64,000 nucleotides of DNA, from positions 434,001-498,000 of the forward strand of contig NAJO01000025.1 in assembly GCA_002077065.1 (NCBI GenBank), written 5' to 3'. Every line of letters begins with the position of its first letter. Within the stretch, counting starts at the first letter, position 1. The notes under the pieces were generated by a model. The model did not search any database, was not told the origin of the DNA, and worked only from the letters and a program-made list of their open reading frames with translations. Positions 1 through 64,000 of this stretch are shown piece by piece. Both the position numbers and the translations under genes were made by a program. Origin of the DNA: Cryoendolithus antarcticus (Eukaryota; Ascomycota; Dothideomycetes; Cladosporiales; Cladosporiaceae).

Positions 1-2
1 AC

Positions 3-251
3 TACAATTATGGCGACGCCCTACCATTGAAGAAGATACGCGAGACCGACTTATTCCTCTGTCGCTTTCACTATGCCGAGATCGACAAAGATGATTGTTG
101 TGTCGATAGAAGGTATGCCCCCAATAGCCGTCCACCATATCGGGATTGACTCGCCCTCGGGACATGGAGTGGGTCCAACGGTGCGGGGATGCACAAGAGC
201 AGTTTCACCTCGACCATTTGGACAGCTGGAGGAGATAGTGTAATGCGTTGA
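3..251 (+). CDS. 3' end of an edge-truncated gene (two exon pieces)
   Basis: Reading frame 3 is open from the window edge and looks coding (acidic/basic mix with YNYGDALPLKKIRETDLF near the edge). A GTATGC donor at 113 and a GATTGACTC branch-like site are followed by an AG at 169. Splicing 113-169 (57 nt) joins the frame in phase to 170-251, which ends in TGA with the tail SGSNGAGMHKSS...SVMR. The start lies outside the window. I do not recognise the family. The intron and the coding call are inference. The gene would be convergent with the coiled-coil gene ending at 411. Confidence 0.35.
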
Positions 252-410
252 CATCTACCTTGATAGATGAACGTTAACTACCGACCAGCCACTTGCACGT
301 AGGGAGATTCGCAGAGGAAGACAGACTTGGAACGAGATTGGACCACGCCGTTGTCAAGTATCGGCTGACTAATTGCTTTGAGAAAGCAGTTGAAGTATGG
401 CATTCCAGCT

Positions 411-2165
411 TCATGCTTGCTTCCCTGGCACCAGCTTGTCATAAACCATTACTGAGCCGAGCGCGACTGGCTCAGCGTCCTCACCAGAGCGCTCCCATAC
501 CTTGCGATGCTGATCAATCAACGTCCTGCGCTTGCCATGAGCCGCCACGCTGAAGCTGTCGTCGCCATCAACTTCTTCAGCCTCCCAATCTCCACCCACA
601 GAGCACCGCCGCGAAGTTGTTGGTGAGCTTGGCATCGAGCTATTCGGCGCCGGCAGGCCTTGAGCGGCGGCAGCGGCGGCCTCAGCGATTGCCGAGCTGC
701 GAGAGTGCACTGGCGCATCGGCCCAGTCCTGCAACATGTGTGACGGGCCCCGGGCAAATGCGCCGTCGTGGCCATGGGTTAAGGTGTAGCCGTAAGGCCC
801 GCCAGCATCTTCGGCGAACATTGAGCTAAGATCGTCATCCGCCAGGTCGATGTTTCGCTCTTTCGCACGCTCTGCAGCAACATGTACCGCCGCCTCTGCA
901 TCAATCAGGGCGCGAGTGATCGCTCGATAAAGCTCCAGCCAACGCAAATCGAACTCTATGCGGAAAGCTTTCAGATTGTCCTCATCTTCGGGGACATCCT
1001 GCAGCTCGAGGTCCCAGGCTTCCTTCCGCAACACCGCCTTCATCTGGTAATCTCGCCGGGCCTCCTCGATTGCTAGCTTGGCTGCATGCCACTCGTCCAC
1101 AACGTCTTGTTCCACTTGTGCCTCTTCACTGAGTGGCTCTACTCTCAAATGATCCACGCTGGTGTCTAGAGGCGCGACGTCTTCGATCTCAATGAGTGGA
1201 TCGTCGCCGGCACGGAGCTGCGCCAGGAATCGATCGTACTCGCCGGCAAAATCCAGGCTCTCTACCTCTGCCTCCTCTGGGGTTGCCGCTGGCGCAATCA
1301 ACTGTGCGTTCACGAAAGCCTCTTCCAGCTGATCGTTGACCTCCTTCTGCACTTCTCGCAAGATCTGTGCCTGTGTCTCTATACCTGCATCGACTTCTTG
1401 CGTGCGATATTCGACATCCTTGAGCATAAGCTCCAGCACTTACATCTGCTGCTGAAGAGAACCTCTATCCTCTGGTGGATAGGGAGCCTGCTCCTCGTCG
1501 GAAGTACCTTCCTCGTCTCCCTGTGTGAGATACTTGCACTTCCGGATTTGACCGCTCACGTCGTTCTTCAGCCTTCTCAAAACCTTCTTGTCATCTAAGG
1601 CTTTGCACTCGGCCTTCAGGAACTCCCTTTCCATTGTTACAGCCCTCTGTACCAGCTGCGATAACTCGTGCGTTATGAGAAGTGCCGGGCAAAGCTCCTG
1701 TACTCCGTCGATCGTGAGCACTAGCCGCGCAGGACCTGCGGTGTAGTCTCCCGGCTCTTCGCCATCATAGAAGTGTGCGTAACTGTCTTCTCTGATAGCT
1801 TGTTCTTCGTCTAGCGTAAGTGCCCGTTTTAGAGTTTCTGCTGATGCTTCTTGAAGTCGTGGACTTGGTAGACCCGATGCGCCTTCACTTGCAACGCTTG
1901 TCACGAGGTGCAAATTTCCGATAGGGTGAGAGACCTCTGGCTCTTTCGGGCGTTGCGATGTTTCCAATGGTCGTGTGTTCCCGTCGATATTGTCCTGCGG
2001 TTTTTCGGCAAATGCGGTAGGTGATGCTGGTAGCTCAGTCTCGGCTGCTTCAGCTAGTTGAACTTGAAAAGAATCTTTCCTGAACTGTTTGCTTGCACGC
2101 CGCTTTGTATCGAAGACGTAGTTCTTCACACCTTTGCTGAATGTGGAGAATCGTCGCTTCATCAT
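411..2165 (-). CDS. Coiled-coil protein of unknown function, interrupted by an in-frame TAA or a weak intron
   Basis: Two open stretches in the same frame, 2165-1443 and 1439-411, are separated only by a TAA at 1442-1440. The TAA lies inside a perfect GTAAGT donor-like string. Both sides look coding. The N-terminal part is basic (MMKRRFSTFSKGVKNYVFDT), then becomes charged and helical. The C-terminal part begins with a strong coiled coil (LMLKDVEYRTQEVDAG) and ends Ala/Ser-rich. No acceptor after GTAAGT keeps the downstream frame. An alternative 69-nt intron, 1507-1439 (GTACTT to TAAG), removes the stop, keeps the frame and gives about 561 aa, but its acceptor is weak and I see no clear branch site. 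The first ATG codons of the frame are at 2165 and 2162. No known domain was recognised. Confidence 0.55.
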
Positions 2166-2189
2166 GTTGACTGGCGTCGCGCAGCACAC

Positions 2190-2702
2190 AAGATCTGGTC
2201 GTTGGAAAGCTCGTTGCTGATAGAAGCTCAGTTCGTCAATTGCACACGGCGCATGCCTCTCCTGTCGGCTTGACTACGTCCTTCTCACTTCAAGATACTA
2301 AGCCTGTTCACTACGTTCGTCGTGTGCACCGGAAGTGATCGAGGGGATTCTAAGCTTTGTCTCAGCATGACACAAACATTGCTTCACTTGGTGACAACAA
2401 AGCGAGCTCAACTTCCGGACGCCGCAATTGTATCTGCGAAGACTTCACGCTTTGTCCGAACATCGCACTCTCCCCATTGATGTTAGGCTAGGACACCGAG
2501 TCTTGCCGAATCAGTCAATGGACAAAGCAGCAAAGTAGTGACCTGCTCAATTCCACGCATGGAATGGTCCATCTCGAAGCGGTGCCATGCTGTCACCTGG
2601 TCGACAATCAATCTGCGTTGTGCACCAATACCATCTGCGCGACGAAGCTGACGACAGCCATCGATCCTGATAGCAGTATCACTCTAGCAACTTCATTTGA
2701 TT
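2190..2702. other. Intergenic stretch, no gene seen
   Basis: This lies between the start of the coiled-coil gene on the minus strand and the first DUF6590-like copy on the plus strand. Only short open frames with no coding character are visible. It presumably holds the divergent promoters of both genes. Confidence 0.5.
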
Positions 2703-3565
2703 ATGGCACCGACTACCCACAAATGAAGCGGCCATACAGGCACCGAGTCGCCAGCAGTAGCGACCCCGAGACACTTGACCGGCTCGAGAGCCGGTACCGC
2801 TCTCAGGAACATTTACGCAGCTGCGCGGGCTCCATCGACGGCTGCGCAGTCTCAAGCCGGCACGCCATCGCATCTTACCTCGCGCATGACAAACTTACAG
2901 CTCAACACCTCCGTTCCTACGACTTCGACTGTACCGAGTGCAACATGGAATCCTTCACAAGCACCCTCCCCGTCCGCGATGAAACATAACGGTTTGCCTT
3001 CGGTGGCAAGTAGCGTAGCAAGCGGAACTCCAGTGCAGCAACCAGTCAACACTGCGATCTGCATGACGTCCAAATGGCAGCGCCGGGATTATAATCACGG
3101 CCAGATTATATCTCTTCCATATCACACTGCTAACACAAACCCGAATGTCAGCCAAGTAGATCCAAATTTGACTTTTCACCATTTTACGGGGGGATATACT
3201 CGAAGCGAAGGATGATGGTTGTGCTATACATATACGGGGAAGCGTCACACTGCCTACCGATTTACAGCTTCGGCAATCGGGGCCTTAGTCACAAGCCTGG
3301 TCGTCTGAAGAAAGAGTATGTTTGCGTACGCAATTCTACGGACAAAAGGTTTCTCAATGAAGGCATCCATAAATTACTGGAGGTGAAGATGAGGGTCAAA
3401 GATCTCTCGATTACATCGACGCTGCATCTGACAGGCGGCATCCGCGTCGGCTTCAATGAGGATATCGCTTTCTGCGGTCGACTGACCCAAAAGTCGTACA
3501 ACGCAGCTTTGGCACTGTGGGAGCAAGTGGTCGTGAACGCACAGAACATGCCATGGCGCAAGTAG
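2703..3565 (+). pseudogene. DUF6590-like gene, copy 1, probably broken
   Basis: The C-terminal half (3212-3565) carries the family core: CLPIYSFGNRGL, then EYVCVRN, NEGI, LEV and a terminal MPW. This aligns along its length with the copy at 3856-4824. The N-terminal half (about 2727-3215) is a Ser/Thr/Pro-rich tail followed by HGQIISLPYHTANTNPN. The halves are in different frames. In the downstream frame the reading before the first Met is GGIYSKRR, so the shift falls between AATTTG (about 3165) and 3200, a stretch that includes a run of six G. The only ATG in the upstream frame (2703) is followed after seven codons by TGA at 2724. A 50-nt intron starting at a GTAGAT could also restore the frame. 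The resemblance to DUF6590 (a fungal domain of unknown function) is from memory of the family pattern. Together the stop and shift favour a decayed copy. Confidence 0.45.
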
Positions 3566-3855
3566 ATAGCGACAGAAATACGAAGGACATTCGATCCCCT
3601 TCGATATCCTCGCATGGGGGCTTTGTACCAGCAAGTAGTAAGTCAGGGTCTCGGCGCCCGAGACGGTCTAGGCTTCGACAATGCATTGTCTGCGCTTAGC
3701 TCACACATGTCTTGGTCTGATGCAATTCGAATCTGCTTTGGGACAGTCAGCATGGGTCTCGGTCGAAATGCTCGATCTGTCTCGAGTGTCATATTCTTCC
3801 GCGCTAGCAGCCTCCCGGCGACCGATCTATAAAGTGCCTCTCTTAGCCAGACATC

Positions 3856-4824
3856 ATGGCAGGCAGCAACAATAAAACCATCATCATCATGAGACGCCAG
3901 GCACCAAAGAAACAAGCACCACCTCAACGCTCTGCGAATCCCTCAGGTGAAGAGCATTCGAATAGTCGACAGCATGTTGCACAGCATCAAACTTCAGCCG
4001 GACACGGCTCTGTGCACGCCTCGTCAAGTACTGCGTCGGAGCGCGCACTCGACGCCGTGAGTATTGGCCATTCCGCGGAGAATTCCACTCGCGTCTTGTT
4101 CGAGCACAGCAGATCATAGGAGCTCATGTCGCTCCCGGCGAGCATGTGCGACGGCAGGGGGCGGCCTGGCGGATCGAGTCGCTACAACTTCACGAGGTAC
4201 GCATCTCCAACCCCATAGGCCATTGACGTCTCACCCACAGATCACATGTCCGCCTACACCGCCCAGCAGCCAGCCTAGCCCCTCGATCTCACCCGCTCCA
4301 TCGCTGGCACTGACTCGCTTGCACTACACCAAAGGCGATATCCTTTGGGTCCCTGTGCACGACACAAGCGATACCACCAATCCGAGCAACAAGCAAAAGC
4401 AGAATCTTAGACACCACACGGCCAAGTCTACTCCACTCACCGCATGGCTATCGTTCTCCTTCCCTTTGCATCGACCCTGATCTGGCTGCCTTTCTACACA
4501 TGGTCCGACCGTGGCATAGGCTCCAGGGATCTGTCCGCGAGGGACGAGTACGTCGGCGTCAAGAATGTCGGTGACTTCTACATCAATGAAGGCATATACC
4601 GGCCCCTGGAGGTCTCGTGCATTAAAACTATTCTGCCTGCGACCACCATTCAGCTAACAGCGCCAGTGAAGATCGAGCGTAGAGTTCGCTTTGGCTGGGT
4701 GGGGCGCCTGAAGGAGAGTGAGTGGGAGTATCTGCTGGGTCTGTACCGAGATGTAGAAGACAGAGCCAGGCAGCAGCCTTGGGACCGTGGGAAATGGCGC
4801 GGACACAGAGGGAGGCTAGGATAG
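3856..4824 (+). CDS. DUF6590-like protein, copy 2, multi-exon
   Basis: Exon 1 is 3856-4056, starting MAGSNNKTIIIMRRQ. Intron 1 is 4057-4112 (GTGAGT...CAG). Exon 2 is 4113-4196. Intron 2 is 4197-4240 (GTACGC, CATTGACG branch-like site, CACAG). Exon 3 starts at 4241 and all three exons join in phase. The last part (from about 4430 to 4824) has the family core: LPFYTWSDRGI, EYVGVKN, NEGI, LEV, QQPW. Between exon 3 (KGDILWVPVHDT) and the core the frame shifts by the same amount as in copy 1. A non-consensus 56-nt intron (GTGCAC...CTTAG) would repair it. The first two thirds are Pro/Ser-rich and probably disordered. Function is unknown. It lies about 300 nt downstream of copy 1 on the same strand, consistent with a tandem duplication. 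Confidence 0.55.
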
Positions 4825-4905
4825 TGGTTTCTGTAACGTTCAGCGGCTGGTTATGTCTACTGTCTCGTCGTAGGTTCTAGAGGCTGTTGCGCGTCATATT
4901 CAGAC

Positions 4906-6991
4906 TCATGCCCCTCCCAGTATCTCCCTGAATCTTTCTCCTAACAACTCAATCGTCCTGCTCACATCCGGCATCTTCGGCGTCAAGTCCTCAGCGTAAT
5001 CCATAGCTTTCACTTCCTCCCCATCCCCAGCAGTCTCCCCATCGACATCCGTCCTTGCCTCATCTCGAACGCTCTTACTGCTACCAAACCGCACTTCGCC
5101 TTTCGATGTCGCGGGTGTGACAGCAGTGGCGTCCATGAGCTGCTGCCAGCGCGCTAGGTACGCACCCGGACCGAATGGCGCGGAATACTCGCGCCGTATG
5201 ATGGAGCCGATGCGGGTCGCTGATGCGGCGTGGAGATCATGAAGGTAGGTTGTGTAGGCCGAGATCTCGGAGCTGACTGCTTTTTGATCTTTAGACGATA
5301 GATGCGAGTATGCTTCGGAGAGTTGGCGTGGAGGAGACGCCGAGTCGGGTATGAGGGCACTGCTCTTGGGTGCTTTGGCATCGGCTCTGAACTGTGCTGC
5401 TGCGGTGTTGACATAGGCTTTCCACGTCTCGACCAGAGGTTTGCTGTTCTTGCACACTTGGTGTATGAACTTGTGGCTGCTCAATTGATGTCGATGTAGG
5501 AGGTCAACGAAGTCCTCCACTGCTGGCGGCTTCTCCTCACCCTTCTTGCCTTGAGGTTTGCTGATCTTCAGCATGTCGGTCAAGAAACGCTCGAAATCCC
5601 ATACTGTGTCGCTGAGATTGACAGCTTGATGTACGTCTCTGATCATTGGTGTGTATGCGTCGACGCCGTCCCGTATTGCGACTGTGAGGTGATCTGGGTT
5701 GCGACTGCAAAGCACGCGGATGATCTCTTGACGATCGCGGACACCTAGTGTTAGTGTGAGATACTCCAATGCCTGAGCGTGTTGCTTTTCCGAGAGCTCG
5801 GTGGGCTGCGAAGACAGGGCCAAGATGATTGTAACGATCGAGTGGCCTTGCTCTTTGCTCTGTCGCCGGGCCTCTTCGTGCTCTGCTCGACTTCTTGTCG
5901 CTATCCAGTCATTGAGCTCTGTCAACACGGCTTTCGGTGGACCGTCCTTGGCCTTCTCGATCTTGGTCGCTCGACTCTTGAGCTCACGTTTCTCCCAGCC
6001 GAGGACTTGGGAGATGATCCTGGCCGTGTGTCAGCTACAAAGCCTGAGAGTATCGTCGTCAAGCATTCAGCATACTGTTGCATGAGGTTCATGCCCTCAT
6101 CTGCGCCACTACTCAAGCCCATCCAATTCGTCACAGCGCTGACACTGACTTTCGCCAGCATGATCCTCATCACCCCGCTGATCATCGTCGCCACATTACC
6201 AACCTTCAGCGTCTGTCGTATGACCGAATATGGCAGCAGGCCATGTACACTACCAATCATCCGTAGTAGCGCAGGTCCCTCAGGTGACAGCACCAGCGTA
6301 AAGTGCATGAACGACGCCAGACTACCGGGCCGGTCAGCCAATGTCCTTCCTCGCACCATCGTCCCTTTGACCGCAACTCGCAAGGACGGCTTACCTACTT
6401 CACAACAACGAATTCATGCATTCCTCTCACGATTCCCGCATGCTGCTCCAAATCATCCGTCTCCGCAGCCTTCGAGAATAGCTCCTCGATCAGATCTCCG
6501 TATACGATCTCCTGCAGGCAGTCCTGCCATGCCTGCAGCACATCATCCGAGTTCTTCGTATTATACTCCCTCCTCTTCCTGTCGTGCTTCTCCGGAAACG
6601 CACCTAGACTACCTCGCGCAGGATACTCGATCAGCGCGCTCACAGCGGTCGCTAGCGTCTTTCGTATTCCCAACACACCCTTATCGTAGCTCTCGCTCAG
6701 CTCCGCTTCGCATAGCTCATCGATAAGATCGGCGACTTGAGTCTTCCAGAAGCTGGGAGAGACGTCTCGAAGGCCGGGTAGTTGGAGGACAAATTTGGCT
6801 AGAAGCGTTTGCAGGACTGGCGAGTTGGTGGAAGATCTGTTGTCTTGGAATGGTGGACCGTACGCGTGTATGGCGCCTGGCTGTTTGAAGGCTTCGATCT
6901 CGCGGTAGGTCTCGTGGTGGGTAAGGATGTCGAAGAGGGTGAATGTTTGCTCAGGTGTGAGATTGGCTGGCGGAGTGTCGCTGACGGCCAT
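4906..6991 (-). CDS. PX-associated (PXB) / DUF3818 protein without a PX domain
   Basis: Three exons (6991-6399, 6321-6076, 6019-4906) join in phase to 650 aa. Both introns have GT...AG ends, and the first has a GGCTGACC branch-like site. The N-terminal region (about residues 9-130) matches the PX-associated domain of fungal PX proteins such as yeast Ypr097w: LTPEQTFTLFDILTHHETY, LPGLRDV, SYDKGVLGIRKTLATA, LIEYPARG. From about residue 215 follows a DUF3818-like region (LLPYSVIRQTLKVGN, ISGVMRIMLAKVS, TNWMGLSS, LGWEKRELKS) that runs nearly to the C terminus. No PX fold is visible between them, whereas the family founder has one. Such proteins are thought to act in membrane lipid binding or trafficking; that role here is inference. 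The ATG at 6991 begins MAVSDTPPANLTPEQ. Confidence 0.8.
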
Positions 6992-7230
6992 GATGATCGG
7001 GAGTCTAGGGTATATCAAATTTCGTAGAATCAATGTAGAGTCCAATTGTTTGTATATCTAGTCAATTCCCTTAATGCGCTTCGTTCACGCCTTTCAAGCT
7101 GTGACGTCAGCGAGGGGACTTTCTTGGTGAGGAAGGCTGCTGGGGAAGCATTAGCGAGTTGATGGCATGTCAGCCCTAAGTAGGCACATGCTGTACATTA
7201 GCTTGGTCTGTAGTCCTACGATGACGGATG

Positions 7231-9039
7231 TCAACCTGCGATCCGCCCGACTCCGAGGACGCACCAGTAGCCAATCTCCCTAGGCTCCTTAGGCTCCGGC
7301 TTCCCTCCTGGTGGGTGAGATACCTCCGCCATCCACTCCGCTCTAACGAACATGGGGACTTGTAGCACATCTTCGTCTTCACCCAGCTCGTCGCTGGCTT
7401 GCGCCTCTTCAGCCTTTGGTACAATGCTCATCTCTTTGAGGGCGCCAGGCACGATTTCAAGGATGACCTTTGTGCGATTCCGTGACTTCTCCCAGACTTT
7501 GCCAGCTTCCGGCTGCCTCTCGCTGTCTTCGCCACCTGTGAGACTGGCCATGGCAGCTTTTCTGCTGCCGTCCTCGGGCCGCGAAGTTGATGTTGTAGAG
7601 CTCGAGAGCGCATCGTCCCACATCTCGCCTACCGGACCGATCGAGAACTCGGGGCACAGGATAGTGACCCTTGACTTGACCTTCCCAGGTGTAATGGCAG
7701 GCGTAGCCAGCGTGACCTTGACAGTCTCGAAGAGCGGGTTGCTGACAGTGAGGACGTACTGCTGTGCTGCATGAGACCGCAAGCTGGGCTCCACGTAAGG
7801 CTGATCTGTACGAACAATGAATGACGGATCTTGCGCCCGTGCAGCAGCATTCAGCGGCTGAAGGGTAAGCTTTGGGATGTGGTCGTGGGCCAGCATTCGC
7901 ACTTTGGTTCGCGTGCTCCCAGGCTTCGCTTCCGGTCGGAAGACGATTTGGTTGCAAACCTTGCAGTGCTTCCCGCGCTTCGTACGTAGACGAGTCGATA
8001 CGGGCCAAAGATCGTTCGTGAAGCAAGCCTCACCGTTTACAGGGGCAATGGCTCTCTGCTGTGCCGACGCCAGCTCGTCCCAGCCGAGAGTCTGTATCTT
8101 CCTCGCGGTATCATGCTCATCATCGCCGCCGGCCACTTGGAAGGTCGCCACGCCCCCGTTCAGACCGTGTGCTTCACGCATCGGCTGCGGCTTCTCTCGA
8201 CTCTTCTTCAGCGCACTGTGCGAAAGCCCACCATAGATGTTCATGATTCGTGCGAGATTGGCCGGAGAGTTGTAGCTGCTGCCTCCGTATGGGTTCGGCG
8301 CATCACTAGATTCGCTTAGCTGCTCCCTGTAGAAGGCCGTCAGCTTGACAAATGCATCATCATGGTCGCGCGATTGCAGTTTTGAGGGGTCGGTCTCCGC
8401 GGCTCGTGCTGCATCTGCCTCATCGTCCTCCTGAAGTCTCGAGGGTCCGTCGGTTCTCGCTCGCCTTAGCTTAGCTAATTGCTCCGTGAGTTTTGTTGGC
8501 TTCGCGAGCCTGATCCCGACGTCTGCACTGTTCCAGTGACAGTACTGACACCTCAGTGCATACTCCTCTTCGATACCATTGTCTCCAACACTGGTCGCAT
8601 TTAGTGGTGCCTCACATATTGGGCAGTCCAGACAGCTCCTTGCGCACCTACCCAATTGTTAGTCGCCCTAGCCCACACTGCTCTTCGTCTTTCATCCAGA
8701 GAGCTCACCTTACCTATTCCCGTCCCCTCTCACCGAACCACTGGGCACCTCGAACAAGCAGCTCGGACAGTACCAAGTGATGACTTCCTCGATCGTACAT
8801 TTGGGACAGCGAATTTGCGAACATTCGTCGCAGAAGAGGAGATGCGTGAGGGGATAGAGATTGTAGGCTGCGCGGGGAGAGTGGGGGTTGAAGGTGGATT
8901 GCTCATTGTCGCCGTCTTGGGTCGGAGCAGGGATGTGGGAGGCGCGGCGAGGAGATGAGACGGGGGAGGGCGAAGAGCTGCATGGGCAGGCGTAGTGAGC
9001 CGCCGGGAGAGCTAGGTGCATGGCGTGTATGTGGTGCAC
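7231..9039 (-). CDS. DCTN4: Dynactin subunit 4 (p62)
   Basis: Two exons (9039-8714 and 8647-7231, intron 8713-8648 with GTAAGG...GTAG) give about 580 aa. Recognised by its conserved Cys-rich head: YACPCSS, LLFCDECSQIRCPKC, TWYCPSCLFEVPS, then across the splice RCARSCLDCPICEAPL and ALRCQYCHWNSADVGI. These Cys pairs form the zinc-binding region of p62. Later come CKVCNQIVFRPE and a C-terminal beta-rich part ending GYWCVLGVGRIAG, as in fungal p62 (Neurospora ropy-2). It belongs to the pointed-end complex of dynactin and helps dynein-driven movement of nuclei and vesicles along microtubules. An alternative in-frame ATG at 9021 would shorten it by six residues. It starts 164 nt from the divergent BRCT gene. 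Confidence 0.92.
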
Positions 9040-9203
9040 AAAGTAATTGAAGCGGAAGTGGAATATGAGGTTGCTCGATAGAGTAAGAAATTAAGCTCGG
9101 GTAGCGCGTACATTCCGTGTCGGCCACTGCTTTCTGGACCTCACCACATGCGCGAAGCCTATGAACCTGCTGGGAACACGAATCTCGGGCGACGCTCGCA
9201 GCG
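9040..9203. promoter_or_regulatory. Short bidirectional promoter between DCTN4 and the BRCT gene
   Basis: Only 164 nt separate the two start codons, which point away from each other, so both promoters and 5' leaders must lie here. No clear TATA box or repeat is visible. Confidence 0.5.
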
Positions 9204-10121
9204 ATGTCCGACAGTGCAATGAAGCGGACTGCTAAGCAAGCTCGGGACAGTCCAACCGCAATGGCAAGACGGCAACGTAAATTTGATAAGGACCTGCGAA
9301 GAGCGACAGAGCGTGGCCTTGCCAATCAGGTCACGTTCCCGGCCAAGCTCTTTAAGGCACTGGCAGACGGCAAGCTTACTCCTGAACGCTTTCCATGTGG
9401 CCGAGCGAATTGCCTTGCTGGCATGCGCTTCCACTTTATAGGATTTGAACACCGTCTTCTCGACCACGATCAGCTTATAGGTCTTATGAAGCAGTACGGA
9501 GGTAAGTCTCAGGCGGTCGCGTCCGCGGGGACGAGCTGGGTTGTCATGAGAGGCAGTCCAGGTAGTCCTAGTCAGCTGGCGAAGGTCGTGGAGCTGGGTG
9601 TGCCACTTACGAACGAGGCGGGGTTATTCGAGCTGATTCGAAGGCTCCCGGGAAAAGGGCCTGCTGGTGTGGTGTCTGACGCTGTTGCCAAGTCTGCGAC
9701 GACTCAGCCTCCTTCAACGGTCTCGCCAGGTCACTCGGCTGTCGCGCCACCTGCAGAACCGCCAGGATCGACTGTACTCACATCGCAAGCGCTAGCTTCA
9801 ACTGCTTCCTCGCTGTCAAACGACACTACCGCTCCAGCGCCCCGACGCATGCTCTCGCACTCTCGCAACGGCTCAAACGTGCGCTCGCCAACAAGGTCAA
9901 TTGTGGTGAAGGCAGAAGAACGGGACGGGCAGGAGAACGTGGTTCCACCTTCGATGAGCAACGATGACGAACCGATGATTAGCTCATCAGCCGCTCAATG
10001 GCAGCCCGCAGTCACTGCGAGGCATCATGCATTGGCGTTGTCGGGGGCGAAACCCGTAATCAGGCCGGTAGTGCCAGGTCTCACGTGGCTGACCCCGCTG
10101 ACAAGGATGATTGGAGTTTAG
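9204..10121 (+). CDS. Small BRCT-domain protein (RFC1-type BRCT)
   Basis: Up to 305 aa from ATG 9204. Residues about 73-150 form a BRCT domain of the type found near the N terminus of replication factor C large subunit and bacterial ligases. It reads GMRFHFIGFEHRLL, then LMKQYGGKSQAVAS, SWVVMRGSPGSPSQLAKVVE and NEAGLFELIRRLPG. The first 60 residues are basic and the rest is Ser/Pro/Thr-rich and low-complexity. No AAA ATPase or other catalytic part is present, so this is a stand-alone BRCT protein that probably binds DNA ends or phosphopeptides (inference). The C terminus is uncertain: a GTAATC...AAG segment with a GGCTGACC site (about 10053-10103) could be an intron, which would replace the last residues with a tail starting DDWSLEAH. 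Confidence 0.7.
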   Translation: MSDSAMKRTAKQARDSPTAMARRQRKFDKDLRRATERGLANQVTFPAKLFKALADGKLTPERFPCGRANCLAGMRFHFIGFEHRLLDHDQLIGLMKQYGGKSQAVASAGTSWVVMRGSPGSPSQLAKVVELGVPLTNEAGLFELIRRLPGKGPAGVVSDAVAKSATTQPPSTVSPGHSAVAPPAEPPGSTVLTSQALASTASSLSNDTTAPAPRRMLSHSRNGSNVRSPTRSIVVKAEERDGQENVVPPSMSNDDEPMISSSAAQWQPAVTARHHALALSGAKPVIRPVVPGLTWLTPLTRMIGV

Positions 10122-10233
10122 AAGCGCACCTATACGGATTAAGAGGCAGATGGTTGATGTTGGCCATTGAACTATCGTTGATCATAAGTCATTGCCCCGT
10201 TGACACGCACGTTGCAGCTGCTGCAAGCCGGAA

Positions 10234-10998
10234 TCACTCCGATGCTGCCCACGCCGCTACAAGAGCACTGAGCCCAATCAAGACACTCCTGCCCAAGTTT
10301 CGGATCGCCCATCGGTCCACAAGCTGATGCACGCTATCTTCCTGCGACACCCCGACCTCTGCGTCCGTGTCTGTGAGTGACGCCGAAGCAAGTGTGCGAG
10401 CTTTCTGCGCAAGCTGTTGCGTGATGGGCATCATCAAGAGTGCAGAGTAAGGTACCACGGAAGCCAGCAGAACGGTCGCGAGGGCGTAAAGCTTCCTCAC
10501 GAGCGAGGGCGGAGGCGCTGATTCTGCATCAGCCACGAAAGACGCATGCGTGTGATGTATCTTCCTGAGCCGTGGTTCGCTACTTACCACGATACGCCAG
10601 AAAGCCAAGGACCGGCACGCTCGAGAAGGCTAAGCCGACTACGAGATTATGGTCGACGTCAAACTGCTTCTTCCATTGCTTTGCTAGCAGAGGTGCTGGC
10701 GCTAGCAGCAGGGCTGGAGTGGTAGAGTAGGAGGAATTGAAAGTCTTCCCTGTCGATCGGGTATCAGAGACAGAGCTCGAGATTTCTCACTCGCAACGCG
10801 ACAGGAGGTAGATCGATAACGCTCGCAGACTCAGCTAGTCATCGTGATGGTTCGCCAAGGAGAAGTTTGGTAGATGCTCTTTGTGTTCCACTCACCTGCG
10901 AGGAATGCCGTGGCCGTCAGGCCGAAGATCTTGATCGCGCGGACAGGTATGCTGGCTTCATCCTGGCCGAGAGCCAGGCGGACTTTGAGTTTGCTCAT
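10234..10998 (-). CDS. DUF1772 (anthrone-oxygenase-like) membrane protein, multi-exon
   Basis: The start at 10998 begins MSKLKVRLALGQDE, and exon 1 ends at a GTGAGT donor (exon 10998-10896) inside the first hydrophobic segment (FGLTATAFLA). A later exon, 10750-10588, encodes STTPALLLAPAPLLAKQWKK and a second hydrophobic helix ending at GTAAGT. The last exon, 10523-10234, encodes KLYALATVLLASVVPYSAL, VHQLVDRWAIRNL and a final helix. This is the DUF1772 layout of four helices. The middle and last exons join in phase. Exons 1 and 2 do so only if a small exon (about 10834-10791) is inserted between them, so the 5' structure is unsettled. Family members are small integral membrane proteins, some linked to anthrone oxidation in polyketide clusters, but no such cluster is present here. 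Confidence 0.7.
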
Positions 10999-12041
10999 TT
11001 TCACCGAGCCTCCGTATTGCCGAAGATTCGTCTACACAGACTCGTAACCTTGTACCGTGGAAATTGTGCGGCTGACTATGAAGCTACACCCAGAGTCATG
11101 GAGTCATCTGTCATTGTGGATCGATGCCTTGCATAAACTTCATCGGGATCTCGCATGGCGACAGCGTGGCTGCGCGGCAGTCGTGTGGCCCGCCAATGCT
11201 TATGCAGTAGTCGCGATGGAGCAACATTAGAGTTCATCTTTTCCATCTGCACGACTCGATAGATGGCTGTCTCGTTGACAGATTCCACGATGTCTCAGTC
11301 CCATACGCCACTCGCATGCCCGTAGAACATAAAAGCAGCAACCGCGCATTTCCTTGGCTGCGACACAGCCGCGTTACACGCTCAAAATTGACGAAGCATT
11401 TGATGAATTGGGACTCGTCTCCGCCCAACGCCTATGACTAGCATCTACCGCACGTCTGCCGCACACCAAACCCAAGCGCGCCACGCCTGGGGAAAGCTGG
11501 GGCAGTGCTATGAGCGATCCCCTCCCCGTTCGCACGTTTCATCTCCGCAATCAAACACACACACCCATGCTGATTGCCGTCCCCCATCGCAACTCCCACA
11601 CAAGCGCACTGACGCCCTTGGGAGCAATCTGGAAGATGGCTACTTCGTGCCGGCGCCGTTCAAACGCCTCGCGCTGCACTCCCACATCAGCCGGGCCAAT
11701 GAGTGGTGGTACTGCCGGCTGTCCCTGCAGGGAAGCTTGCGCCACGAGATGCGTGTGTTGGTGGGAGGTGCAGTGGTGATTCTGCATTCATGCCGGCAGA
11801 AGTGAAGGGTGGTCTTTGCCCCGGTGGTCGCATTGCAAGTGTTGGCTGGAGCTTTGGAAGGGAATTGGCAATTGTTAGGTCTTCACTTTCTGTGATTCTC
11901 GGTCGTCGCTTCTTTTTGCTGTGTTGTATCTGCGGAGAAGGAATCGACCCCAGATTCTTCACTTTACTAGTCTTTGGAGTGGGTCAAGGTTTACAAAGTC
12001 AAGGTTCCATCGAGTCTCCAGATCGAGATACAATTTCCAGC
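10999..12041. other. Mostly intergenic stretch with one weak open frame
   Basis: An ATG-started open frame on the plus strand at 11434-11805 (123 aa, ending EMRVLVGGAVVILHSCRQK) is the only candidate. It has no recognisable domain and may be spurious. Nothing else is visible before the MFS gene start. Confidence 0.3.
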
Positions 12042-13968
12042 ATGGCAGACCACAAGGCCGGTCGTCATCTGGTGCATAGGTGCGCAGCTCTTCGACTTCA
12101 TAGACCGACCAATAGCTGACCTTGTTACACGACAGCCACGCGCACGAAGATGTTCCCGGCACTGTCGACTGCAAAGTCGTCGATGGCGACGATAGCGCAT
12201 ATGGACAAGCACTGTTCCCAGTGCCCGCCGACGACCCTAATGATCCGCTACAAGTATGCTCACTCCTTATGCGTACGCTCTCCACTCGTACTGACAATTC
12301 TATAGTGGCCACGATGGAAGAAAGACTCGATTCTCGTCATCTGCAGCATCTACAGCTTCCTCGCCAACTGCAACATCATCGGCAGCTCAGTCTACATCCC
12401 GCTCTACGCCGCCACCTTCCGCGTCTCCTTCCCGATCGCCTCACAGACGTCGTCGTATCCGAACTTGTGCTTCGGTCTGGGTCGGTATACATCGATGACC
12501 TCATACACGATTCCTCGACTGACGCGAGAACAGGCACAATCCTGCTCATCCCGATGTACATGAAATTCGGCCGCCGCCCCACAATGCTCTTCTCCCAACT
12601 CCTCTACGCCTTCGGCACCCTCGGCTGCGCCGTAGCGAACGACTACAACAGCTTCCTCGCGTGCCGCATCATCGTCGCCCTGGGCAGCTCCGTCTGCGAA
12701 GCCCTGCCCGTGCAATGCGTGAACGACATTTACTTCCTGCACGAGCGCGGCAAGCGCATCAGCTACTACACCGTCGCCTTATGCCTAGGCGGTATCGGCG
12801 CGCTGCCAGCTGGGTATATGTTGAATGCTGCGCCGCATAACCATAAGCTTTTCTTTTACGTGCATTTTGCGTTTGCGATGGCGTTGTTTACTGCGACGTT
12901 CTTTTTGGTCCCGGAGACGATGTATAAGCGCAAAGTCAGGATGTCGCCTCCCAGCAGTGTGGCGAGCGACGAGGCGTTGCATGAGAAGCACGCGCATGTG
13001 GCCTCGCAAGCCGTCGATCCTTCGCATGTCGATACCGCCAACGTCGAGCTCTCTGGTCCCGCGATCCAGCCAGCGAGGCACAGCTACGTCTCTACGCTCA
13101 ACCCCTGGAGCGGCGTAGACCCAGATATACAGTTCTTCGGCATGATCCTGCGCTCATTCTCCTACTTCTTCGTCCCGCAGGTGCTTTGGGTCATCACCAG
13201 CTTCGGTGAGCCTCCCACCTCTCCTCCACAGACTCCGCCCAGCTAAAAACCACGTCCAGGCATCTACATCGGCTGCGCCGCCCTCGCATTCAACTACACC
13301 TTCCCGATCCTGATAGTCCAACCACCTTACCTTTGGACTCAATCCTCAGCCGGCCTGTTGGCTATAGCCTTCATAATCGGCTACGGCCTCTCGATTCCCT
13401 TTGCAAACTCCTCTGACCGCCTTGCCGCCCGCCTGACAGTGAAGAACAACGGCATCCGCGAAGCCGAGATGCGGCTCGGTGTCATGCTGCCAGCTATGCT
13501 CGTCGGGCCCGCAGGGCTGGTAGTCTACGGCATGGTGGCGCAGAAGCAACTACACTGGGTTGGGCTGTTTGCTGGGGTTGCGATGCTCGACTGGTAAGTC
13601 TTGCCATCCCCTCCCGGCACGTTCCGTGATGTTGTACTGATGTACCGCCCAGGTCCGCACTCTTCTACTTCACCTTCACCCTCGCCTACGCCATGGACTC
13701 CTATAACGCCAACATGTCCGAGATGCTGATCGCCATGAACATCGGCAAGAACGCCATTTCCTTTGGCCTCGGGTACTCCCTGCTAGACTGGATCCTATCC
13801 AAGGGCTTCGCGACGGTCATAGCCGGAGCGTTCGCAGGGGTGCTGCTGGTGAACAACCTCATGCTGCTCCTCTTCATGTGGAAGGGGAAGAGCATTAGGG
13901 TGTTTTTGAGTAAGACGTGGTTGGCGAAGATGCACGGCAGCAGGGCTATTAGAGGGGAGGTGGCGTAG
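12042..13968 (+). CDS. MFS transporter, six exons
   Basis: Exons 12042-12079, 12136-12253, 12306-12480, 12534-13205, 13260-13593 and 13653-13968 join in phase to 550 aa. All introns are 52-59 nt with GT...AG ends; several have CTGAC branch-like sites, and intron 3 has an unusual GTCGGT donor. The first exon is only MADHKAGRHLVH. Membrane helices typical of the major facilitator superfamily follow. They include an MFS motif-A-like loop (MYMKFGRRPTML) after helix 2, a long polar central loop (about residues 255-310) and a second half of six helices ending before MWKGKSIRVFLSKTW. This is a 12-helix drug/proton or nutrient antiporter type; the substrate cannot be read from sequence. Its 3' end lies 82 nt from the convergent LMBR1 gene. 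Confidence 0.85.
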
Positions 13969-14050
13969 ACAAACATGGGGCTGTGAGCGCGGCGTTAGAC
14001 GAAAGGTGGGAGGTTGGCTCAAGCTTCTGGTAAGATGTGGACATGAAAGC

Positions 14051-16051
14051 CTATAGCCTCAACCTCCCATCCTCCGCCCGTCCCCCAAACCACCGCTTCA
14101 GCGCACTCCCACCATCACCCTCCGGCCCCAGCCAAGCCGGCGTCTTGAACCACTCCGGCCTCTCGACATTGTCGAAAGTATTCTTCACCCGCTCCCCGAA
14201 ATCCTGATAAAAATGCCTCGCGCCATCTGCACCCTCGGCCTCTTCTTCCTGGTTTGTGATAGCATTGAACTCCCGTCTGGCCTCTCTAGTCCTCGCTACT
14301 CCAACATCAGCGGTCGAGCTGGGCAGTAATGGCGCAGCGGAGCGGGAGGGGATGTCGAGACTGCCGGCCCTGGCTTCCAAGCCGACGGAGGCGGAGGAAG
14401 CGTCATGACGCTGGAGTTCGGCGTCTATAAGAGCTTTGCCTTCTCGCCACCCTCCAGTCCCGAAACCGCTTCCTTGGCCATCAGCCTCGTCCTCATCCCC
14501 CAGCCCCTCCAAGCCCACAGCCCGCCCAATCCGACCGTACAAATTGAACGCCGTCGCCAACACCGGGAGGAGAATGAAGCACGGGAAAACTTTGCTGAAG
14601 CCCTCGCCCAGTGGCGTGAGGTTTATCAACTTCCCGAGAAACTGGTAGAACTGCGTTCGCAGCAGCAAGTCGCGTGGAAGCATGGTGATGAAATTATAGC
14701 TCACTGGGACCGTGAGCTTGGCGACTTGGAGTGCGTACCAAGTTGCGCTCTCGGGATAGGTGGCTCGAGGCACCAAGGCGCGATTGCCCCAGACGCGCAG
14801 GGTGGAGAGCGTGCTGAGGGTAGAGAGTTGCATGTACAGCAGCCAGGCTGCTGCTAGGAGTTGGGAGGGGAAGGTTAGACCGGCCTTGGCGCTGTGGGGC
14901 GCAATGGTGAGGGAGATGATGCTGATTTGCGGGAGGAAGGGGGATATTAGTTCGGAGAAAATTAGGAAGACTGAGGCTGCTGCTAGGGCGTAGGAGAGGG
15001 TTAGTCGACTGTAGGGGAGGAGATTGGCGTAGAGGTGGTAACGGAGGGCTGGGGTTAGGAGGTTCGGGAGGAGGGCGTTTGCGGGGCGGGTTGAGGGGAG
15101 GGTCTTTGAAGAGGAGGCGTCGAGAGTTGTTTGCGTGTGTTTTGCGCGGAGGCAGAGGGTGGACCATTCGGATGTGAAGCGGGCTTTCTTGTGGCGGGCT
15201 CGCTTGAGTTTGCGGGTGAGGTCTGCGAGGTAGCGTTCGGTGACCACTGCTGGTAATGTCGGGTTAGACGGCCGTGATGCTGCGATTCGAGGCGTGCTCG
15301 CAGTCTCTGCCAGCTCCTCAACCCACTCCTGCATCTCCTTGCCCATTCCTGTCTTTCTCTGCCTCAGCTGCATCACCGTATCCTCCAAGCCACCCAGCTC
15401 TTCCACCGCATCGTCCAGCCGATCCTTGGTTCTCGGCGCCTGTGACTGCAGATTTCTCAACCGATCGCCCACCCTCGCATTCCTCCAAACACGTCTCGGC
15501 AGTGCCACAAGTCCATGCCCCATCAATCCTATTGCCAGGACCAGGCCCCATGCATATGCCAACGCCATGACCAAGCCCTTGATGCTCTGTCCTCGGAAGC
15601 CATTACTCAGAATGAAGTAGACCAGCCCAGCCAGCGCAGTGCCGAAAGTGATGAGCTGATACCGCGCATTACTCCGCAATGAATACAAGACCCTCGCCCT
15701 CGTGTCACGGAAGCCAGAGTCGCAGTACTCGCCCAGAAAAGGCAGAATGAACCAGGTCAGCACGAACGTGAGCCAGTAGGTAATGCGCCATGTCGTGAGG
15801 ACGACCGCTTCAGGAAGCCACACGCCGCGATGTCGATCATCTGCAGCGTCTGGTGAGGAAGAGGCGAGGTCTATGGGTACCAGCAGGATAATGCTGCAGG
15901 GTAGGGCGAGTGCGAGGAAGACGGGGAAGAGGAGGTAGCCGGGTGTGGTCCGCAGTGGGACGTAGTGGCGGAGGAGGAGAAGGACGGCGATTGAGATGAC
16001 GAGGAGGGAGAGCAGGGCGAAGATGTCGGAGCCGACTGAGGACGAGGCCAT
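14051..16051 (-). CDS. LMBR1-domain multi-pass membrane protein
   Basis: A single exon of 666 aa. About nine hydrophobic helices are visible, five before and four after a central cytosolic coiled coil (about residues 195-300). The first begins IFALLSLLVISIAVLLLL and the third contains YWLTFVLTWFILPFLGEY, a strong signature of the LMBR1/LMBRD2 family (WxxF..W.ilP....Y). The C-terminal 120 residues are polar and end EWFKTPAWLGPEGDGG plus a short basic tail. Family members sit in plasma or endosomal membranes and are linked to receptor signalling. The fungal role is unknown. Confidence 0.85.
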   Translation of the reverse strand: MASSSVGSDIFALLSLLVISIAVLLLLRHYVPLRTTPGYLLFPVFLALALPCSIILLVPIDLASSSPDAADDRHRGVWLPEAVVLTTWRITYWLTFVLTWFILPFLGEYCDSGFRDTRARVLYSLRSNARYQLITFGTALAGLVYFILSNGFRGQSIKGLVMALAYAWGLVLAIGLMGHGLVALPRRVWRNARVGDRLRNLQSQAPRTKDRLDDAVEELGGLEDTVMQLRQRKTGMGKEMQEWVEELAETASTPRIAASRPSNPTLPAVVTERYLADLTRKLKRARHKKARFTSEWSTLCLRAKHTQTTLDASSSKTLPSTRPANALLPNLLTPALRYHLYANLLPYSRLTLSYALAAASVFLIFSELISPFLPQISIISLTIAPHSAKAGLTFPSQLLAAAWLLYMQLSTLSTLSTLRVWGNRALVPRATYPESATWYALQVAKLTVPVSYNFITMLPRDLLLRTQFYQFLGKLINLTPLGEGFSKVFPCFILLPVLATAFNLYGRIGRAVGLEGLGDEDEADGQGSGFGTGGWREGKALIDAELQRHDASSASVGLEARAGSLDIPSRSAAPLLPSSTADVGVARTREARREFNAITNQEEEAEGADGARHFYQDFGERVKNTFDNVERPEWFKTPAWLGPEGDGGSALKRWFGGRAEDGRLRL

Positions 16052-17114
16052 GCTGCTCGTAGTCCGTGGTGTCTCTCGAGACGTGAGCTAGGTTGTATGC
16101 ATGTTCATCCAGTTGCCTTCCATATGCTAACATGAGGCTCTGCGATATCCCGACGCGGCTTTGCAGATGACGTACCACCTCATGAACGTGACAGAGGGAG
16201 CAAACTCGGGCAGGAGCTCTGTGTGAAGACGAGCCACGCTACATATCATCGTCGGTGTGTCTCACTAGATCCCCGAGAGGCTGTCAGCATACGTGCCGTA
16301 CTGTAAGGACTGATTTTGCGAAATGGTGACTATGAGAGAGTTCCTAGGGCAGCTCCATGTGTTTTGTCGCTCGCGTGTCGACCAAAGTCTACTCGTTGCC
16401 GTGCGGGCTAGCGTTATTGACATGCAGCTCGCGACATGTTTACCCCAAAGGCTCGCCGCAACGTGTCAAGCGGTGAAAGTCATGCAGGCTAGGACTGGCA
16501 GACGCATGCAGAGATGCAGAAGCGTGGCCACAGAGCAAATCGGTACACATACCACTGCACAGCAGCGGAGACAGCACCGCCGTGACAGACAAATCAGCGA
16601 AATGAGACTGCCGGGGTTGACTCCTATTCGTGGTGGAGCGCGCGCGTGAGTCGAGGGCAGAAGGGTCACTGTTGATGTCTTCGAATACTTGATACATCCT
16701 ACTCACGTCAACCACCGAGCATCTCCTTCCCAGCGTCTTACTGTTTGTTTCGTGGAGTACCTTGAGCCCGTTGTGTCTTGTCTTTGACAGGGCTTCCATG
16801 TGTTCCTTCGGCAGTTGAGCGCGACGGATCGCTGCAACCGCTGCACGCGCCCGCCTCGAGCCACCAACCTCTGATCTTTTGATGACACTCCAGGTAGACA
16901 ACATTCACACCACTCGACTAAAAGGCCTCGAACATGCACTGTACATGACACTCGACATACACAAGTACTCTCAATCAGCAACTCAACCCGCAACGCCCGC
17001 TACCAGGACGCTGCCTCCATGCCTCCTCCACGACGCTTCAAACGTGTGCACAGAATCATAACTTCACACGACAGATTGCGCTCGTAGCCTAGGCCGCTAG
17101 ACTGAAAAAGCGCA
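16052..17114. other. Divergent intergenic region, no gene seen
   Basis: About 1.06 kb lies between the LMBR1 gene and the coiled-coil membrane protein gene, which are divergent. Open frames here lack coding character. It should contain both promoters. I see no repeat or RNA gene. Confidence 0.5.
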
Positions 17115-18638
17115 ATGGAGGAAGGAGGTGTGCCGCCTCCTCCACCGCCACCACACGGCTCCACGCCTCGACCGCCCGGCGGACTCCCAGACGGCAACTA
17201 CGATATCTTCATCATCCCACCGCACTCGTCAGGCGGAGGCTTCCTGTACTTGCCTTCACTACAGCCGCAACGGAATAGCTTCATAGCGGGCATACTGGTC
17301 GCGCTGGCGGCAGTGGGAGTCTACGTAGCAGTTGTCCCAGTACTCAAGGCTTGGTTCGCGACAGTACTGGCAGGTAATGCGCTGGGTGTGCTCATACTGG
17401 CCGGCATCGTGGGTCTAGTAGCGTGGGCCATGGGTAAAACTGCAGGCGAAGGCGGCACGACAGGGTCAGGCACAGGAGGCAGTGCATCAGGCTCGAGCCA
17501 GAATCGGTACAAAGCCGGCACTGGCCCTGAGGCGCACGGTTATGCCCCGCCGCCTCCCCATCCGGGTGCACATGCGCCTCCTCCGCACGCAGGAGCTGGT
17601 CCAATGCCTGAAGCTGGAGCAAAGTCAGGCTGGGAGAAAGCGAGAGAGGAGACGAAGCGGAAAGAAGACGAGCGGAAACGTGCTGAGGATCTTGCTGCCA
17701 AACGAGCAGCAGCGCAGAAGCTACGAGATGAAGCCGATCGGACAGCCAAAGCGCAAGCTGAGAAGGAGAAGTGGGAGCAAGCTCGTGCCCGCGAGAAGGA
17801 GCAGCGGGAACGCGAGTCCCGCGAACGCTTAGCCCGAGAGAAGCTGTCTCGAGATCGCGAAACCCGCGACAAAGACACACGCGAACGCGAAGCCAGGGAA
17901 AAGGCATCCCAATCCTCCACCGACCGCCTCGCAGCCCTCCGCGCCCAACGCGACGAGCGCATGCGCCAGTCCTCCGCAAAGACCTCACCGGCAACAAGCC
18001 CAAACAAACCTTACATGCGGCCTTCCGCCAGAAGCGCAGTAGGCACCGAAGACGAGCACTCCTTCCGACCCTACGACACGCCTACGCCGAAATCCAAGCC
18101 GTTTCACTCCTCTGCTTTCTCGATCTCGGGTTTGAGTGAGTCGAGCTACGCCCCCTCCCACTCCACTGCCCGTACTACGCCGCCACCGAGTCATAGAGGA
18201 CCGTACTCGACTTTGGATCCCGCGAAGATCATATTGAAAGCCGTGTATAAGACCTCCGATTCCTTCCCAAACAAAGCCATAGCCGAGCTCATAGCCTCCA
18301 CCGGCTCAGTCTCAGACGGTCTAGTGCTGAAGCTGCAGTCCGAGGGTTTGTTCATAGATGACGACGTCCGCGGCGTGGCGATGCGGGAATGGGACGTCAA
18401 GGCTTGGACGCTCAAGGCTGTTGAGGAGGGGAAGAGCGGGGATTTGTTTGTGTTCAGGGCGACGGTTAAGGACCAGGTGCACACCAAGTACACCTTCCTC
18501 ATCAGTAAGGCTGAAGCTTGGAAGGTGGAGGAAGGCGTTAAGAGGCTGAAGGGCGGGAGTATGGTTAGGGGACTAGGGAGTAGTGCGATGAAGGAGAGTG
18601 AGGTGAAGACCGTCCTGGCAGGCTTTGGGTGGGTCTGA
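17115..18638 (+). CDS. Two-helix membrane protein with charged coiled coil, fungal family
   Basis: A single exon of 507 aa. The N terminus is proline-rich (MEEGGVPPPPPPPHG). Two adjacent hydrophobic segments follow at about residues 53-100 (FIAGILVALAAVGVYVAVVP and VLILAGIVGLVAWAMG). A Pro/Gly/His-rich linker follows, then a very charged Arg/Glu/Lys coiled coil (about residues 175-295). The C-terminal globular region (about residues 370-507) contains LILKAVYKTSDSF-like strands, GDLFVFRATVKD and ends AGFGWV. The C-terminal region looks like a conserved fungal domain, but I cannot name it. The protein is predicted to be anchored in a membrane with the coiled coil in the cytosol. Confidence 0.75.
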   Translation: MEEGGVPPPPPPPHGSTPRPPGGLPDGNYDIFIIPPHSSGGGFLYLPSLQPQRNSFIAGILVALAAVGVYVAVVPVLKAWFATVLAGNALGVLILAGIVGLVAWAMGKTAGEGGTTGSGTGGSASGSSQNRYKAGTGPEAHGYAPPPPHPGAHAPPPHAGAGPMPEAGAKSGWEKAREETKRKEDERKRAEDLAAKRAAAQKLRDEADRTAKAQAEKEKWEQARAREKEQRERESRERLAREKLSRDRETRDKDTREREAREKASQSSTDRLAALRAQRDERMRQSSAKTSPATSPNKPYMRPSARSAVGTEDEHSFRPYDTPTPKSKPFHSSAFSISGLSESSYAPSHSTARTTPPPSHRGPYSTLDPAKIILKAVYKTSDSFPNKAIAELIASTGSVSDGLVLKLQSEGLFIDDDVRGVAMREWDVKAWTLKAVEEGKSGDLFVFRATVKDQVHTKYTFLISKAEAWKVEEGVKRLKGGSMVRGLGSSAMKESEVKTVLAGFGWV

Positions 18639-19178
18639 AAGGAAGAAATTGAGTCCAAGGAAGCCTACCTACAGCAGTACCGCCATGACAGCAGAGGCCT
18701 GATGGCGCAGAGAGTTCATCCTCAGAGGCAGACACCTCAACCAGTCACGCCAGCTGCGAGTTTTGGCAAGGCATGCCGTCATGCGGACGCAGAGGTGCCC
18801 AAACACAGGGCAGGCTTTGCAGTGGGTGGCAGTGTGCGCGTGTGGCTGCGATGCTGACGAAGAGCAGTCATCGTCTCGCAAGGCAGAAGGTGCGAATGGA
18901 GAGCGAGCGAGGACACTCAGAGAAGAGCTGTTGCACGGCCATGTTTGGAAGGCGTTTTCTTGGATACCATGGGTGTCGTACCGGGCGGGGAGCACCGCAG
19001 AGCGGCTGACGGCCAGCGGGCGTTCAAGAAGGGGATTGTATATGCTGTACATACGGTGCCACTCAATGGAAAAGCATTGCAGATTTCTCAGATCATCTCG
19101 TCTCATCGCGTTGCGTCGTAGCTACATATCTATACATTATGTTACAGTCGTGTTTTGCGTCGTGCCGCGGCCCTGATC
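18639..19178. other. Intergenic stretch, no gene seen
   Basis: About 540 nt lie between the convergent coiled-coil membrane protein gene and nse3. It probably holds both 3' ends. No feature was recognised. Confidence 0.5.
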
Positions 19179-20217
19179 TCAGTCCTCCTCACTCCCCTCC
19201 TCTTCCTCTTCTTCCCCCTCAGCTTCCTTCCCCCTCCTCGGCCGCCCTCTCTTCTTCTTTTGCCCTTGTGCTTGACTCTGTTTATCCCTCTGCGTCGCAG
19301 CGACCTCCTCCCTCTCCCCGATGCCTAAGCTCCTTGCAATCCGCCGCTCTAGCTCATCGTCCTCCTCCTCCTCCCCTCCGAAGACTCCTCGTACCAGCCC
19401 ACCCACGCCCCGGTCCCCGACCTCCACTCTCCCTCTCGGCCCCACAGTCCAAGATACATCTTCCTCGCCTCCTGGCCCCTGCTCGCGGATCCGGTTGATA
19501 TACCCATCCTTCTCCATCCTCTTCAACAGTACCGGCGTCGTCGTATCCGGTAGTGGCGTCGTGGTAGAGAGATTGAGGCGTTTGAGGTAGCGTTCTAGTC
19601 TTGTATCGGCTAGCTGGCCACGGGAGAGGAGGATGAGGGATATGATGAGGGTGTACAGCGCCGTATAAGTTGGCTCGAATCCCGGCACTGGGTGGGAGGA
19701 AGGCGGAAGGATGGAGGGGAGCGTGAAGGCTGAGGGGAGGGTGGAGATGAGGATGTAGCTTGCTGGCGCCTTTGAGGCTTTGTCTGTGGCTTTTGCTGCA
19801 GCTGGGGAGTGTCTTAGTCTTGCAAGAGGGGAGGGAGGGGAGGCAAAGTGTACCTCGTCGCTGCTGTACTGTCACCTTCTCCCTCACCGGCAACTCCACG
19901 AGCTCCATTCCGAACACCCCTCGCAATTCTTCCTGCGCTCGTTCGAAGACTTTCTTGAATCGTCTGCCGCCTTGTGGGCCGAGGACTTTCTCGATTATAT
20001 CCGCGCGGCGGAGGGGTCTACGTTGGTATTCGCTGCTGAGAGCTAGTCGGACGAGCTTCTTGACACTCGTTTCGAGATTCTGATCTGAGTCGACGCCATT
20101 TTGAGTAGCGTCAAAGTCTGGGGACGCGGACTGACGGCGGCGTTGGGTTTGAGGTTCTGGTGAGGCGGAGGGGGAAGGGGATGGCTCAGCGCGGCGCTTC
20201 CGCTGAATCTGTGGCAT
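19179..20217 (-). CDS. nse3: SMC5/6 complex subunit Nse3 (MAGE domain)
   Basis: Two exons (20217-19854 and 19795-19179; intron 19853-19796, GTACAC, a GACTAAGAC branch-like site, CTGCAG) give 326 aa. After a disordered Ser/Pro/Arg N terminus, the MAGE homology domain spans about residues 45-245. It reads KLVRLALSSEYQRRPLRRAD, KVFERAQEELRGVFGMELVE, then across the splice ASYILISTLPSAF, YTLIISLILLSRGQL and YLKRLNLSTTTPL with a winged-helix end. The tail is a basic/acidic low-complexity run ending EEEEEEGSEED. Nse3 binds Nse1 and Nse4 and DNA within the SMC5-SMC6 complex and acts in the nucleus in DNA repair. The start chosen, MPQIQRKRR, is the last in-frame Met before the conserved part. Confidence 0.88.
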
Positions 20218-20426
20218 CGTGGGCGGCGGTGAACGGTGTGGAGAGGGAGGGGTAGGATCGATGATTGAAGTCGCGTGAAGGTCGCGTAGTGAGGATAAAC
20301 CTCGGCGATCGTTGAACTCTCTTTGCGCCGGCAACATTATTAGACCTTGGAAGCTCCACCCAGTACACTCATGTTGTGCATCAAATTACACCTCATCCCT
20401 CATCACCACATCAGCAGACCCTCAAA
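20218..20426. promoter_or_regulatory. Bidirectional promoter between nse3 and the SF3b5 gene
   Basis: 209 nt separate the divergent start codons of the two genes. The stretch is rich in C/T and CA on the plus strand (TCATCACCACATCAGCAGACC just before the SF3b5 ATG). No TATA box is evident. Confidence 0.5.
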
Positions 20427-20751
20427 ATGGTTAGTCCTTCCCCCTTCCCTCCCCCCAATCCCGTCGCACTTCCTCCCACTAACCTTTCATCACAGGCCGA
20501 TAAACTCCGCACGCAGCAACAACTCGAGTCCCTCCAGAACAAATTCATCGGCACCCGGGCACGCCGACACAACCAAACACGAGTGGACCTCAAACATCAT
20601 GCGCGATTCCTACGCATCGTATCAAGGCCACCCCAGCATGCTGCTGTACATGAGTGTTGGCATGGGGTGTACGGTTGAGGAAGTAAGGAAGCATTGTATG
20701 GAACGGATGGTGTTGCCTGTTGGGGCGCCGCCGAGGGTGGAGGAGGAGTGA
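20427..20751 (+). CDS. SF3B5: Splicing factor 3b subunit 5 (SF3b10/Ysf3), with an apparent +1 frameshift
   Basis: Exon 1 is just the ATG (20427-20429). Intron 20430-20495 has a GTTAGT donor, a perfect CACTAACC branch site and a CACAG acceptor. Exon 2 begins ADKLRTQQQLESLQNKFIGT, which with the Met is the near-universal start of SF3b5. It then needs a +1 shift at GGCACCCGGGCACGCC (about 20549-20565) to reach GHADTTKHEW, MRDSYASYQGHPS and ERMVLPVGAPP. Removing one C gives 85 aa, the normal family length. The protein is a small, essential part of the U2 snRNP SF3b complex that contacts SF3B1 and helps branch-site recognition. The extra base may be an assembly error, a true mutation or a recoding site. 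The identity is sure; the frame is not. Confidence 0.85.
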
Positions 20752-20759
20752 TATTGAGG

Positions 20760-21194
20760 GAGGGGAATGGGAAGGGATGACGTTTTAAGGACGATTGGGT
20801 GGACACGAGAGACGGGAATGAAGGTAAGCAGCTGAAGCTACAGAGACACGAGCAACGCGCAGGAGTGCCCGAAGGAAGACATGCTGTTTCGAAGAGAGGA
20901 GGCGGTGTCCGCACGTGTCTGCGTTGCAGCAATATGGGCACTGAGGTCCAGTGCGAAGATGCACAGGGAAATTGCGCATGGACGAAGAGTCGGCGTAGTC
21001 CGGGACAGGGAGTGTGGTGTGGCGTGAATGCGAAGCGGCTGGCACTGCCCACAGCCACGGCACACTGAAAGCCATATGATTCGAGCTCATGCGCTCGGTC
21101 ATACAGAGATAGAAAGGCGCTCTAGGCCAACGCCAGCGCTATGCAAATTCACCTATGCCACCTCACCTCACCTCATGCACTGTGGGACCAGTAC
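20760..21194. other. Intergenic stretch, no gene seen
   Basis: This lies between the SF3b5 stop and the stop of the convergent ankyrin gene. It holds the 3' ends of both. No further feature was recognised. Confidence 0.45.
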
Positions 21195-21740
21195 TCAATC
21201 ACTCTCACTCCCCGCCCCACCCTCCCCATCACTCTCCTCCACTACATCCCCCCCAGCTCCCAACCCAGCCATCATCCCCATCTCCGCTCTCTGCAGCACC
21301 TCCCTCACCTCCCCACACCTCGGATCCAGCAATTCCACAGGCCTCAAACGCGCCTTGTTCCGTATCCTCGGATCGCACCCCGCATCAACCAGAATCTCCA
21401 CGACACCCTTCCCCTCCTCCCACCTCTGCGGGCCCTGCGAATTACACCACCGCACCGCGCAATGCAGCGCTGTGTCGCCTTCCCGGGGCTCCGTGTGGTC
21501 AATTTCCAGCCCCTCTTGATCTAGCAAGAGGTCGAGAGTTTCGTAACTGCCGTGCGAGGCGGCGATGTGGAGGGCTGAGGCGCCGAGGGGGGAGGTGGTG
21601 GTGTTTAGGAAGTGGGCTGTTTTCTGGGGGGCTGAGGAGAAGGGTGGCGTGGAGAGGAGGGTTTGGAGGAGGGAGGTGTTGTTGCGGCGGCAGGCTTCGA
21701 AGAGTTGTTCTTTTGGGGAGGCGCCGTCGTCAGAGGCCAT
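21195..21740 (-). CDS. Small ankyrin-repeat protein
   Basis: A single exon of 181 aa. After MASDDGASPKEQLFEACRRN, ankyrin repeats are visible: NNTSLLQTLLSTPP, ASALHIAASHGSYETLDLLL, DTALHCAVRWCN...GVVEILVDAGCDPRIRNK and LRPVELLDPR. The ALHIAASHG and TALHCAVR motifs are typical repeat starts. The tail is acidic (EESDGEGGAGSESD). It resembles the small cytosolic/nuclear ankyrin proteins of fungi such as yeast Ycr051w (from memory). It is presumably a protein-binding adaptor; the partner is unknown. Confidence 0.85.
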   Translation of the reverse strand: MASDDGASPKEQLFEACRRNNTSLLQTLLSTPPFSSAPQKTAHFLNTTTSPLGASALHIAASHGSYETLDLLLDQEGLEIDHTEPREGDTALHCAVRWCNSQGPQRWEEGKGVVEILVDAGCDPRIRNKARLRPVELLDPRCGEVREVLQRAEMGMMAGLGAGGDVVEESDGEGGAGSESD

Positions 21741-22328
21741 GGTGGGTGTGGGAGCCTTGCGCTAGGGGAGGAGGCTGCGATTGGGGGATTGGCTTGGGGA
21801 CTGCGGGAGTGGGTGAGCTTATGAAGGTTATCGGGTTGGAAGGGTTCGGAGGCGGTGTTGGGAGATGCAGATGTAGTGACTGGAGGTGTTGCGGGAGGGT
21901 AGTCTGTGGCAGTGCTCACTTACTGTCGTGGCGCATTTGCTGGCCACGTCAAGATGTTTCGAAAGTCAGCGGCGTCGATCAAACGTCAGCCCATGACTCG
22001 CAAAGAGATCATACATGACCTTCGCTCGAGTGTCCTGTGACCGTTTCTATCATGCAGTACGCGGATGATTTATACCTAAAAAGACAGCCAGATCACGTCT
22101 CGGGTTCAGTGTACTCCGATATATCGCACCGTCCACGCTTAAAACCGATCTATCCGCTCAATCGATAGCTAGGTCGGACGAGTGAAGAGATAGGCGGCAC
22201 CGCGGTAACGAGAATGTGGCGGTGCTCTTGGAGAAAGGGCCATTTCTGTTCGACCGTCGATACATCAGACCTATCGGGAGCGCTCCGGGCGCTGTAGGAA
22301 CATCTGCAGAGAACTACTGTATGTATCG

Positions 22329-23744
22329 CTACAAGTGCCACCCCCTTGCCCTAGCATCCTTCAACCCCATCCGAAAGATCCCAGCAGACGACACCAGACT
22401 AGGTGTCGGCGTATTGCTCAGCCTTCGCTGCAGTACCGAGGCAATATGCTCAGCCTTTGCGCCTCGCCCCGGCGCTGGTGATGGCAGCTGTGAAGGCGGC
22501 GTGGGCGCCGATCTTGGCTCTATGAAGGGACTCCGGGCTGCGGTTCTCTCGTTCGATTGCGATTCCATGCGTGCGATTTCAGGCAACGACTTTCTCCTGA
22601 TCTCAGCTGCCGTGATGTAGTAGTCCAGCACGCTGCCATACATATCACTTGCTCTTCGCCGAAGAGGGCGCTTCTCAGCGACCTCCTCGAGCGTGCTGGG
22701 AGTCGCAGACCCCGTGTTCCCCCCTGTGTCCTTCAGCAGATGCAGCATGTAGTCCCGATCCACGTCGAAGTTCTTCGTCCCTCCCGTCGAGGGTCCAGTA
22801 TAGCGGATGAAGCGTGCCAGTTCGCGTGTTGACTTGTAGTCAAAAGCCGCCTCACGGGGCGCATGATTCGATTTCGGAGGTGTGGTGGTTTTGGGTATCA
22901 TCCGTGGTGCCAGTGGAGCTGGTAGCAAACTCGGGTGAAACGAGTCAGGTGACGAGCTGTGCGAAGATCCAATGCGTATCGTACGGTCGTCGCCTTGGTC
23001 ACTACCTCGTACCGAGCCGGGAGGTAAAACAGGTGCGAAGGACCTCTTCATATCGACGGTCGTTGGTCGCGTGAGTGTCGATCTTCTGGTGTAGGTCGAT
23101 GCGAAAGATCTGCGCGATTGGGCTGTGCTGGAACTAGCCCTGGTTGGAGGTTTCCGCGTGGTAGAGAAGAGGCTCGAGCCCATCGTAGATCGTCTATTTG
23201 AGGCTTCTCTTGCAGGCGCCTCGAACAGCAGATCCGCAGGAATGCCGTCCAGGCTCGGCGGCAGTAGCTTGACTCCTGGTAACGCCGCTTGACCGTCCAC
23301 GATCGTGCGCACCTTGCTGATGTTGTCCGCTACGAGCTGTTCATGGAGCCTGAGTTTCAGCCCTTCGGTGTGGTAGCTAATCACCCCTTCGTCTTCCATC
23401 CTCAGTGCGCATAGCTCGAAGCTCGCAAGTGCGGGCAGGAGATCCTCCATCTCAACAGCTACGAGCCCGAGCAGAAAGTGCGTCAGTGGACAGCGGTTGT
23501 TCTTCTTCGAGGCGAGCAGGAAGGCGACCCGCGCATCTGGTAGATCGCCAAGCCGCGCGAGGATCAAGCCAGCGTTAACACGACAGCGCATACTTTTACT
23601 GTCATCGCTTGCCATCTGAGCAAGGGTGGCGAAGGCATCTGCGGCTTCTTGCCATTCGTAGCTGTGGTACAGCAGACAAGCGTGCTCCCAGAGGTCGAGC
23701 TCCTGGGAGGATGACAGTGATTCGCGGGTTCGAGTAGGTGGCAT
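22329..23744 (-). CDS. NoxR/p67phox-like TPR protein lacking PB1 and SH3 parts
   Basis: A single exon of 471 aa from ATG 23744 (MPPTRTRESLSSSQELDLWE). The first 150 residues form TPR helices in the order seen in the NADPH-oxidase regulator NoxR: LWEHACLLYHSYEWQEAADA, VNAGLILARLGDLPDARVAF, THFLLGLVAVEMEDLLPALA, GLKLRLHEQLV. The remaining 320 residues are Ser/Thr/Pro/Arg-rich with no PB1 or SH3 domain. Near the end are a helix (VLDYYITAAEIRRKSLPEIA) and IASVLQRRL. The TPR similarity is my reading of the pattern. The missing C-terminal domains argue against a true NoxR. It is probably a scaffold protein of unknown pathway. Confidence 0.65.
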   Translation of the reverse strand: MPPTRTRESLSSSQELDLWEHACLLYHSYEWQEAADAFATLAQMASDDSKSMRCRVNAGLILARLGDLPDARVAFLLASKKNNRCPLTHFLLGLVAVEMEDLLPALASFELCALRMEDEGVISYHTEGLKLRLHEQLVADNISKVRTIVDGQAALPGVKLLPPSLDGIPADLLFEAPAREASNRRSTMGSSLFSTTRKPPTRASSSTAQSRRSFASTYTRRSTLTRPTTVDMKRSFAPVLPPGSVRGSDQGDDRTIRIGSSHSSSPDSFHPSLLPAPLAPRMIPKTTTPPKSNHAPREAAFDYKSTRELARFIRYTGPSTGGTKNFDVDRDYMLHLLKDTGGNTGSATPSTLEEVAEKRPLRRRASDMYGSVLDYYITAAEIRRKSLPEIARMESQSNERTAARSPFIEPRSAPTPPSQLPSPAPGRGAKAEHIASVLQRRLSNTPTPSLVSSAGIFRMGLKDARARGWHL

Positions 23745-23849
23745 GCGATGGAAATGATGAATGTAGAGGCTTTGCAGATGGAGTGTTGGATAGAGATGTG
23801 GATGTGAGTAAAATGTGATCATGTTCCTTACCTTCGTGATATACACCAC

Positions 23850-26775
23850 TTAGCTTCCCATCACCAAGATGATCGCCATGTACCGCGACTTACGGCTTCG
23901 AGTGGCTTTATCAACTTCAGCCTGGACTGGAAGCGTATGGAGGTCAGACTCGGCAGAGTGATGGGGAGTGAACTGACTGCACTACTCGGTAAACATCTTT
24001 CTGCATTACGACGATGACATTGACAGATTCGAGACCTGATTGGTAGTGTGCGTTCGATGATTCCAGTGACTGTGCTTATGCGCCCTCGATGGACGGATCG
24101 CTTTCCAGAGCCCTTCCGATGAGATTGGATGATGACCTGCAGACGAGGTGTGCCTCGGGAAGATTCCATTCGCTGTAGCAGCTGTCCGACTGTCGCCATT
24201 GCACACTTTGGTAGGGTATTCGACCGCATAGATGTCAGGCTGTCAAAGTCTTCCAGCTTGTCAAGCCACAGACGAGGTCTGGCAGAGCTGTATCCTAAAT
24301 CCGGGATCTCTTAAGGCGAGAGATGTGTGCTCGTCGTAATGTTTGACAGGCCATCTACCAGTCAGAAGCGGCACAGCCGTACACTTCAGTCTGATCGCAG
24401 ATCGACAATGGAGCTCTCGCGATATCTACCACGATATGTACGATTGATTAAGTCGCACTTCGCCCGAACTATGTGACGAGTAGGCTATTGCGTGGTCAGC
24501 TATGGATCTCCATACCTGTGAGCTACCGGTCTGCTTCTGCCAAGTCTGCCGCAGCAGTGCTCTCGTGCGCGTAGGGTGGCAATGCCTTAGCACTCAATAT
24601 CACGAAATCGGCAACTCTCATTCACATTTGAGAGAGAAGTCATTGTTGGCGACCGGTGATAGCGGCGCGGCCGCGGGTGTCCGGAGTCGATTTGCGTCGG
24701 AGAACAAGGTCGCCTGCGGCAAGGTGTGGTTGATATTCGCTATACGTCGGCCCGCGAGACCTACCGAGGGAAACCGAGGTACGGCACAGGAGATGACGGG
24801 CAGTTTAGAAGGCTGGGATACGGCCGTGACAACGGAGGTGTAATATCAATGGCGTCTGCATGCTTTTCCATTCCCTGATGCAACAACTCCCACTTGACTC
24901 ATTGGTACTCACCAATATCAATGCGCGTCCAATACTGCAAAGTGCTTGAAAGGCAGACTGGCTGTCCGATCGAGATTCACGGGGGTGCCACGTTTCACAG
25001 CACCGGCGATAGGATGGGACCACTCTATCGGGATCGGGAAACGATGTGAAGGCGGCACTAGCAAACCGGAAGCTGAGCCGGTGGCTTCGCAAGCGAAGCC
25101 AATATGCCCGGGTATAGGCTTTGATGCGGCAGATAGGGTTTGGGCTGTCGGAGAAGCTGGGTGTGTTTGCTTGTCGAAACGAAGGTGGATGTACGACGAT
25201 GTGTCGCGGAGACGGGGCCAGCTGGCTGGGATGGTATGTGATCGCAGATGCGAATTGTGAACACAATTTTCGTGTACTACATATCTCGTGGACTGACCTC
25301 GCAGTGGCATGACGGTTGGGGCGAGCCAAATTGTGATGACTCGAGGTCGATATTCTGGAAAAGCATTGGCTCATCCCCACTGCAGCCTTGTGGGAAGGTT
25401 ATGTGGCGCGGATGCAGGCTTCCTATGCATGATGCATGCCAGCTGCATGCTTGACAGCTCGCCCAGGTCGCCGGGGCTTGCGGCTGTACATGATGAGGCA
25501 AACGTGCATAGCGAAATGTGACAGACCCAATCGACAGCAAAATCTCGTCTTGTCAAACGAAACTTAGGTTGCGAGTCTTGTTTCTTCTCGGCTGATTGAG
25601 ACTCCAAGGCTGCCCTATTTATACGATACGTCGCGCCCACAACGGGGTAGGGACCGGCCTCCGTGGAGGCGGCGAATGCAATTCCGGCAGCCAGGAAGCG
25701 AACGCTAAATGCTTTGGCGCTGACCGGCAGTGGTGGCACGAAATCTTGGAGATCGGGCGGAGCACCGGAAGAATACAAATGGTACGCTTCTGAGCTTTCT
25801 GGCGGCCTTCTAGCGTTGACCGTGAATCATACGTTTGCTGTCGTTTTGCGAGGCTGGGGAAGGGTGAGTCGTGGGTTTGATTGAGGCGATGACAGCCCTG
25901 CCGTCCACCTCATATGACACGGGGTAAAGGGGTGGTGGTCTGAACTCGTCACAGCCCGTCAACGAATCTCAGTAGCAAGTGCTTCATTGCGGCCTCGTGT
26001 GGCTCCCCTCGGTAGGCGATGCGACTGTCAGATCCGGCCTGTCGCCGTTGTTCGGCAGCAAAAGCATTTGGTACCGATCCTGGGATCTGGATAGGGCGGG
26101 AGAGCGTACCTGCAGTAGCGTTACGCCGTGTTGGCCTAGTTGCAACGGTTTCTAGCGCCGCTTCCATGCAGTCGATCTTGAACGCAAGGGTGCCGGGCCA
26201 GAAAGGAGATGGTTTCAGGTGTGACGGCAGGAAATCCCCGTCGATACACAAATCTACTTTGTCTGCACTGACGTATCGAGCATTTTGTCTTGCTCGCTTA
26301 TAGGGGAATGTCAGTGCGGTCGCAAGGTGTTTGCGGTGCGGACGTTTACAAAGACATGCGTTTCCTGCAAACTTTCCGCTCCTTTGTATTATCTCGCCTT
26401 TCGTAATTCTCTATAACCTCTCGTCCACGCGCCATCGGTCGCCTTGCTGTGTACTCACACACTTACTTGGAGCCGTCGCCGGTCATACACTCCTTTGCAC
26501 AGAGTCCAGCATAATTTCGCACCGCATTCCAGCGAAATAGTCACTCCTTCACACAAAGCACACCACTTGATATTGCCAACAAGCTCGACAAGCCGCAAAG
26601 TCCAAATCGTCTGCTCGTCCCACGCGGGCTGCCAATTGCCACATCCAGGCACAGCGTGTCCTTGCGCAAAAGTGAGTCAATGATTGTGCGACTTGCATTC
26701 CGGCATAAGGTCGTGCCGCTCCCTGTCTGGTTCATTTGTTGACTTCTCCCTTTGCGCAGCTCACACTCCGTCGCT
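23850..26775. other. 2.9-kb gene-poor region
   Basis: No open frame here has convincing coding character on either strand, and no multi-exon gene could be assembled. On the minus strand near 25625-25617 there is a good TATA-box match (TATAAATAG), but no coding frame follows it. The region is not AT-rich or visibly repetitive, so it does not look like a RIP-degraded transposon. It may hold long regulatory sequence or non-coding transcripts. Confidence 0.4.
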
Positions 26776-26877
26776 ATGATCACCAGAGAGGACAGCGAGG
26801 CCATGAACATGGGTCGCGGCGCATACGACACGACCGGCACACCCAAACCCAAGCCGCCTCCACCGAAGAAGAGCTGA
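26776..26877 (+). CDS. Last exon of a possible small basic/proline-tailed protein
   Basis: A short frame from ATG 26776 reads MITREDSEAMNMGRG, then AYDTTGTPKPKPP and ends PPKKS (33 aa). It is preceded by a good intron: GTGAGT donor at about 26671, TGTTGACTT branch-like site and TTTGCGCAG ending at 26760. So this is probably the last exon of a short gene whose frame continues upstream through QAQRVLAQ. The upstream frame meets a TGA before any ATG, so the 5' end is unresolved. No family was recognised. Confidence 0.3.
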   Translation: MITREDSEAMNMGRGAYDTTGTPKPKPPPPKKS

Positions 26878-27989
26878 GAAGCTTTCCGCAACACCGTCGC
26901 CACCTCCAACGTCAATAATCACCTTGGCAATGGCGATGCTCGGATGTTGCGAGATGAGCAATGAATCTAGTATTCACATTCAGGTACGTACTCGACTGCG
27001 ATTAAGCTTGACAGGGGAGCTCTTGCCTGCATGGGACCAGCTGCAGGTCTCCACAGAAAACATATCACTAACAAGCATTTGACAGCTCACCACAACATTT
27101 ACGCCACCACATTCACACTCGCTATCACCCTCACCTTCCGCCTTGATATTTTCATGATTTTCTTTCGGCATGCATAATACCCCGTCCAGCGTTCTGAGCG
27201 AATTCGATCGTTTCTGCGACTTTACCACCTCGCCATCACCGACCTAATCACATCAACATCAACACCACCTCCACCTTCACAGCATCGCAACACCTACGTG
27301 CTTTGCTCCTCTCTGGCTTCGGCGTTCAATGGCAAAATATGGGTAGAGGTGGCGACACCATTGGGTACAGTTGGACTTTTTGGGATAGACAAACGGCATC
27401 AGCAGAGCAATTTGCGACTGTACATTACTGGGCATCATCGCGGTAGCGCCTGCGCGGGTTGGATGTCGCACAGTGGTTTGTATACGAGCGATGCTGGGTG
27501 TGGACTGTCCTGGGAAGGGCGATAAGAGCAACGGAGTGTGCTTTCGTCGGCTAGATAGATACCCATCTGCAGCTTTTCGTGTATCGACTACAATCGTTTG
27601 GAACTACAATCGTTTGGAACTACTCCTCTCCTCCTTGCTCTACATCCTCTACCATCTGACCTTGTCAGCGCACTGCTTAGCGTCGAACCTCTTGTGACAA
27701 GCAACATCCACTTCCGTATTGTGGGTTACATATGTCATGCGACCTCAATCCCAGACAAAGACCTGTGTTCGCCACCACAGTGGACCCCGGCACCGCAAGA
27801 ACGCCTGCTGTGTCACCAGCAAACGGGTCCAGACGTCGAACACCTGTCACAACATCCTGCCAACCGCCCCAAAGCAAGACAGGCTGTGGGTCTTCGGGCC
27901 CACTTACCGGGTCAGGTATTCTCAAGGTGAGGTAGTTGATCTACGCAGACTGCTCATTGTGGCAGCGATGGTTGAAGCAGGGACACACC
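26878..27989. other. Intergenic region with a short tandem repeat
   Basis: About 1.1 kb with no convincing gene. Several short frames on both strands overlap each other without coding character. The only structure noted is the 16-bp tandem duplication at 27587-27618. Confidence 0.4.
27587..27618. repeat. 16-bp tandem duplication
   Basis: The unit ACTACAATCGTTTGGA occurs twice head to tail (27587-27602 and 27603-27618), followed by a partial third copy (ACTAC). It is intergenic and most simply a replication-slippage duplication. Confidence 0.9.
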
Positions 27990-28802
27990 TCATAGGCTTT
28001 CGAAGAGGATTGCCACCTTGCCGCTTCCGATCGATTGATATATGTCGCTGGGCCGTGTCTCGCGTTTCGGTACATGTAGGACTAAGGACAAGTCCAGTGC
28101 CGTTTTCGTTCGATCGGTTGGCTCCTTGATTCTGATCGATGCCGCGGTCGCTCCGTAGGTCCCACTGGGCGTAGCGACCGGGAAGCGTGCGTTTCCATCG
28201 CCTCTTTCCTCGATGATAGCTGCCAAAGCCTCTCCAATCGATGGAAGCCTAGTCTGGTCGATCTGCGCTAATACTCCAGCCATGCCAACAGCGCCACATG
28301 GATGCTCCGTAGCCGTTCTACTGATCGGGACTCGAAGCTTTCTCTCAGTGACGTCCAGACACCAGAATGGCACGCCGCCCCTTTCCACGCCCTCTGGAAA
28401 AGCCACCTTCCACTTCACTTCAACGCCATCCTCCCGCATCCTACCTCCAGCCGTCGGCTCAGCGTACCTTACCTTCGTCTCCTTGCGCTTTAGCCTGTCA
28501 TTGAGCTTCTTCACATCGAAGCTCTTGACATCAGGTACGGTGAACGCGTAGTCAATGACTCCGAAGTCCTTCTCACCCCACCAGTGATCTTGCCGACACT
28601 CGGGTTTGTCGTCCACGAAGGCTATGAGCTCGAGGTAAGTCCCATCTGCGAAGAGAACGAGAGTGTTCTGCGTTTCGCCACCGGCATGTGTACCGCCGGG
28701 AGTGAGCGTGAAGTTCGAGGTCAGCCAGGTTGGAGGATCGACAAGCGTGGCATGGGGTAGCAGAAGGACTACGTGATCGAGTTGGGGCGGGGTAGGCGCC
28801 AT
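27990..28802 (-). CDS. Glyoxalase-like domain protein
   Basis: A single exon of 270 aa from ATG 28802 (MAPTPPQLDHVVLLLPHATL). The start LDHVVLLLP, then WLTSNFTLTPGGTHAGGETQ, NTLVLFADGTYLELIAFVD and the later GVIDYAFTVPDV fit the glyoxalase-like (PF13468) VOC fold. The His in LDHVV and the Glu in YLELIAF are the usual metal ligands. The second half (CLDVTERKLRVPISR, HPCGAVGMAGV) pairs as the second VOC module. Substrate is unknown. Family members are annotated near detoxification genes. It lies next to the alpha-glucosidase pseudogene on the same strand. Confidence 0.8.
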   Translation of the reverse strand: MAPTPPQLDHVVLLLPHATLVDPPTWLTSNFTLTPGGTHAGGETQNTLVLFADGTYLELIAFVDDKPECRQDHWWGEKDFGVIDYAFTVPDVKSFDVKKLNDRLKRKETKVRYAEPTAGGRMREDGVEVKWKVAFPEGVERGGVPFWCLDVTERKLRVPISRTATEHPCGAVGMAGVLAQIDQTRLPSIGEALAAIIEERGDGNARFPVATPSGTYGATAASIRIKEPTDRTKTALDLSLVLHVPKRETRPSDIYQSIGSGKVAILFESL

Positions 28803-28948
28803 GCTGATTGCAAGTGGACGATTTCGTTCCGTCGTAATATACGGTAGCAAGCCTTGCGAAAGACCGGCTTCTAAGATGTAGCTTATAACAGCAACCTCGC
28901 ATCTGGCTGCCCAGGTGCAAATGTGAAGTGGGGTACGTCCGGATCACG

Positions 28949-30376
<1,428 letters not shown>

Positions 30377-31430
30377 AGCCTGCGTATCTACTACATACGC
30401 AAGCAGTCTGCCACCAGTTGCGATCCGCGCGTTCAGTGCCAGTGGCAGTCAGAGGTAAGGACATTTATACCACGGAGAGGCCCAGAGACCTGATCCTGGA
30501 GGGCCTGCGTGAATGTTAGGAATGTAGGATAGATGATGAATGCGAGTCAGTGTAGGTGTTTTGCAAAGACAGCAACAGGAATGGAGGTAGCTGATGAGGG
30601 AGACGGCACACTGGGAGTGGTGTTCGGCTTCTGCCAGTGATGCTGCATGGCATTCTGGCCGGGTGCGTCTGCTTGCTGTCGATGCTGCCTCCTCACCCCG
30701 GCAGCTGCAAGGCCCTCCTGCCTCGACGTCTGTGACTTGCGTCTACATCGGACAGATGTATACGGGTTGCAGAGCAGGGTAGACACAATGCTGAGTCCTC
30801 ATCAACACCACATGCTGGTTCCCATTGCCATGAATGGGCTGACAAGAGCACAGATGTGTCCCAGCCCCTCCGGAGAAGCGAAGTGCCCACTGGTCCCTAC
30901 TGCTGGTATGGAACTTCTGTCTCTGCGGCTGCATCGACAGCTGATATTGCTTACGACCAAATACGCCAGTCTCTGTCGGACCCAATCAACAAGATGAGTG
31001 ATGAATGTTACGGAATGTCACTCGATGTGGATCAAACGGGTCTTAGTTCCCGCCGAGCCAACGCACCACGAGACAAGTCGTCGTCAAATGCTCTGTTCAC
31101 GAAAACTGCTGGACGAAGGACTCGCCAACGCGTCTGTCAACAAATGACGTCGCCGCTCATGCACTTCGACAGCTCTGCCACACCTCGCCGCGCCACAATC
31201 TTGAATCCATCCCACCAGGTCCACTTGGTAGGCAAAGCTAAAACCCGACACAACCCGGGTTCCAGGGCCCGCTCTCGACTGCTGGAGCATGTGTGGCTAC
31301 GTCACATCGATACTAGAGGGTGTCCCGCGCCTCGTGGTGTGAAGAGTCTCTAAGGAAGCCAAAATCTCGATTCATTAGGACAACATCCGTAATTATCAAC
31401 TTTCAGATCAAGAAACCCAAGATCACAAGT
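30377..31430. other. Intergenic stretch, no gene seen
   Basis: About 1 kb upstream of both the alpha-glucosidase remnant and the 198-aa gene, which are divergent. Short frames only. No repeats or RNA gene were recognised. Confidence 0.45.
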
Positions 31431-32080
31431 ATGGCCGATCAAGTCAAAGACACCGCAGGCTCAGCAGGCAGCAAGTGGAACGCCATGAGCGAGGACCAGA
31501 AGAAGGAGACGTTCGACAAGCTGCCAACGGAGCAGAAGAAGGGCCAGACTTACACCGAATGGATCAAGTCGGGCTACCACAACCAGTATGAGAACTGGAT
31601 GCCGTGGATTGAGGATAAGTACCTGGCATGGTTCTCCAAGGATAACAAGGCGAGCTACGCCGCGAAGGGTACGTGGCCCACCGGATCCCGAGCTTGATAT
31701 TTGCCTAACGAAATTGCATAGACACCCTCGACAAGTCCAAAATCACCGGCGTCAGCCAAGTCGACAAGCTGCAAGACGACACGAACAACCTCGTCGCCGG
31801 CCAGTTCGGTCAGGGCGGGCTCTTGCAGCCAGTCGGTGACATGGTCTCGAAGGAGGGCGTGAACCGTGCTGAGCGCGGAGGCAAAGACGACAGTGGCTCG
31901 TACGGCGGTCCCGCTTCCAGCGTCACGGACCCGATGGCAAAGACTGCTAAGGGTGCAAGCGATGGTGTTGCGAGCGGAGCATCAAGCGTCGGAAGCACAG
32001 TCACAGGTGGTGCGAAGAGCGCTAGCGGCTACGTGAGCAGCCTGTGGAGTGGTGGGAGCAAGGAGGATGCCAAGAAGTGA
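31431..32080 (+). CDS. Conserved fungal protein of unknown function (198 aa)
   Basis: Two exons (31431-31668 and 31722-32080; intron with GTACGT, GCCTAACG and ATAG) join in phase. The N-terminal half is a compact charged and aromatic domain (KGQTYTEWIKSGYHNQYENW, MPWIEDKYLAWFSKDNKASY). The second half has GVSQVDKLQDDTNNLVAGQF, GGLLQPVGDMVSKEGVNRAE and then a Gly/Ser/Ala-rich tail with short amphipathic repeats ending SSLWSGGSKEDAKK. I believe similar proteins are widespread in ascomycetes, without known function. It is convergent with the DOMON/b561 gene 152 nt away. Confidence 0.85.
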
Positions 32081-32232
32081 GGGAGGATGAAAGGATGATG
32101 TTCACGGCCTACTTAGTCGACGACTGCGTCGTAATTAGCACCCTTCATACACAGTCCCAATGTGATTCCATGTTACATAGATATATTGAATGTTCATGCC
32201 GACCACACGATTTAACCCAAAACAACCTCTAT

Positions 32233-33462
32233 CTAATTCATGCTATGTAATTCATCGCCCTGAAGCTTGTACTGCTCATTAGGTCTATTGCGCCGCCGCT
32301 TCAACTCTCCCCAGACGATTGCACCGATATACGCCAGTCCGAACACTACCGCGACGATAGCATATGGGACCACATGCTTCTTTTCGGTGTCACCAGCGAG
32401 CTGCAACCCCAGCCCGCCGTTGATCATCCCCACCAAGATGGCTAACCTCCCGATTCCAATGTGCGTCCAGGACCAAGCGGTCCGAGTTCGTTTCTCATTG
32501 AACATCTTGTGATGCATCCAGCCGAGCGCAGGCTGCACTAACAGCACCAGGAAGAGTGCAATGCCTATAACGGGATGTGCCTTCTTAATGTCGTCCGTGT
32601 TTGTGGCAAGCCATACGCCCATACCAAAGGCCACCAGGTAGATCAGCCAAGCCAGCATCTGCAGTCCGGCATGCACCCAGACCAGTCCGGAGAAGTTAGC
32701 GACGCGGACCAAGATGCCGCCAATGGGGAAGACAACAAGGAAAGCCAGCGAAGCCATCCCTCCGTGAGCGACCAAGACGGTATTTCGGGATTTGCTTTTG
32801 TTGATAATGGAGGGAGTTATCACACTGGTCTCCAAGAACGGATTGACGCTATTGCTCCCTCTCGCGGTCGCGAAGTCCCAACTCCAGGTGCCGTAGGCGT
32901 TGCCATGCTGCTGTATACCCGCATTGAGATCGTCGGACTGTATGGGGTAGCCGAACTTGTTGGCGTAGATCCAGCTGGCGGCGGAACTCGAGAAGTCCAT
33001 ATTGCCACCTCGCCAAGAACTGCAGTTGCTACAGCGAACATTTGCAACCATCTTATCGGCGAGTACGCCCGATCCCTCGAGTAACGTGAGCTGGCTATTG
33101 CCATTGTACTCAGGCGTGTTGTGGCCTTCGCCATTGCGAGGAGACACCGTCACATTCTGACCGTTTGCCGATTGATACATCACGAACATCTGAGCGCCGT
33201 CCATCTCGCTTCCCTGCCCGAGAGCTACCCATTGGTAGTCTTTTGGAGCAGCGATCCGAAAGTAGATGTCTCTGCTGTTAGAGCTCGAAGAGGTCTGAGG
33301 TATGCTGAGCGAGTAACACACATCTCCCTGGCACTGCGTCGATACTTGCGCGTGTGCGGTCGCAACTAAGAGGCTGTTAGCTCTCCGTTATCTGGAGTGG
33401 AGAGGTCGTGTCAACAATGTACCCAAGCCAATGGTTGCAAGTGCGAAACCGCGAAACGCCAT
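32233..33462 (-). CDS. DOMON (cellobiose-dehydrogenase-type haem domain) + cytochrome b561 membrane protein
   Basis: Exon 1 is 33462-33423 and exon 2 is 33365-32233 (intron 33422-33366, GTACAT...CTTAG), giving 390 aa. The splice creates a signal peptide (MAFRGFALATIGLVATAHAQ) followed by STQCQGDVCYSLSIP. Residues about 22-190 form an iron-reductase DOMON domain (FRIAAPKDYQWVALGQGSEM, GAQMFVMYQS). Residues about 205-365 form a b561 module with four to six helices and the expected His residues (VLVAHGGMASLAFL, VWVHAGLQML, HPVIGIALFL, WSWTHIGIGRL). The tail is short and basic. Such proteins move electrons across the plasma membrane, probably to extracellular acceptors or metals. No flavin domain is present. 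Confidence 0.88.
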
Positions 33463-34445
33463 GCTGAGCGTCGAAATCCCGGGATGATAGACTCCTCTTT
33501 GCGCGTGACTTGAAGTTGGAAGTAGAGTAAATTCGGATGTGAACAAAGTTCCGTAGACTGGAGTGATGATGTAGAAGACCAAAGTCACCTCCTAAAGACC
33601 ATACAAGACACCGTGCACCCACCAGCACCTACCACGGTTCCAACAGTCCCGTCATCTCAAGCATAGCCACACACGCACGACGCAGATCCTTCCAAGTCTT
33701 GTCACTGCTTATGTAGGACGCGTGTACCAGTCTCATACCGCAGTCAAGCCTGTGAGATGCTGGCAGTGACATCTCTCCAGCCGTTGGGCGCAATAGAGTG
33801 CCTTTGTGGCGTCGGACGAATCGGACCACAATGGCGCCCAGGGGCAGATGCTGAGGTGTGCATGTCGCTGCTTGGGATCATGGGGATAAGGCTCATTGGG
33901 ATGGAAGCTGAAGAGAATTGCGTACTCTCCAAGGCGAAGCAGCTGGGGGGTGTGGTGGATTGTCGTACGACGGCTCTTGAGCTCAAGCCCTTGGCGATGG
34001 CGGATCTTACTTTTGTGTTTTTATGCTTTCACGGCACCAGATTGAGAACAAAACCCAATCTCTAGATCTCGCAGGGCCACATGCACGGCAGTTGGCGGCT
34101 AACCTTCATGACACCTAGAGTAGGTCCTATTTGCTCTAAGTGCTACACCTACGACATTGCCCTACAGTCACATCGATTGAAACTGTACCTCTGCGAAGCA
34201 TGACGATAAGACAGTACTGATGCACGGGCAAGCTTGGGCTTGGAAAGAGTGGTAATGAAACTAACGCCTCAAATTTGGACTATCTTGCGATGTGTACACC
34301 GCAAGGACAGCAAGGAGGACCTGTCCGTGGAGAAGTGTCACCCTTCAAGGGCATGTCGAGCTTTTCCCGCGATCGATTTTATTTCGACGCCAACATGAAC
34401 AGGCGGAGCGAATCAATTGTCGAGCGTAGTAGTTTGTATGGTGTC
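33463..34445. other. Intergenic stretch, no gene seen
   Basis: It holds the promoter of the DOMON/b561 gene and the 3' region of the Stm1-like gene. Open frames here are short and unconvincing. Confidence 0.45.
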
Positions 34446-36011
34446 CTAACCCAGGCTGGGGAAGGCAGACTCGTCTGTGACGTTGATGGGCGCGCGAGAG
34501 GTGCCGTTGTTGTTGCTGTAGTCGCCGCGAGGTCCGCCGCGTCCACGGAATCCCTCACCACGTCCACGACCCTCGCCACGTCCACGGAAGCCATCACCGC
34601 GTCCACGACCGCCACGGTCGCCACGGTCGCCACGATCACCACGGTCTCCGCGGTCTCCGTCGCCGCGACCACGACCTCCACGTCCACCCTCTCCGCGGCC
34701 ACGACCACCGCGACCACCACGGCCGCCAGATGGCTGCTCGGCAGAGGCGTAGTAGTTGCCGTCCATGGTGAGAACGTTCTTCGTCTTGTTCTCCTTCTGG
34801 CGACTCTGCTTGCCACCAGCGCCCGCGAAGTACTCCTCCTCCTCGTTCTTGACGGCCTTGCCCTCAGGGAACTTCTGCTTGGTGCCCTCGTTGGCTTTGC
34901 GGATCTCGAGCGTGCTGCTCAGGCCAGCGCGCTTCGACTTCAGCTCTTCGAGGTACTCGCTGTAGGACTTGCTGTTGTCCTCCGGCTCCTCAGATGCGGC
35001 TGCTGCGACTTCGGCCTCACCGACTACGCCATCTGGGCCTGTAGTAAATGCTGGGTCGGCAGCGCTGGTATCCGGGGTGAAGCCAGCGTCGTTCTTAGCT
35101 TCCGCGTTGGCGATCTCGGCACCGGCCTTCTCGTCAGCCCATTCGGATTGACCTGTCTCACCGCCCCAACCGGCAGCAGCTTGCTTCTCATGCTCCCTGG
35201 TTAAATGTTAGCCATGAAATCGGTATAGAGGTAGAGCCAACTCACTGGACGCCAGTGCGGCTGTGGCGATCGTCACGAGCGGGCCTGGTACCGCGGTCGC
35301 CTCCACGGCCTCCACGACCACGTCCGCGACCACGTCCACCCTCAACGTCGCGAGGCTCGCGCACATCTATCGCGAAGTCAGCTAAGTCGTCATACAATGT
35401 GAAGCTCCTATTCTACCTACCTCTAGTGCGGTTGGAGTTACGGTCTTGGCGGAGCCCATCGTCACGCGGCTGCTCGGAGCGGTTGTTGCCTATCGCGCGC
35501 ACGCGTCAGTCGGGGTTCGTAGTACCCATTGTGCATGCCGCGGTCTTCGCGTGACCTGCTGCCGCTGCGTAGGTATGCGCGCCAGCCGTTTGGCACTCCC
35601 TCGCTCAACGTACCTCCTAGCCCATCTTGCCTTCCACCACGACCGCCAGCTGCCGCAGCATTGGCTCCTGGGCCTTCGGTACCGGCATTGCGCTTGCCGC
35701 TTCGTGGAAGTGGCTTGTCGACGGCCTTCGTGGGCGGGCTCGGCGCCCTGTCAGGGTCGAGCTCCGGGTCATTGCCTTGAATGAAGTGTTAGTGAAGCCC
35801 GAACGTAGGTCGTAGACTATCTCGCGTCGAGAGTGATCTGGAGCATACCCAAGAGGTCGTAGAGGTTCTGCGCAAACGATTTAGGTCAGCTGATATGCTC
35901 TTCAATGCCTCCAATGCAGGACGAGTAATTGCTCCCCACCGCCAGGACGATGATCCACCTTCCCACTGTCCTGAACGAACTCTCACGTACCTTGCTTGCG
36001 ATCCCACTCAT
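34446..36011 (-). CDS. stm1: Stm1 / HABP4-type ribosome- and RNA-binding RGG protein, six exons
   Basis: Exons 36011-35991 (21 nt), 35867-35849 (19 nt), 35775-35614, 35489-35421, 35366-35246 and 35196-34446 all join in phase to 380 aa. The N terminus, MSGIASKNLYDLLGNDPELD, is the typical Stm1/SERBP1 start. An RGRGRGRGG block and a HSRTGVQEHEKQAAAGWG motif follow, then acidic/Ala-rich sequence, SYSEYLEELKSKR and KQKFPEGKAVKNEEEEYFAG. The C terminus is a long RGG/DRG repeat (residues about 275-360) built from repeated GACCGTGG-like units. The protein is expected to bind idle 80S ribosomes and mRNA in the cytoplasm. The two micro-exons at the start are notable. A large antisense frame over the repeat is a by-product of its base composition. 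Confidence 0.88.
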
Positions 36012-36418
36012 GTTGGCGGTAGGATGGGTTGCTATGACAAGCAGCGATCCATCGTATGAAAGTGAGGGTGCGTTTGCCGTGAAGATCTGTTTCTCGCGGT
36101 GTGTCCAGAGCGGGCCGCATGAAGCGAACGGGAAGCTGTCCAAGCTCTCAATTCGTTCCAAAGTGCGTGGGCCTCGGTTGTGCCAAGACCACGGCGATAT
36201 TTACTGCATGAACTGTTACAAGAGAGGCATCACGGGTTTAAAAGCGTGAGGTTGAAGAGTGATGATGAGTGTTGTGAACAAATCAATCGCTTGAACGCTA
36301 TGCTATGCGACTTTTGCCCAGTACGCGTCCCCAATGAGATGCACGCCCAGGCGCAGATCTCTCCCCTGATAACCTCCTATGCATCGCTGAAATGTGCCTG
36401 TCTTCGGGTACAGCACCT

Positions 36419-37977
36419 TCATCGCCCGCTCGGGTCGAATGAGTACGCTGTCGGGTAGTGCATACTCGCGCTCAGCCCAAATGGGTCCGCATCCAACATC
36501 GGATCGTTGGGATCGATCATATGCGGCAGCGTCCCAAAAGCTCCTCCATCTCCGCCACCGCTCAGAGAACTCAGCGCCTGAGCACCCTGCTGCATTTCAT
36601 ATTGTGACAAAGGGGTCCGCTGCTGGCCCGGCGGCGGCATCGCAGACGGGTGGCCGTGTTGATAGCCGAAACCCTGCTGACCAGATGAGGTAGTTCCGTA
36701 GGGATGCAGTGGAGGGTATGCGTTATGCTGTCGCAGGTGGGCCGCACCGTCGGATTGATCTTGTTCGGTTTCGTCGAGCATGGAGTGTGATGCATGTTGG
36801 GTGTCGTACTCCTGTTCTGTACTCACGGAATCAATCTAGGACGAACACAGTTCTGTTGGAGAGGGGGGAGGGGGTGAACTTGCCGAGTTTGTCTATGTGA
36901 GTCTGGAATGGACTCGGGTAGTATGTTGATGCTGTAGTCAGTGCCGAGCCAGTACCACCAGAGCTCTCAGGTCGTCCAGTGCTTTGTGCTGGGCCCTGGC
37001 TGTTCGGAGAGTGACTAGAGACCCCACTTGTGCTGCTCTGGTATACAGACGAGGTAGTCGCGCTTCGAGGTGGCTGTCTTTGTGGTTGTGGAGGATAGAA
37101 CGCGTTACTAGACGGCTGCTGCGATCGGGGATAGTGCTGGAACGGCTGTCCTTGTGGCTGAGCGTGGATAGCAGAGGTAGGCGGAGTTGTCCCACCTGCT
37201 AGCGCTACTGGAGAGCGGGTCGATACTGTTGATGGGGACGAGACATGCGAGGAAGGCGTCGGTACAGCATGCGGCGATGTCGTCTGCCGTGCTGGGCCGA
37301 TCGGTAGTTTTGGCGTCAGGGCTTGCCCAGAGCGACGTGCATGCTGTCGCTGCAAAGCAGTTCGTTGCAGCGGCGGTGCGGGTGCAGGCGCGATGTTCGA
37401 CATCGGTGGCATGAAGCCAGCAGGGAACGCTGGGGTCCCCGTCTTCATTTGAAGTTCGGCTTGCACATCGATGCCTGTTGATTGTCAGTATGGCGGCACG
37501 CAGACGCAAAAGCGATGATCGTACCTCGTTCGAGCAGGATCCGTTCGAGGAGAGAGTTCTTGTATCGAAGCATTAGACACTCGTCGGCAGCGGATCGATG
37601 GCTTTGTTGCAATGTCGCAAGACTGTCCTCGTTTTGCTTGATGGTTGCCTCGAGCTGCTTGATGTACTCGGTTCGTCGCTCGCGGAAGGCGGCTTGAGCT
37701 TGCCGGTTACGCTGCTTCCGCTCTTCGGATGTTGCGTATATCTTGAGATGCATTAGTCGATATTGCTAGAAGGTCTCAGCAACTGGCAACATACAGGCTT
37801 CCTTCCACCCTTCCGTTTCTGGGGCTGCGTTGGCTCTAGTGTGGTTTCGCCGATAGCGTCCGGCTCCGGCGACGAGTCCATCGAGCTTGGTGTGCCATCT
37901 CGCACATGGTCGAGCTTGCCGTCGACGTCGAGATCTCCGTCGCCGCTCTCCGCGACGACGTCGTTGCTATCGCTCAT
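36419..37977 (-). CDS. bZIP transcription factor, LziP-type
   Basis: Exons 37977-37795, 37741-37525 and 37474 onward join in phase. Exon 4, about 36800-36419, follows a less certain intron whose best fit is GTTCAC...GTGAG. The bZIP region reads KRKGGRKP, then IYATSEERKQRNRQAQAAFR (basic region with N-R-Q-A-Q-A-A-F-R) and a zipper with EYIKQLEATIKQNEDSLATL and LMLRYKNSLLERILLERG. This matches Aspergillus LziP-type factors (from memory). The rest is Gln/Pro/Ser-rich transactivation-type sequence with a C-terminal DPNDPMLDADPFGL motif. It is a nuclear DNA-binding regulator, target unknown. Confidence 0.85.
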
Positions 37978-39627
37978 CTGCAGGTACCCGCGCCGCGCTG
38001 GACTTCTCTCACATACAACGAAATGCACCAAGTAGGTTAGTGCAATCGCCTAGCACCAGAGGCTATCCACTCTGTCGGTATCTTCCCCAGATTCAGTCGA
38101 GGGCGCAAGCACGTGGCCGGGCGTGTCAATGTCGTAATGGTCAAACACACAGAATGATAAGGTTGCAGGAAGTGTAGTATAGAGAAGAGAGAGTGAGGTA
38201 AGAGGTTGGCTAATGGAAACGCAGTCTGAGCGCAGCCCCGGATTGCGCGTGGTGAGCGGGGAAAGAACGGGCTCTTGCATGAAAAATTATGCGCAAGACT
38301 TTTCGAGGTCGTGACCTTCGGAGAGAGTCGAGGATCAGCCCTACCAGACTGGTCACGCGCTGGGGTCCATGCTCGCAAGGTATCAATTCTAGGTTGCTCT
38401 CCGCAAATATGCGATGTTGCGTAGCAACGTCGACTCTTCGGGGGAGGGCGTAGGCGACTTGCGACTGCTGGAAGCCTTCGTATAGATTGCGATTGGCGTC
38501 GCATCTTGAGGGCGATGCAAGAAAGGTCGTCAAGGAGCCATGTTCCGATGCAGGGCCGAGCATGGGAGAGCAATCAAGGCGCCGCGCGGAATGCTAGCGA
38601 TTGGACGAAGGGAGTGGACTCCTTCGCTTGGCGACCCGAAGTAGCAGGTGCAGCCCGTCGCTGGCCTGTGCATCAAACTCGCATCTCCGCCGGACTAGAC
38701 TCTACGCAATGTTGTGCGTACTTCGAAATATATGTCTCCATGTAGATTCCCACATTTGTATCGCAAGACAGACTTATAGCACCAAGTGTAGCTTGCGAAC
38801 GCTTGATGTCACTGCTTGAGAGTGTCCGACAGTCCCTGGCCACTCAGGCTTTCGGGCTACATACCAGCAGAATCGAGCACAGATTGAATACCAGTGATTT
38901 TACTGACGCCGACAAAGATCTTTGCTGCGAAGCTACCCAGCTGTCCACTTTCTGTTGCAAAGCAGCGTGTATGGAGGCGACCAACGAAGCATGAGCTTAG
39001 CAACAGGGCAAGGAGTGCACGTACTCGTCAATTACCGAGCGAGCTCTGCAACTTACCAACTACCTTATGTATCGACACAGTCTGGGCCTCACACACTCCT
39101 TAGGTCTCTGTCTTGGAGAGCGTAGGGCGCAATGGACATGCCGAGACGATTCTTACCAATGCAGTCCCGGTCGACATTACTATTTTGCAAGGAACTTCGA
39201 CTCGACAAAATCCGTTGATGTGCTATTCGAGAGTCACTCAGTGCGCATGTAGGTTCAGTAGAATTCTCTTCCTTACTTGTGTCATGATCCCATTCTTGAG
39301 GTCGGTTCCAAGTCAGAATGTAGTTTCTGTAACACGTGGCGGCGACAGCGGATCGACAGGATGCAATCGTAACAACAGTCAGGCCGATGGCAACGGCAAT
39401 GGCGAACGAACGCAAACATGCGCCTGCTGGCCTGTGTCCCGGGAGTGACACCTGCTCCTGCCGCAGCGTGAGCGCTGTCTAGAGCATCTCAACTCCAGTT
39501 CAGATATGACGGAACGTCACCCTCGAAAGCGAAGAGACCGTTGATTGATATCGAGCACAAGCTCACGCATCTCGCTGCGAAGCATGCATGCGATCGTCTT
39601 CCTTGCCGCGCCATCGCTCACAATATA
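37978..39627. other. Large intergenic region between bZIP and arrestin-like genes
   Basis: About 1.65 kb with only short unconvincing frames. The two genes are divergent, so this holds both promoters. Its length fits regulatory genes with long 5' leaders. No RNA gene or repeat was recognised. Confidence 0.45.
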
Positions 39628-42204
39628 ATGGACCGCAGACGCAATCCACCACAGAACGCGAGGACATTACCATCAACGCTCTCGCGCGCGGTCGGGGCAG
39701 CAGTCACCGCGACTGATGGTATGCGACCTCTCTCTGACATACGCGAGATCACGGAGCCAAGTCTAATAGACATGGTGAGCCATGTCAAGCGCCGATCGCA
39801 ACCTGGAAGCTCGAAGCACGTGCGGAGTACATCGAATGCATCGCCTCCCAAGCACCATACTTCTCCCAGAGTGAAGACATCAGTGCGCATTATTGAGCCA
39901 GCGAACGGCGAAACACACTGGAGGGATCCATCAGTAGAGCCGCCATCATCATCCTATTCCAGTACTCCGGAACCACCAAATCGCTACGCCATACCTCCGT
40001 CGAGTGTGCCGAGAAGATCGTCATCGCAAGCACATGCACCCATCAGCGCGAAGAGTCACAACAGAAATATCTCGACTGGAAGTGGGCGATCGGGCAAGAG
40101 GAATGTTAGGGTTGTCACGTATGAGGCAAACATCACGAACCAAGATGGGCCTGTGGTGATACCATGTCACGGCGCCAGTCAATCGCCAGTGAAGCATGCT
40201 GGCGCACGCCTCAATGCTATCACTTCTGATAGCACGCGCAGGCCGCACTGCAAGACTCTGGAGCGGGTCCCACGGCCGGTAGACATTGTTGACTTTCCGA
40301 CCTTCCGGCACCCGCGAATAAGATTGGACTTACAAGTCGCTGCGCCACTTTGTGTCGGGGGCGGCACCATCGAAGGGCACGTCTCGATCGTTGTTGATAA
40401 CAACGAGCGTGTGAAGAGTCGGAGGACATTGGGTATCGCTGCACTGTCCGTCGACCTGCTTGGCTTCGAGGAAATCGATGGAGGACGGAGGGCGGTGTTC
40501 CTGGCGCTTGGCACGGAACTGCTTGATCGAGAGCACCGTCCACCGAGCAGCATGGTCGAGCCAGACAATCCACTATCACCTGAAGAGCGCTGGTGGACGC
40601 TCAAGCCATGCCTCTCATTCGTCCCATTCATGGTCAGTCTTCCGCTTGACACTGGACCGCCACCATTCCAGTCAAACCACGCCAGCATAAGGTTCATACT
40701 GAGCGTGACAGCACTGATCAAGGATGCTGTTAAGCAGTACCGCGTGCGATCATCGCAACATGTTTGCGTCCTACCAACATACGATCCGGAGAGAGCTCTC
40801 ATCTCGCTTCCGAGTCCGCTGACTGCGACCGATGAGTTGGTCATATCGCGGTGGAACGGTTCAGAATTATTGACCATGACTGCGGGCTTGCATCGACAGA
40901 TCTGGGTTAGTGGGAGCAGCCTCTTTGTGGACCTACACATCGCGAACAGGACACGGAAGACGGTGAAGCGGATTGAATTGCATCTGGAGCGGAACGTACT
41001 ATGCTACAAGCACGGACCTGTGGAAACGCCAGCGAAGTCACATAGTCAAAGAAGGATCTTCGATAGTAATGATAAGCTGATACTCGCGAAATCGAAGGAA
41101 GAGCACAGTGAGCGTTGGACTGGCATTAGTCCATACACGTCGACGACAAGGACGTGTGAGCTGGAGATACCGCGAGGACACGCGACTGTAACGTGCGGGA
41201 AGTACTTCGAGGTTCGATACTTCCTGAACGTCACGGCCAGCCTATCAAATTCCAAGCTGGTCTCAGTGCAGCTGCCAGTCATCCTCATTCACATCAATTC
41301 TTTGGATGTGTTACCAAACTCTGTCGCGCAGGTAGCAGCAGCTATCGAAGAGAAGCGTGGCGTCAAAGACCGTTTCCGATCAATGGGAAGCCAGCAGCCA
41401 ACTGCCCGATGGCGCTCCGTGTCAACGCCGCCCCAAGGTCATGCCCTCGACAAAAAGCCATCTTATACGCAAGGCCGGGCGTTCGCTGCACCTCGACAAC
41501 AGAGCCTCGATCGCCAACGAGCAGCACTGGCACAAATGCAGGACCTGCGACATCGCATAGAAAGCTCGCCTCGGAAACATCCACCACTGCCAATCAGCAC
41601 CAAGGGTGTGTACCTGCAGAAAGTTGGCAGTTCAATCTCGTTCGGCGCCCTGTCGACCGGCGACAAGAGCTCAACTAGTGGTAGCATGTTCGGTAGCATA
41701 CGATATCATACACCTCCACGTAGGCGCCAAGGGTGGCAAATCGGACCTGCGACCGATGCTGAAGCCGGCGGCTTGCGTGAACGATTACGACGCCTGCACA
41801 GCGCCAACTCGATGGACAGTAAGAAGTCTGCAGCGCATCTGAGACCCGACCAGCGCCTGGCGGAGAATTTGCAGCCGCCTTCTTTGCAGCTTGGAGCCGG
41901 CATACGTAAGTTTCATATCGCGCCACACACACTCGGTCTAGCAAGTAGTGCAGTCACACCAGCGCTACCAGATCACACATCACGAGCAGCTGCAGACGAC
42001 GTCAGACCCGGCACTTCGTTCAGCTTTCAGGACGACGAGAAGTTCCGAGTACGTCCATCGACGTCGTCGAGTTTCAGGCAGAAACTCGATCGCAGTCGTT
42101 TTGCCATGCGCAGAAAGGGGAGCAAGGCTGCTCATGGCAAAGGGAAGCTCACGATCGAGAGGGTGAAGCAGAGGGACGCGGATGAGCCTCCAGAGTGGAT
42201 CTGA
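39628..42204 (+). CDS. Arrestin-like protein
   Basis: A single exon of 858 aa from the first in-frame ATG (39628, MDRRRNPPQNARTL). The first 200 residues are Ser/Pro/Arg-rich. An arrestin fold follows, about residues 225-595: IRLDLQVAAPLCVGGGTIEG, TLGIAALSVDLLGFEEIDGG, WTLKPCLSFVPFMVSLPLD, SIRFILSVTALIKDAVKQYR, then the second lobe (GSSLFVDLHIANRTRKTVKR, CGKYFEVRYFLNVTASLSNS, VQLPVILIHINSLDVLPNSV). The C-terminal 250 residues are disordered and basic with no PPxY motif that I can see. Fungal arrestin-like proteins recruit ubiquitin ligases to transporters or act in polarity. The absence of PPxY leaves the role open. Confidence 0.8.
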   Translation: MDRRRNPPQNARTLPSTLSRAVGAAVTATDGMRPLSDIREITEPSLIDMVSHVKRRSQPGSSKHVRSTSNASPPKHHTSPRVKTSVRIIEPANGETHWRDPSVEPPSSSYSSTPEPPNRYAIPPSSVPRRSSSQAHAPISAKSHNRNISTGSGRSGKRNVRVVTYEANITNQDGPVVIPCHGASQSPVKHAGARLNAITSDSTRRPHCKTLERVPRPVDIVDFPTFRHPRIRLDLQVAAPLCVGGGTIEGHVSIVVDNNERVKSRRTLGIAALSVDLLGFEEIDGGRRAVFLALGTELLDREHRPPSSMVEPDNPLSPEERWWTLKPCLSFVPFMVSLPLDTGPPPFQSNHASIRFILSVTALIKDAVKQYRVRSSQHVCVLPTYDPERALISLPSPLTATDELVISRWNGSELLTMTAGLHRQIWVSGSSLFVDLHIANRTRKTVKRIELHLERNVLCYKHGPVETPAKSHSQRRIFDSNDKLILAKSKEEHSERWTGISPYTSTTRTCELEIPRGHATVTCGKYFEVRYFLNVTASLSNSKLVSVQLPVILIHINSLDVLPNSVAQVAAAIEEKRGVKDRFRSMGSQQPTARWRSVSTPPQGHALDKKPSYTQGRAFAAPRQQSLDRQRAALAQMQDLRHRIESSPRKHPPLPISTKGVYLQKVGSSISFGALSTGDKSSTSGSMFGSIRYHTPPRRRQGWQIGPATDAEAGGLRERLRRLHSANSMDSKKSAAHLRPDQRLAENLQPPSLQLGAGIRKFHIAPHTLGLASSAVTPALPDHTSRAAADDVRPGTSFSFQDDEKFRVRPSTSSSFRQKLDRSRFAMRRKGSKAAHGKGKLTIERVKQRDADEPPEWI

Positions 42205-44234
42205 TGCTCACATGGCTCGAGGAGAGGGCGGCGATCTGTACTGAATCGACGAAAGGGCCGATGGTAGCGGACTCGATCTAACGGTCGAGGTAGAAGGTCA
42301 ATCGTGCAGCAGAGCCGCGTAGCTGCATTCGAATACACAAATGCGAGCGGAGAAATGATGCGTTTGGACTGTCATGTAAGCTATCTGAAGTTGTCATAAG
42401 CTCGTCAATAAGGTTCCGCCCTCCCACGTTCTCTACAGGTGTCTTCCCTTCGTTAGGGTCGTCCTCCGATTCCTAACACACTGGTAGCGTGGAAGATCAT
42501 CCTCGTTGTCAGCAACGCATGGACCTCACTGCCTGGGCAATCACTGTCAGAACAGCACTTGCATTCCGCGCAAAGCCATCCCAGATTCGACTGTTTCCCT
42601 GCGTACGTAGGCTTCGCATTAGCTTGTTTCAGAAGTTGCAATTTGCCATGGTCGACTCACCAGAGTACTGCACTGTAACTCTGCAACGTAGCCAGTGACG
42701 ACGTCCAACCATGGCCTGTCGGATGATGTAGGTTGGACATGTTCTAGGCTTATGCAGCGTGAGGTACCTGTCATAGTGCAGTAGCGCTACTCCCGTGATC
42801 GGCATTAATCTATTCCACTACAGGTAAGCATGACCCTAGTGTACCACATGGAGTCGCTATACGGTCGGATCTTTCCATCACAGTATGGCATGTGGAGTGT
42901 TCCACCCAACAGCGTCTGACGGCCACGAGCAAACTTATGTTAGCTTGTCTACTTCCTGCGCCAACGATATCATGACGTCTGACGCTCGTCCTTCGAGATT
43001 TCGAGAATCCGCGGTGGTGAGCTCGGTTGGCGTCCTATGACGTGATCGTGCAGCATGCATTCTCCATTGAGAAGGACGTGAGGTGGACTTGGCGTAGAAC
43101 CGGAGCGAGGTCCAAACTTCCTCGGTCATTATTCCCAGCACCCTGGTAAGGACTGTACCCGCCGCCACGCCTACCGCCGCTCGCAGGACCTTGTAGGCGA
43201 CGGCACGCGGCAATATTTGTTGAGTTTGGTCGGCACTTGTATTGACTTTTCGCGTGGCAGCCCTTGACGAGCAGCTGCCCGGAGTCTGTCCACCAGGCGA
43301 TGCTCGTAGATGAGGATGCGCTCAAAGTGGCACTCCCACGACACACATCAGCGACGTGGACTTGCAGTGTTCAGTGGCCAGAACGCAGGTGAACTGTCTA
43401 CCAAGACGCTAGGGGAGAGGGTGGAAGAAATATCCGAGAAGCTTTCTGTCACGCGTTTCAGAATCGGCGGGTTCTGCAGTGGACCCGAACGAGCACACTT
43501 CACTTGTCAACGTTGCCAAGCGAAAAGCGCGTTTTTCGGGATTTCCCCATGATCACACTATCACTATCCCACTTTCGATCGCCGGAGCCCAGCCCAACGT
43601 GACGGCGCATGCACGATAGATTCATTTGCAATTTAGATCTCGCGGCCATGCTCGGTTCATGCTAATGGCCCGGCGCGTCCAGCAAGCCACAGCACCCGAC
43701 ATTGTGTGGCATACCTTCCTGAAACGCGGCTTGCGATTGCAGTACCGCAGCTTTTGCGAGAAGTGGATGATCCCCGTGCTAAGAGGGTCTTTGTGCATGG
43801 CCACATGGCCTCGTGGCGCAGCCAGTCACGGCCTGGCCCTATCGGCTACCGAGCTGCAGTCCCTACCCTGCGCTTGCAGAAGCGGCAAACGCTGCGTACA
43901 TGGCTTTGTTGGCGTGCGCGCGGCAGTGTTGGGCAGCCGGGTTTGCACTCTCCGACATGCAAGACCGTTCACATCAGCAAGCTTTCTGTAATTCGCCGTG
44001 CTTTATGGTCTCTGAGACAATTGGAAGGCTGTTATACGCTGCACTTTACCCGGAACTCACATGCGATTGCAGGACGGCGCCAAACTGCTGCATTCGTGGA
44101 CTCCCCGTAGGCGTGGCGACTCTTTGTAGAAGTAATCAGATACTTATCAAGCACGTCGCCCAGCCGCGTATGCAGGATCTCGATTGCTTCTCCTCGGAAG
44201 TCCAGGCATCTCCCATGGAGTCTTCGTCAACCTC
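42205..44234. other. 2-kb region without a convincing gene
   Basis: A minus-strand frame at 42935-43213 (starting with a TTG, containing VGVAAGTVLTRVLGIMTEEV) and overlapping plus-strand frames at 43626-44110 have slight coding character. None has a good start, splice pattern or known domain. Confidence 0.35.
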
Positions 44235-45345
44235 ATGTCTCGACTATCAATACTCGGAGACTTGGGCGCTGCATTGCCCACATCAGAACCACCGCCATCG
44301 AGTGCTCCGCTCGTGATCGTATCAGAACAAGGACGCCATGATCAAGCATCGCGTAGGCTGGTACGCGCACAGGCAGCGCGTGCCAGCGCAGCACAGAGTC
44401 GCATTACGCGAGCGCGAAATCGAGAAGAACGAGAGGCTCGTGATGCTTCCGGAGCATCGAATGCTTCAGCATCACCAGTGACCGACCGATCTTCGGCTTC
44501 GCAAAGCCGAAGTCCACCGATACACAGTCCGCAGTCGCCCCTGTCGCACTGGCTCCACGCAACGAGTGGGATTCCCTATCAAATTCATTCTCTACAACAA
44601 GCAGGTAGTCAGATCCTGCAAGCAGTACCACGACGCGTACTGGGCCATGGCGAAAACCCACTCACTGCAGCGCTCACGGGTGGTGATCGCACATTGCCAC
44701 TGGCCGTTCCGCGAGGTTTCACCGATCTTGCTCAACGCCTCGAAATGTCTGCAGACTTTCTGATGCTGGTCAGTCGAACAGCCTGCTTCGACTTTGTTAG
44801 TACGGGTGTTGATGTTCGGCTCGGTCGATTGGTCTCGGATCAGGTTCAATTGATCGGTGATGTTGCTGCACTCACTACACCTAGACATAACAACCTAGTG
44901 GAGAGAAATTTGACGCTAGCATGCACGTGTGTCGCGATGTATCAGACCACGACGCCTGGGCAACAGACGGGGGGAGCAAATCCGACGTATACAGATGGAC
45001 TGTCTGCGGCTTGGAGCGAAGCGAGGACGATGGATCAGAGATCTTTGCGTGATCCACACGCCTTACGAGCATCTTTGTGGTGTGTGGTCGTCATTTGCGT
45101 CACGACCCGAAGAACAGCGGAACCGAGTATATTTTACGGGTACGCGACGCGTCTCAGTTCTCATTAATTCTCCACTGACTTGCTGATATCACAGGGTTGT
45201 CGGGGACTTACTGCGCGATCTCAACATCACTTCGTGGGATCAACTGCGGGCAATGCTGCTGGACTTCATCTACCCTGGAACGACGCTGGACGGACCCACT
45301 AGACGCTTCTACGACGAGATAAGTCTTGCGATCGCAGGTCGTTAG
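44235..45345 (+). CDS. Fungal transcription-factor-domain-like protein without a zinc cluster
   Basis: Two exons (44235-45139 and 45195-45345; intron with GTACGC, CCACTGACTT, CACAG) join in phase to 351 aa. The N-terminal VSEQGRHDQASRRLVRAQAA and RITRARNREERE resemble the linker of fungal-specific transcription-factor-domain proteins. The second half has FDFVSTGVDVRLGRLVSDQV, then SLRDPHALRASLWCVVVIC, and across the splice GDLLRDLNITSWDQLRAML plus LDFIYPGTTLDGPTRRFYDE, a common C terminus of that class. No Cys-rich Zn2Cys6 cluster is present, so it may be a regulator that works without its own DNA-binding domain, or a 5' exon is missing. The stop codon lies inside a perfect inverted repeat. 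Confidence 0.65.
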
Positions 45346-45376
45346 ATGCGAGACTGTCGGACAGTCTCGCATCTAA
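45342..45376. repeat. Perfect 17-bp inverted repeat (hairpin) over the stop codon
   Basis: Left arm 45342-45358 (TTAGATGCGAGACTGTC) is followed by one base (G, 45359) and its exact reverse complement at 45360-45376. The TAG stop codon of the upstream gene is in the left arm. In RNA this would form a 17-bp stem with almost no loop; in DNA it is a near-perfect palindrome. Confidence 0.97.
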
Positions 45377-45527
45377 GAGGCGGGTCCCTATCATCGCTGC
45401 CGGCTTGGCGGCTGGCAGAGTCTTTGGCTTCCTCTGTCGCATCGTCGCCTGTATGGCTGTGCGAACCATATACTTGCCACCCAGGAAGACGCCAGGCTCT
45501 CCAGGCCAATCAAATCGGCTTGGCTTG

Positions 45528-46505
45528 TCAAACCGGCTTCTCGTACCCTGTCACGATCTGCCTCGACGCATGCACGGTCCTCTTCAATGATCGAGCAACC
45601 ACTTGCTCGAGTAGCGCAGCTCTGGGTGATTTGGGTTTGCTTGGTGAGGAGGTGCCATGTGCGACTGACCGCCGCTTCCGGTTCGGAGAAGGTGTCTGGA
45701 TCTTCGGGTCCTTTTCTTCACTTCTAGGTCCATCGAGATCTTGGACCGATCTTACAGTCGGACCTTTTGTGGTATATTTGAAGCCGACTGGATCGGTCTC
45801 TGGAACAACCCCGAGGGTGCGCAAAAGATCTGTCAACGTCAGCATCACTGTATGTCTTTACGATTGGAAGGTCTGCAATACCAGGACTACAGCACTGGAA
45901 TCGGAATGTCGCGTGCGGAGCGTCGACAGCGTCCAACAAGGCATACTTATAGAAAGTTCGCGGGTCCTCTGGGTGCAGTGCACCTATGGAAGGAAACCTG
46001 CACCAAAAGTCAGTACACATGATACCCATATAGCCTGGCGGACCTGGTCAGAATTCTACCTCGATCCTTTGCCCTCTCCCTCACATCTCAGCTTATCAAC
46101 CTTCAGATGTTCGGGTTTCCGTGCCGTCGCTCTGAACACCTGCAACTCCAAGATCTTCACTACTTGCCCAAGCTCCTCGAACATCATTCCATACTTCTCC
46201 CCATCACTTCCCGGGATGAACTCCACCTTTCCCTCCCACTCATGCGCAGGTCCACAGTCCCAGCTCACGATGTGCTCTGCGTCGAGGAAGAGCTTGAAGT
46301 AGAAGTACTTGACCCCCGAGAGAAGAGACTGGGGAGGGCAGGAATAGTGTATCTGGAACCCCGTCAAGGGCGGAAAGGCGCAATGGACTGACGTGACGTT
46401 TGCTGGGGCTAGTGGAGTGTTCAGTAGCGAGGAGTCGTGCTCAACAATAGGAGCCTGGTCATCGTGCCAGACCAGGATGATGATGAGATCGTTGAGGATC
46501 GGCAT
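45528..46505 (-). CDS. Conserved-looking fungal protein of unknown function, three exons
   Basis: Exons 46505-46060, 45997-45882 and 45829-45528 join in phase to 287 aa. Intron 1 has GTAGAA, TGTACTGACTT and TGCAG; intron 2 has GTATTG, GCTGACG and GACAG. The start is MPILNDLIIILVWHDDQAPI. The first 150 residues are beta-rich (GVKYFYFKLFLDAEHIVSWD, KVEFIPGSDGEKYGMMFEEL, LGQVVKILELQVFRATARK). DPRTFYKYALLDAVDAPHAT follows, and the C terminus is basic and Ser/Pro-rich (SPNRKRRSVAHGTSSPSK). The pattern recalls small fungal DUF7918-like proteins, but I am not sure. The C-terminal basic stretch could be a nuclear localisation signal. Confidence 0.75.
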
Positions 46506-47171
46506 GGTGATGGTGGGCGTTGATGTGGTATGAGATCAGTGACATGACCGAGCAATATGGCTTTCGTTGAAGTGCTACGCTCAGCGTGAAGTGACGAAAA
46601 CATGCCTTAAAACAAGGCAGGAGCGACCGAGACCGCTGGACTATACATCGACTTCTCTACGGATCAATTGCCGCTCTTGCACGTCTACTCTCGCTGTCGT
46701 ACACATCCCGTACAAGTCCTGTACAAGTCCACCAAGAACCTGTGGCAACGGCGAGAGGCAGCTTGTACAGGGCTCCGGTAGATTGAGCCTTTGCGTAGCT
46801 TCTCACTAGTAAACCTGTGTCTTTCCAGAAATGTGAAGCGTGGCCAGTGCTGCTGTACGCTTATTCACGACTGAAGCGCTCTGTTGCCGTGTCTTTGAGA
46901 TGATCGACTTTCACGCGAAGAAGAATGAATAGTGTTCCGTTATTTCTCACTGCCAACATGTAACAAGTTTGACTACTGCAGGTGCGCCTATAGTACCATC
47001 GGCAAGTTCGAGCTCTCGGAGAAACGCAATCTAAAGGCGGTACAGTCGTTCTCACAGTCCACCGAAAATTGAGTAGTCGGTGAGACACTTGAAGAGGTCC
47101 ACTGAGCGCGCTTCATGGGGATGCTTGACTCACTAGCAATTTATGTCGATCCTTCGCTGTGCAGCATCGTC
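46506..47171. other. Intergenic stretch, no gene seen
   Basis: It lies between the start of the three-exon unknown and the stop of the RBR gene. Only short frames are present. It should contain the promoter of the former. Confidence 0.45.
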
Positions 47172-48945
47172 CTACGGCCAAGCCTTGGATCCGTCTCCCT
47201 CTGCCTCATAGACATCCTTGCACCGCAGGCACGCGATCAAGAAGCACTTCTTACACTCGTAACTGAATCCCTTCCCTATCAAGTCGACCGGCTTGTGCTT
47301 CCTCCGTAGCGGTCTCGCCACATGACCAGCCTTGGTGAGTGCGTAAGGCTCGACGTGTGCCGTGCAGCGGTTGCACTCCATCAATTTCAGATCGCCATGA
47401 TAGTACCCATCAGGCTTCGGGTCGAACAGGGCAAAGTTGTGGATACAAGACCATACTTGAGTGTGGAGACTGTCATCGGGCTCTTCGCCGAAGTCCTCTT
47501 CTGCACCAGCCCAGCGACGTGCTCCGCCAGCATCGAGGTTACGTGTGAGTTGTGACAGGTTGCCAATGCCGTCAGGGGAGCCTTGTGGAGCTTGTGCGTT
47601 CTCGATGGCTGTAGTTGCCCCTTGTGTGGGTGTGTCCGCGGCATTCGCACTCGCGTTGGTAGCCGTCACTGCGCCAGCGAGAGGTATATTCGGACTCGCA
47701 AGTTCGTCTTCAGACTCATCAGAATCATCCTCTCCTTCATTACCACCCTCTTCAGAGGAATACTCGGCTTGCATCTCAGCACAGTCGCCATTGCAATCGC
47801 GAATGCTCTTCATGCAGTACCAGCAAAAGTGGGCACCGCAAATACATGCCATGTGTGAGCAGCCGTACATCTTCTTCAGGCCATGTTTGCATCTTGGACA
47901 TCGCTTGTAGCCGAATGACAGGAGCATTGCAGCTTCATGATCTTCCGCAGAGTTGTCGCAGTAGCCCGTGTGGGCAATCTGACGGCAGCGTGTGCAGATA
48001 GCGATGTGGCATGTAGGGCACGCGAAGAGCTGCTGCGTGGACTGAGCAACGTCGTGGACTGTATCGACAAGCTGATCGATGGAGTTCGCGACTTCTCGTT
48101 GTGCGATCGCCACGACGTCTTTGGCTGCCTGAGCGACTGGATGATCGGAGGACTTGTTGTATTTCACGGCGTTGGTTTTAATGAGCTTGACAGTCTCCAG
48201 GAATTGTCCAGCCTTGGTGTATCTAGCGATCAGTCAGTGACGGCAGACCTAATTCTCGGACAATGGAGTGGACGCACGTCGAAGCGTCCACTAGTCGCTG
48301 GATGGTATCAAGATCGGTCGGCATATGGATAATGTCGTTGTAGCCGGGGAGCGAGCTCTGCAGGCTGGCATCCCGGAAAAATCGTGAAGCAGGAGCTTCC
48401 CTCATCTTATCGAGCACCTGCCGAAGAATTTGTTGAAGTGACTTCGGCTTCGATGCTCCCACATGGCTTGGCACCACGGTCTCAGGGATGAAGACCGAGC
48501 ACGGCTTAGATGGACAGTATGTCTTGATGCGTGCGATCCACTCCGTCGACTTCATGCGATAAGCTGTGACGATCTCGGGCGCCAAGTGAGGCAGGACGGT
48601 GTGCAGCTGTAGCAGCGTGCAGCACTGAGGCGGCAATCGATCTTTGATATAGGCTGCTGCCGTAAACATCTCGATGAGGCATTTGCTGCAGTAGTCTGCA
48701 GGACATAACCGACATGGCTTGACCATGATAGGATCGCCCGGTGTGGTCTTTACGGTGTCACAGCACACCACGCACGTCCGAGCCGTCGCCTCTGTCGCCG
48801 TATCGACCTTGGGCTCGGTAGGTGGGACGACAGTGGGCACATCCTTCACTTCAGTCGGCTGCGCGGTCGCCACCGTGTCGGTAATGGTCCTTCGCAACAT
48901 GTTGAAAACGCGACGATATCCAGGAGCTGCAGTGTCATCATCCAT
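47172..48945 (-). CDS. RBR (RING-IBR-RING) ubiquitin ligase with a bromodomain-like insert in the IBR
   Basis: Exons 48945-48278 and 48222-47172 (intron GTGCGT, CACTGACTGATC, GCTAG) join in phase to 572 aa. RING1: C58/C61, C78, C81, C86, C89, then PPQCC at 105-109. IBR first pair: YCPSKPC (C144, C149); second part: FACPTCHIAICTRC...H307...C311. RING2: CPRCKHGLKK...YGCSHMACICGAHFCWYC with the expected catalytic Cys at about residue 344. Between C149 and C291 the usual short IBR loop is replaced by about 141 residues. About residues 168-265 of these read as a bromodomain: LQQILRQVLDKM, FF, LPGYNDIIHMPTDLDTIQ, FLETVKLIKTNAVKYNKSS, with Asn at the acetyl-lysine position (N245). An acidic linker and a C-terminal Cys-rich part (CNRC, CKKC, CLRC) follow. 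It is probably a nuclear or chromatin-linked E3. Confidence 0.85.
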
Positions 48946-49931
48946 TGCCAAAGGTCGTGATGAGGTTTATCATAGGACTGCGAGCATGATCACCCATAGA
49001 GATGGTATTTCGCTCGTTTGTGAGAAGTAGTCAGCCATGAGGGCTCACGACACTGTAAAGTGGCTGCCTGCGGGGACTACCGCATTGCAAGAGCAGCAGT
49101 GAAGTGAAGGAAGGTACGATCACTTGACCTCACCTCACATCTCACGTCGGCTAGGAAGAATCCATCATGCCCAGCATATCGTAGCGCGGGAACCAGCGTT
49201 TGCAGGTCTCATTCTTGATACCGGGTCACTCAGTGCTGTCTGCTCTGTGGCATAGCTAGCCGGCGTCTCACTGCGACAGCCATGGCGATAGTAGCGTACG
49301 GGTTGAGTTTCTTTCATGAAGCGGTGGCAGCAATTGACATTTTCCGCCTCTTGCAGTACGCCACAACATGAGCTGTTCCAATTTTGACCTGCTGCTCGCC
49401 ATATCGTAAAGCAACATCGCGATATCGTAAAGCAACACCGGTTTTCATCGATGATTGAAAGACGCGGTGCAGCGTCTATGACTGGCACGTTCATATGAGA
49501 CAGGAGGTAGAAAACGCACAGACTGTGCACAGCGCGTCGGCAATGGCACACTATGCCGTGTCGGGACGTAGATAAATTGGCTAGCAACATGCCAATCTAT
49601 CTCACCAAATGACCGCTGCGAGTGCTATTTCTTGGGGCGGCTGACGATCTGTTCCAACGCGGTTCGCCCAGTGTTTCCCAAGTCATCTCGATCGCCTTCA
49701 CATCTGTCGTGTACTAGATTCTTGTTCTCATTCGAGATAACCCATGCTACTGCATGTGTTCATGCATGCACTCCGCAATCCGGCGGCGTGGGTAACACGC
49801 TCCGACGAAAACCAATATCGCCATTCAAGATAGTGGTACACTAGGGACGATCCCAGCGATTGAAGCTCTCGATGCACTAGGAGCGCGAGCGCGATTGAAC
49901 TAGGAGAGCGAACACGACCAATTCAACCGCC
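48946..49931. other. Divergent intergenic region
   Basis: About 1 kb between the RBR gene and the TeaR-like gene. It contains a 21-bp tandem repeat (49401-49441) and no convincing gene. Confidence 0.5.
49401..49441. repeat. 21-bp tandem duplication
   Basis: The unit ATATCGTAAAGCAACATCGCG (49401-49421) is followed by a second copy that differs at its end (ATATCGTAAAGCAACACCGG). It is intergenic and looks like a local slippage duplication. Confidence 0.85.
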
Positions 49932-51575
49932 ATGGCAGTCGCGACCACCGCGCAATGGACCCATGCCGTTCAGCATTCAGACTTCAATGCCGATGACTTC
50001 AGCCCTGTCCAGGCATCAGAAGGCTTCGAAGACTACACTAGAAGCAACGGCAACGTACCCAAGCGCCGCCCCAGCGGCGCCAACATGCAAGGGGAGCGGG
50101 ATCCGCAACAGCGAAGACCTTCGGTGCAGTCAAATCAAGGGATCCCACCCCGCAAGCGCTCCACACATACTTTACGACAGGTCAAGGCTCCGGAAGAGGT
50201 TCGAGATGACTCGGCGTGGATACATCGCGACAAGTTGGCACAGATTGAGATACAGGAGATGGAGGACGCGGGAATGCATGTTCGACAGCCGAGGAGGTCA
50301 GGTAGTACTGGGCCTGGAGCTAATGGGAGATCGAGTCGGTCGGTCAGTCGGACTGGGCTAAGGAGGCCAGCAAGTAGAGATCAGGTGAACGAGGTGGGAG
50401 GTGCGGAGGAAGGAAGGGATGAGATGCGGAGGAAGAGGGTGTCGACTATACATGCTGCCGATGAGGAAGAGCACGAGCAGGGCTTCGATCCAACGATGGA
50501 TGCGGAGCTAAGAACGCCTGAAGAGGTGGCAGCGGAGCAGCAAATCTACCGTCAGCACATGCTTCGACCTAGTACGTCGAGGATCCCGATCTCGAAGCTC
50601 AGTCCGGTGCCGGTGCCTTCAACAGTGGTGGACCGCGAGTCGCCTTTGACGAGAAGCAGGAATGGGAGCGGTGCTTGGAGCAGTCAGTTTGACGAGCTAC
50701 AGTACGCCAGGAGGGCCCGGAGCGGAAGCAACGGCAGTCATGTCTTACTCGACGATGGAGATGGAGTGCGTACATCACCACGCCCAACGAGCTCACACAT
50801 GCGTCAGTCGAACGACTACAATACACCACATTCGCCGCCCAAGTCACGCATGCCGAACAAGGACACGCCAACTTCAGGTGCTCGCAAGGCTTCCATGAAT
50901 ACACACGTCACAGGTCGGCCACCTTCATCAGGTGGACCCAAGACCATCCGAACGAGCGGCCAGAGCATCCGCCCACTCTCGAGCTCGGGAAAGCCTCGTC
51001 CATCTACGAGCCACCAAAGACCCGAGGGCGATGCACCCTGGCTAGCGACCATGTACAAGCCAGACCCGCGTCTGCCGCCTGAAGAGCAGATGCTACCGAC
51101 TCACGCCAAGCGAATGATGCAAGAGCAGTGGGAGAAAGACGGCAAGACTGGCACAGCTTATGATCGGGACTTCAGGCTGCTAAATGACGAGCCGCTTGAC
51201 AGCCACAAACCCACTTCTAACACGCTGGACCCTCAACTGCAGACCTTTGACCAGCCTTCTCGGACTTCGCCACGTCCTCAGGTGCCGCCGAAGGAGAACA
51301 TTCCACCCGGCACACCTACTGGTAATGGCTGGCCGCTTGGCAGTCCCTCGAGCCCGGTTAAGAGCGAAGTTGGGAGTACACGGCCTGGCACTAGCGGTGG
51401 CTATCGCATTACACCTACGATCGCTACGCCACCGGTGATCAATCTGCCGAGCCCCAGGGGCAGCGCACTCGAGAACAAGCCCGTCAAGCATAATGCTACG
51501 CCAAGGATACCGGACTTTGATGTCGATGAGAAGAGTGGGAAGGAGAAGGGGTGCATGGGCTGCATCGTTATGTGA
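49932..51575 (+). CDS. teaR: TeaR-like CaaX protein (cell-end marker anchor)
   Basis: A single exon of 547 aa. Most of the chain is disordered, Ser/Pro/Arg-rich. Conserved blocks are visible: DDSAWIHRDKLAQIEIQEME (about residues 93-112), the FDPTMDAELRTPEEVAAEQQ block and APWLATMYKPDPRLPPEEQM with THAKRMMQEQWEKDGKTGTA and YDRDFRLLN. The C terminus is GCMGCIVM, a CaaX-type prenylation box with nearby Cys for palmitoylation. This order and the CaaX end match Aspergillus TeaR, the membrane receptor for the kelch protein TeaA that brings polarity factors to hyphal tips (identity from memory of the family). The gene model needs no intron. It is divergent from the RBR gene. Confidence 0.75.
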   Translation: MAVATTAQWTHAVQHSDFNADDFSPVQASEGFEDYTRSNGNVPKRRPSGANMQGERDPQQRRPSVQSNQGIPPRKRSTHTLRQVKAPEEVRDDSAWIHRDKLAQIEIQEMEDAGMHVRQPRRSGSTGPGANGRSSRSVSRTGLRRPASRDQVNEVGGAEEGRDEMRRKRVSTIHAADEEEHEQGFDPTMDAELRTPEEVAAEQQIYRQHMLRPSTSRIPISKLSPVPVPSTVVDRESPLTRSRNGSGAWSSQFDELQYARRARSGSNGSHVLLDDGDGVRTSPRPTSSHMRQSNDYNTPHSPPKSRMPNKDTPTSGARKASMNTHVTGRPPSSGGPKTIRTSGQSIRPLSSSGKPRPSTSHQRPEGDAPWLATMYKPDPRLPPEEQMLPTHAKRMMQEQWEKDGKTGTAYDRDFRLLNDEPLDSHKPTSNTLDPQLQTFDQPSRTSPRPQVPPKENIPPGTPTGNGWPLGSPSSPVKSEVGSTRPGTSGGYRITPTIATPPVINLPSPRGSALENKPVKHNATPRIPDFDVDEKSGKEKGCMGCIVM

Positions 51576-52093
51576 GCAGCATACGGGAAGATATGGATGT
51601 CCATGCTGAGCAGAGTCTGTCAAGAGTGAGACGGAGGAGCCGAGTGATAGCGTTCAGCGGACTGGCGTCTTATTCATTTGTATTGTAGCGCAGTCTGGTG
51701 ACTTTTGGCGTGGAGAAGACGGGAGGCGTTCGAGGAATTGACCTCGTCACGGAGGGACGTGTTTGAGTGTGGCGATAGATAGTGTTCATACCCGTCGATA
51801 TGTGGCATTGCCTGGAGCATTGAGTCTTACCGCCCTGAGTGCAGTGATGATTTGATTCTCACCAGCTATTGAGACCACGGAAAAAAACAACGTCACGTGC
51901 GCATCGGAGCTACTCACCGAGTCTCCAGGTCTTGGCACCGCACACCCAAAGATTCGCAGGCACAAATTTGACGGGCCAGGTACCGAAGTACTACCACTTC
52001 ATCCAACCCATCCACTCTTTCACACACCATCCCGCTCTATCAACATACCCCTTCGAGGATCTTCGACCCCTTGAACCAGCAAATACATTCAAG
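51576..52093. other. Intergenic stretch and eS12 promoter
   Basis: About 520 nt with no gene. A C/T-rich stretch with TCACACACCATCCCGCTC lies before the eS12 start, as is common in fungal ribosomal protein promoters. Confidence 0.45.
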
Positions 52094-52765
52094 ATGGTGA
52101 GTCTTCCGCTGTACCCGATGGACAGGGGGATGGAGGTAGGAGGGAGCCACGGGAAGGAGGGCACGTGAAGGACTTGCAAGCGGCATTGGAAGACCCGGAA
52201 CGAGTGCGAGACTCGATTGACCCCATCATCACATACTAACATACCCCTTCTCTCAGTCGGACGGAGAAGAGGTTCCCACCGATGGCGTCGCCGCCGCAGA
52301 AGAAGTCGAGGTCCCCGCGGCCGACACCGGCAAATCGGGCTCCATGTCCGTGATCGATGCCCTCAAAGGCGTCCTCAAAATCGCCCTTATCCACGACGGC
52401 CTCGCACGCGGTCTCCGCGAAGCCTCCAAGGCTCTGGACCGCCGCCAGGCGCATATGTGTGTGCTGAACGAGGCGTGCGAGGAGGAGGCGTACAAGAAGC
52501 TTGTTGTGGCGCTTTGTGGGGAGCACAGCATTCCGTTAATCAAGGTGCCGGATGGAAAGCAGCTGGGAGAGTGGGCTGGGCTTTGTGAGTGATGTATATG
52601 TGTTAGTGGATATGGGGAAGAGACTAACAAGTATCTCAAGGCCAAATCGACCGCGAGGGCAACGCCCGCAAAGTCGTCAACTGCTCTTGCGTGGTAGTCA
52701 AGGACTGGGGAGAGGAGTCGCAGGAGCGCAGCATCTTGCTCAACTACTTCCAGACCGAGCAATAG
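52094..52765 (+). CDS. rps12: Ribosomal protein eS12 (40S S12)
   Basis: Exon 1 is the ATG only (52094-52096). Intron 52097-52256 (GTGAGT...ACATACTAACATA branch, CTCAG) is followed by exon 2, 52257-52584, intron 52585-52640 (GTGAGT, GACTAACAAG, CAAG) and exon 3, 52641-52765. Together they encode 151 aa. The acidic N terminus ([20 protein letters not shown]) is followed by the eS12 core: [80 protein letters not shown] and ending [16 protein letters not shown]. It is a component of the small ribosomal subunit beak. The long first intron directly after the start codon is typical of fungal ribosomal protein genes. Confidence 0.97.
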
Positions 52766-53118
52766 ACGCCGTCGATCTCTACCATCACTTCACCAGCATC
52801 GACATACGGGGCAGACAACTGAGAGCATTGATTTGCACTATCGGTAATGCATCACTTGGACGGGTACGGGGGATAGACACCACAGAAAAGCAGTAGACTG
52901 TGTCTGAAGCGCTTCATGCACTGAAAACGGGCTAGCTGGCTTCACTTCGGCGGTGTACAGCAGCTCAGCTTGCTGGTTTCTCGCCGAGGGTGAGCTGGTC
53001 TTGACAGAGAATGGAAAGACGTTAACTTCATGTTGTGCTCTGCAATGCTCGTTCGCGCAGCGCGCACACGTATGGGCGTCTGCTGTGTCTGACTACCTGT
53101 CGCTTCATGTCTCCAATT

Positions 53119-55195
53119 TCAAGCAAGCTCCCACACCCCTCCCCTACCCTTACCTTGCAGTCTCACAACCTGATAAGGCCGACTTCTCGGATCAAAATAC
53201 AGTCCCTCAACCTTCCCATCACTCCTCCTCAGACTGACATAGTAGAACCCACTGATCGTAAGCCCATGCCCTCGATCTCGATCCCCGAGCGCCTCGTCGG
53301 AGCAACTCGGTCCATCCCTAGGGTGAATGAAGTATCGCTCCTTCCAGCGCATGTGAATGTAGTCTCTACTGAGGGCATTGATTTTGCGGGGCGAGAGTAT
53401 GGTACGCGCCATTGCTTCAGACGGGCTGAAGGAGGTGTTCAATAGTGAGGGTGGAGTCCGAAAGGGAGGCAAGGCGAGCCAATTCTGGGCGTCCAAATTC
53501 GGCGTTGCGAAGGGGAAGGTCAGAGGATCTTTCGGAGGGAGAGTATATGGTGTTGAGTTGAATGCGTTTGTCGTTGTGGGCCCGCCGCGATACGAGCGGT
53601 GTTCATCTGGGGGCGGGGTGAGAAAGGAGTGCGCTCGATGGTCGAGAATGTGGCCCTCCATCAAGGTGGTAATGGGTGCGTGTTTCTTTCCTGCTCGAGG
53701 GCGGGCGTGCATGGAGGCATTCCGGGCTGCGAGCAGGGATGCTGGATGCTGCGGGACATCGTAGGCTTCCATTGTGCCTTGGAGGGTCATAGACTCCCAA
53801 TCGACTGAGTGCAACGTCACTCGTACAGGCCAGTGGTCGTGCGATGGATCTAGGAACTTTGTGGACATTTGGCGGAGGTTCGGCGCTGATGGAATCGTGT
53901 GGCTAAGCCATGGTCGGGAAGCGTCGAAGGGTAGAGGCTGATTTGATCGAGCAGTCGGGTCAGAGGTCGAGGAGTGGCGGTAATTCGGATTGATCTGCTC
54001 AACAGCTACATGCGTTGCGGATGGTGGTCGATGTGCGATCTCCATTGATGAGGTCGAAGCATGCTGATGCCCGTCGAATATCGCACCGGGCTGAAGCCAA
54101 TGTGAAGGCTCCAGAGGTTCGATGCTATTGATGTCGACCACAAAGTCGTCATGCTTATCTGCCCACCACTCTTTCGTTGCCAGATTATTGTCCACTGCAG
54201 CCTCCAGAGCCTCACCGTAAGTCTGACAGTCTCTCAGCCGGCTCAGATAAACCAGAGCATTCTCCAGCAGCGCGTGCTCGCTCTTCCCTTTGCCCCCTGT
54301 CGAGCTCGACACAACAGGTGTAGAGATCCTAGGCAATCGAGGAGGCAGATTCTCCGCCAGATACCCCCTCCGAAAAGCTGCAAAGTTCTCCTGCCTGACC
54401 TGTCCACTGCCCTCGTGCGTACTGAGCCCACTCCCCTCATATCCTCCAGGTGTAGGTCTCCACCACCCCGCGCCTCTAGCCCTCTCCTCCTCCTCGCTCA
54501 CCCCGCTCCGCTCCCGCTGCATGACATATCTCAGCATTCTCTCCGTTCTGCTGCCCTCCCCCTGCCCTAGCCCACTCTCCCCATTCCCTGACTCCCTCGC
54601 CACAACTCTTCTCCTCCGTTCCCTCGCCCGCTCCTCCATCAACCGCCTCTGCCACAGCCTTCTCTCGGCCGCATCCTGCTGCCCCTCCGTCATCTCATCC
54701 CCCGTCAGCTCTCTATACAGCTCCTCCTCCGCTCTCCTCATCTCGTGGTCCTCAGTGCTAGCGCCCGCAGCACCAGATAAGGGCACAGGCGCCCAGTCAT
54801 ATAGGCCTTGTCTATTCGGACTAGGCGTGCGATTGCCGTAAGCCGAGGGCGCGGAGGGCGGCTCGTGAGCGCGATTCAGGCGTGCGAGAACTCGCTGGAG
54901 ACGTTCACGGCGAGAGAGATCGGAGGGATGAGGCGGTGGGGGCGTGGAGGTGCGACGCGAGGAGGAGGGCATGGGGTATTGGTAGCGAGGATCGTGGGTC
55001 TGGGCCAGGGTATCTTGGGAAGTCCAGTACGGAGATGAAGATAGTGGAGGACTCTCTTGTGAATGGAAAGGGTAGGGGCTCGGTATGCGCTGCAAAGAAT
55101 GAGGGTTCAGTGAGGGCGCTTGCTGGGAGGAAGCAGTTGCGACTACATGTACTCACAGGTGGGGAGGTCGCTATTGGTGAGTTCACTGGCGGCAT
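53119..55195 (-). CDS. gid4: Vid24/Gid4-like substrate receptor of the GID/CTLH ubiquitin ligase
   Basis: Exon 1 is 55195-55157 (MPPVNSPIATSPP), the intron is 55156-55090 (GTGAGT, TCACTGAACC, TTTGCAG), and exon 2 is 55089-53119, giving 669 aa. Residues 15-330 are disordered and Arg/Glu-rich. The C-terminal Vid24 beta-barrel region is recognised by VRVTLHSVDWESMTLQGTME, ITTLMEGHILDHRAHSFLTP, then SRDYIHMRWKERYFI and GLTISGFYYVSLRRSDGKVE with GLYFDP. These are the conserved Gid4 strands (MRWKE.F and GFYY.....G...GxYF). Gid4 recruits proteins with N-terminal Pro degrons for ubiquitination. The protein is much longer than yeast Gid4 because of the N-terminal tail and an insert of about 85 residues before the MRWKE motif. 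It is convergent with rps12. Confidence 0.85.
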
Positions 55196-56744
55196 CTTCG
55201 CTGCGGATATACAAGTACCATGACGGCGAACTTCAGTGGTGCAGGCTGACTGCGCGCACGCTAAGTTGTTCGCTGAACGCTCGAAAATGAATTGAGACAA
55301 CAAAGAGATCCTGCCTCACAATGGGAAGCCTACACCTCACATCATCGAGGTCCCGCAACTGTCAACACCAAACACTTGCATCATCGCTTGGCACAAACCG
55401 CTGCAGGGCGTCTTGGATGCTACACCAATGCACTACAAAGCGCAACTGCACTGCTTAAATTCAATCTAGTTGAGAAGGGGGGGACAAAGGTGGTGGTCAC
55501 AAGGACGCTCTGAGTTAAATTAACCAAAACCCACACCGCCAGCAGCGCAGGAAAATGACTACATATCTCCAGCACCCATTTGCCCCTGATGCCTCAAGCA
55601 CCAGGCAGCCCTCCCCATCAAGGGAAGCGTAGCAGGGATGAACGCTACGAAAAGACCCCTATGCCCGTTCCCAAAGCCGCCTCGACGAAGGCCAGCAAAG
55701 ACCTCGTCTCCATGGCCTTGTTCCAGATCAGCCACCATTCAGAACCCCACAGACGTTAGTTTGAACACCGATTCCGCGGTGAACGTGTTACGCCCTCAGA
55801 TACCTTCGCAGCGACTACGCCCGAGTCTGCCTCCTCCCGACTAGCGGGAGGAAACTCGGGTCCGCCGCGGCTAGCGCGGGGGTGAGTCGTGCGAAAGGTA
55901 CCCGGTGCGGTGGGGTTGATGGTGGCGGATTGGTGGATGAGGGAGAGGGTGGTATTAGAAGCCAGCGTCGCGGACGCTCATCAGGCTCATGTGTTGTTGT
56001 GAAGGTGTTTGCTGGTCGCCGAAATGTCGAGTCCAATCCGAATTGATTGCTTATCGGAGACAAGTCGTCGTGCGAGACTGATGCGTGCCTTCATCACCAT
56101 GCCTTCTGCGCAGTGCTGCGGCTAGCGGAGCACTGTACATTAGGCAGGCTTCCGGGCGCGTCCAGTCTCGCAAAGGCGGTAGAAGTGAAGCAGTGTCCGG
56201 CACTGCAGTCGCAGCTCGATACTACGGGAGCACCTTGCCCGAATGTCCAGTAAACGTCAGGTGAAAGTTCGAAGTGCAGATGACCGCGCCTTTCCCAATG
56301 TCCGAAGATCGCTGGATGATATTCGAAGCGTGACCGTGAGGTCGGTAGAGTCCGCTCTTTGTATGCGCGAAAGTCCCATGTCCTCCCAGAGATGCGAATT
56401 CCTCCGATGCCATTCCAAGAAAATCGCTAATAATGATGCACGCAGGCGCTGTAAAATCAAGGTACTGTCAAAAAGAGATGCGCCGTCCATATATGCCGGA
56501 AAGAGTTATGATGTTGGGTCCAGCTCGTATGTCCAGAGATGGTCAACATCGGGTATCATTGTCGCATCGCAAGATCATATGTACATCGTGTGTCACGTTA
56601 TCGCGGGTCCTGTGCGCATCAGGTGGTCCGAGACTTCGTGACGGGGATTGTCGGGTTTGGCCAGAACACCGACGGCAGTGTGCTTGTCGTTCAACGACTT
56701 GAAGATAAGGAGAAGGGTGCGTTAAGCCGAGTAGACTACGAGGT
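55196..56744. other. 1.5-kb intergenic region, no convincing gene
   Basis: Only short overlapping frames are present. No repeat or RNA gene was recognised. It is downstream of the 351-aa unknown and upstream of the Vid24 gene. Confidence 0.4.
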
Positions 56745-57800
56745 TTATATCGTGGCGTACTGGGGCTGAAAGACACTCTGACTCCATCCAAAGTCATTGA
56801 AGCCACCCAAGCCGAAGTCGGTGCCGCAGTGTTGCGGGAGCGAGCTTGGAAAGGCAGGCAGTGGTGCCATCGCCAAGGGCGAGCTGTAGTACTGGGCTGG
56901 TGCCGTCGTGTACGGTATCGGCTGACTGTACGACGGCGTCGGCGAAGGCAGCTGCACATTACCAAGGCTAAAGTCGGGCCAGATGCTGTTCGATCCGCTG
57001 TCACTGCATGTAGTAGCTGTAGGCGAAGGGGTTGAAGGAAGAACCCTCCACGAGTCCACCGCGGAAGAGTGCGGCGGCGCTAGTGACTGTGTGGGTTGCC
57101 ACCAGTTTCCCGTGATGGCGGACTGGTTCTGCACAAGCGGAGCCGGGTGGATGACATCGACGATCCTTGGTGGTGGTGGGAGTAGAGGGAGGAAGAGACC
57201 CAAGATCTTGTCCTTGACCTCACTCGCGCGACCATCAAGTAGCTCACCAGCACCCTCCTCCTCAAGACCTTCAAGCGCGCGTACACCAGTGCGGAAGACG
57301 AAGCGGTTTGCAGCCTGTAAAAACTCGCTTTGCATCTTCTTCAACTGGGTGTCCTTCTCTGGCCAGCTGTATGAGTTCGCCGAGGCATCGACCGAGTAGA
57401 TGTCCTTGTGGTACTCGACGAGCGCGTCGATGGTGTCGGTTGTCAGCTTGAAGGCGACCTCGTGTTGCGAGACCATGTCGACGTGCACGACGTATGCCTC
57501 AACGTGAAGGAGCTGATAGTTGAAGAGAGCCTCGATGAGAGGGTTGTCATCTTTGCGCAGCTCAGCATCAGGTGCTTTCGGCAGCATCAGAGATGTGAGC
57601 GACCAGATAGCGGCTTCACCACCAAGCGTCTCTGTAAGGCACCGCACATGTTGTGGTATGCTGTTGAGAGGACGCTTGATCTTGTTGATGCGCTTGAGCG
57701 TCTGTGTTAGCCAAGGCTCGGCCTTTGTGTTGAGCACGATGTTCGGCGCCGCCCGCGGTGCGAACGCTGCCGCCGAAGCGGGCAGCAACTGCATAGGCAT
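56745..57800 (-). CDS. Protein of unknown function with helical N-terminus and Pro/Ser/Tyr-rich C-terminus (351 aa)
   Basis: A single exon. The chosen start is the ATG pair at MPMQLLPASAAAFAPRAAPN, after which the sequence looks coding. The first 230 residues are helical with LTQTLKRINKIKRPLNSIPQ, CLTETLGGEAAIWSLTSLML, ALFNYQLLHVEAYVVHVDMV and LQAANRFVFRTGVRALEGLE. The last 120 are Pro/Ser/Gln/Tyr-rich with short aromatic patches (SNSIWPDFSLGN, GLGGFNDFGWSQSVFQPQYA) such as occur in transactivation regions. No known domain was recognised. The 5' leader has repeated GATGCGAT units. Confidence 0.65.
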   Translation of the reverse strand: MPMQLLPASAAAFAPRAAPNIVLNTKAEPWLTQTLKRINKIKRPLNSIPQHVRCLTETLGGEAAIWSLTSLMLPKAPDAELRKDDNPLIEALFNYQLLHVEAYVVHVDMVSQHEVAFKLTTDTIDALVEYHKDIYSVDASANSYSWPEKDTQLKKMQSEFLQAANRFVFRTGVRALEGLEEEGAGELLDGRASEVKDKILGLFLPLLPPPPRIVDVIHPAPLVQNQSAITGNWWQPTQSLAPPHSSAVDSWRVLPSTPSPTATTCSDSGSNSIWPDFSLGNVQLPSPTPSYSQPIPYTTAPAQYYSSPLAMAPLPAFPSSLPQHCGTDFGLGGFNDFGWSQSVFQPQYATI

Positions 57801-59282
57801 GGTGTATGCTTTGTGATGTTGTATGCAGTGAAGCGATGTGATTATGCCGATGCGATACGATGCGATGATGCGATATGGACGGCGGAAAATGAAGTGAAAA
57901 TAGTTGCAACAACGACGATTGATTTGACAAGTATGATCGTAACGATGGAGAAGCCTGTGTGCCCTTGGGGGTGAAAAGAGAGAGAGTAGTAGAGGTCGAA
58001 AGGGCAGGCGGGCGGAGGGTGGCGTGACGGGGTTGGAGGTGTGAAGTGTGTGCAAGCGGGGAGGGACGCTTATATCACGCTCACCATATCGGAGTGCCCT
58101 ACTGCATGCAGACCGCGTTAGTTTTTGCTTGCAGAGCACAGCCCAGAAGGCTGCATGAAGGTGCATAACTAGCTCCATCTCGTCAGCTTCGAGGTCGCTG
58201 CTCGCCGGCATCATCAAATCTCTTGGTAGTGTATCCGTCGCACAGCAGCAGATCGAAATGGCATTGCGACGCAGCGCCTATTGCGATTACCCGTATGGTA
58301 CCCGTGCGCGTGGCTTTGTTGTACGACAGATTCGCTCCTGGTGGAGTTCTCGACAGCTGCAAAGGCACCGTCGGCAAGTCTCTCTCCGCGCACGCTCGGC
58401 ACAAGCGTGGGCACATATCATGTGCATCATGCTTGTGACTCACCTATACATGCGTACCTTGAGACGCTATGCACTGCAAATCGCCTGTACATCTGCATGA
58501 AGTGTTTCAGAAGCACCATCTGGCCTGCTTTGTGGCCACTCTGTCTGCATGTGGATCTGCGTTCTGGAAAGTTACCTTGACTTCCTTGAACGGCAGCCAC
58601 CTCGCCAGGGTTTTCCACTCTGTCGGTGCATCGACCGTTCTGGGAAACGGCTGATCAGAGATGCCATGTGATCCGGCTGGCTGCTGGTGACGCGTGATCT
58701 CTCGTGAAGATGGGCGAAGTCGTGTCCACTGGATGTCGTGCGTGGCCACGACGGGCACTAAACGCGGGAAGGTCGTCGCGCAAGACGAATCAGCTTGCAT
58801 ATCGTCGGTGCTGCCGGGATGCTGTGTCTCAATGGTCCGTCGTTGGCGTACTCAACGGGGAGAGGTATAACAAGCATGTCGTACGAGCGCCTGCTGCAAC
58901 GACGTTCGAGCGCTTATCTCGCACGTTGTAGGATCATCAATGGCATCGTTGATCGAGTTCAAGGTAAAGATGTTGGATCCTCTTGGCGTCGGCAAGCACG
59001 ATGAGGCTCTTCCCGAGGGCCCACATACTGTAAGTTGGACACAGCCTTGTGGCGTTCACGAGCCGATCTTGGTCTCTCCTTGACCTCACATCTTTTTTTG
59101 TTCTGTTCCGATGAGCACCTTGCCACCTCAGGCACAACTGGAATACATGTGAGAGGCGATTCAATGTGAAGCTGACACGTATAGGATGTCATTGATGACA
59201 CTCCAACACGCTGCAATCAAGACTCCCGGATCGCACGAAGGCGGTCCCGATCCACAACGTTGGAACACCTTCATTACGACAA
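57801..59282. other. 1.5-kb intergenic region, no convincing gene
   Basis: It holds the promoter of the 351-aa unknown and of the divergent methyltransferase-like gene. Near 57845-57875 the octamer GATGCGAT recurs. No other structure was recognised. Confidence 0.4.
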
Positions 59283-59807
59283 ATGAGCATGTCTGATAAG
59301 ATTCCTCTCACTGGTGAGCCACGCCAACTCCCGGACTGCTGCGCCAGCCTCTCGAAGCCTCTGATCGATACACTGGTAGACCGGCTACCCTCACACCCCT
59401 CCGTGTGCCTCTCGATCGGATGCGGCAGTGGCCGCCTCGAGAGCTTCTTGTTAGCAGCCATGACAAAGAGGCTCGACTTGTACGGCGTCGAGGTTCCCAC
59501 GTGCGAGGTTAGCGCGCTGCCTCCGGAGCGTGTGCTGAGAGTACCCTCAACTCGATCGGTGCATCCCGCTGTGGACACCTGTGCTGCTCTCATATTTGTC
59601 TACCCGAGAATGCCTGATCTGGTCAAGTCGTGCATAAGCACGGCACTGGCTGGAGGAACCTTAGGGCGCGTGATCTGGCTTGGACATCGCAATGACTGGC
59701 CTGACTGCGAGGTGGTTATGTGCGCCACGGACCTTGCAATAGAGCTGATCGAGGCACCTGGCATCGCTCCTTACGAATTGCTCGTCATCGCGAGCTTCAC
59801 GAGGTGA
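59283..59807 (+). CDS. Small methyltransferase-like protein
   Basis: A single exon of 174 aa from ATG 59283 (MSMSDKIPLTGEPRQLPDCC). The segment SVCLSIGCGSGRLESFLLAA (about residues 40-59) has the GxGxGxxE look of S-adenosylmethionine binding motif I. It is followed by a strand with an acidic end (LDLYGVEVP), and later GRVIWLGHRNDWPD and YELLVIASF, which fit strands of a shortened class I methyltransferase fold. The chain is shorter than most complete enzymes of that class, so catalysis is uncertain. Confidence 0.6.
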   Translation: MSMSDKIPLTGEPRQLPDCCASLSKPLIDTLVDRLPSHPSVCLSIGCGSGRLESFLLAAMTKRLDLYGVEVPTCEVSALPPERVLRVPSTRSVHPAVDTCAALIFVYPRMPDLVKSCISTALAGGTLGRVIWLGHRNDWPDCEVVMCATDLAIELIEAPGIAPYELLVIASFTR

Positions 59808-61992
59808 CAAAGGCTTGGATCAGTCTCTGCGTCTCGCTCGCTGCAGCAACACCAACCTTCTTTTAGACTACTTACAGAGCACGCGGGACGCGGCAGGTAA
59901 ATACTACTCATGTGAGTCGAAACGTCTCATGGACAAAATTCCATGATCTCTGATTTCAATTGACTTTCATTTCACCACTGATCATCCTTCGACTTGCCTT
60001 GCCGTCCCAGCGTTTCACTGGGTCCTTGAGCTCGGTCCTCGGGCTGAGGATTGATCGATCGGTCCATATTCTCCGGAACGCAGCCCCCAACCTCTGGACT
60101 GGCCCGCAGTCCATGCTCAAGGCGAGGTAACGCCCTAACTTAGATGGGTCCTCAGGTGGTCGTACGGTTACAATCAGGGTTCCTGACCATGATTGTCCGA
60201 ACTTAGAGGAAAAAGACGACTTCAAGTATTGATGACGGTGCATATCCGTGTTGCTATCACGCGGTAGTGAGTGACGAAGTGGTAGTGGAGTAATGAGGTT
60301 CGAATGAGGGATAGAAGCGAGTATGAAAGCTCAATGATGCGAAGGAGACTCGACCTTGGGGGCAAGGTGAAATGTAACGAAATGTTCGCTGGGAGTAGAG
60401 AGGTGCGGCAAGGCAGAGCGGGGAATTCAGATGCTATTAGCCTTAGGTTGCTTAACGGATGATCATGGAAAGGTGTGGGGGAAACGTGATTGTAACGAGG
60501 AAGTGACAGATGGTGATTCGTGATGAGACGCAGAGTGCGGTACTGTAGTGAACAAGTGCACGGCGAGGACGAAGTGAGATAGATCGCAGTCTTACCAAGT
60601 CCGGCCGATAAGCTACTTCTTGGAAGAAACGAGGCAAAGGGCCTCTGCTTCCAGCCAGGTGTAGAGATCGGTGGACGTAGGTGAACCTACCATCTTATTA
60701 AGGCCGTGAGAAATCTCCAGGTCAGCCCCATGTGTCTGTCGTCTTTTCTCCCCAGACCGCATTCTATCGACATAAGCGGGTTCATTGGCAAGGCGAATGT
60801 GGTCTTCGACAGTACTCCGTTGACCGTGCATGCAGGTTCTAGCAAAGGAAGAGGTCTGAGTCGCGTAGTACTTAGATAACTGCAACAACGGACATGCTTT
60901 CAACGATGTACTTGAGCGTCGACTTCTGTATCGCCAAGGCCTATGCATTGAGAGGCTGTACTTTCTGATAGAGTAGCACTTTCACAATGGCGTGTAGTGC
61001 AGTCTAGCATGGCATTACCTCGGACCTCTCCAATAGCCTCTCCATGTGCCTCGTGGGACGCTCATGCACATCATTCGCGCCGAACGTCTGTTGGTGGGGT
61101 TCAGATATGCAGGTCATGGCCTGGAAGCGAACGTGCAGTGGAGCTTTGCGCGAGATCGCCAGCTAATTATCGCGCGTGGGTGAACGGGTGGGTACAGCTA
61201 CCCTGATAGCTCGAGTGCTCGAGCGCTATCTCCAGCACCTGCGCCGGAAGGCAAGGTCGCTGTGGCTGACGAAAGGGTCGGGCTGTTGCGAGTGTTGGTG
61301 AGTAACGGTAGGGATGATGTGAGATAAGTCAGGCGGTGGCATCAGCTGGGTTGCGAAAGGATGCGAGGTCGTTGATAAGTCCGTCATCGGACGCGGACTG
61401 AGAGATCATGAGACGCATGGGGAAAACGTATATCGAAGCGGGGGGTTGCTTTGCCTGTTAGCCTATCGCGGGTGGCATGTGGGAGGTCTGGATGGACGAG
61501 GAGATGTGCGTCAAGTTGCAGCCACATCCACAGTGCGAAAGTGAATCTTGGCCAGGTCTAGCTCTCCCCCACGTCTCACGGGAGCTTTCGGACGGTGGGA
61601 TCAGCCAATCAAATTGCCACGTTCGAGGGCATTTACGGGGAAGGTGTGGCTTGATTTGGGACCGTCCGAGCTTCGCTGCTGATGCGTACACATGCCAACT
61701 GACGCCTCGAGTGAGAGACTGCCAACTTGGCCCGTTGGCGATCGCTCTCCTTCTTCCTGTCTATCAAGACACAACACAGACACAGTATACCAGCCCGCCG
61801 GATCACCGTCAGTACCACCAGCCTCGTTCAGCGATCACTTCGTTGTTCAGGAAGTCCATCGCCGCCTCGCTCGCCAGCTCCGCCCAGCTTATCGCAACGC
61901 GCCCGGGTTCGGCCTCGCTCACAGCTCATCGACTCATCGAACACGTTCCGACGCGCTCGAACCGTTGATAGAGTGCTTTCTTGACTTGTCAA
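59808..61992. other. Long upstream region of the stb3 gene with two weak small frames
   Basis: Two minus-strand frames start with ATG and have some coding look: 60243-59956 (95 aa, LIVTVRPPEDPSKLGRYLAL) and 60948-60613 (111 aa, with RSTVEDHIRLANEPAYVDRM and a TDLYTWLEAEALCL end). A GTAAGA donor-like site follows the second. They could be exons of one unrecognised gene, but I could not assemble it. The rest looks non-coding. Confidence 0.35.
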
Positions 61993-62106
61993 GTGAGTCT
62001 TGTCCACTACCATCATCACACAGAACGATACCAGCTTCATCACCCATCTCTGCACCTACGCGCATCACCCGCAGATCGCTCCCCCTTCTGACTCATCCAC
62101 GCGCAG
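61993..62106 (+). other. Probable 5'-UTR intron of stb3
   Basis: A GTGAGT donor at 61993, a TTCTGACTCATCC branch-like site and a CGCGCAG acceptor ending at 62106 lie just before the stb3 ATG at 62137. The interval has no start codon that continues into the gene, so it fits a leader intron. Confidence 0.5.
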
Positions 62107-62136
62107 GGAAGCCTACCGATACCAGCTCCCACCGCA

Positions 62137-63300
62137 ATGGCGCAAGCAATCAACATCGCGATGGCCTTCGCCTCGCCTGCACCTTCCGATGCTATCGCCA
62201 TCCCGAACGCCCGTGACAACGCCGCCACCGCCGGCAAGCCAAGCTTCTCCGCCCTCGAGAAGCACGCTCATGCGCTCCTCACCCCGCCGAACTCCATCTC
62301 TCCCAACATGCCTGCGCATGGCGCTCAGCACGGCCTCATGTCGCCACCGCTGATTAACATCGAGGAAGAGATCGACTTGCAGGACGGGACACTGGCTCTG
62401 CCGAGCACGCCTCCCCTCGACGTCATGCCGCCTAGCATGCCGTTGAGCAAAGGCGCGCTTTCGGGACTGGACGCCAGCGCTGCGATCACGCCTGCGATGC
62501 TTGCCAAGGACTACCTGCCGGGCATCATGCTGGGCAACGGGCCGAAGCCGATTCGCCATGTGATCGGGGAGCTCACGCATAGCGTGCCAGGCTTCTCGCG
62601 CATTCCACCGGCGAAGGCAAGGAGGCTGGTCGTCGCTGCACTGGAAGGTCGCAGCGGCGGCGGCCCGGCTGGTGAGGTAGCGTTCTACAAGACTGGCTGG
62701 GGAAGGTGGGACGCACACATCAAAGGCATGGCCAGGGACAGCGCGTCAGGCTCGTACAACGACAGCCGCTTCTCTCCTCCTCGCAGCGAAAACGGCAGCT
62801 ACGCCTTATCGCACGGCGACTCCGGCGTTGGCATGTCGGGTCCTAATCCCGCCTATCTGTACAAGGGCAGATCTGGCGAAAGCTGGACCAACTCAGGCAG
62901 TCTTCAGGAGGATGACGAGCTGGAAGACATGGAGATGGACGGACCCGAGAACGAGGCTGATAAGATGAGCCTTGACGAGGATTTGCCTAGCTCTTCGGAT
63001 CCTGAATTTGACTCCGCGACTGACGATGAGGACTGGGCGGCTGTCGGCCCTGCTGCACTCAGGAAGGCTTCACTGCCGACTCCTGGACTGCCACGCAGAG
63101 ACTATCAAGCCTTGAGCGTGCCGATCACCACACGCTTCCCGTCACGTCAATGGAGCCGACGGCCATCTGGGAGGAGCGATCGGAGCTTCAGCGCGCTTTC
63201 ACTATCAAAGGGAAGCATGTCTGCTCCCATGGATCCTCGGCTGCAGACGCCTGAAGAGAAAGCTGCGGTTGAGGCACTGATGAGCTTAGGCTCGATGTAA
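62137..63300 (+). CDS. stb3: Stb3-like Sin3/HDAC-associated DNA-binding regulator
   Basis: A single exon of 387 aa. The N terminus is Ala/Pro-rich (MAQAINIAMAFASPAPSDAI). The Stb3 domain spans about residues 115-200: AITPAMLAKDYLPGIMLGNG, PKPIRHVIGELTHSVPGFSR, IPPAKARRLVVAALEGRSGG, then VAFYKTGWGRWDAHIKG. The LTxSVPGFxxIxxxKxRRLVVAALE and GWGRWDA blocks are the family signature. The rest is acidic (DDELEDMEMDG, SDPEFDSATDDEDWAAVG) with a C-terminal Ser-rich part ending EKAAVEALMSLGSM. Yeast Stb3 binds the ribosomal RNA processing element and the Sin3 deacetylase complex to repress growth genes under nutrient limitation. The same role here is inference. Confidence 0.85.
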   Translation: MAQAINIAMAFASPAPSDAIAIPNARDNAATAGKPSFSALEKHAHALLTPPNSISPNMPAHGAQHGLMSPPLINIEEEIDLQDGTLALPSTPPLDVMPPSMPLSKGALSGLDASAAITPAMLAKDYLPGIMLGNGPKPIRHVIGELTHSVPGFSRIPPAKARRLVVAALEGRSGGGPAGEVAFYKTGWGRWDAHIKGMARDSASGSYNDSRFSPPRSENGSYALSHGDSGVGMSGPNPAYLYKGRSGESWTNSGSLQEDDELEDMEMDGPENEADKMSLDEDLPSSSDPEFDSATDDEDWAAVGPAALRKASLPTPGLPRRDYQALSVPITTRFPSRQWSRRPSGRSDRSFSALSLSKGSMSAPMDPRLQTPEEKAAVEALMSLGSM

Positions 63301-64000
63301 CTTCAGCCCCCTCCCTCCTGCACCGGGCGTGCACTCCCTCTGACCGCAGCAATACGCAACATCATCACGACTCTCATCACATTTACTCTCTCGTAATATA
63401 CCGGAACGGGCACTGGGCACCAGTCTTCACAAGTCAAGCGCTGACGGAAGAACCTGGATTGACATGGGTGGCTTTTCATCACTCCCAACATCGACTTTCA
63501 TCGACATACTTCTCACGACACACACACACAATTGGAACGCAACACATGATACCCGAACACTCACACCTCCGACTTGGACCGGAACACGACGTTCACACTT
63601 ATTCTGTCTACTTCTTCGGCGCATATTGGACATGCGTGCACCTCACTATATCGCCACCCCTGATGATGGGATTCGGCACCACACTCATTTACTCAACATA
63701 CTTACGACCGGATCGGATGGGAGATTTGAGGAAAAGAAGGCAATGATGACAATAAGCTCGCGGCCGCTGAAATGCCTGCTAGAAGCATGATGGAGTTCCT
63801 TCTCCTCCTCTCGCCTTCCGCGCTCCTACTCACTTCGCCATACATGGCACCATACGCTCTCTCAGGGCACTTGCTGGCTCGCACACTGGGATGGCAATCT
63901 GCTTCCGTAGGCAACGAAGGTTCAACACGGACGCACAGCAGGAGAACAGCTGATTAGGCATCGCCTTTCTCCAAGATCTCGAAGCGAAGGAAAGTTGACG
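63301..64000. other. Window-end stretch, no gene seen
   Basis: This is 700 nt after stb3 with only overlapping short frames. It is AC-rich in places (CACACACACAC near 63520). No gene was recognised before the window edge. Confidence 0.45.

What the first reader, a model, noticed from the sequence alone, without database searches (positions are those of the whole stretch)
47172..48945. A bromodomain-like segment sits inside the IBR zinc-binding domain of an RBR ubiquitin ligase
Seen: RING1, the first Cys pair of the IBR (YCPSKPC), then about 141 residues, then the rest of the IBR and RING2 with GCSHM and FCWYC. The extra segment has the bromodomain order: helix Z, the ZA loop with GYNDIIHMPTDLDTI, and helix B with NAVKYN including the acetyl-lysine Asn. 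A spliced intron falls inside it (between TDLDTIQRLVDAS and YTKAGQF), keeping phase. Established: RBR ligases form a thioester on the RING2 Cys; bromodomains read acetyl-lysine. Inference: a single-chain reader plus E3 that could ubiquitinate acetylated (chromatin) proteins, built by inserting the reader into a zinc ribbon loop. I do not know of a described RBR with this architecture.
Basis: partly seen in the sequence, partly recalled or inferred. Interest (0 to 1): 0.88.

Follow-up and report, generated by a model that had tools for sequence, protein, structure and literature searches.

The report
Ubiquitin ligase with nested bromodomain
A fungal gene encodes what looks like an enzyme that tags proteins with ubiquitin and carries, nested in one of its zinc-binding domains, a module of the kind that recognises acetylated proteins; the same build is found in many related fungi and may let the cell mark acetylated proteins directly.

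Summary
A minus-strand gene (48945-47172, one 55-nt intron) encodes 572 residues: RING1, the first IBR Cys pair (C144, C149), 141 extra residues, the rest of the IBR (C291-C311) and RING2 with catalytic-type C344. The extra stretch holds a bromodomain (Pfam E 2e-14; predicted fold) with Y202 and N245. It is a family trait: 70 of 111 relatives have a 110-175 residue insert there, 61 of them with both flanking IBR Cys readable; 36 have a 15-51 residue loop. Three carriers looked up are Dothideomycetes. A second copy in the same genome keeps the intron and shows purifying selection on the bromodomain (dN/dS 0.063, as in RING2). No description of the architecture appeared in the listings seen, which were partly capped. 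Best reading: a single-chain ligase steered by acetyl-lysine. Binding and ligase activity are untested, and 14 of 70 inserts lack the acetyl-lysine Asn, so a non-reading scaffold or allosteric role is the main rival.

The parts
47172..48945 (-). Whole coding region, 572 aa after splicing (exon 1 48945-48278, exon 2 48222-47172). P0001 in nr starts at the Met that lies at 48900 here
   Evidence: second copy in same genome alignable over both exons
48223..48277 (-). Intron, 55 nt, inside the bromodomain codons (between DAST and YTK), GT...CTGAC...AG
   Evidence: same splice in P0001
48619..48774 (-). RING1 (C58-C109)
   Evidence: ligand columns nearly invariant in relatives
48499..48516 (-). First Cys pair of the IBR (C144, C149)
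   Evidence: Cys in 97 of 98 and 100 of 100 relatives with a residue there
48021..48498 (-). Insert of 141 residues (150-290) in the IBR, intron included in the span
48120..48426 (-). Bromodomain, Pfam span residues 174-257, intron included in the span
   Evidence: E 2e-14; TAF1, BRD4; predicted fold, on P0001
48156..48158 (-). N245, acetyl-lysine Asn (N in 56 of 69 inserts with a residue there)
48340..48342 (-). Y202, ZA-loop Tyr of the pocket (Y in 54 of 69)
47958..48020 (-). Rest of the IBR (C291, C294, C299, C302, H307, C311)
   Evidence: in P0001 the best Pfam IBR stretch (profile 37-63 of 65) lies right after the insert, though no stretch passes on its own
47814..47900 (-). RING2 (C331-C359)
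   Evidence: (best PF01485 stretch 328-362)
47859..47861 (-). C344, position of the catalytic thioester Cys (GCSHM); Cys in 108 of 109 relatives with a residue there
   Evidence: catalytic role by position, established for RBR ligases
47220..47447 (-). C-terminal zinc-type module (C482, H484, C506, C509, C546, C549, C554, C557), no Pfam match

Best explanation
It is an RBR-type ubiquitin ligase whose IBR zinc domain hosts a complete bromodomain in the loop between its second and third zinc-binding residues. Shown: gene, insert site, bromodomain sequence and predicted fold, intact pocket residues in this species, conserved RBR zinc ligands and RING2 Cys, family-wide conservation, purifying selection. 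Inferred: RING1 receives E2~ubiquitin, passes ubiquitin to C344, and the bromodomain binds acetyl-lysine on a substrate (histone or other acetylated protein) so that this substrate is ubiquitinated; because the bromodomain springs from the zinc domain directly after the RING1-IBR linker helix, binding could also set the geometry of the ligase.
Against: No binding, ligase, localisation or expression data. The acetyl-lysine Asn is replaced or unaligned in 14 of 70 inserts while the RING2 Cys stays; Tyr and Asn are both intact in 51 of 70. The WPF shelf of ordinary readers (recalled) is RFF here. The insert is absent in the Cladosporium group and Hortaea, whose RBR parts persist. Two carriers (P0048, P0061) have lost C291-C302 of the IBR as well as the Asn. 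The window protein's IBR score passes the Pfam cut-off narrowly (24.6 against 24.3 bits) and its best stretch is RING2.
Confidence: 0.6

Rival explanations
1. The bromodomain is a scaffold or allosteric module that no longer depends on acetyl-lysine: it docks on a fixed partner or props the IBR, and pocket residues are partly relics.
Against: In this species and in 51 of 70 carriers the Tyr/Asn pair is intact.
Confidence: 0.27
2. The RBR part is only a zinc scaffold or a weak ligase and the protein works mainly as an acetyl-lysine adaptor.
For: The family's RING1 has a Cys where many RINGs have His (recalled); RING2 His346 is Phe in P0006 and Thr in P0064; P0048 and P0061 lack part of the IBR.
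Against: C344 is Cys in 108 of 109 and His346 His in 107 of 109; dN/dS of RING2 plus IBR-rest is 0.064.
Confidence: 0.08
3. Gene-model artefact: two neighbouring genes or a retained cassette read as one.
For: Short-loop relatives exist (36 of 106 scorable), so an exon-skipped form can be imagined; no RNA evidence was seen.
Against: In 61 relatives the insert lies between C149 and C291; deposited models join the parts; frame and intron are kept in the second copy; a scan for GTRNGT donors before and CTNAY branch points at the end of the insert found none in either copy.
Confidence: 0.03

Closest known systems
RBR ubiquitin ligases (RNF216, ARIH2, ARIH1/HHARI, parkin, HOIP)
   Same: RING1-IBR-RING2 order, zinc ligands, GCxH catalytic-type Cys; weak sequence matches of the short-loop relative P0064 (best RNF216 E 5.5e-5) and fold matches of P0065
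   Different: No bromodomain in the RBR entries named; a short IBR loop there (recalled)
Short-loop relatives (Pleosporales-type P0068, P0070; Cladosporium P0064; Hortaea P0058)
   Same: Same RBR, same C-terminal zinc-type module, contiguous IBR match in P0058 and P0064
   Different: 15-51 residue loop where the bromodomain sits
Bromodomains of TAF1, BRD4, Bdf1, Gcn5
   Same: Fold, ZA and BC loop residues
   Different: They sit in transcription and chromatin proteins, not inside a zinc domain of a ligase (recalled); RFF instead of WPF shelf
TRIM24/TRIM28/TRIM33 (RING with PHD-bromodomain)
   Same: Ligase plus bromodomain in one chain (recalled, not tested)
   Different: RING type without catalytic Cys, bromodomain at the C-terminus, animals (recalled)
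p300/CBP core (bromodomain-RING-PHD)
   Same: Bromodomain beside zinc modules (recalled); a p300 chain heads the Foldseek list of P0001
   Different: Acetyltransferase, not an RBR ligase (recalled)

Membership tests
RBR ubiquitin ligase | RING1, IBR and RING2 zinc ligands in order | tested here: met
   Pfam IBR 24.6 bits against cut-off 24.3 in the window protein, best stretch in RING2; 82 of 83 members at E 0.01
RBR ubiquitin ligase | Catalytic Cys in RING2 (GCxH) | tested here: met
   C344, H346; 108 of 109 and 107 of 109 relatives
RBR ubiquitin ligase | Fold like solved RBR ligases | tested here: inconclusive
   P0065 model matches RNF216, E 8e-4, with low TM-scores; the 50 rows shown for P0001 are filled by bromodomain entries
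RBR ubiquitin ligase | Thioester intermediate and ubiquitin transfer | not testable with these tools
   needs biochemistry
Bromodomain | Sequence match to the family model | tested here: met
   PF00439 E 2e-14, 53.8 bits
Bromodomain | Left-handed four-helix bundle | tested here: met
Bromodomain | Acetyl-lysine Asn and ZA-loop Tyr | tested here: met
   N245, Y202 in the window protein; Asn lacking in 14 of 70 inserts of relatives
Bromodomain | Binding of acetyl-lysine | not testable with these tools
   needs biochemistry

The most novel reading that the evidence does not exclude
An acetylation-gated RBR ligase: the bromodomain, nested in the zinc domain next to the RING1-IBR helix where other RBRs bind activating ubiquitin (recalled), turns acetyl-lysine binding into an allosteric switch for ubiquitin transfer, giving a one-chain acetyl-to-ubiquitin relay that arose once in Dothideomycetes and was later lost or blunted in several lineages.
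Probability: 0.27. Interest if true: 0.87.

Novelty: new variant of a known kind. Interest (0 to 1): 0.74.

Why it matters
Known links between acetylation and ubiquitination mostly need two proteins or an animal TRIM-type RING (recalled). Here a reader module sits inside the scaffold of a thioester-type ligase and is kept across much of a fungal class. It offers a natural test of whether a nested domain can gate an RBR, a comparison with short-loop relatives, a natural series of pocket losses, and a natural model for acetyl-directed ubiquitination.

Tried and rejected
Origin of the bromodomain: the family profile was run on 18 of the 24 bromodomain matches found in the own genome; Bdf1-like BD1 (68.6 bits) and Gcn5-like (68.3) score best, no clear winner (these two names are my reading of the sequences). 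A BRD8/Bdc1-like origin looked possible by eye, but that gene scores 18.9 bits, has no intron there, and joins the family only on a very long branch in a tree of 15 family and 14 genome bromodomains; left as unproven.

The search with the bromodomain region alone returned only P0001 and P0002 among 141 candidates; it could not settle origin. NCBIfam gave nothing useful. The profile search of solved structures showed only bromodomain proteins in the 60 of 435 rows listed, no RBR; the 50 rows listed of the P0001 Foldseek search likewise show no RBR ligase. One domain fills such lists, so this says nothing against the RBR part.

Exon-skipping of the bromodomain: no GTRNGT donor or CTNAY branch point at its borders in either copy; a consensus scan, not proof.

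Forcing all insert carriers into one clade is not rejected (p-AU 0.106), so secondary loss in the Cladosporium group and Hortaea is favoured by the tree but not firm. The Hortaea model (P0058) may be a prediction error; genomes of other fungi were not available. The single-gain reading also rests on where the root lies: five distant non-carriers with long branches could not be placed and were left out.

Recalled and not from a call: WPF shelf, details of parkin, HHARI and HOIP, TRIM and p300 architecture, Pleosporales membership of genera other than Dendryphion.

Full report
WHAT IS THERE. The minus strand holds one gene from 48945 to 47172. Of 23 frame-keeping GT...AG pairs one has fungal-type signals, 48277-48223, 55 nt. 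The product is 572 residues. The window lies in an unnamed 46,965,068-base assembly in 149 contigs. The nearest database protein found is B0A51_05840 of Rachicladosporium sp. CCFEE 5018 (P0001), 98% identical over 97%, with the same splice but a start at our Met16. The genome paper reports 47.4 Mb for R. antarcticum (PMC5502844, part 1 of 2 of the text read), so the window fits that group; the species is my inference. NCBI now lists that species as Cryoendolithus antarcticus, Cladosporiales.

THE TWO MODULES. RING1 spans C58-C109; the IBR opens with C144 and C149; then come 141 residues; the IBR resumes with C291, C294, C299, C302, H307, C311; RING2 runs C331-C359 with C344 and H346 at the catalytic positions. 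Pfam finds the bromodomain at 174-257 (E 2e-14); its IBR model passes narrowly (24.6 against 24.3 bits), best stretch in RING2. In P0001 the best IBR stretch (profile 37-63 of 65) lies right after the insert, though no stretch passes on its own. In the short-loop relatives P0058 and P0064 the IBR match is contiguous. So the insert splits one IBR; this rests on the Cys pattern and the relatives more than on the Pfam score.

FAMILY. Two searches gave 112 proteins. Without P0111 (it carries the TAF1-type domain PF12157 and no IBR match; dropped before counting) 111 relatives were scored: 70 have an insert of 110-175 residues (median 139), 36 a loop of 15-51 (median 34), 5 are fragments that could not be scored. 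Of the 70, 61 have both C149 and C291 (insert 129-175), seven have no residue at C149 because they start later, and two (P0048, P0061, Recurvomyces) lack C291, in fact C291-C302. RBR ligands are otherwise nearly invariant; C344 is Cys in 108 of 109 with a residue there (P0108 has Ser). By Pfam at E 0.01, 63 of 83 members have a bromodomain and 82 of 83 an IBR match. Named carriers include Friedmanniomyces, Elasticomyces, Neohortaea, Fulvia, Zasmidium, Pseudocercospora, Polychaeton, Aureobasidium, Delphinella and Cryomyces. Six lineages were looked up: carriers Neohortaea, Cryomyces, Aureobasidium and non-carriers Cladosporium, Hortaea, Dendryphion (Pleosporales); all are Dothideomycetes. Other named non-carriers are Alternaria, Bipolaris, Pyrenophora, Ophiobolus, Macroventuria, Ascochyta, Glarea and Exophiala.

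SELECTION. The same genome has a second copy on contig C77, 505 of 567 aligned codons giving the same residue as in the window, with aligned flanks and intron. Nei-Gojobori dN/dS: bromodomain core 0.063, IBR-rest plus RING2 0.064, RING1 0.154, C-terminal module 0.075, acidic linker 0.347, N-terminus 0.445, whole 0.154. The core departs from neutrality (p 3e-9), is lower than the rest of the protein at p 0.048, and not clearly lower than residues 57-149 (p 0.07). One pair of copies only.

POCKET. In the window protein Y202, Y244 and N245 are in place. Across inserts N245 is Asn in 56 of 69 with a residue there (14 of 70 lack it, counting P0065), Y202 is Tyr in 54 of 69, both together in 51 of 70; Y224 is Tyr in 70 of 70, L212 Leu in 69 of 70, R188 Arg in 69 of 70, H250 His in 66 of 69, P251 Pro in 67 of 69. 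The RING2 Cys is kept in all 14 that lack Asn. Hence acetyl-lysine reading is likely here but has probably been given up in several lineages, and conserved positions outside the Tyr/Asn pair (RFF, HP) hint at a second job.

MECHANISM. Established for RBR ligases: RING1 takes E2~ubiquitin, the RING2 Cys forms the thioester (passages of PMC8586995). Inferred: the bromodomain brings acetylated substrate to C344. Its place directly after the RING1-IBR helix (predicted helix 108-122 of P0001) would allow allosteric gating as well. Confidence for targeting or gating through acetyl-lysine is 0.6.

LITERATURE. Searches: 0 papers; 44, 25 listed; 80, 20 listed; 0; 3; 0; 1; 1; 1. I saw listings and abstract starts; beyond that, passages found in PMC4327156 ('bromo' 0 times in the main text) and PMC8586995 (bromodomain only for PCAF/GCN5), and a whole-word find in PMC9170682 ('RBR' 0 times in the main text). 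None of what I saw describes a bromodomain in an RBR ligase. The library lacks most subscription papers, and 19 of 44 papers and 60 of 80 were not listed. Databases already carry automatic names such as 'Bromo domain-containing protein' for some members, so the sequences are known but, as far as searched, not the architecture.

SURROUNDINGS. Of the 27 window frames of 230 aa or more 20 were scanned; 10 match Pfam families, all ordinary (dynactin p62, LMBR1, MAGE, Vac_ImportDeg, Stb3, arrestin, glyoxalase, transporter, DUF3818, CDH-cyt). No repeat or mobile-element search of the window was run.

Noticed in passing
47220-47447: Conserved C-terminal module with eight Cys/His (C.H...C..C...C..C...C..C), preceded by NLDAG and DFGEEP motifs, shared by carriers and non-carriers and without a Pfam match in the window protein.
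   Followed up: partly
G000: Many bromodomain and IBR matches come in pairs with the same or like scores on different contigs, so the 47 Mb genome looks doubled.
   Followed up: partly
P0048, P0061 (Recurvomyces): Carriers that have lost C291-C302 of the IBR and the acetyl-lysine Asn but keep the RING2 Cys; degeneration or model error.
   Followed up: no
L054 (G000:C84:749690-750200) and L055: BRD8/Bdc1-like gene (my reading) whose bromodomain has a long extra stretch between helices A and B, frame open without an intron.
   Followed up: partly
L045, L046, L049, L050 (G000:C61 and C70): Two places with two divergent bromodomain matches each, 2-3 kb apart; three of the four have Tyr where the acetyl-lysine Asn should be.
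   Followed up: no
49899-51575 +: Divergent neighbour frame of 558 aa, no Pfam match, ending in CIVM, which looks like a CaaX prenylation box.
   Followed up: no
53122-55152 -: Vac_ImportDeg (GID4-type) protein, itself a ligase substrate receptor family (recalled), about 4 kb away; probably coincidence.
   Followed up: no
P0056, P0060: Metagenome models starting close to our exon 2 border suggest that the intron position may be shared.
   Followed up: partly
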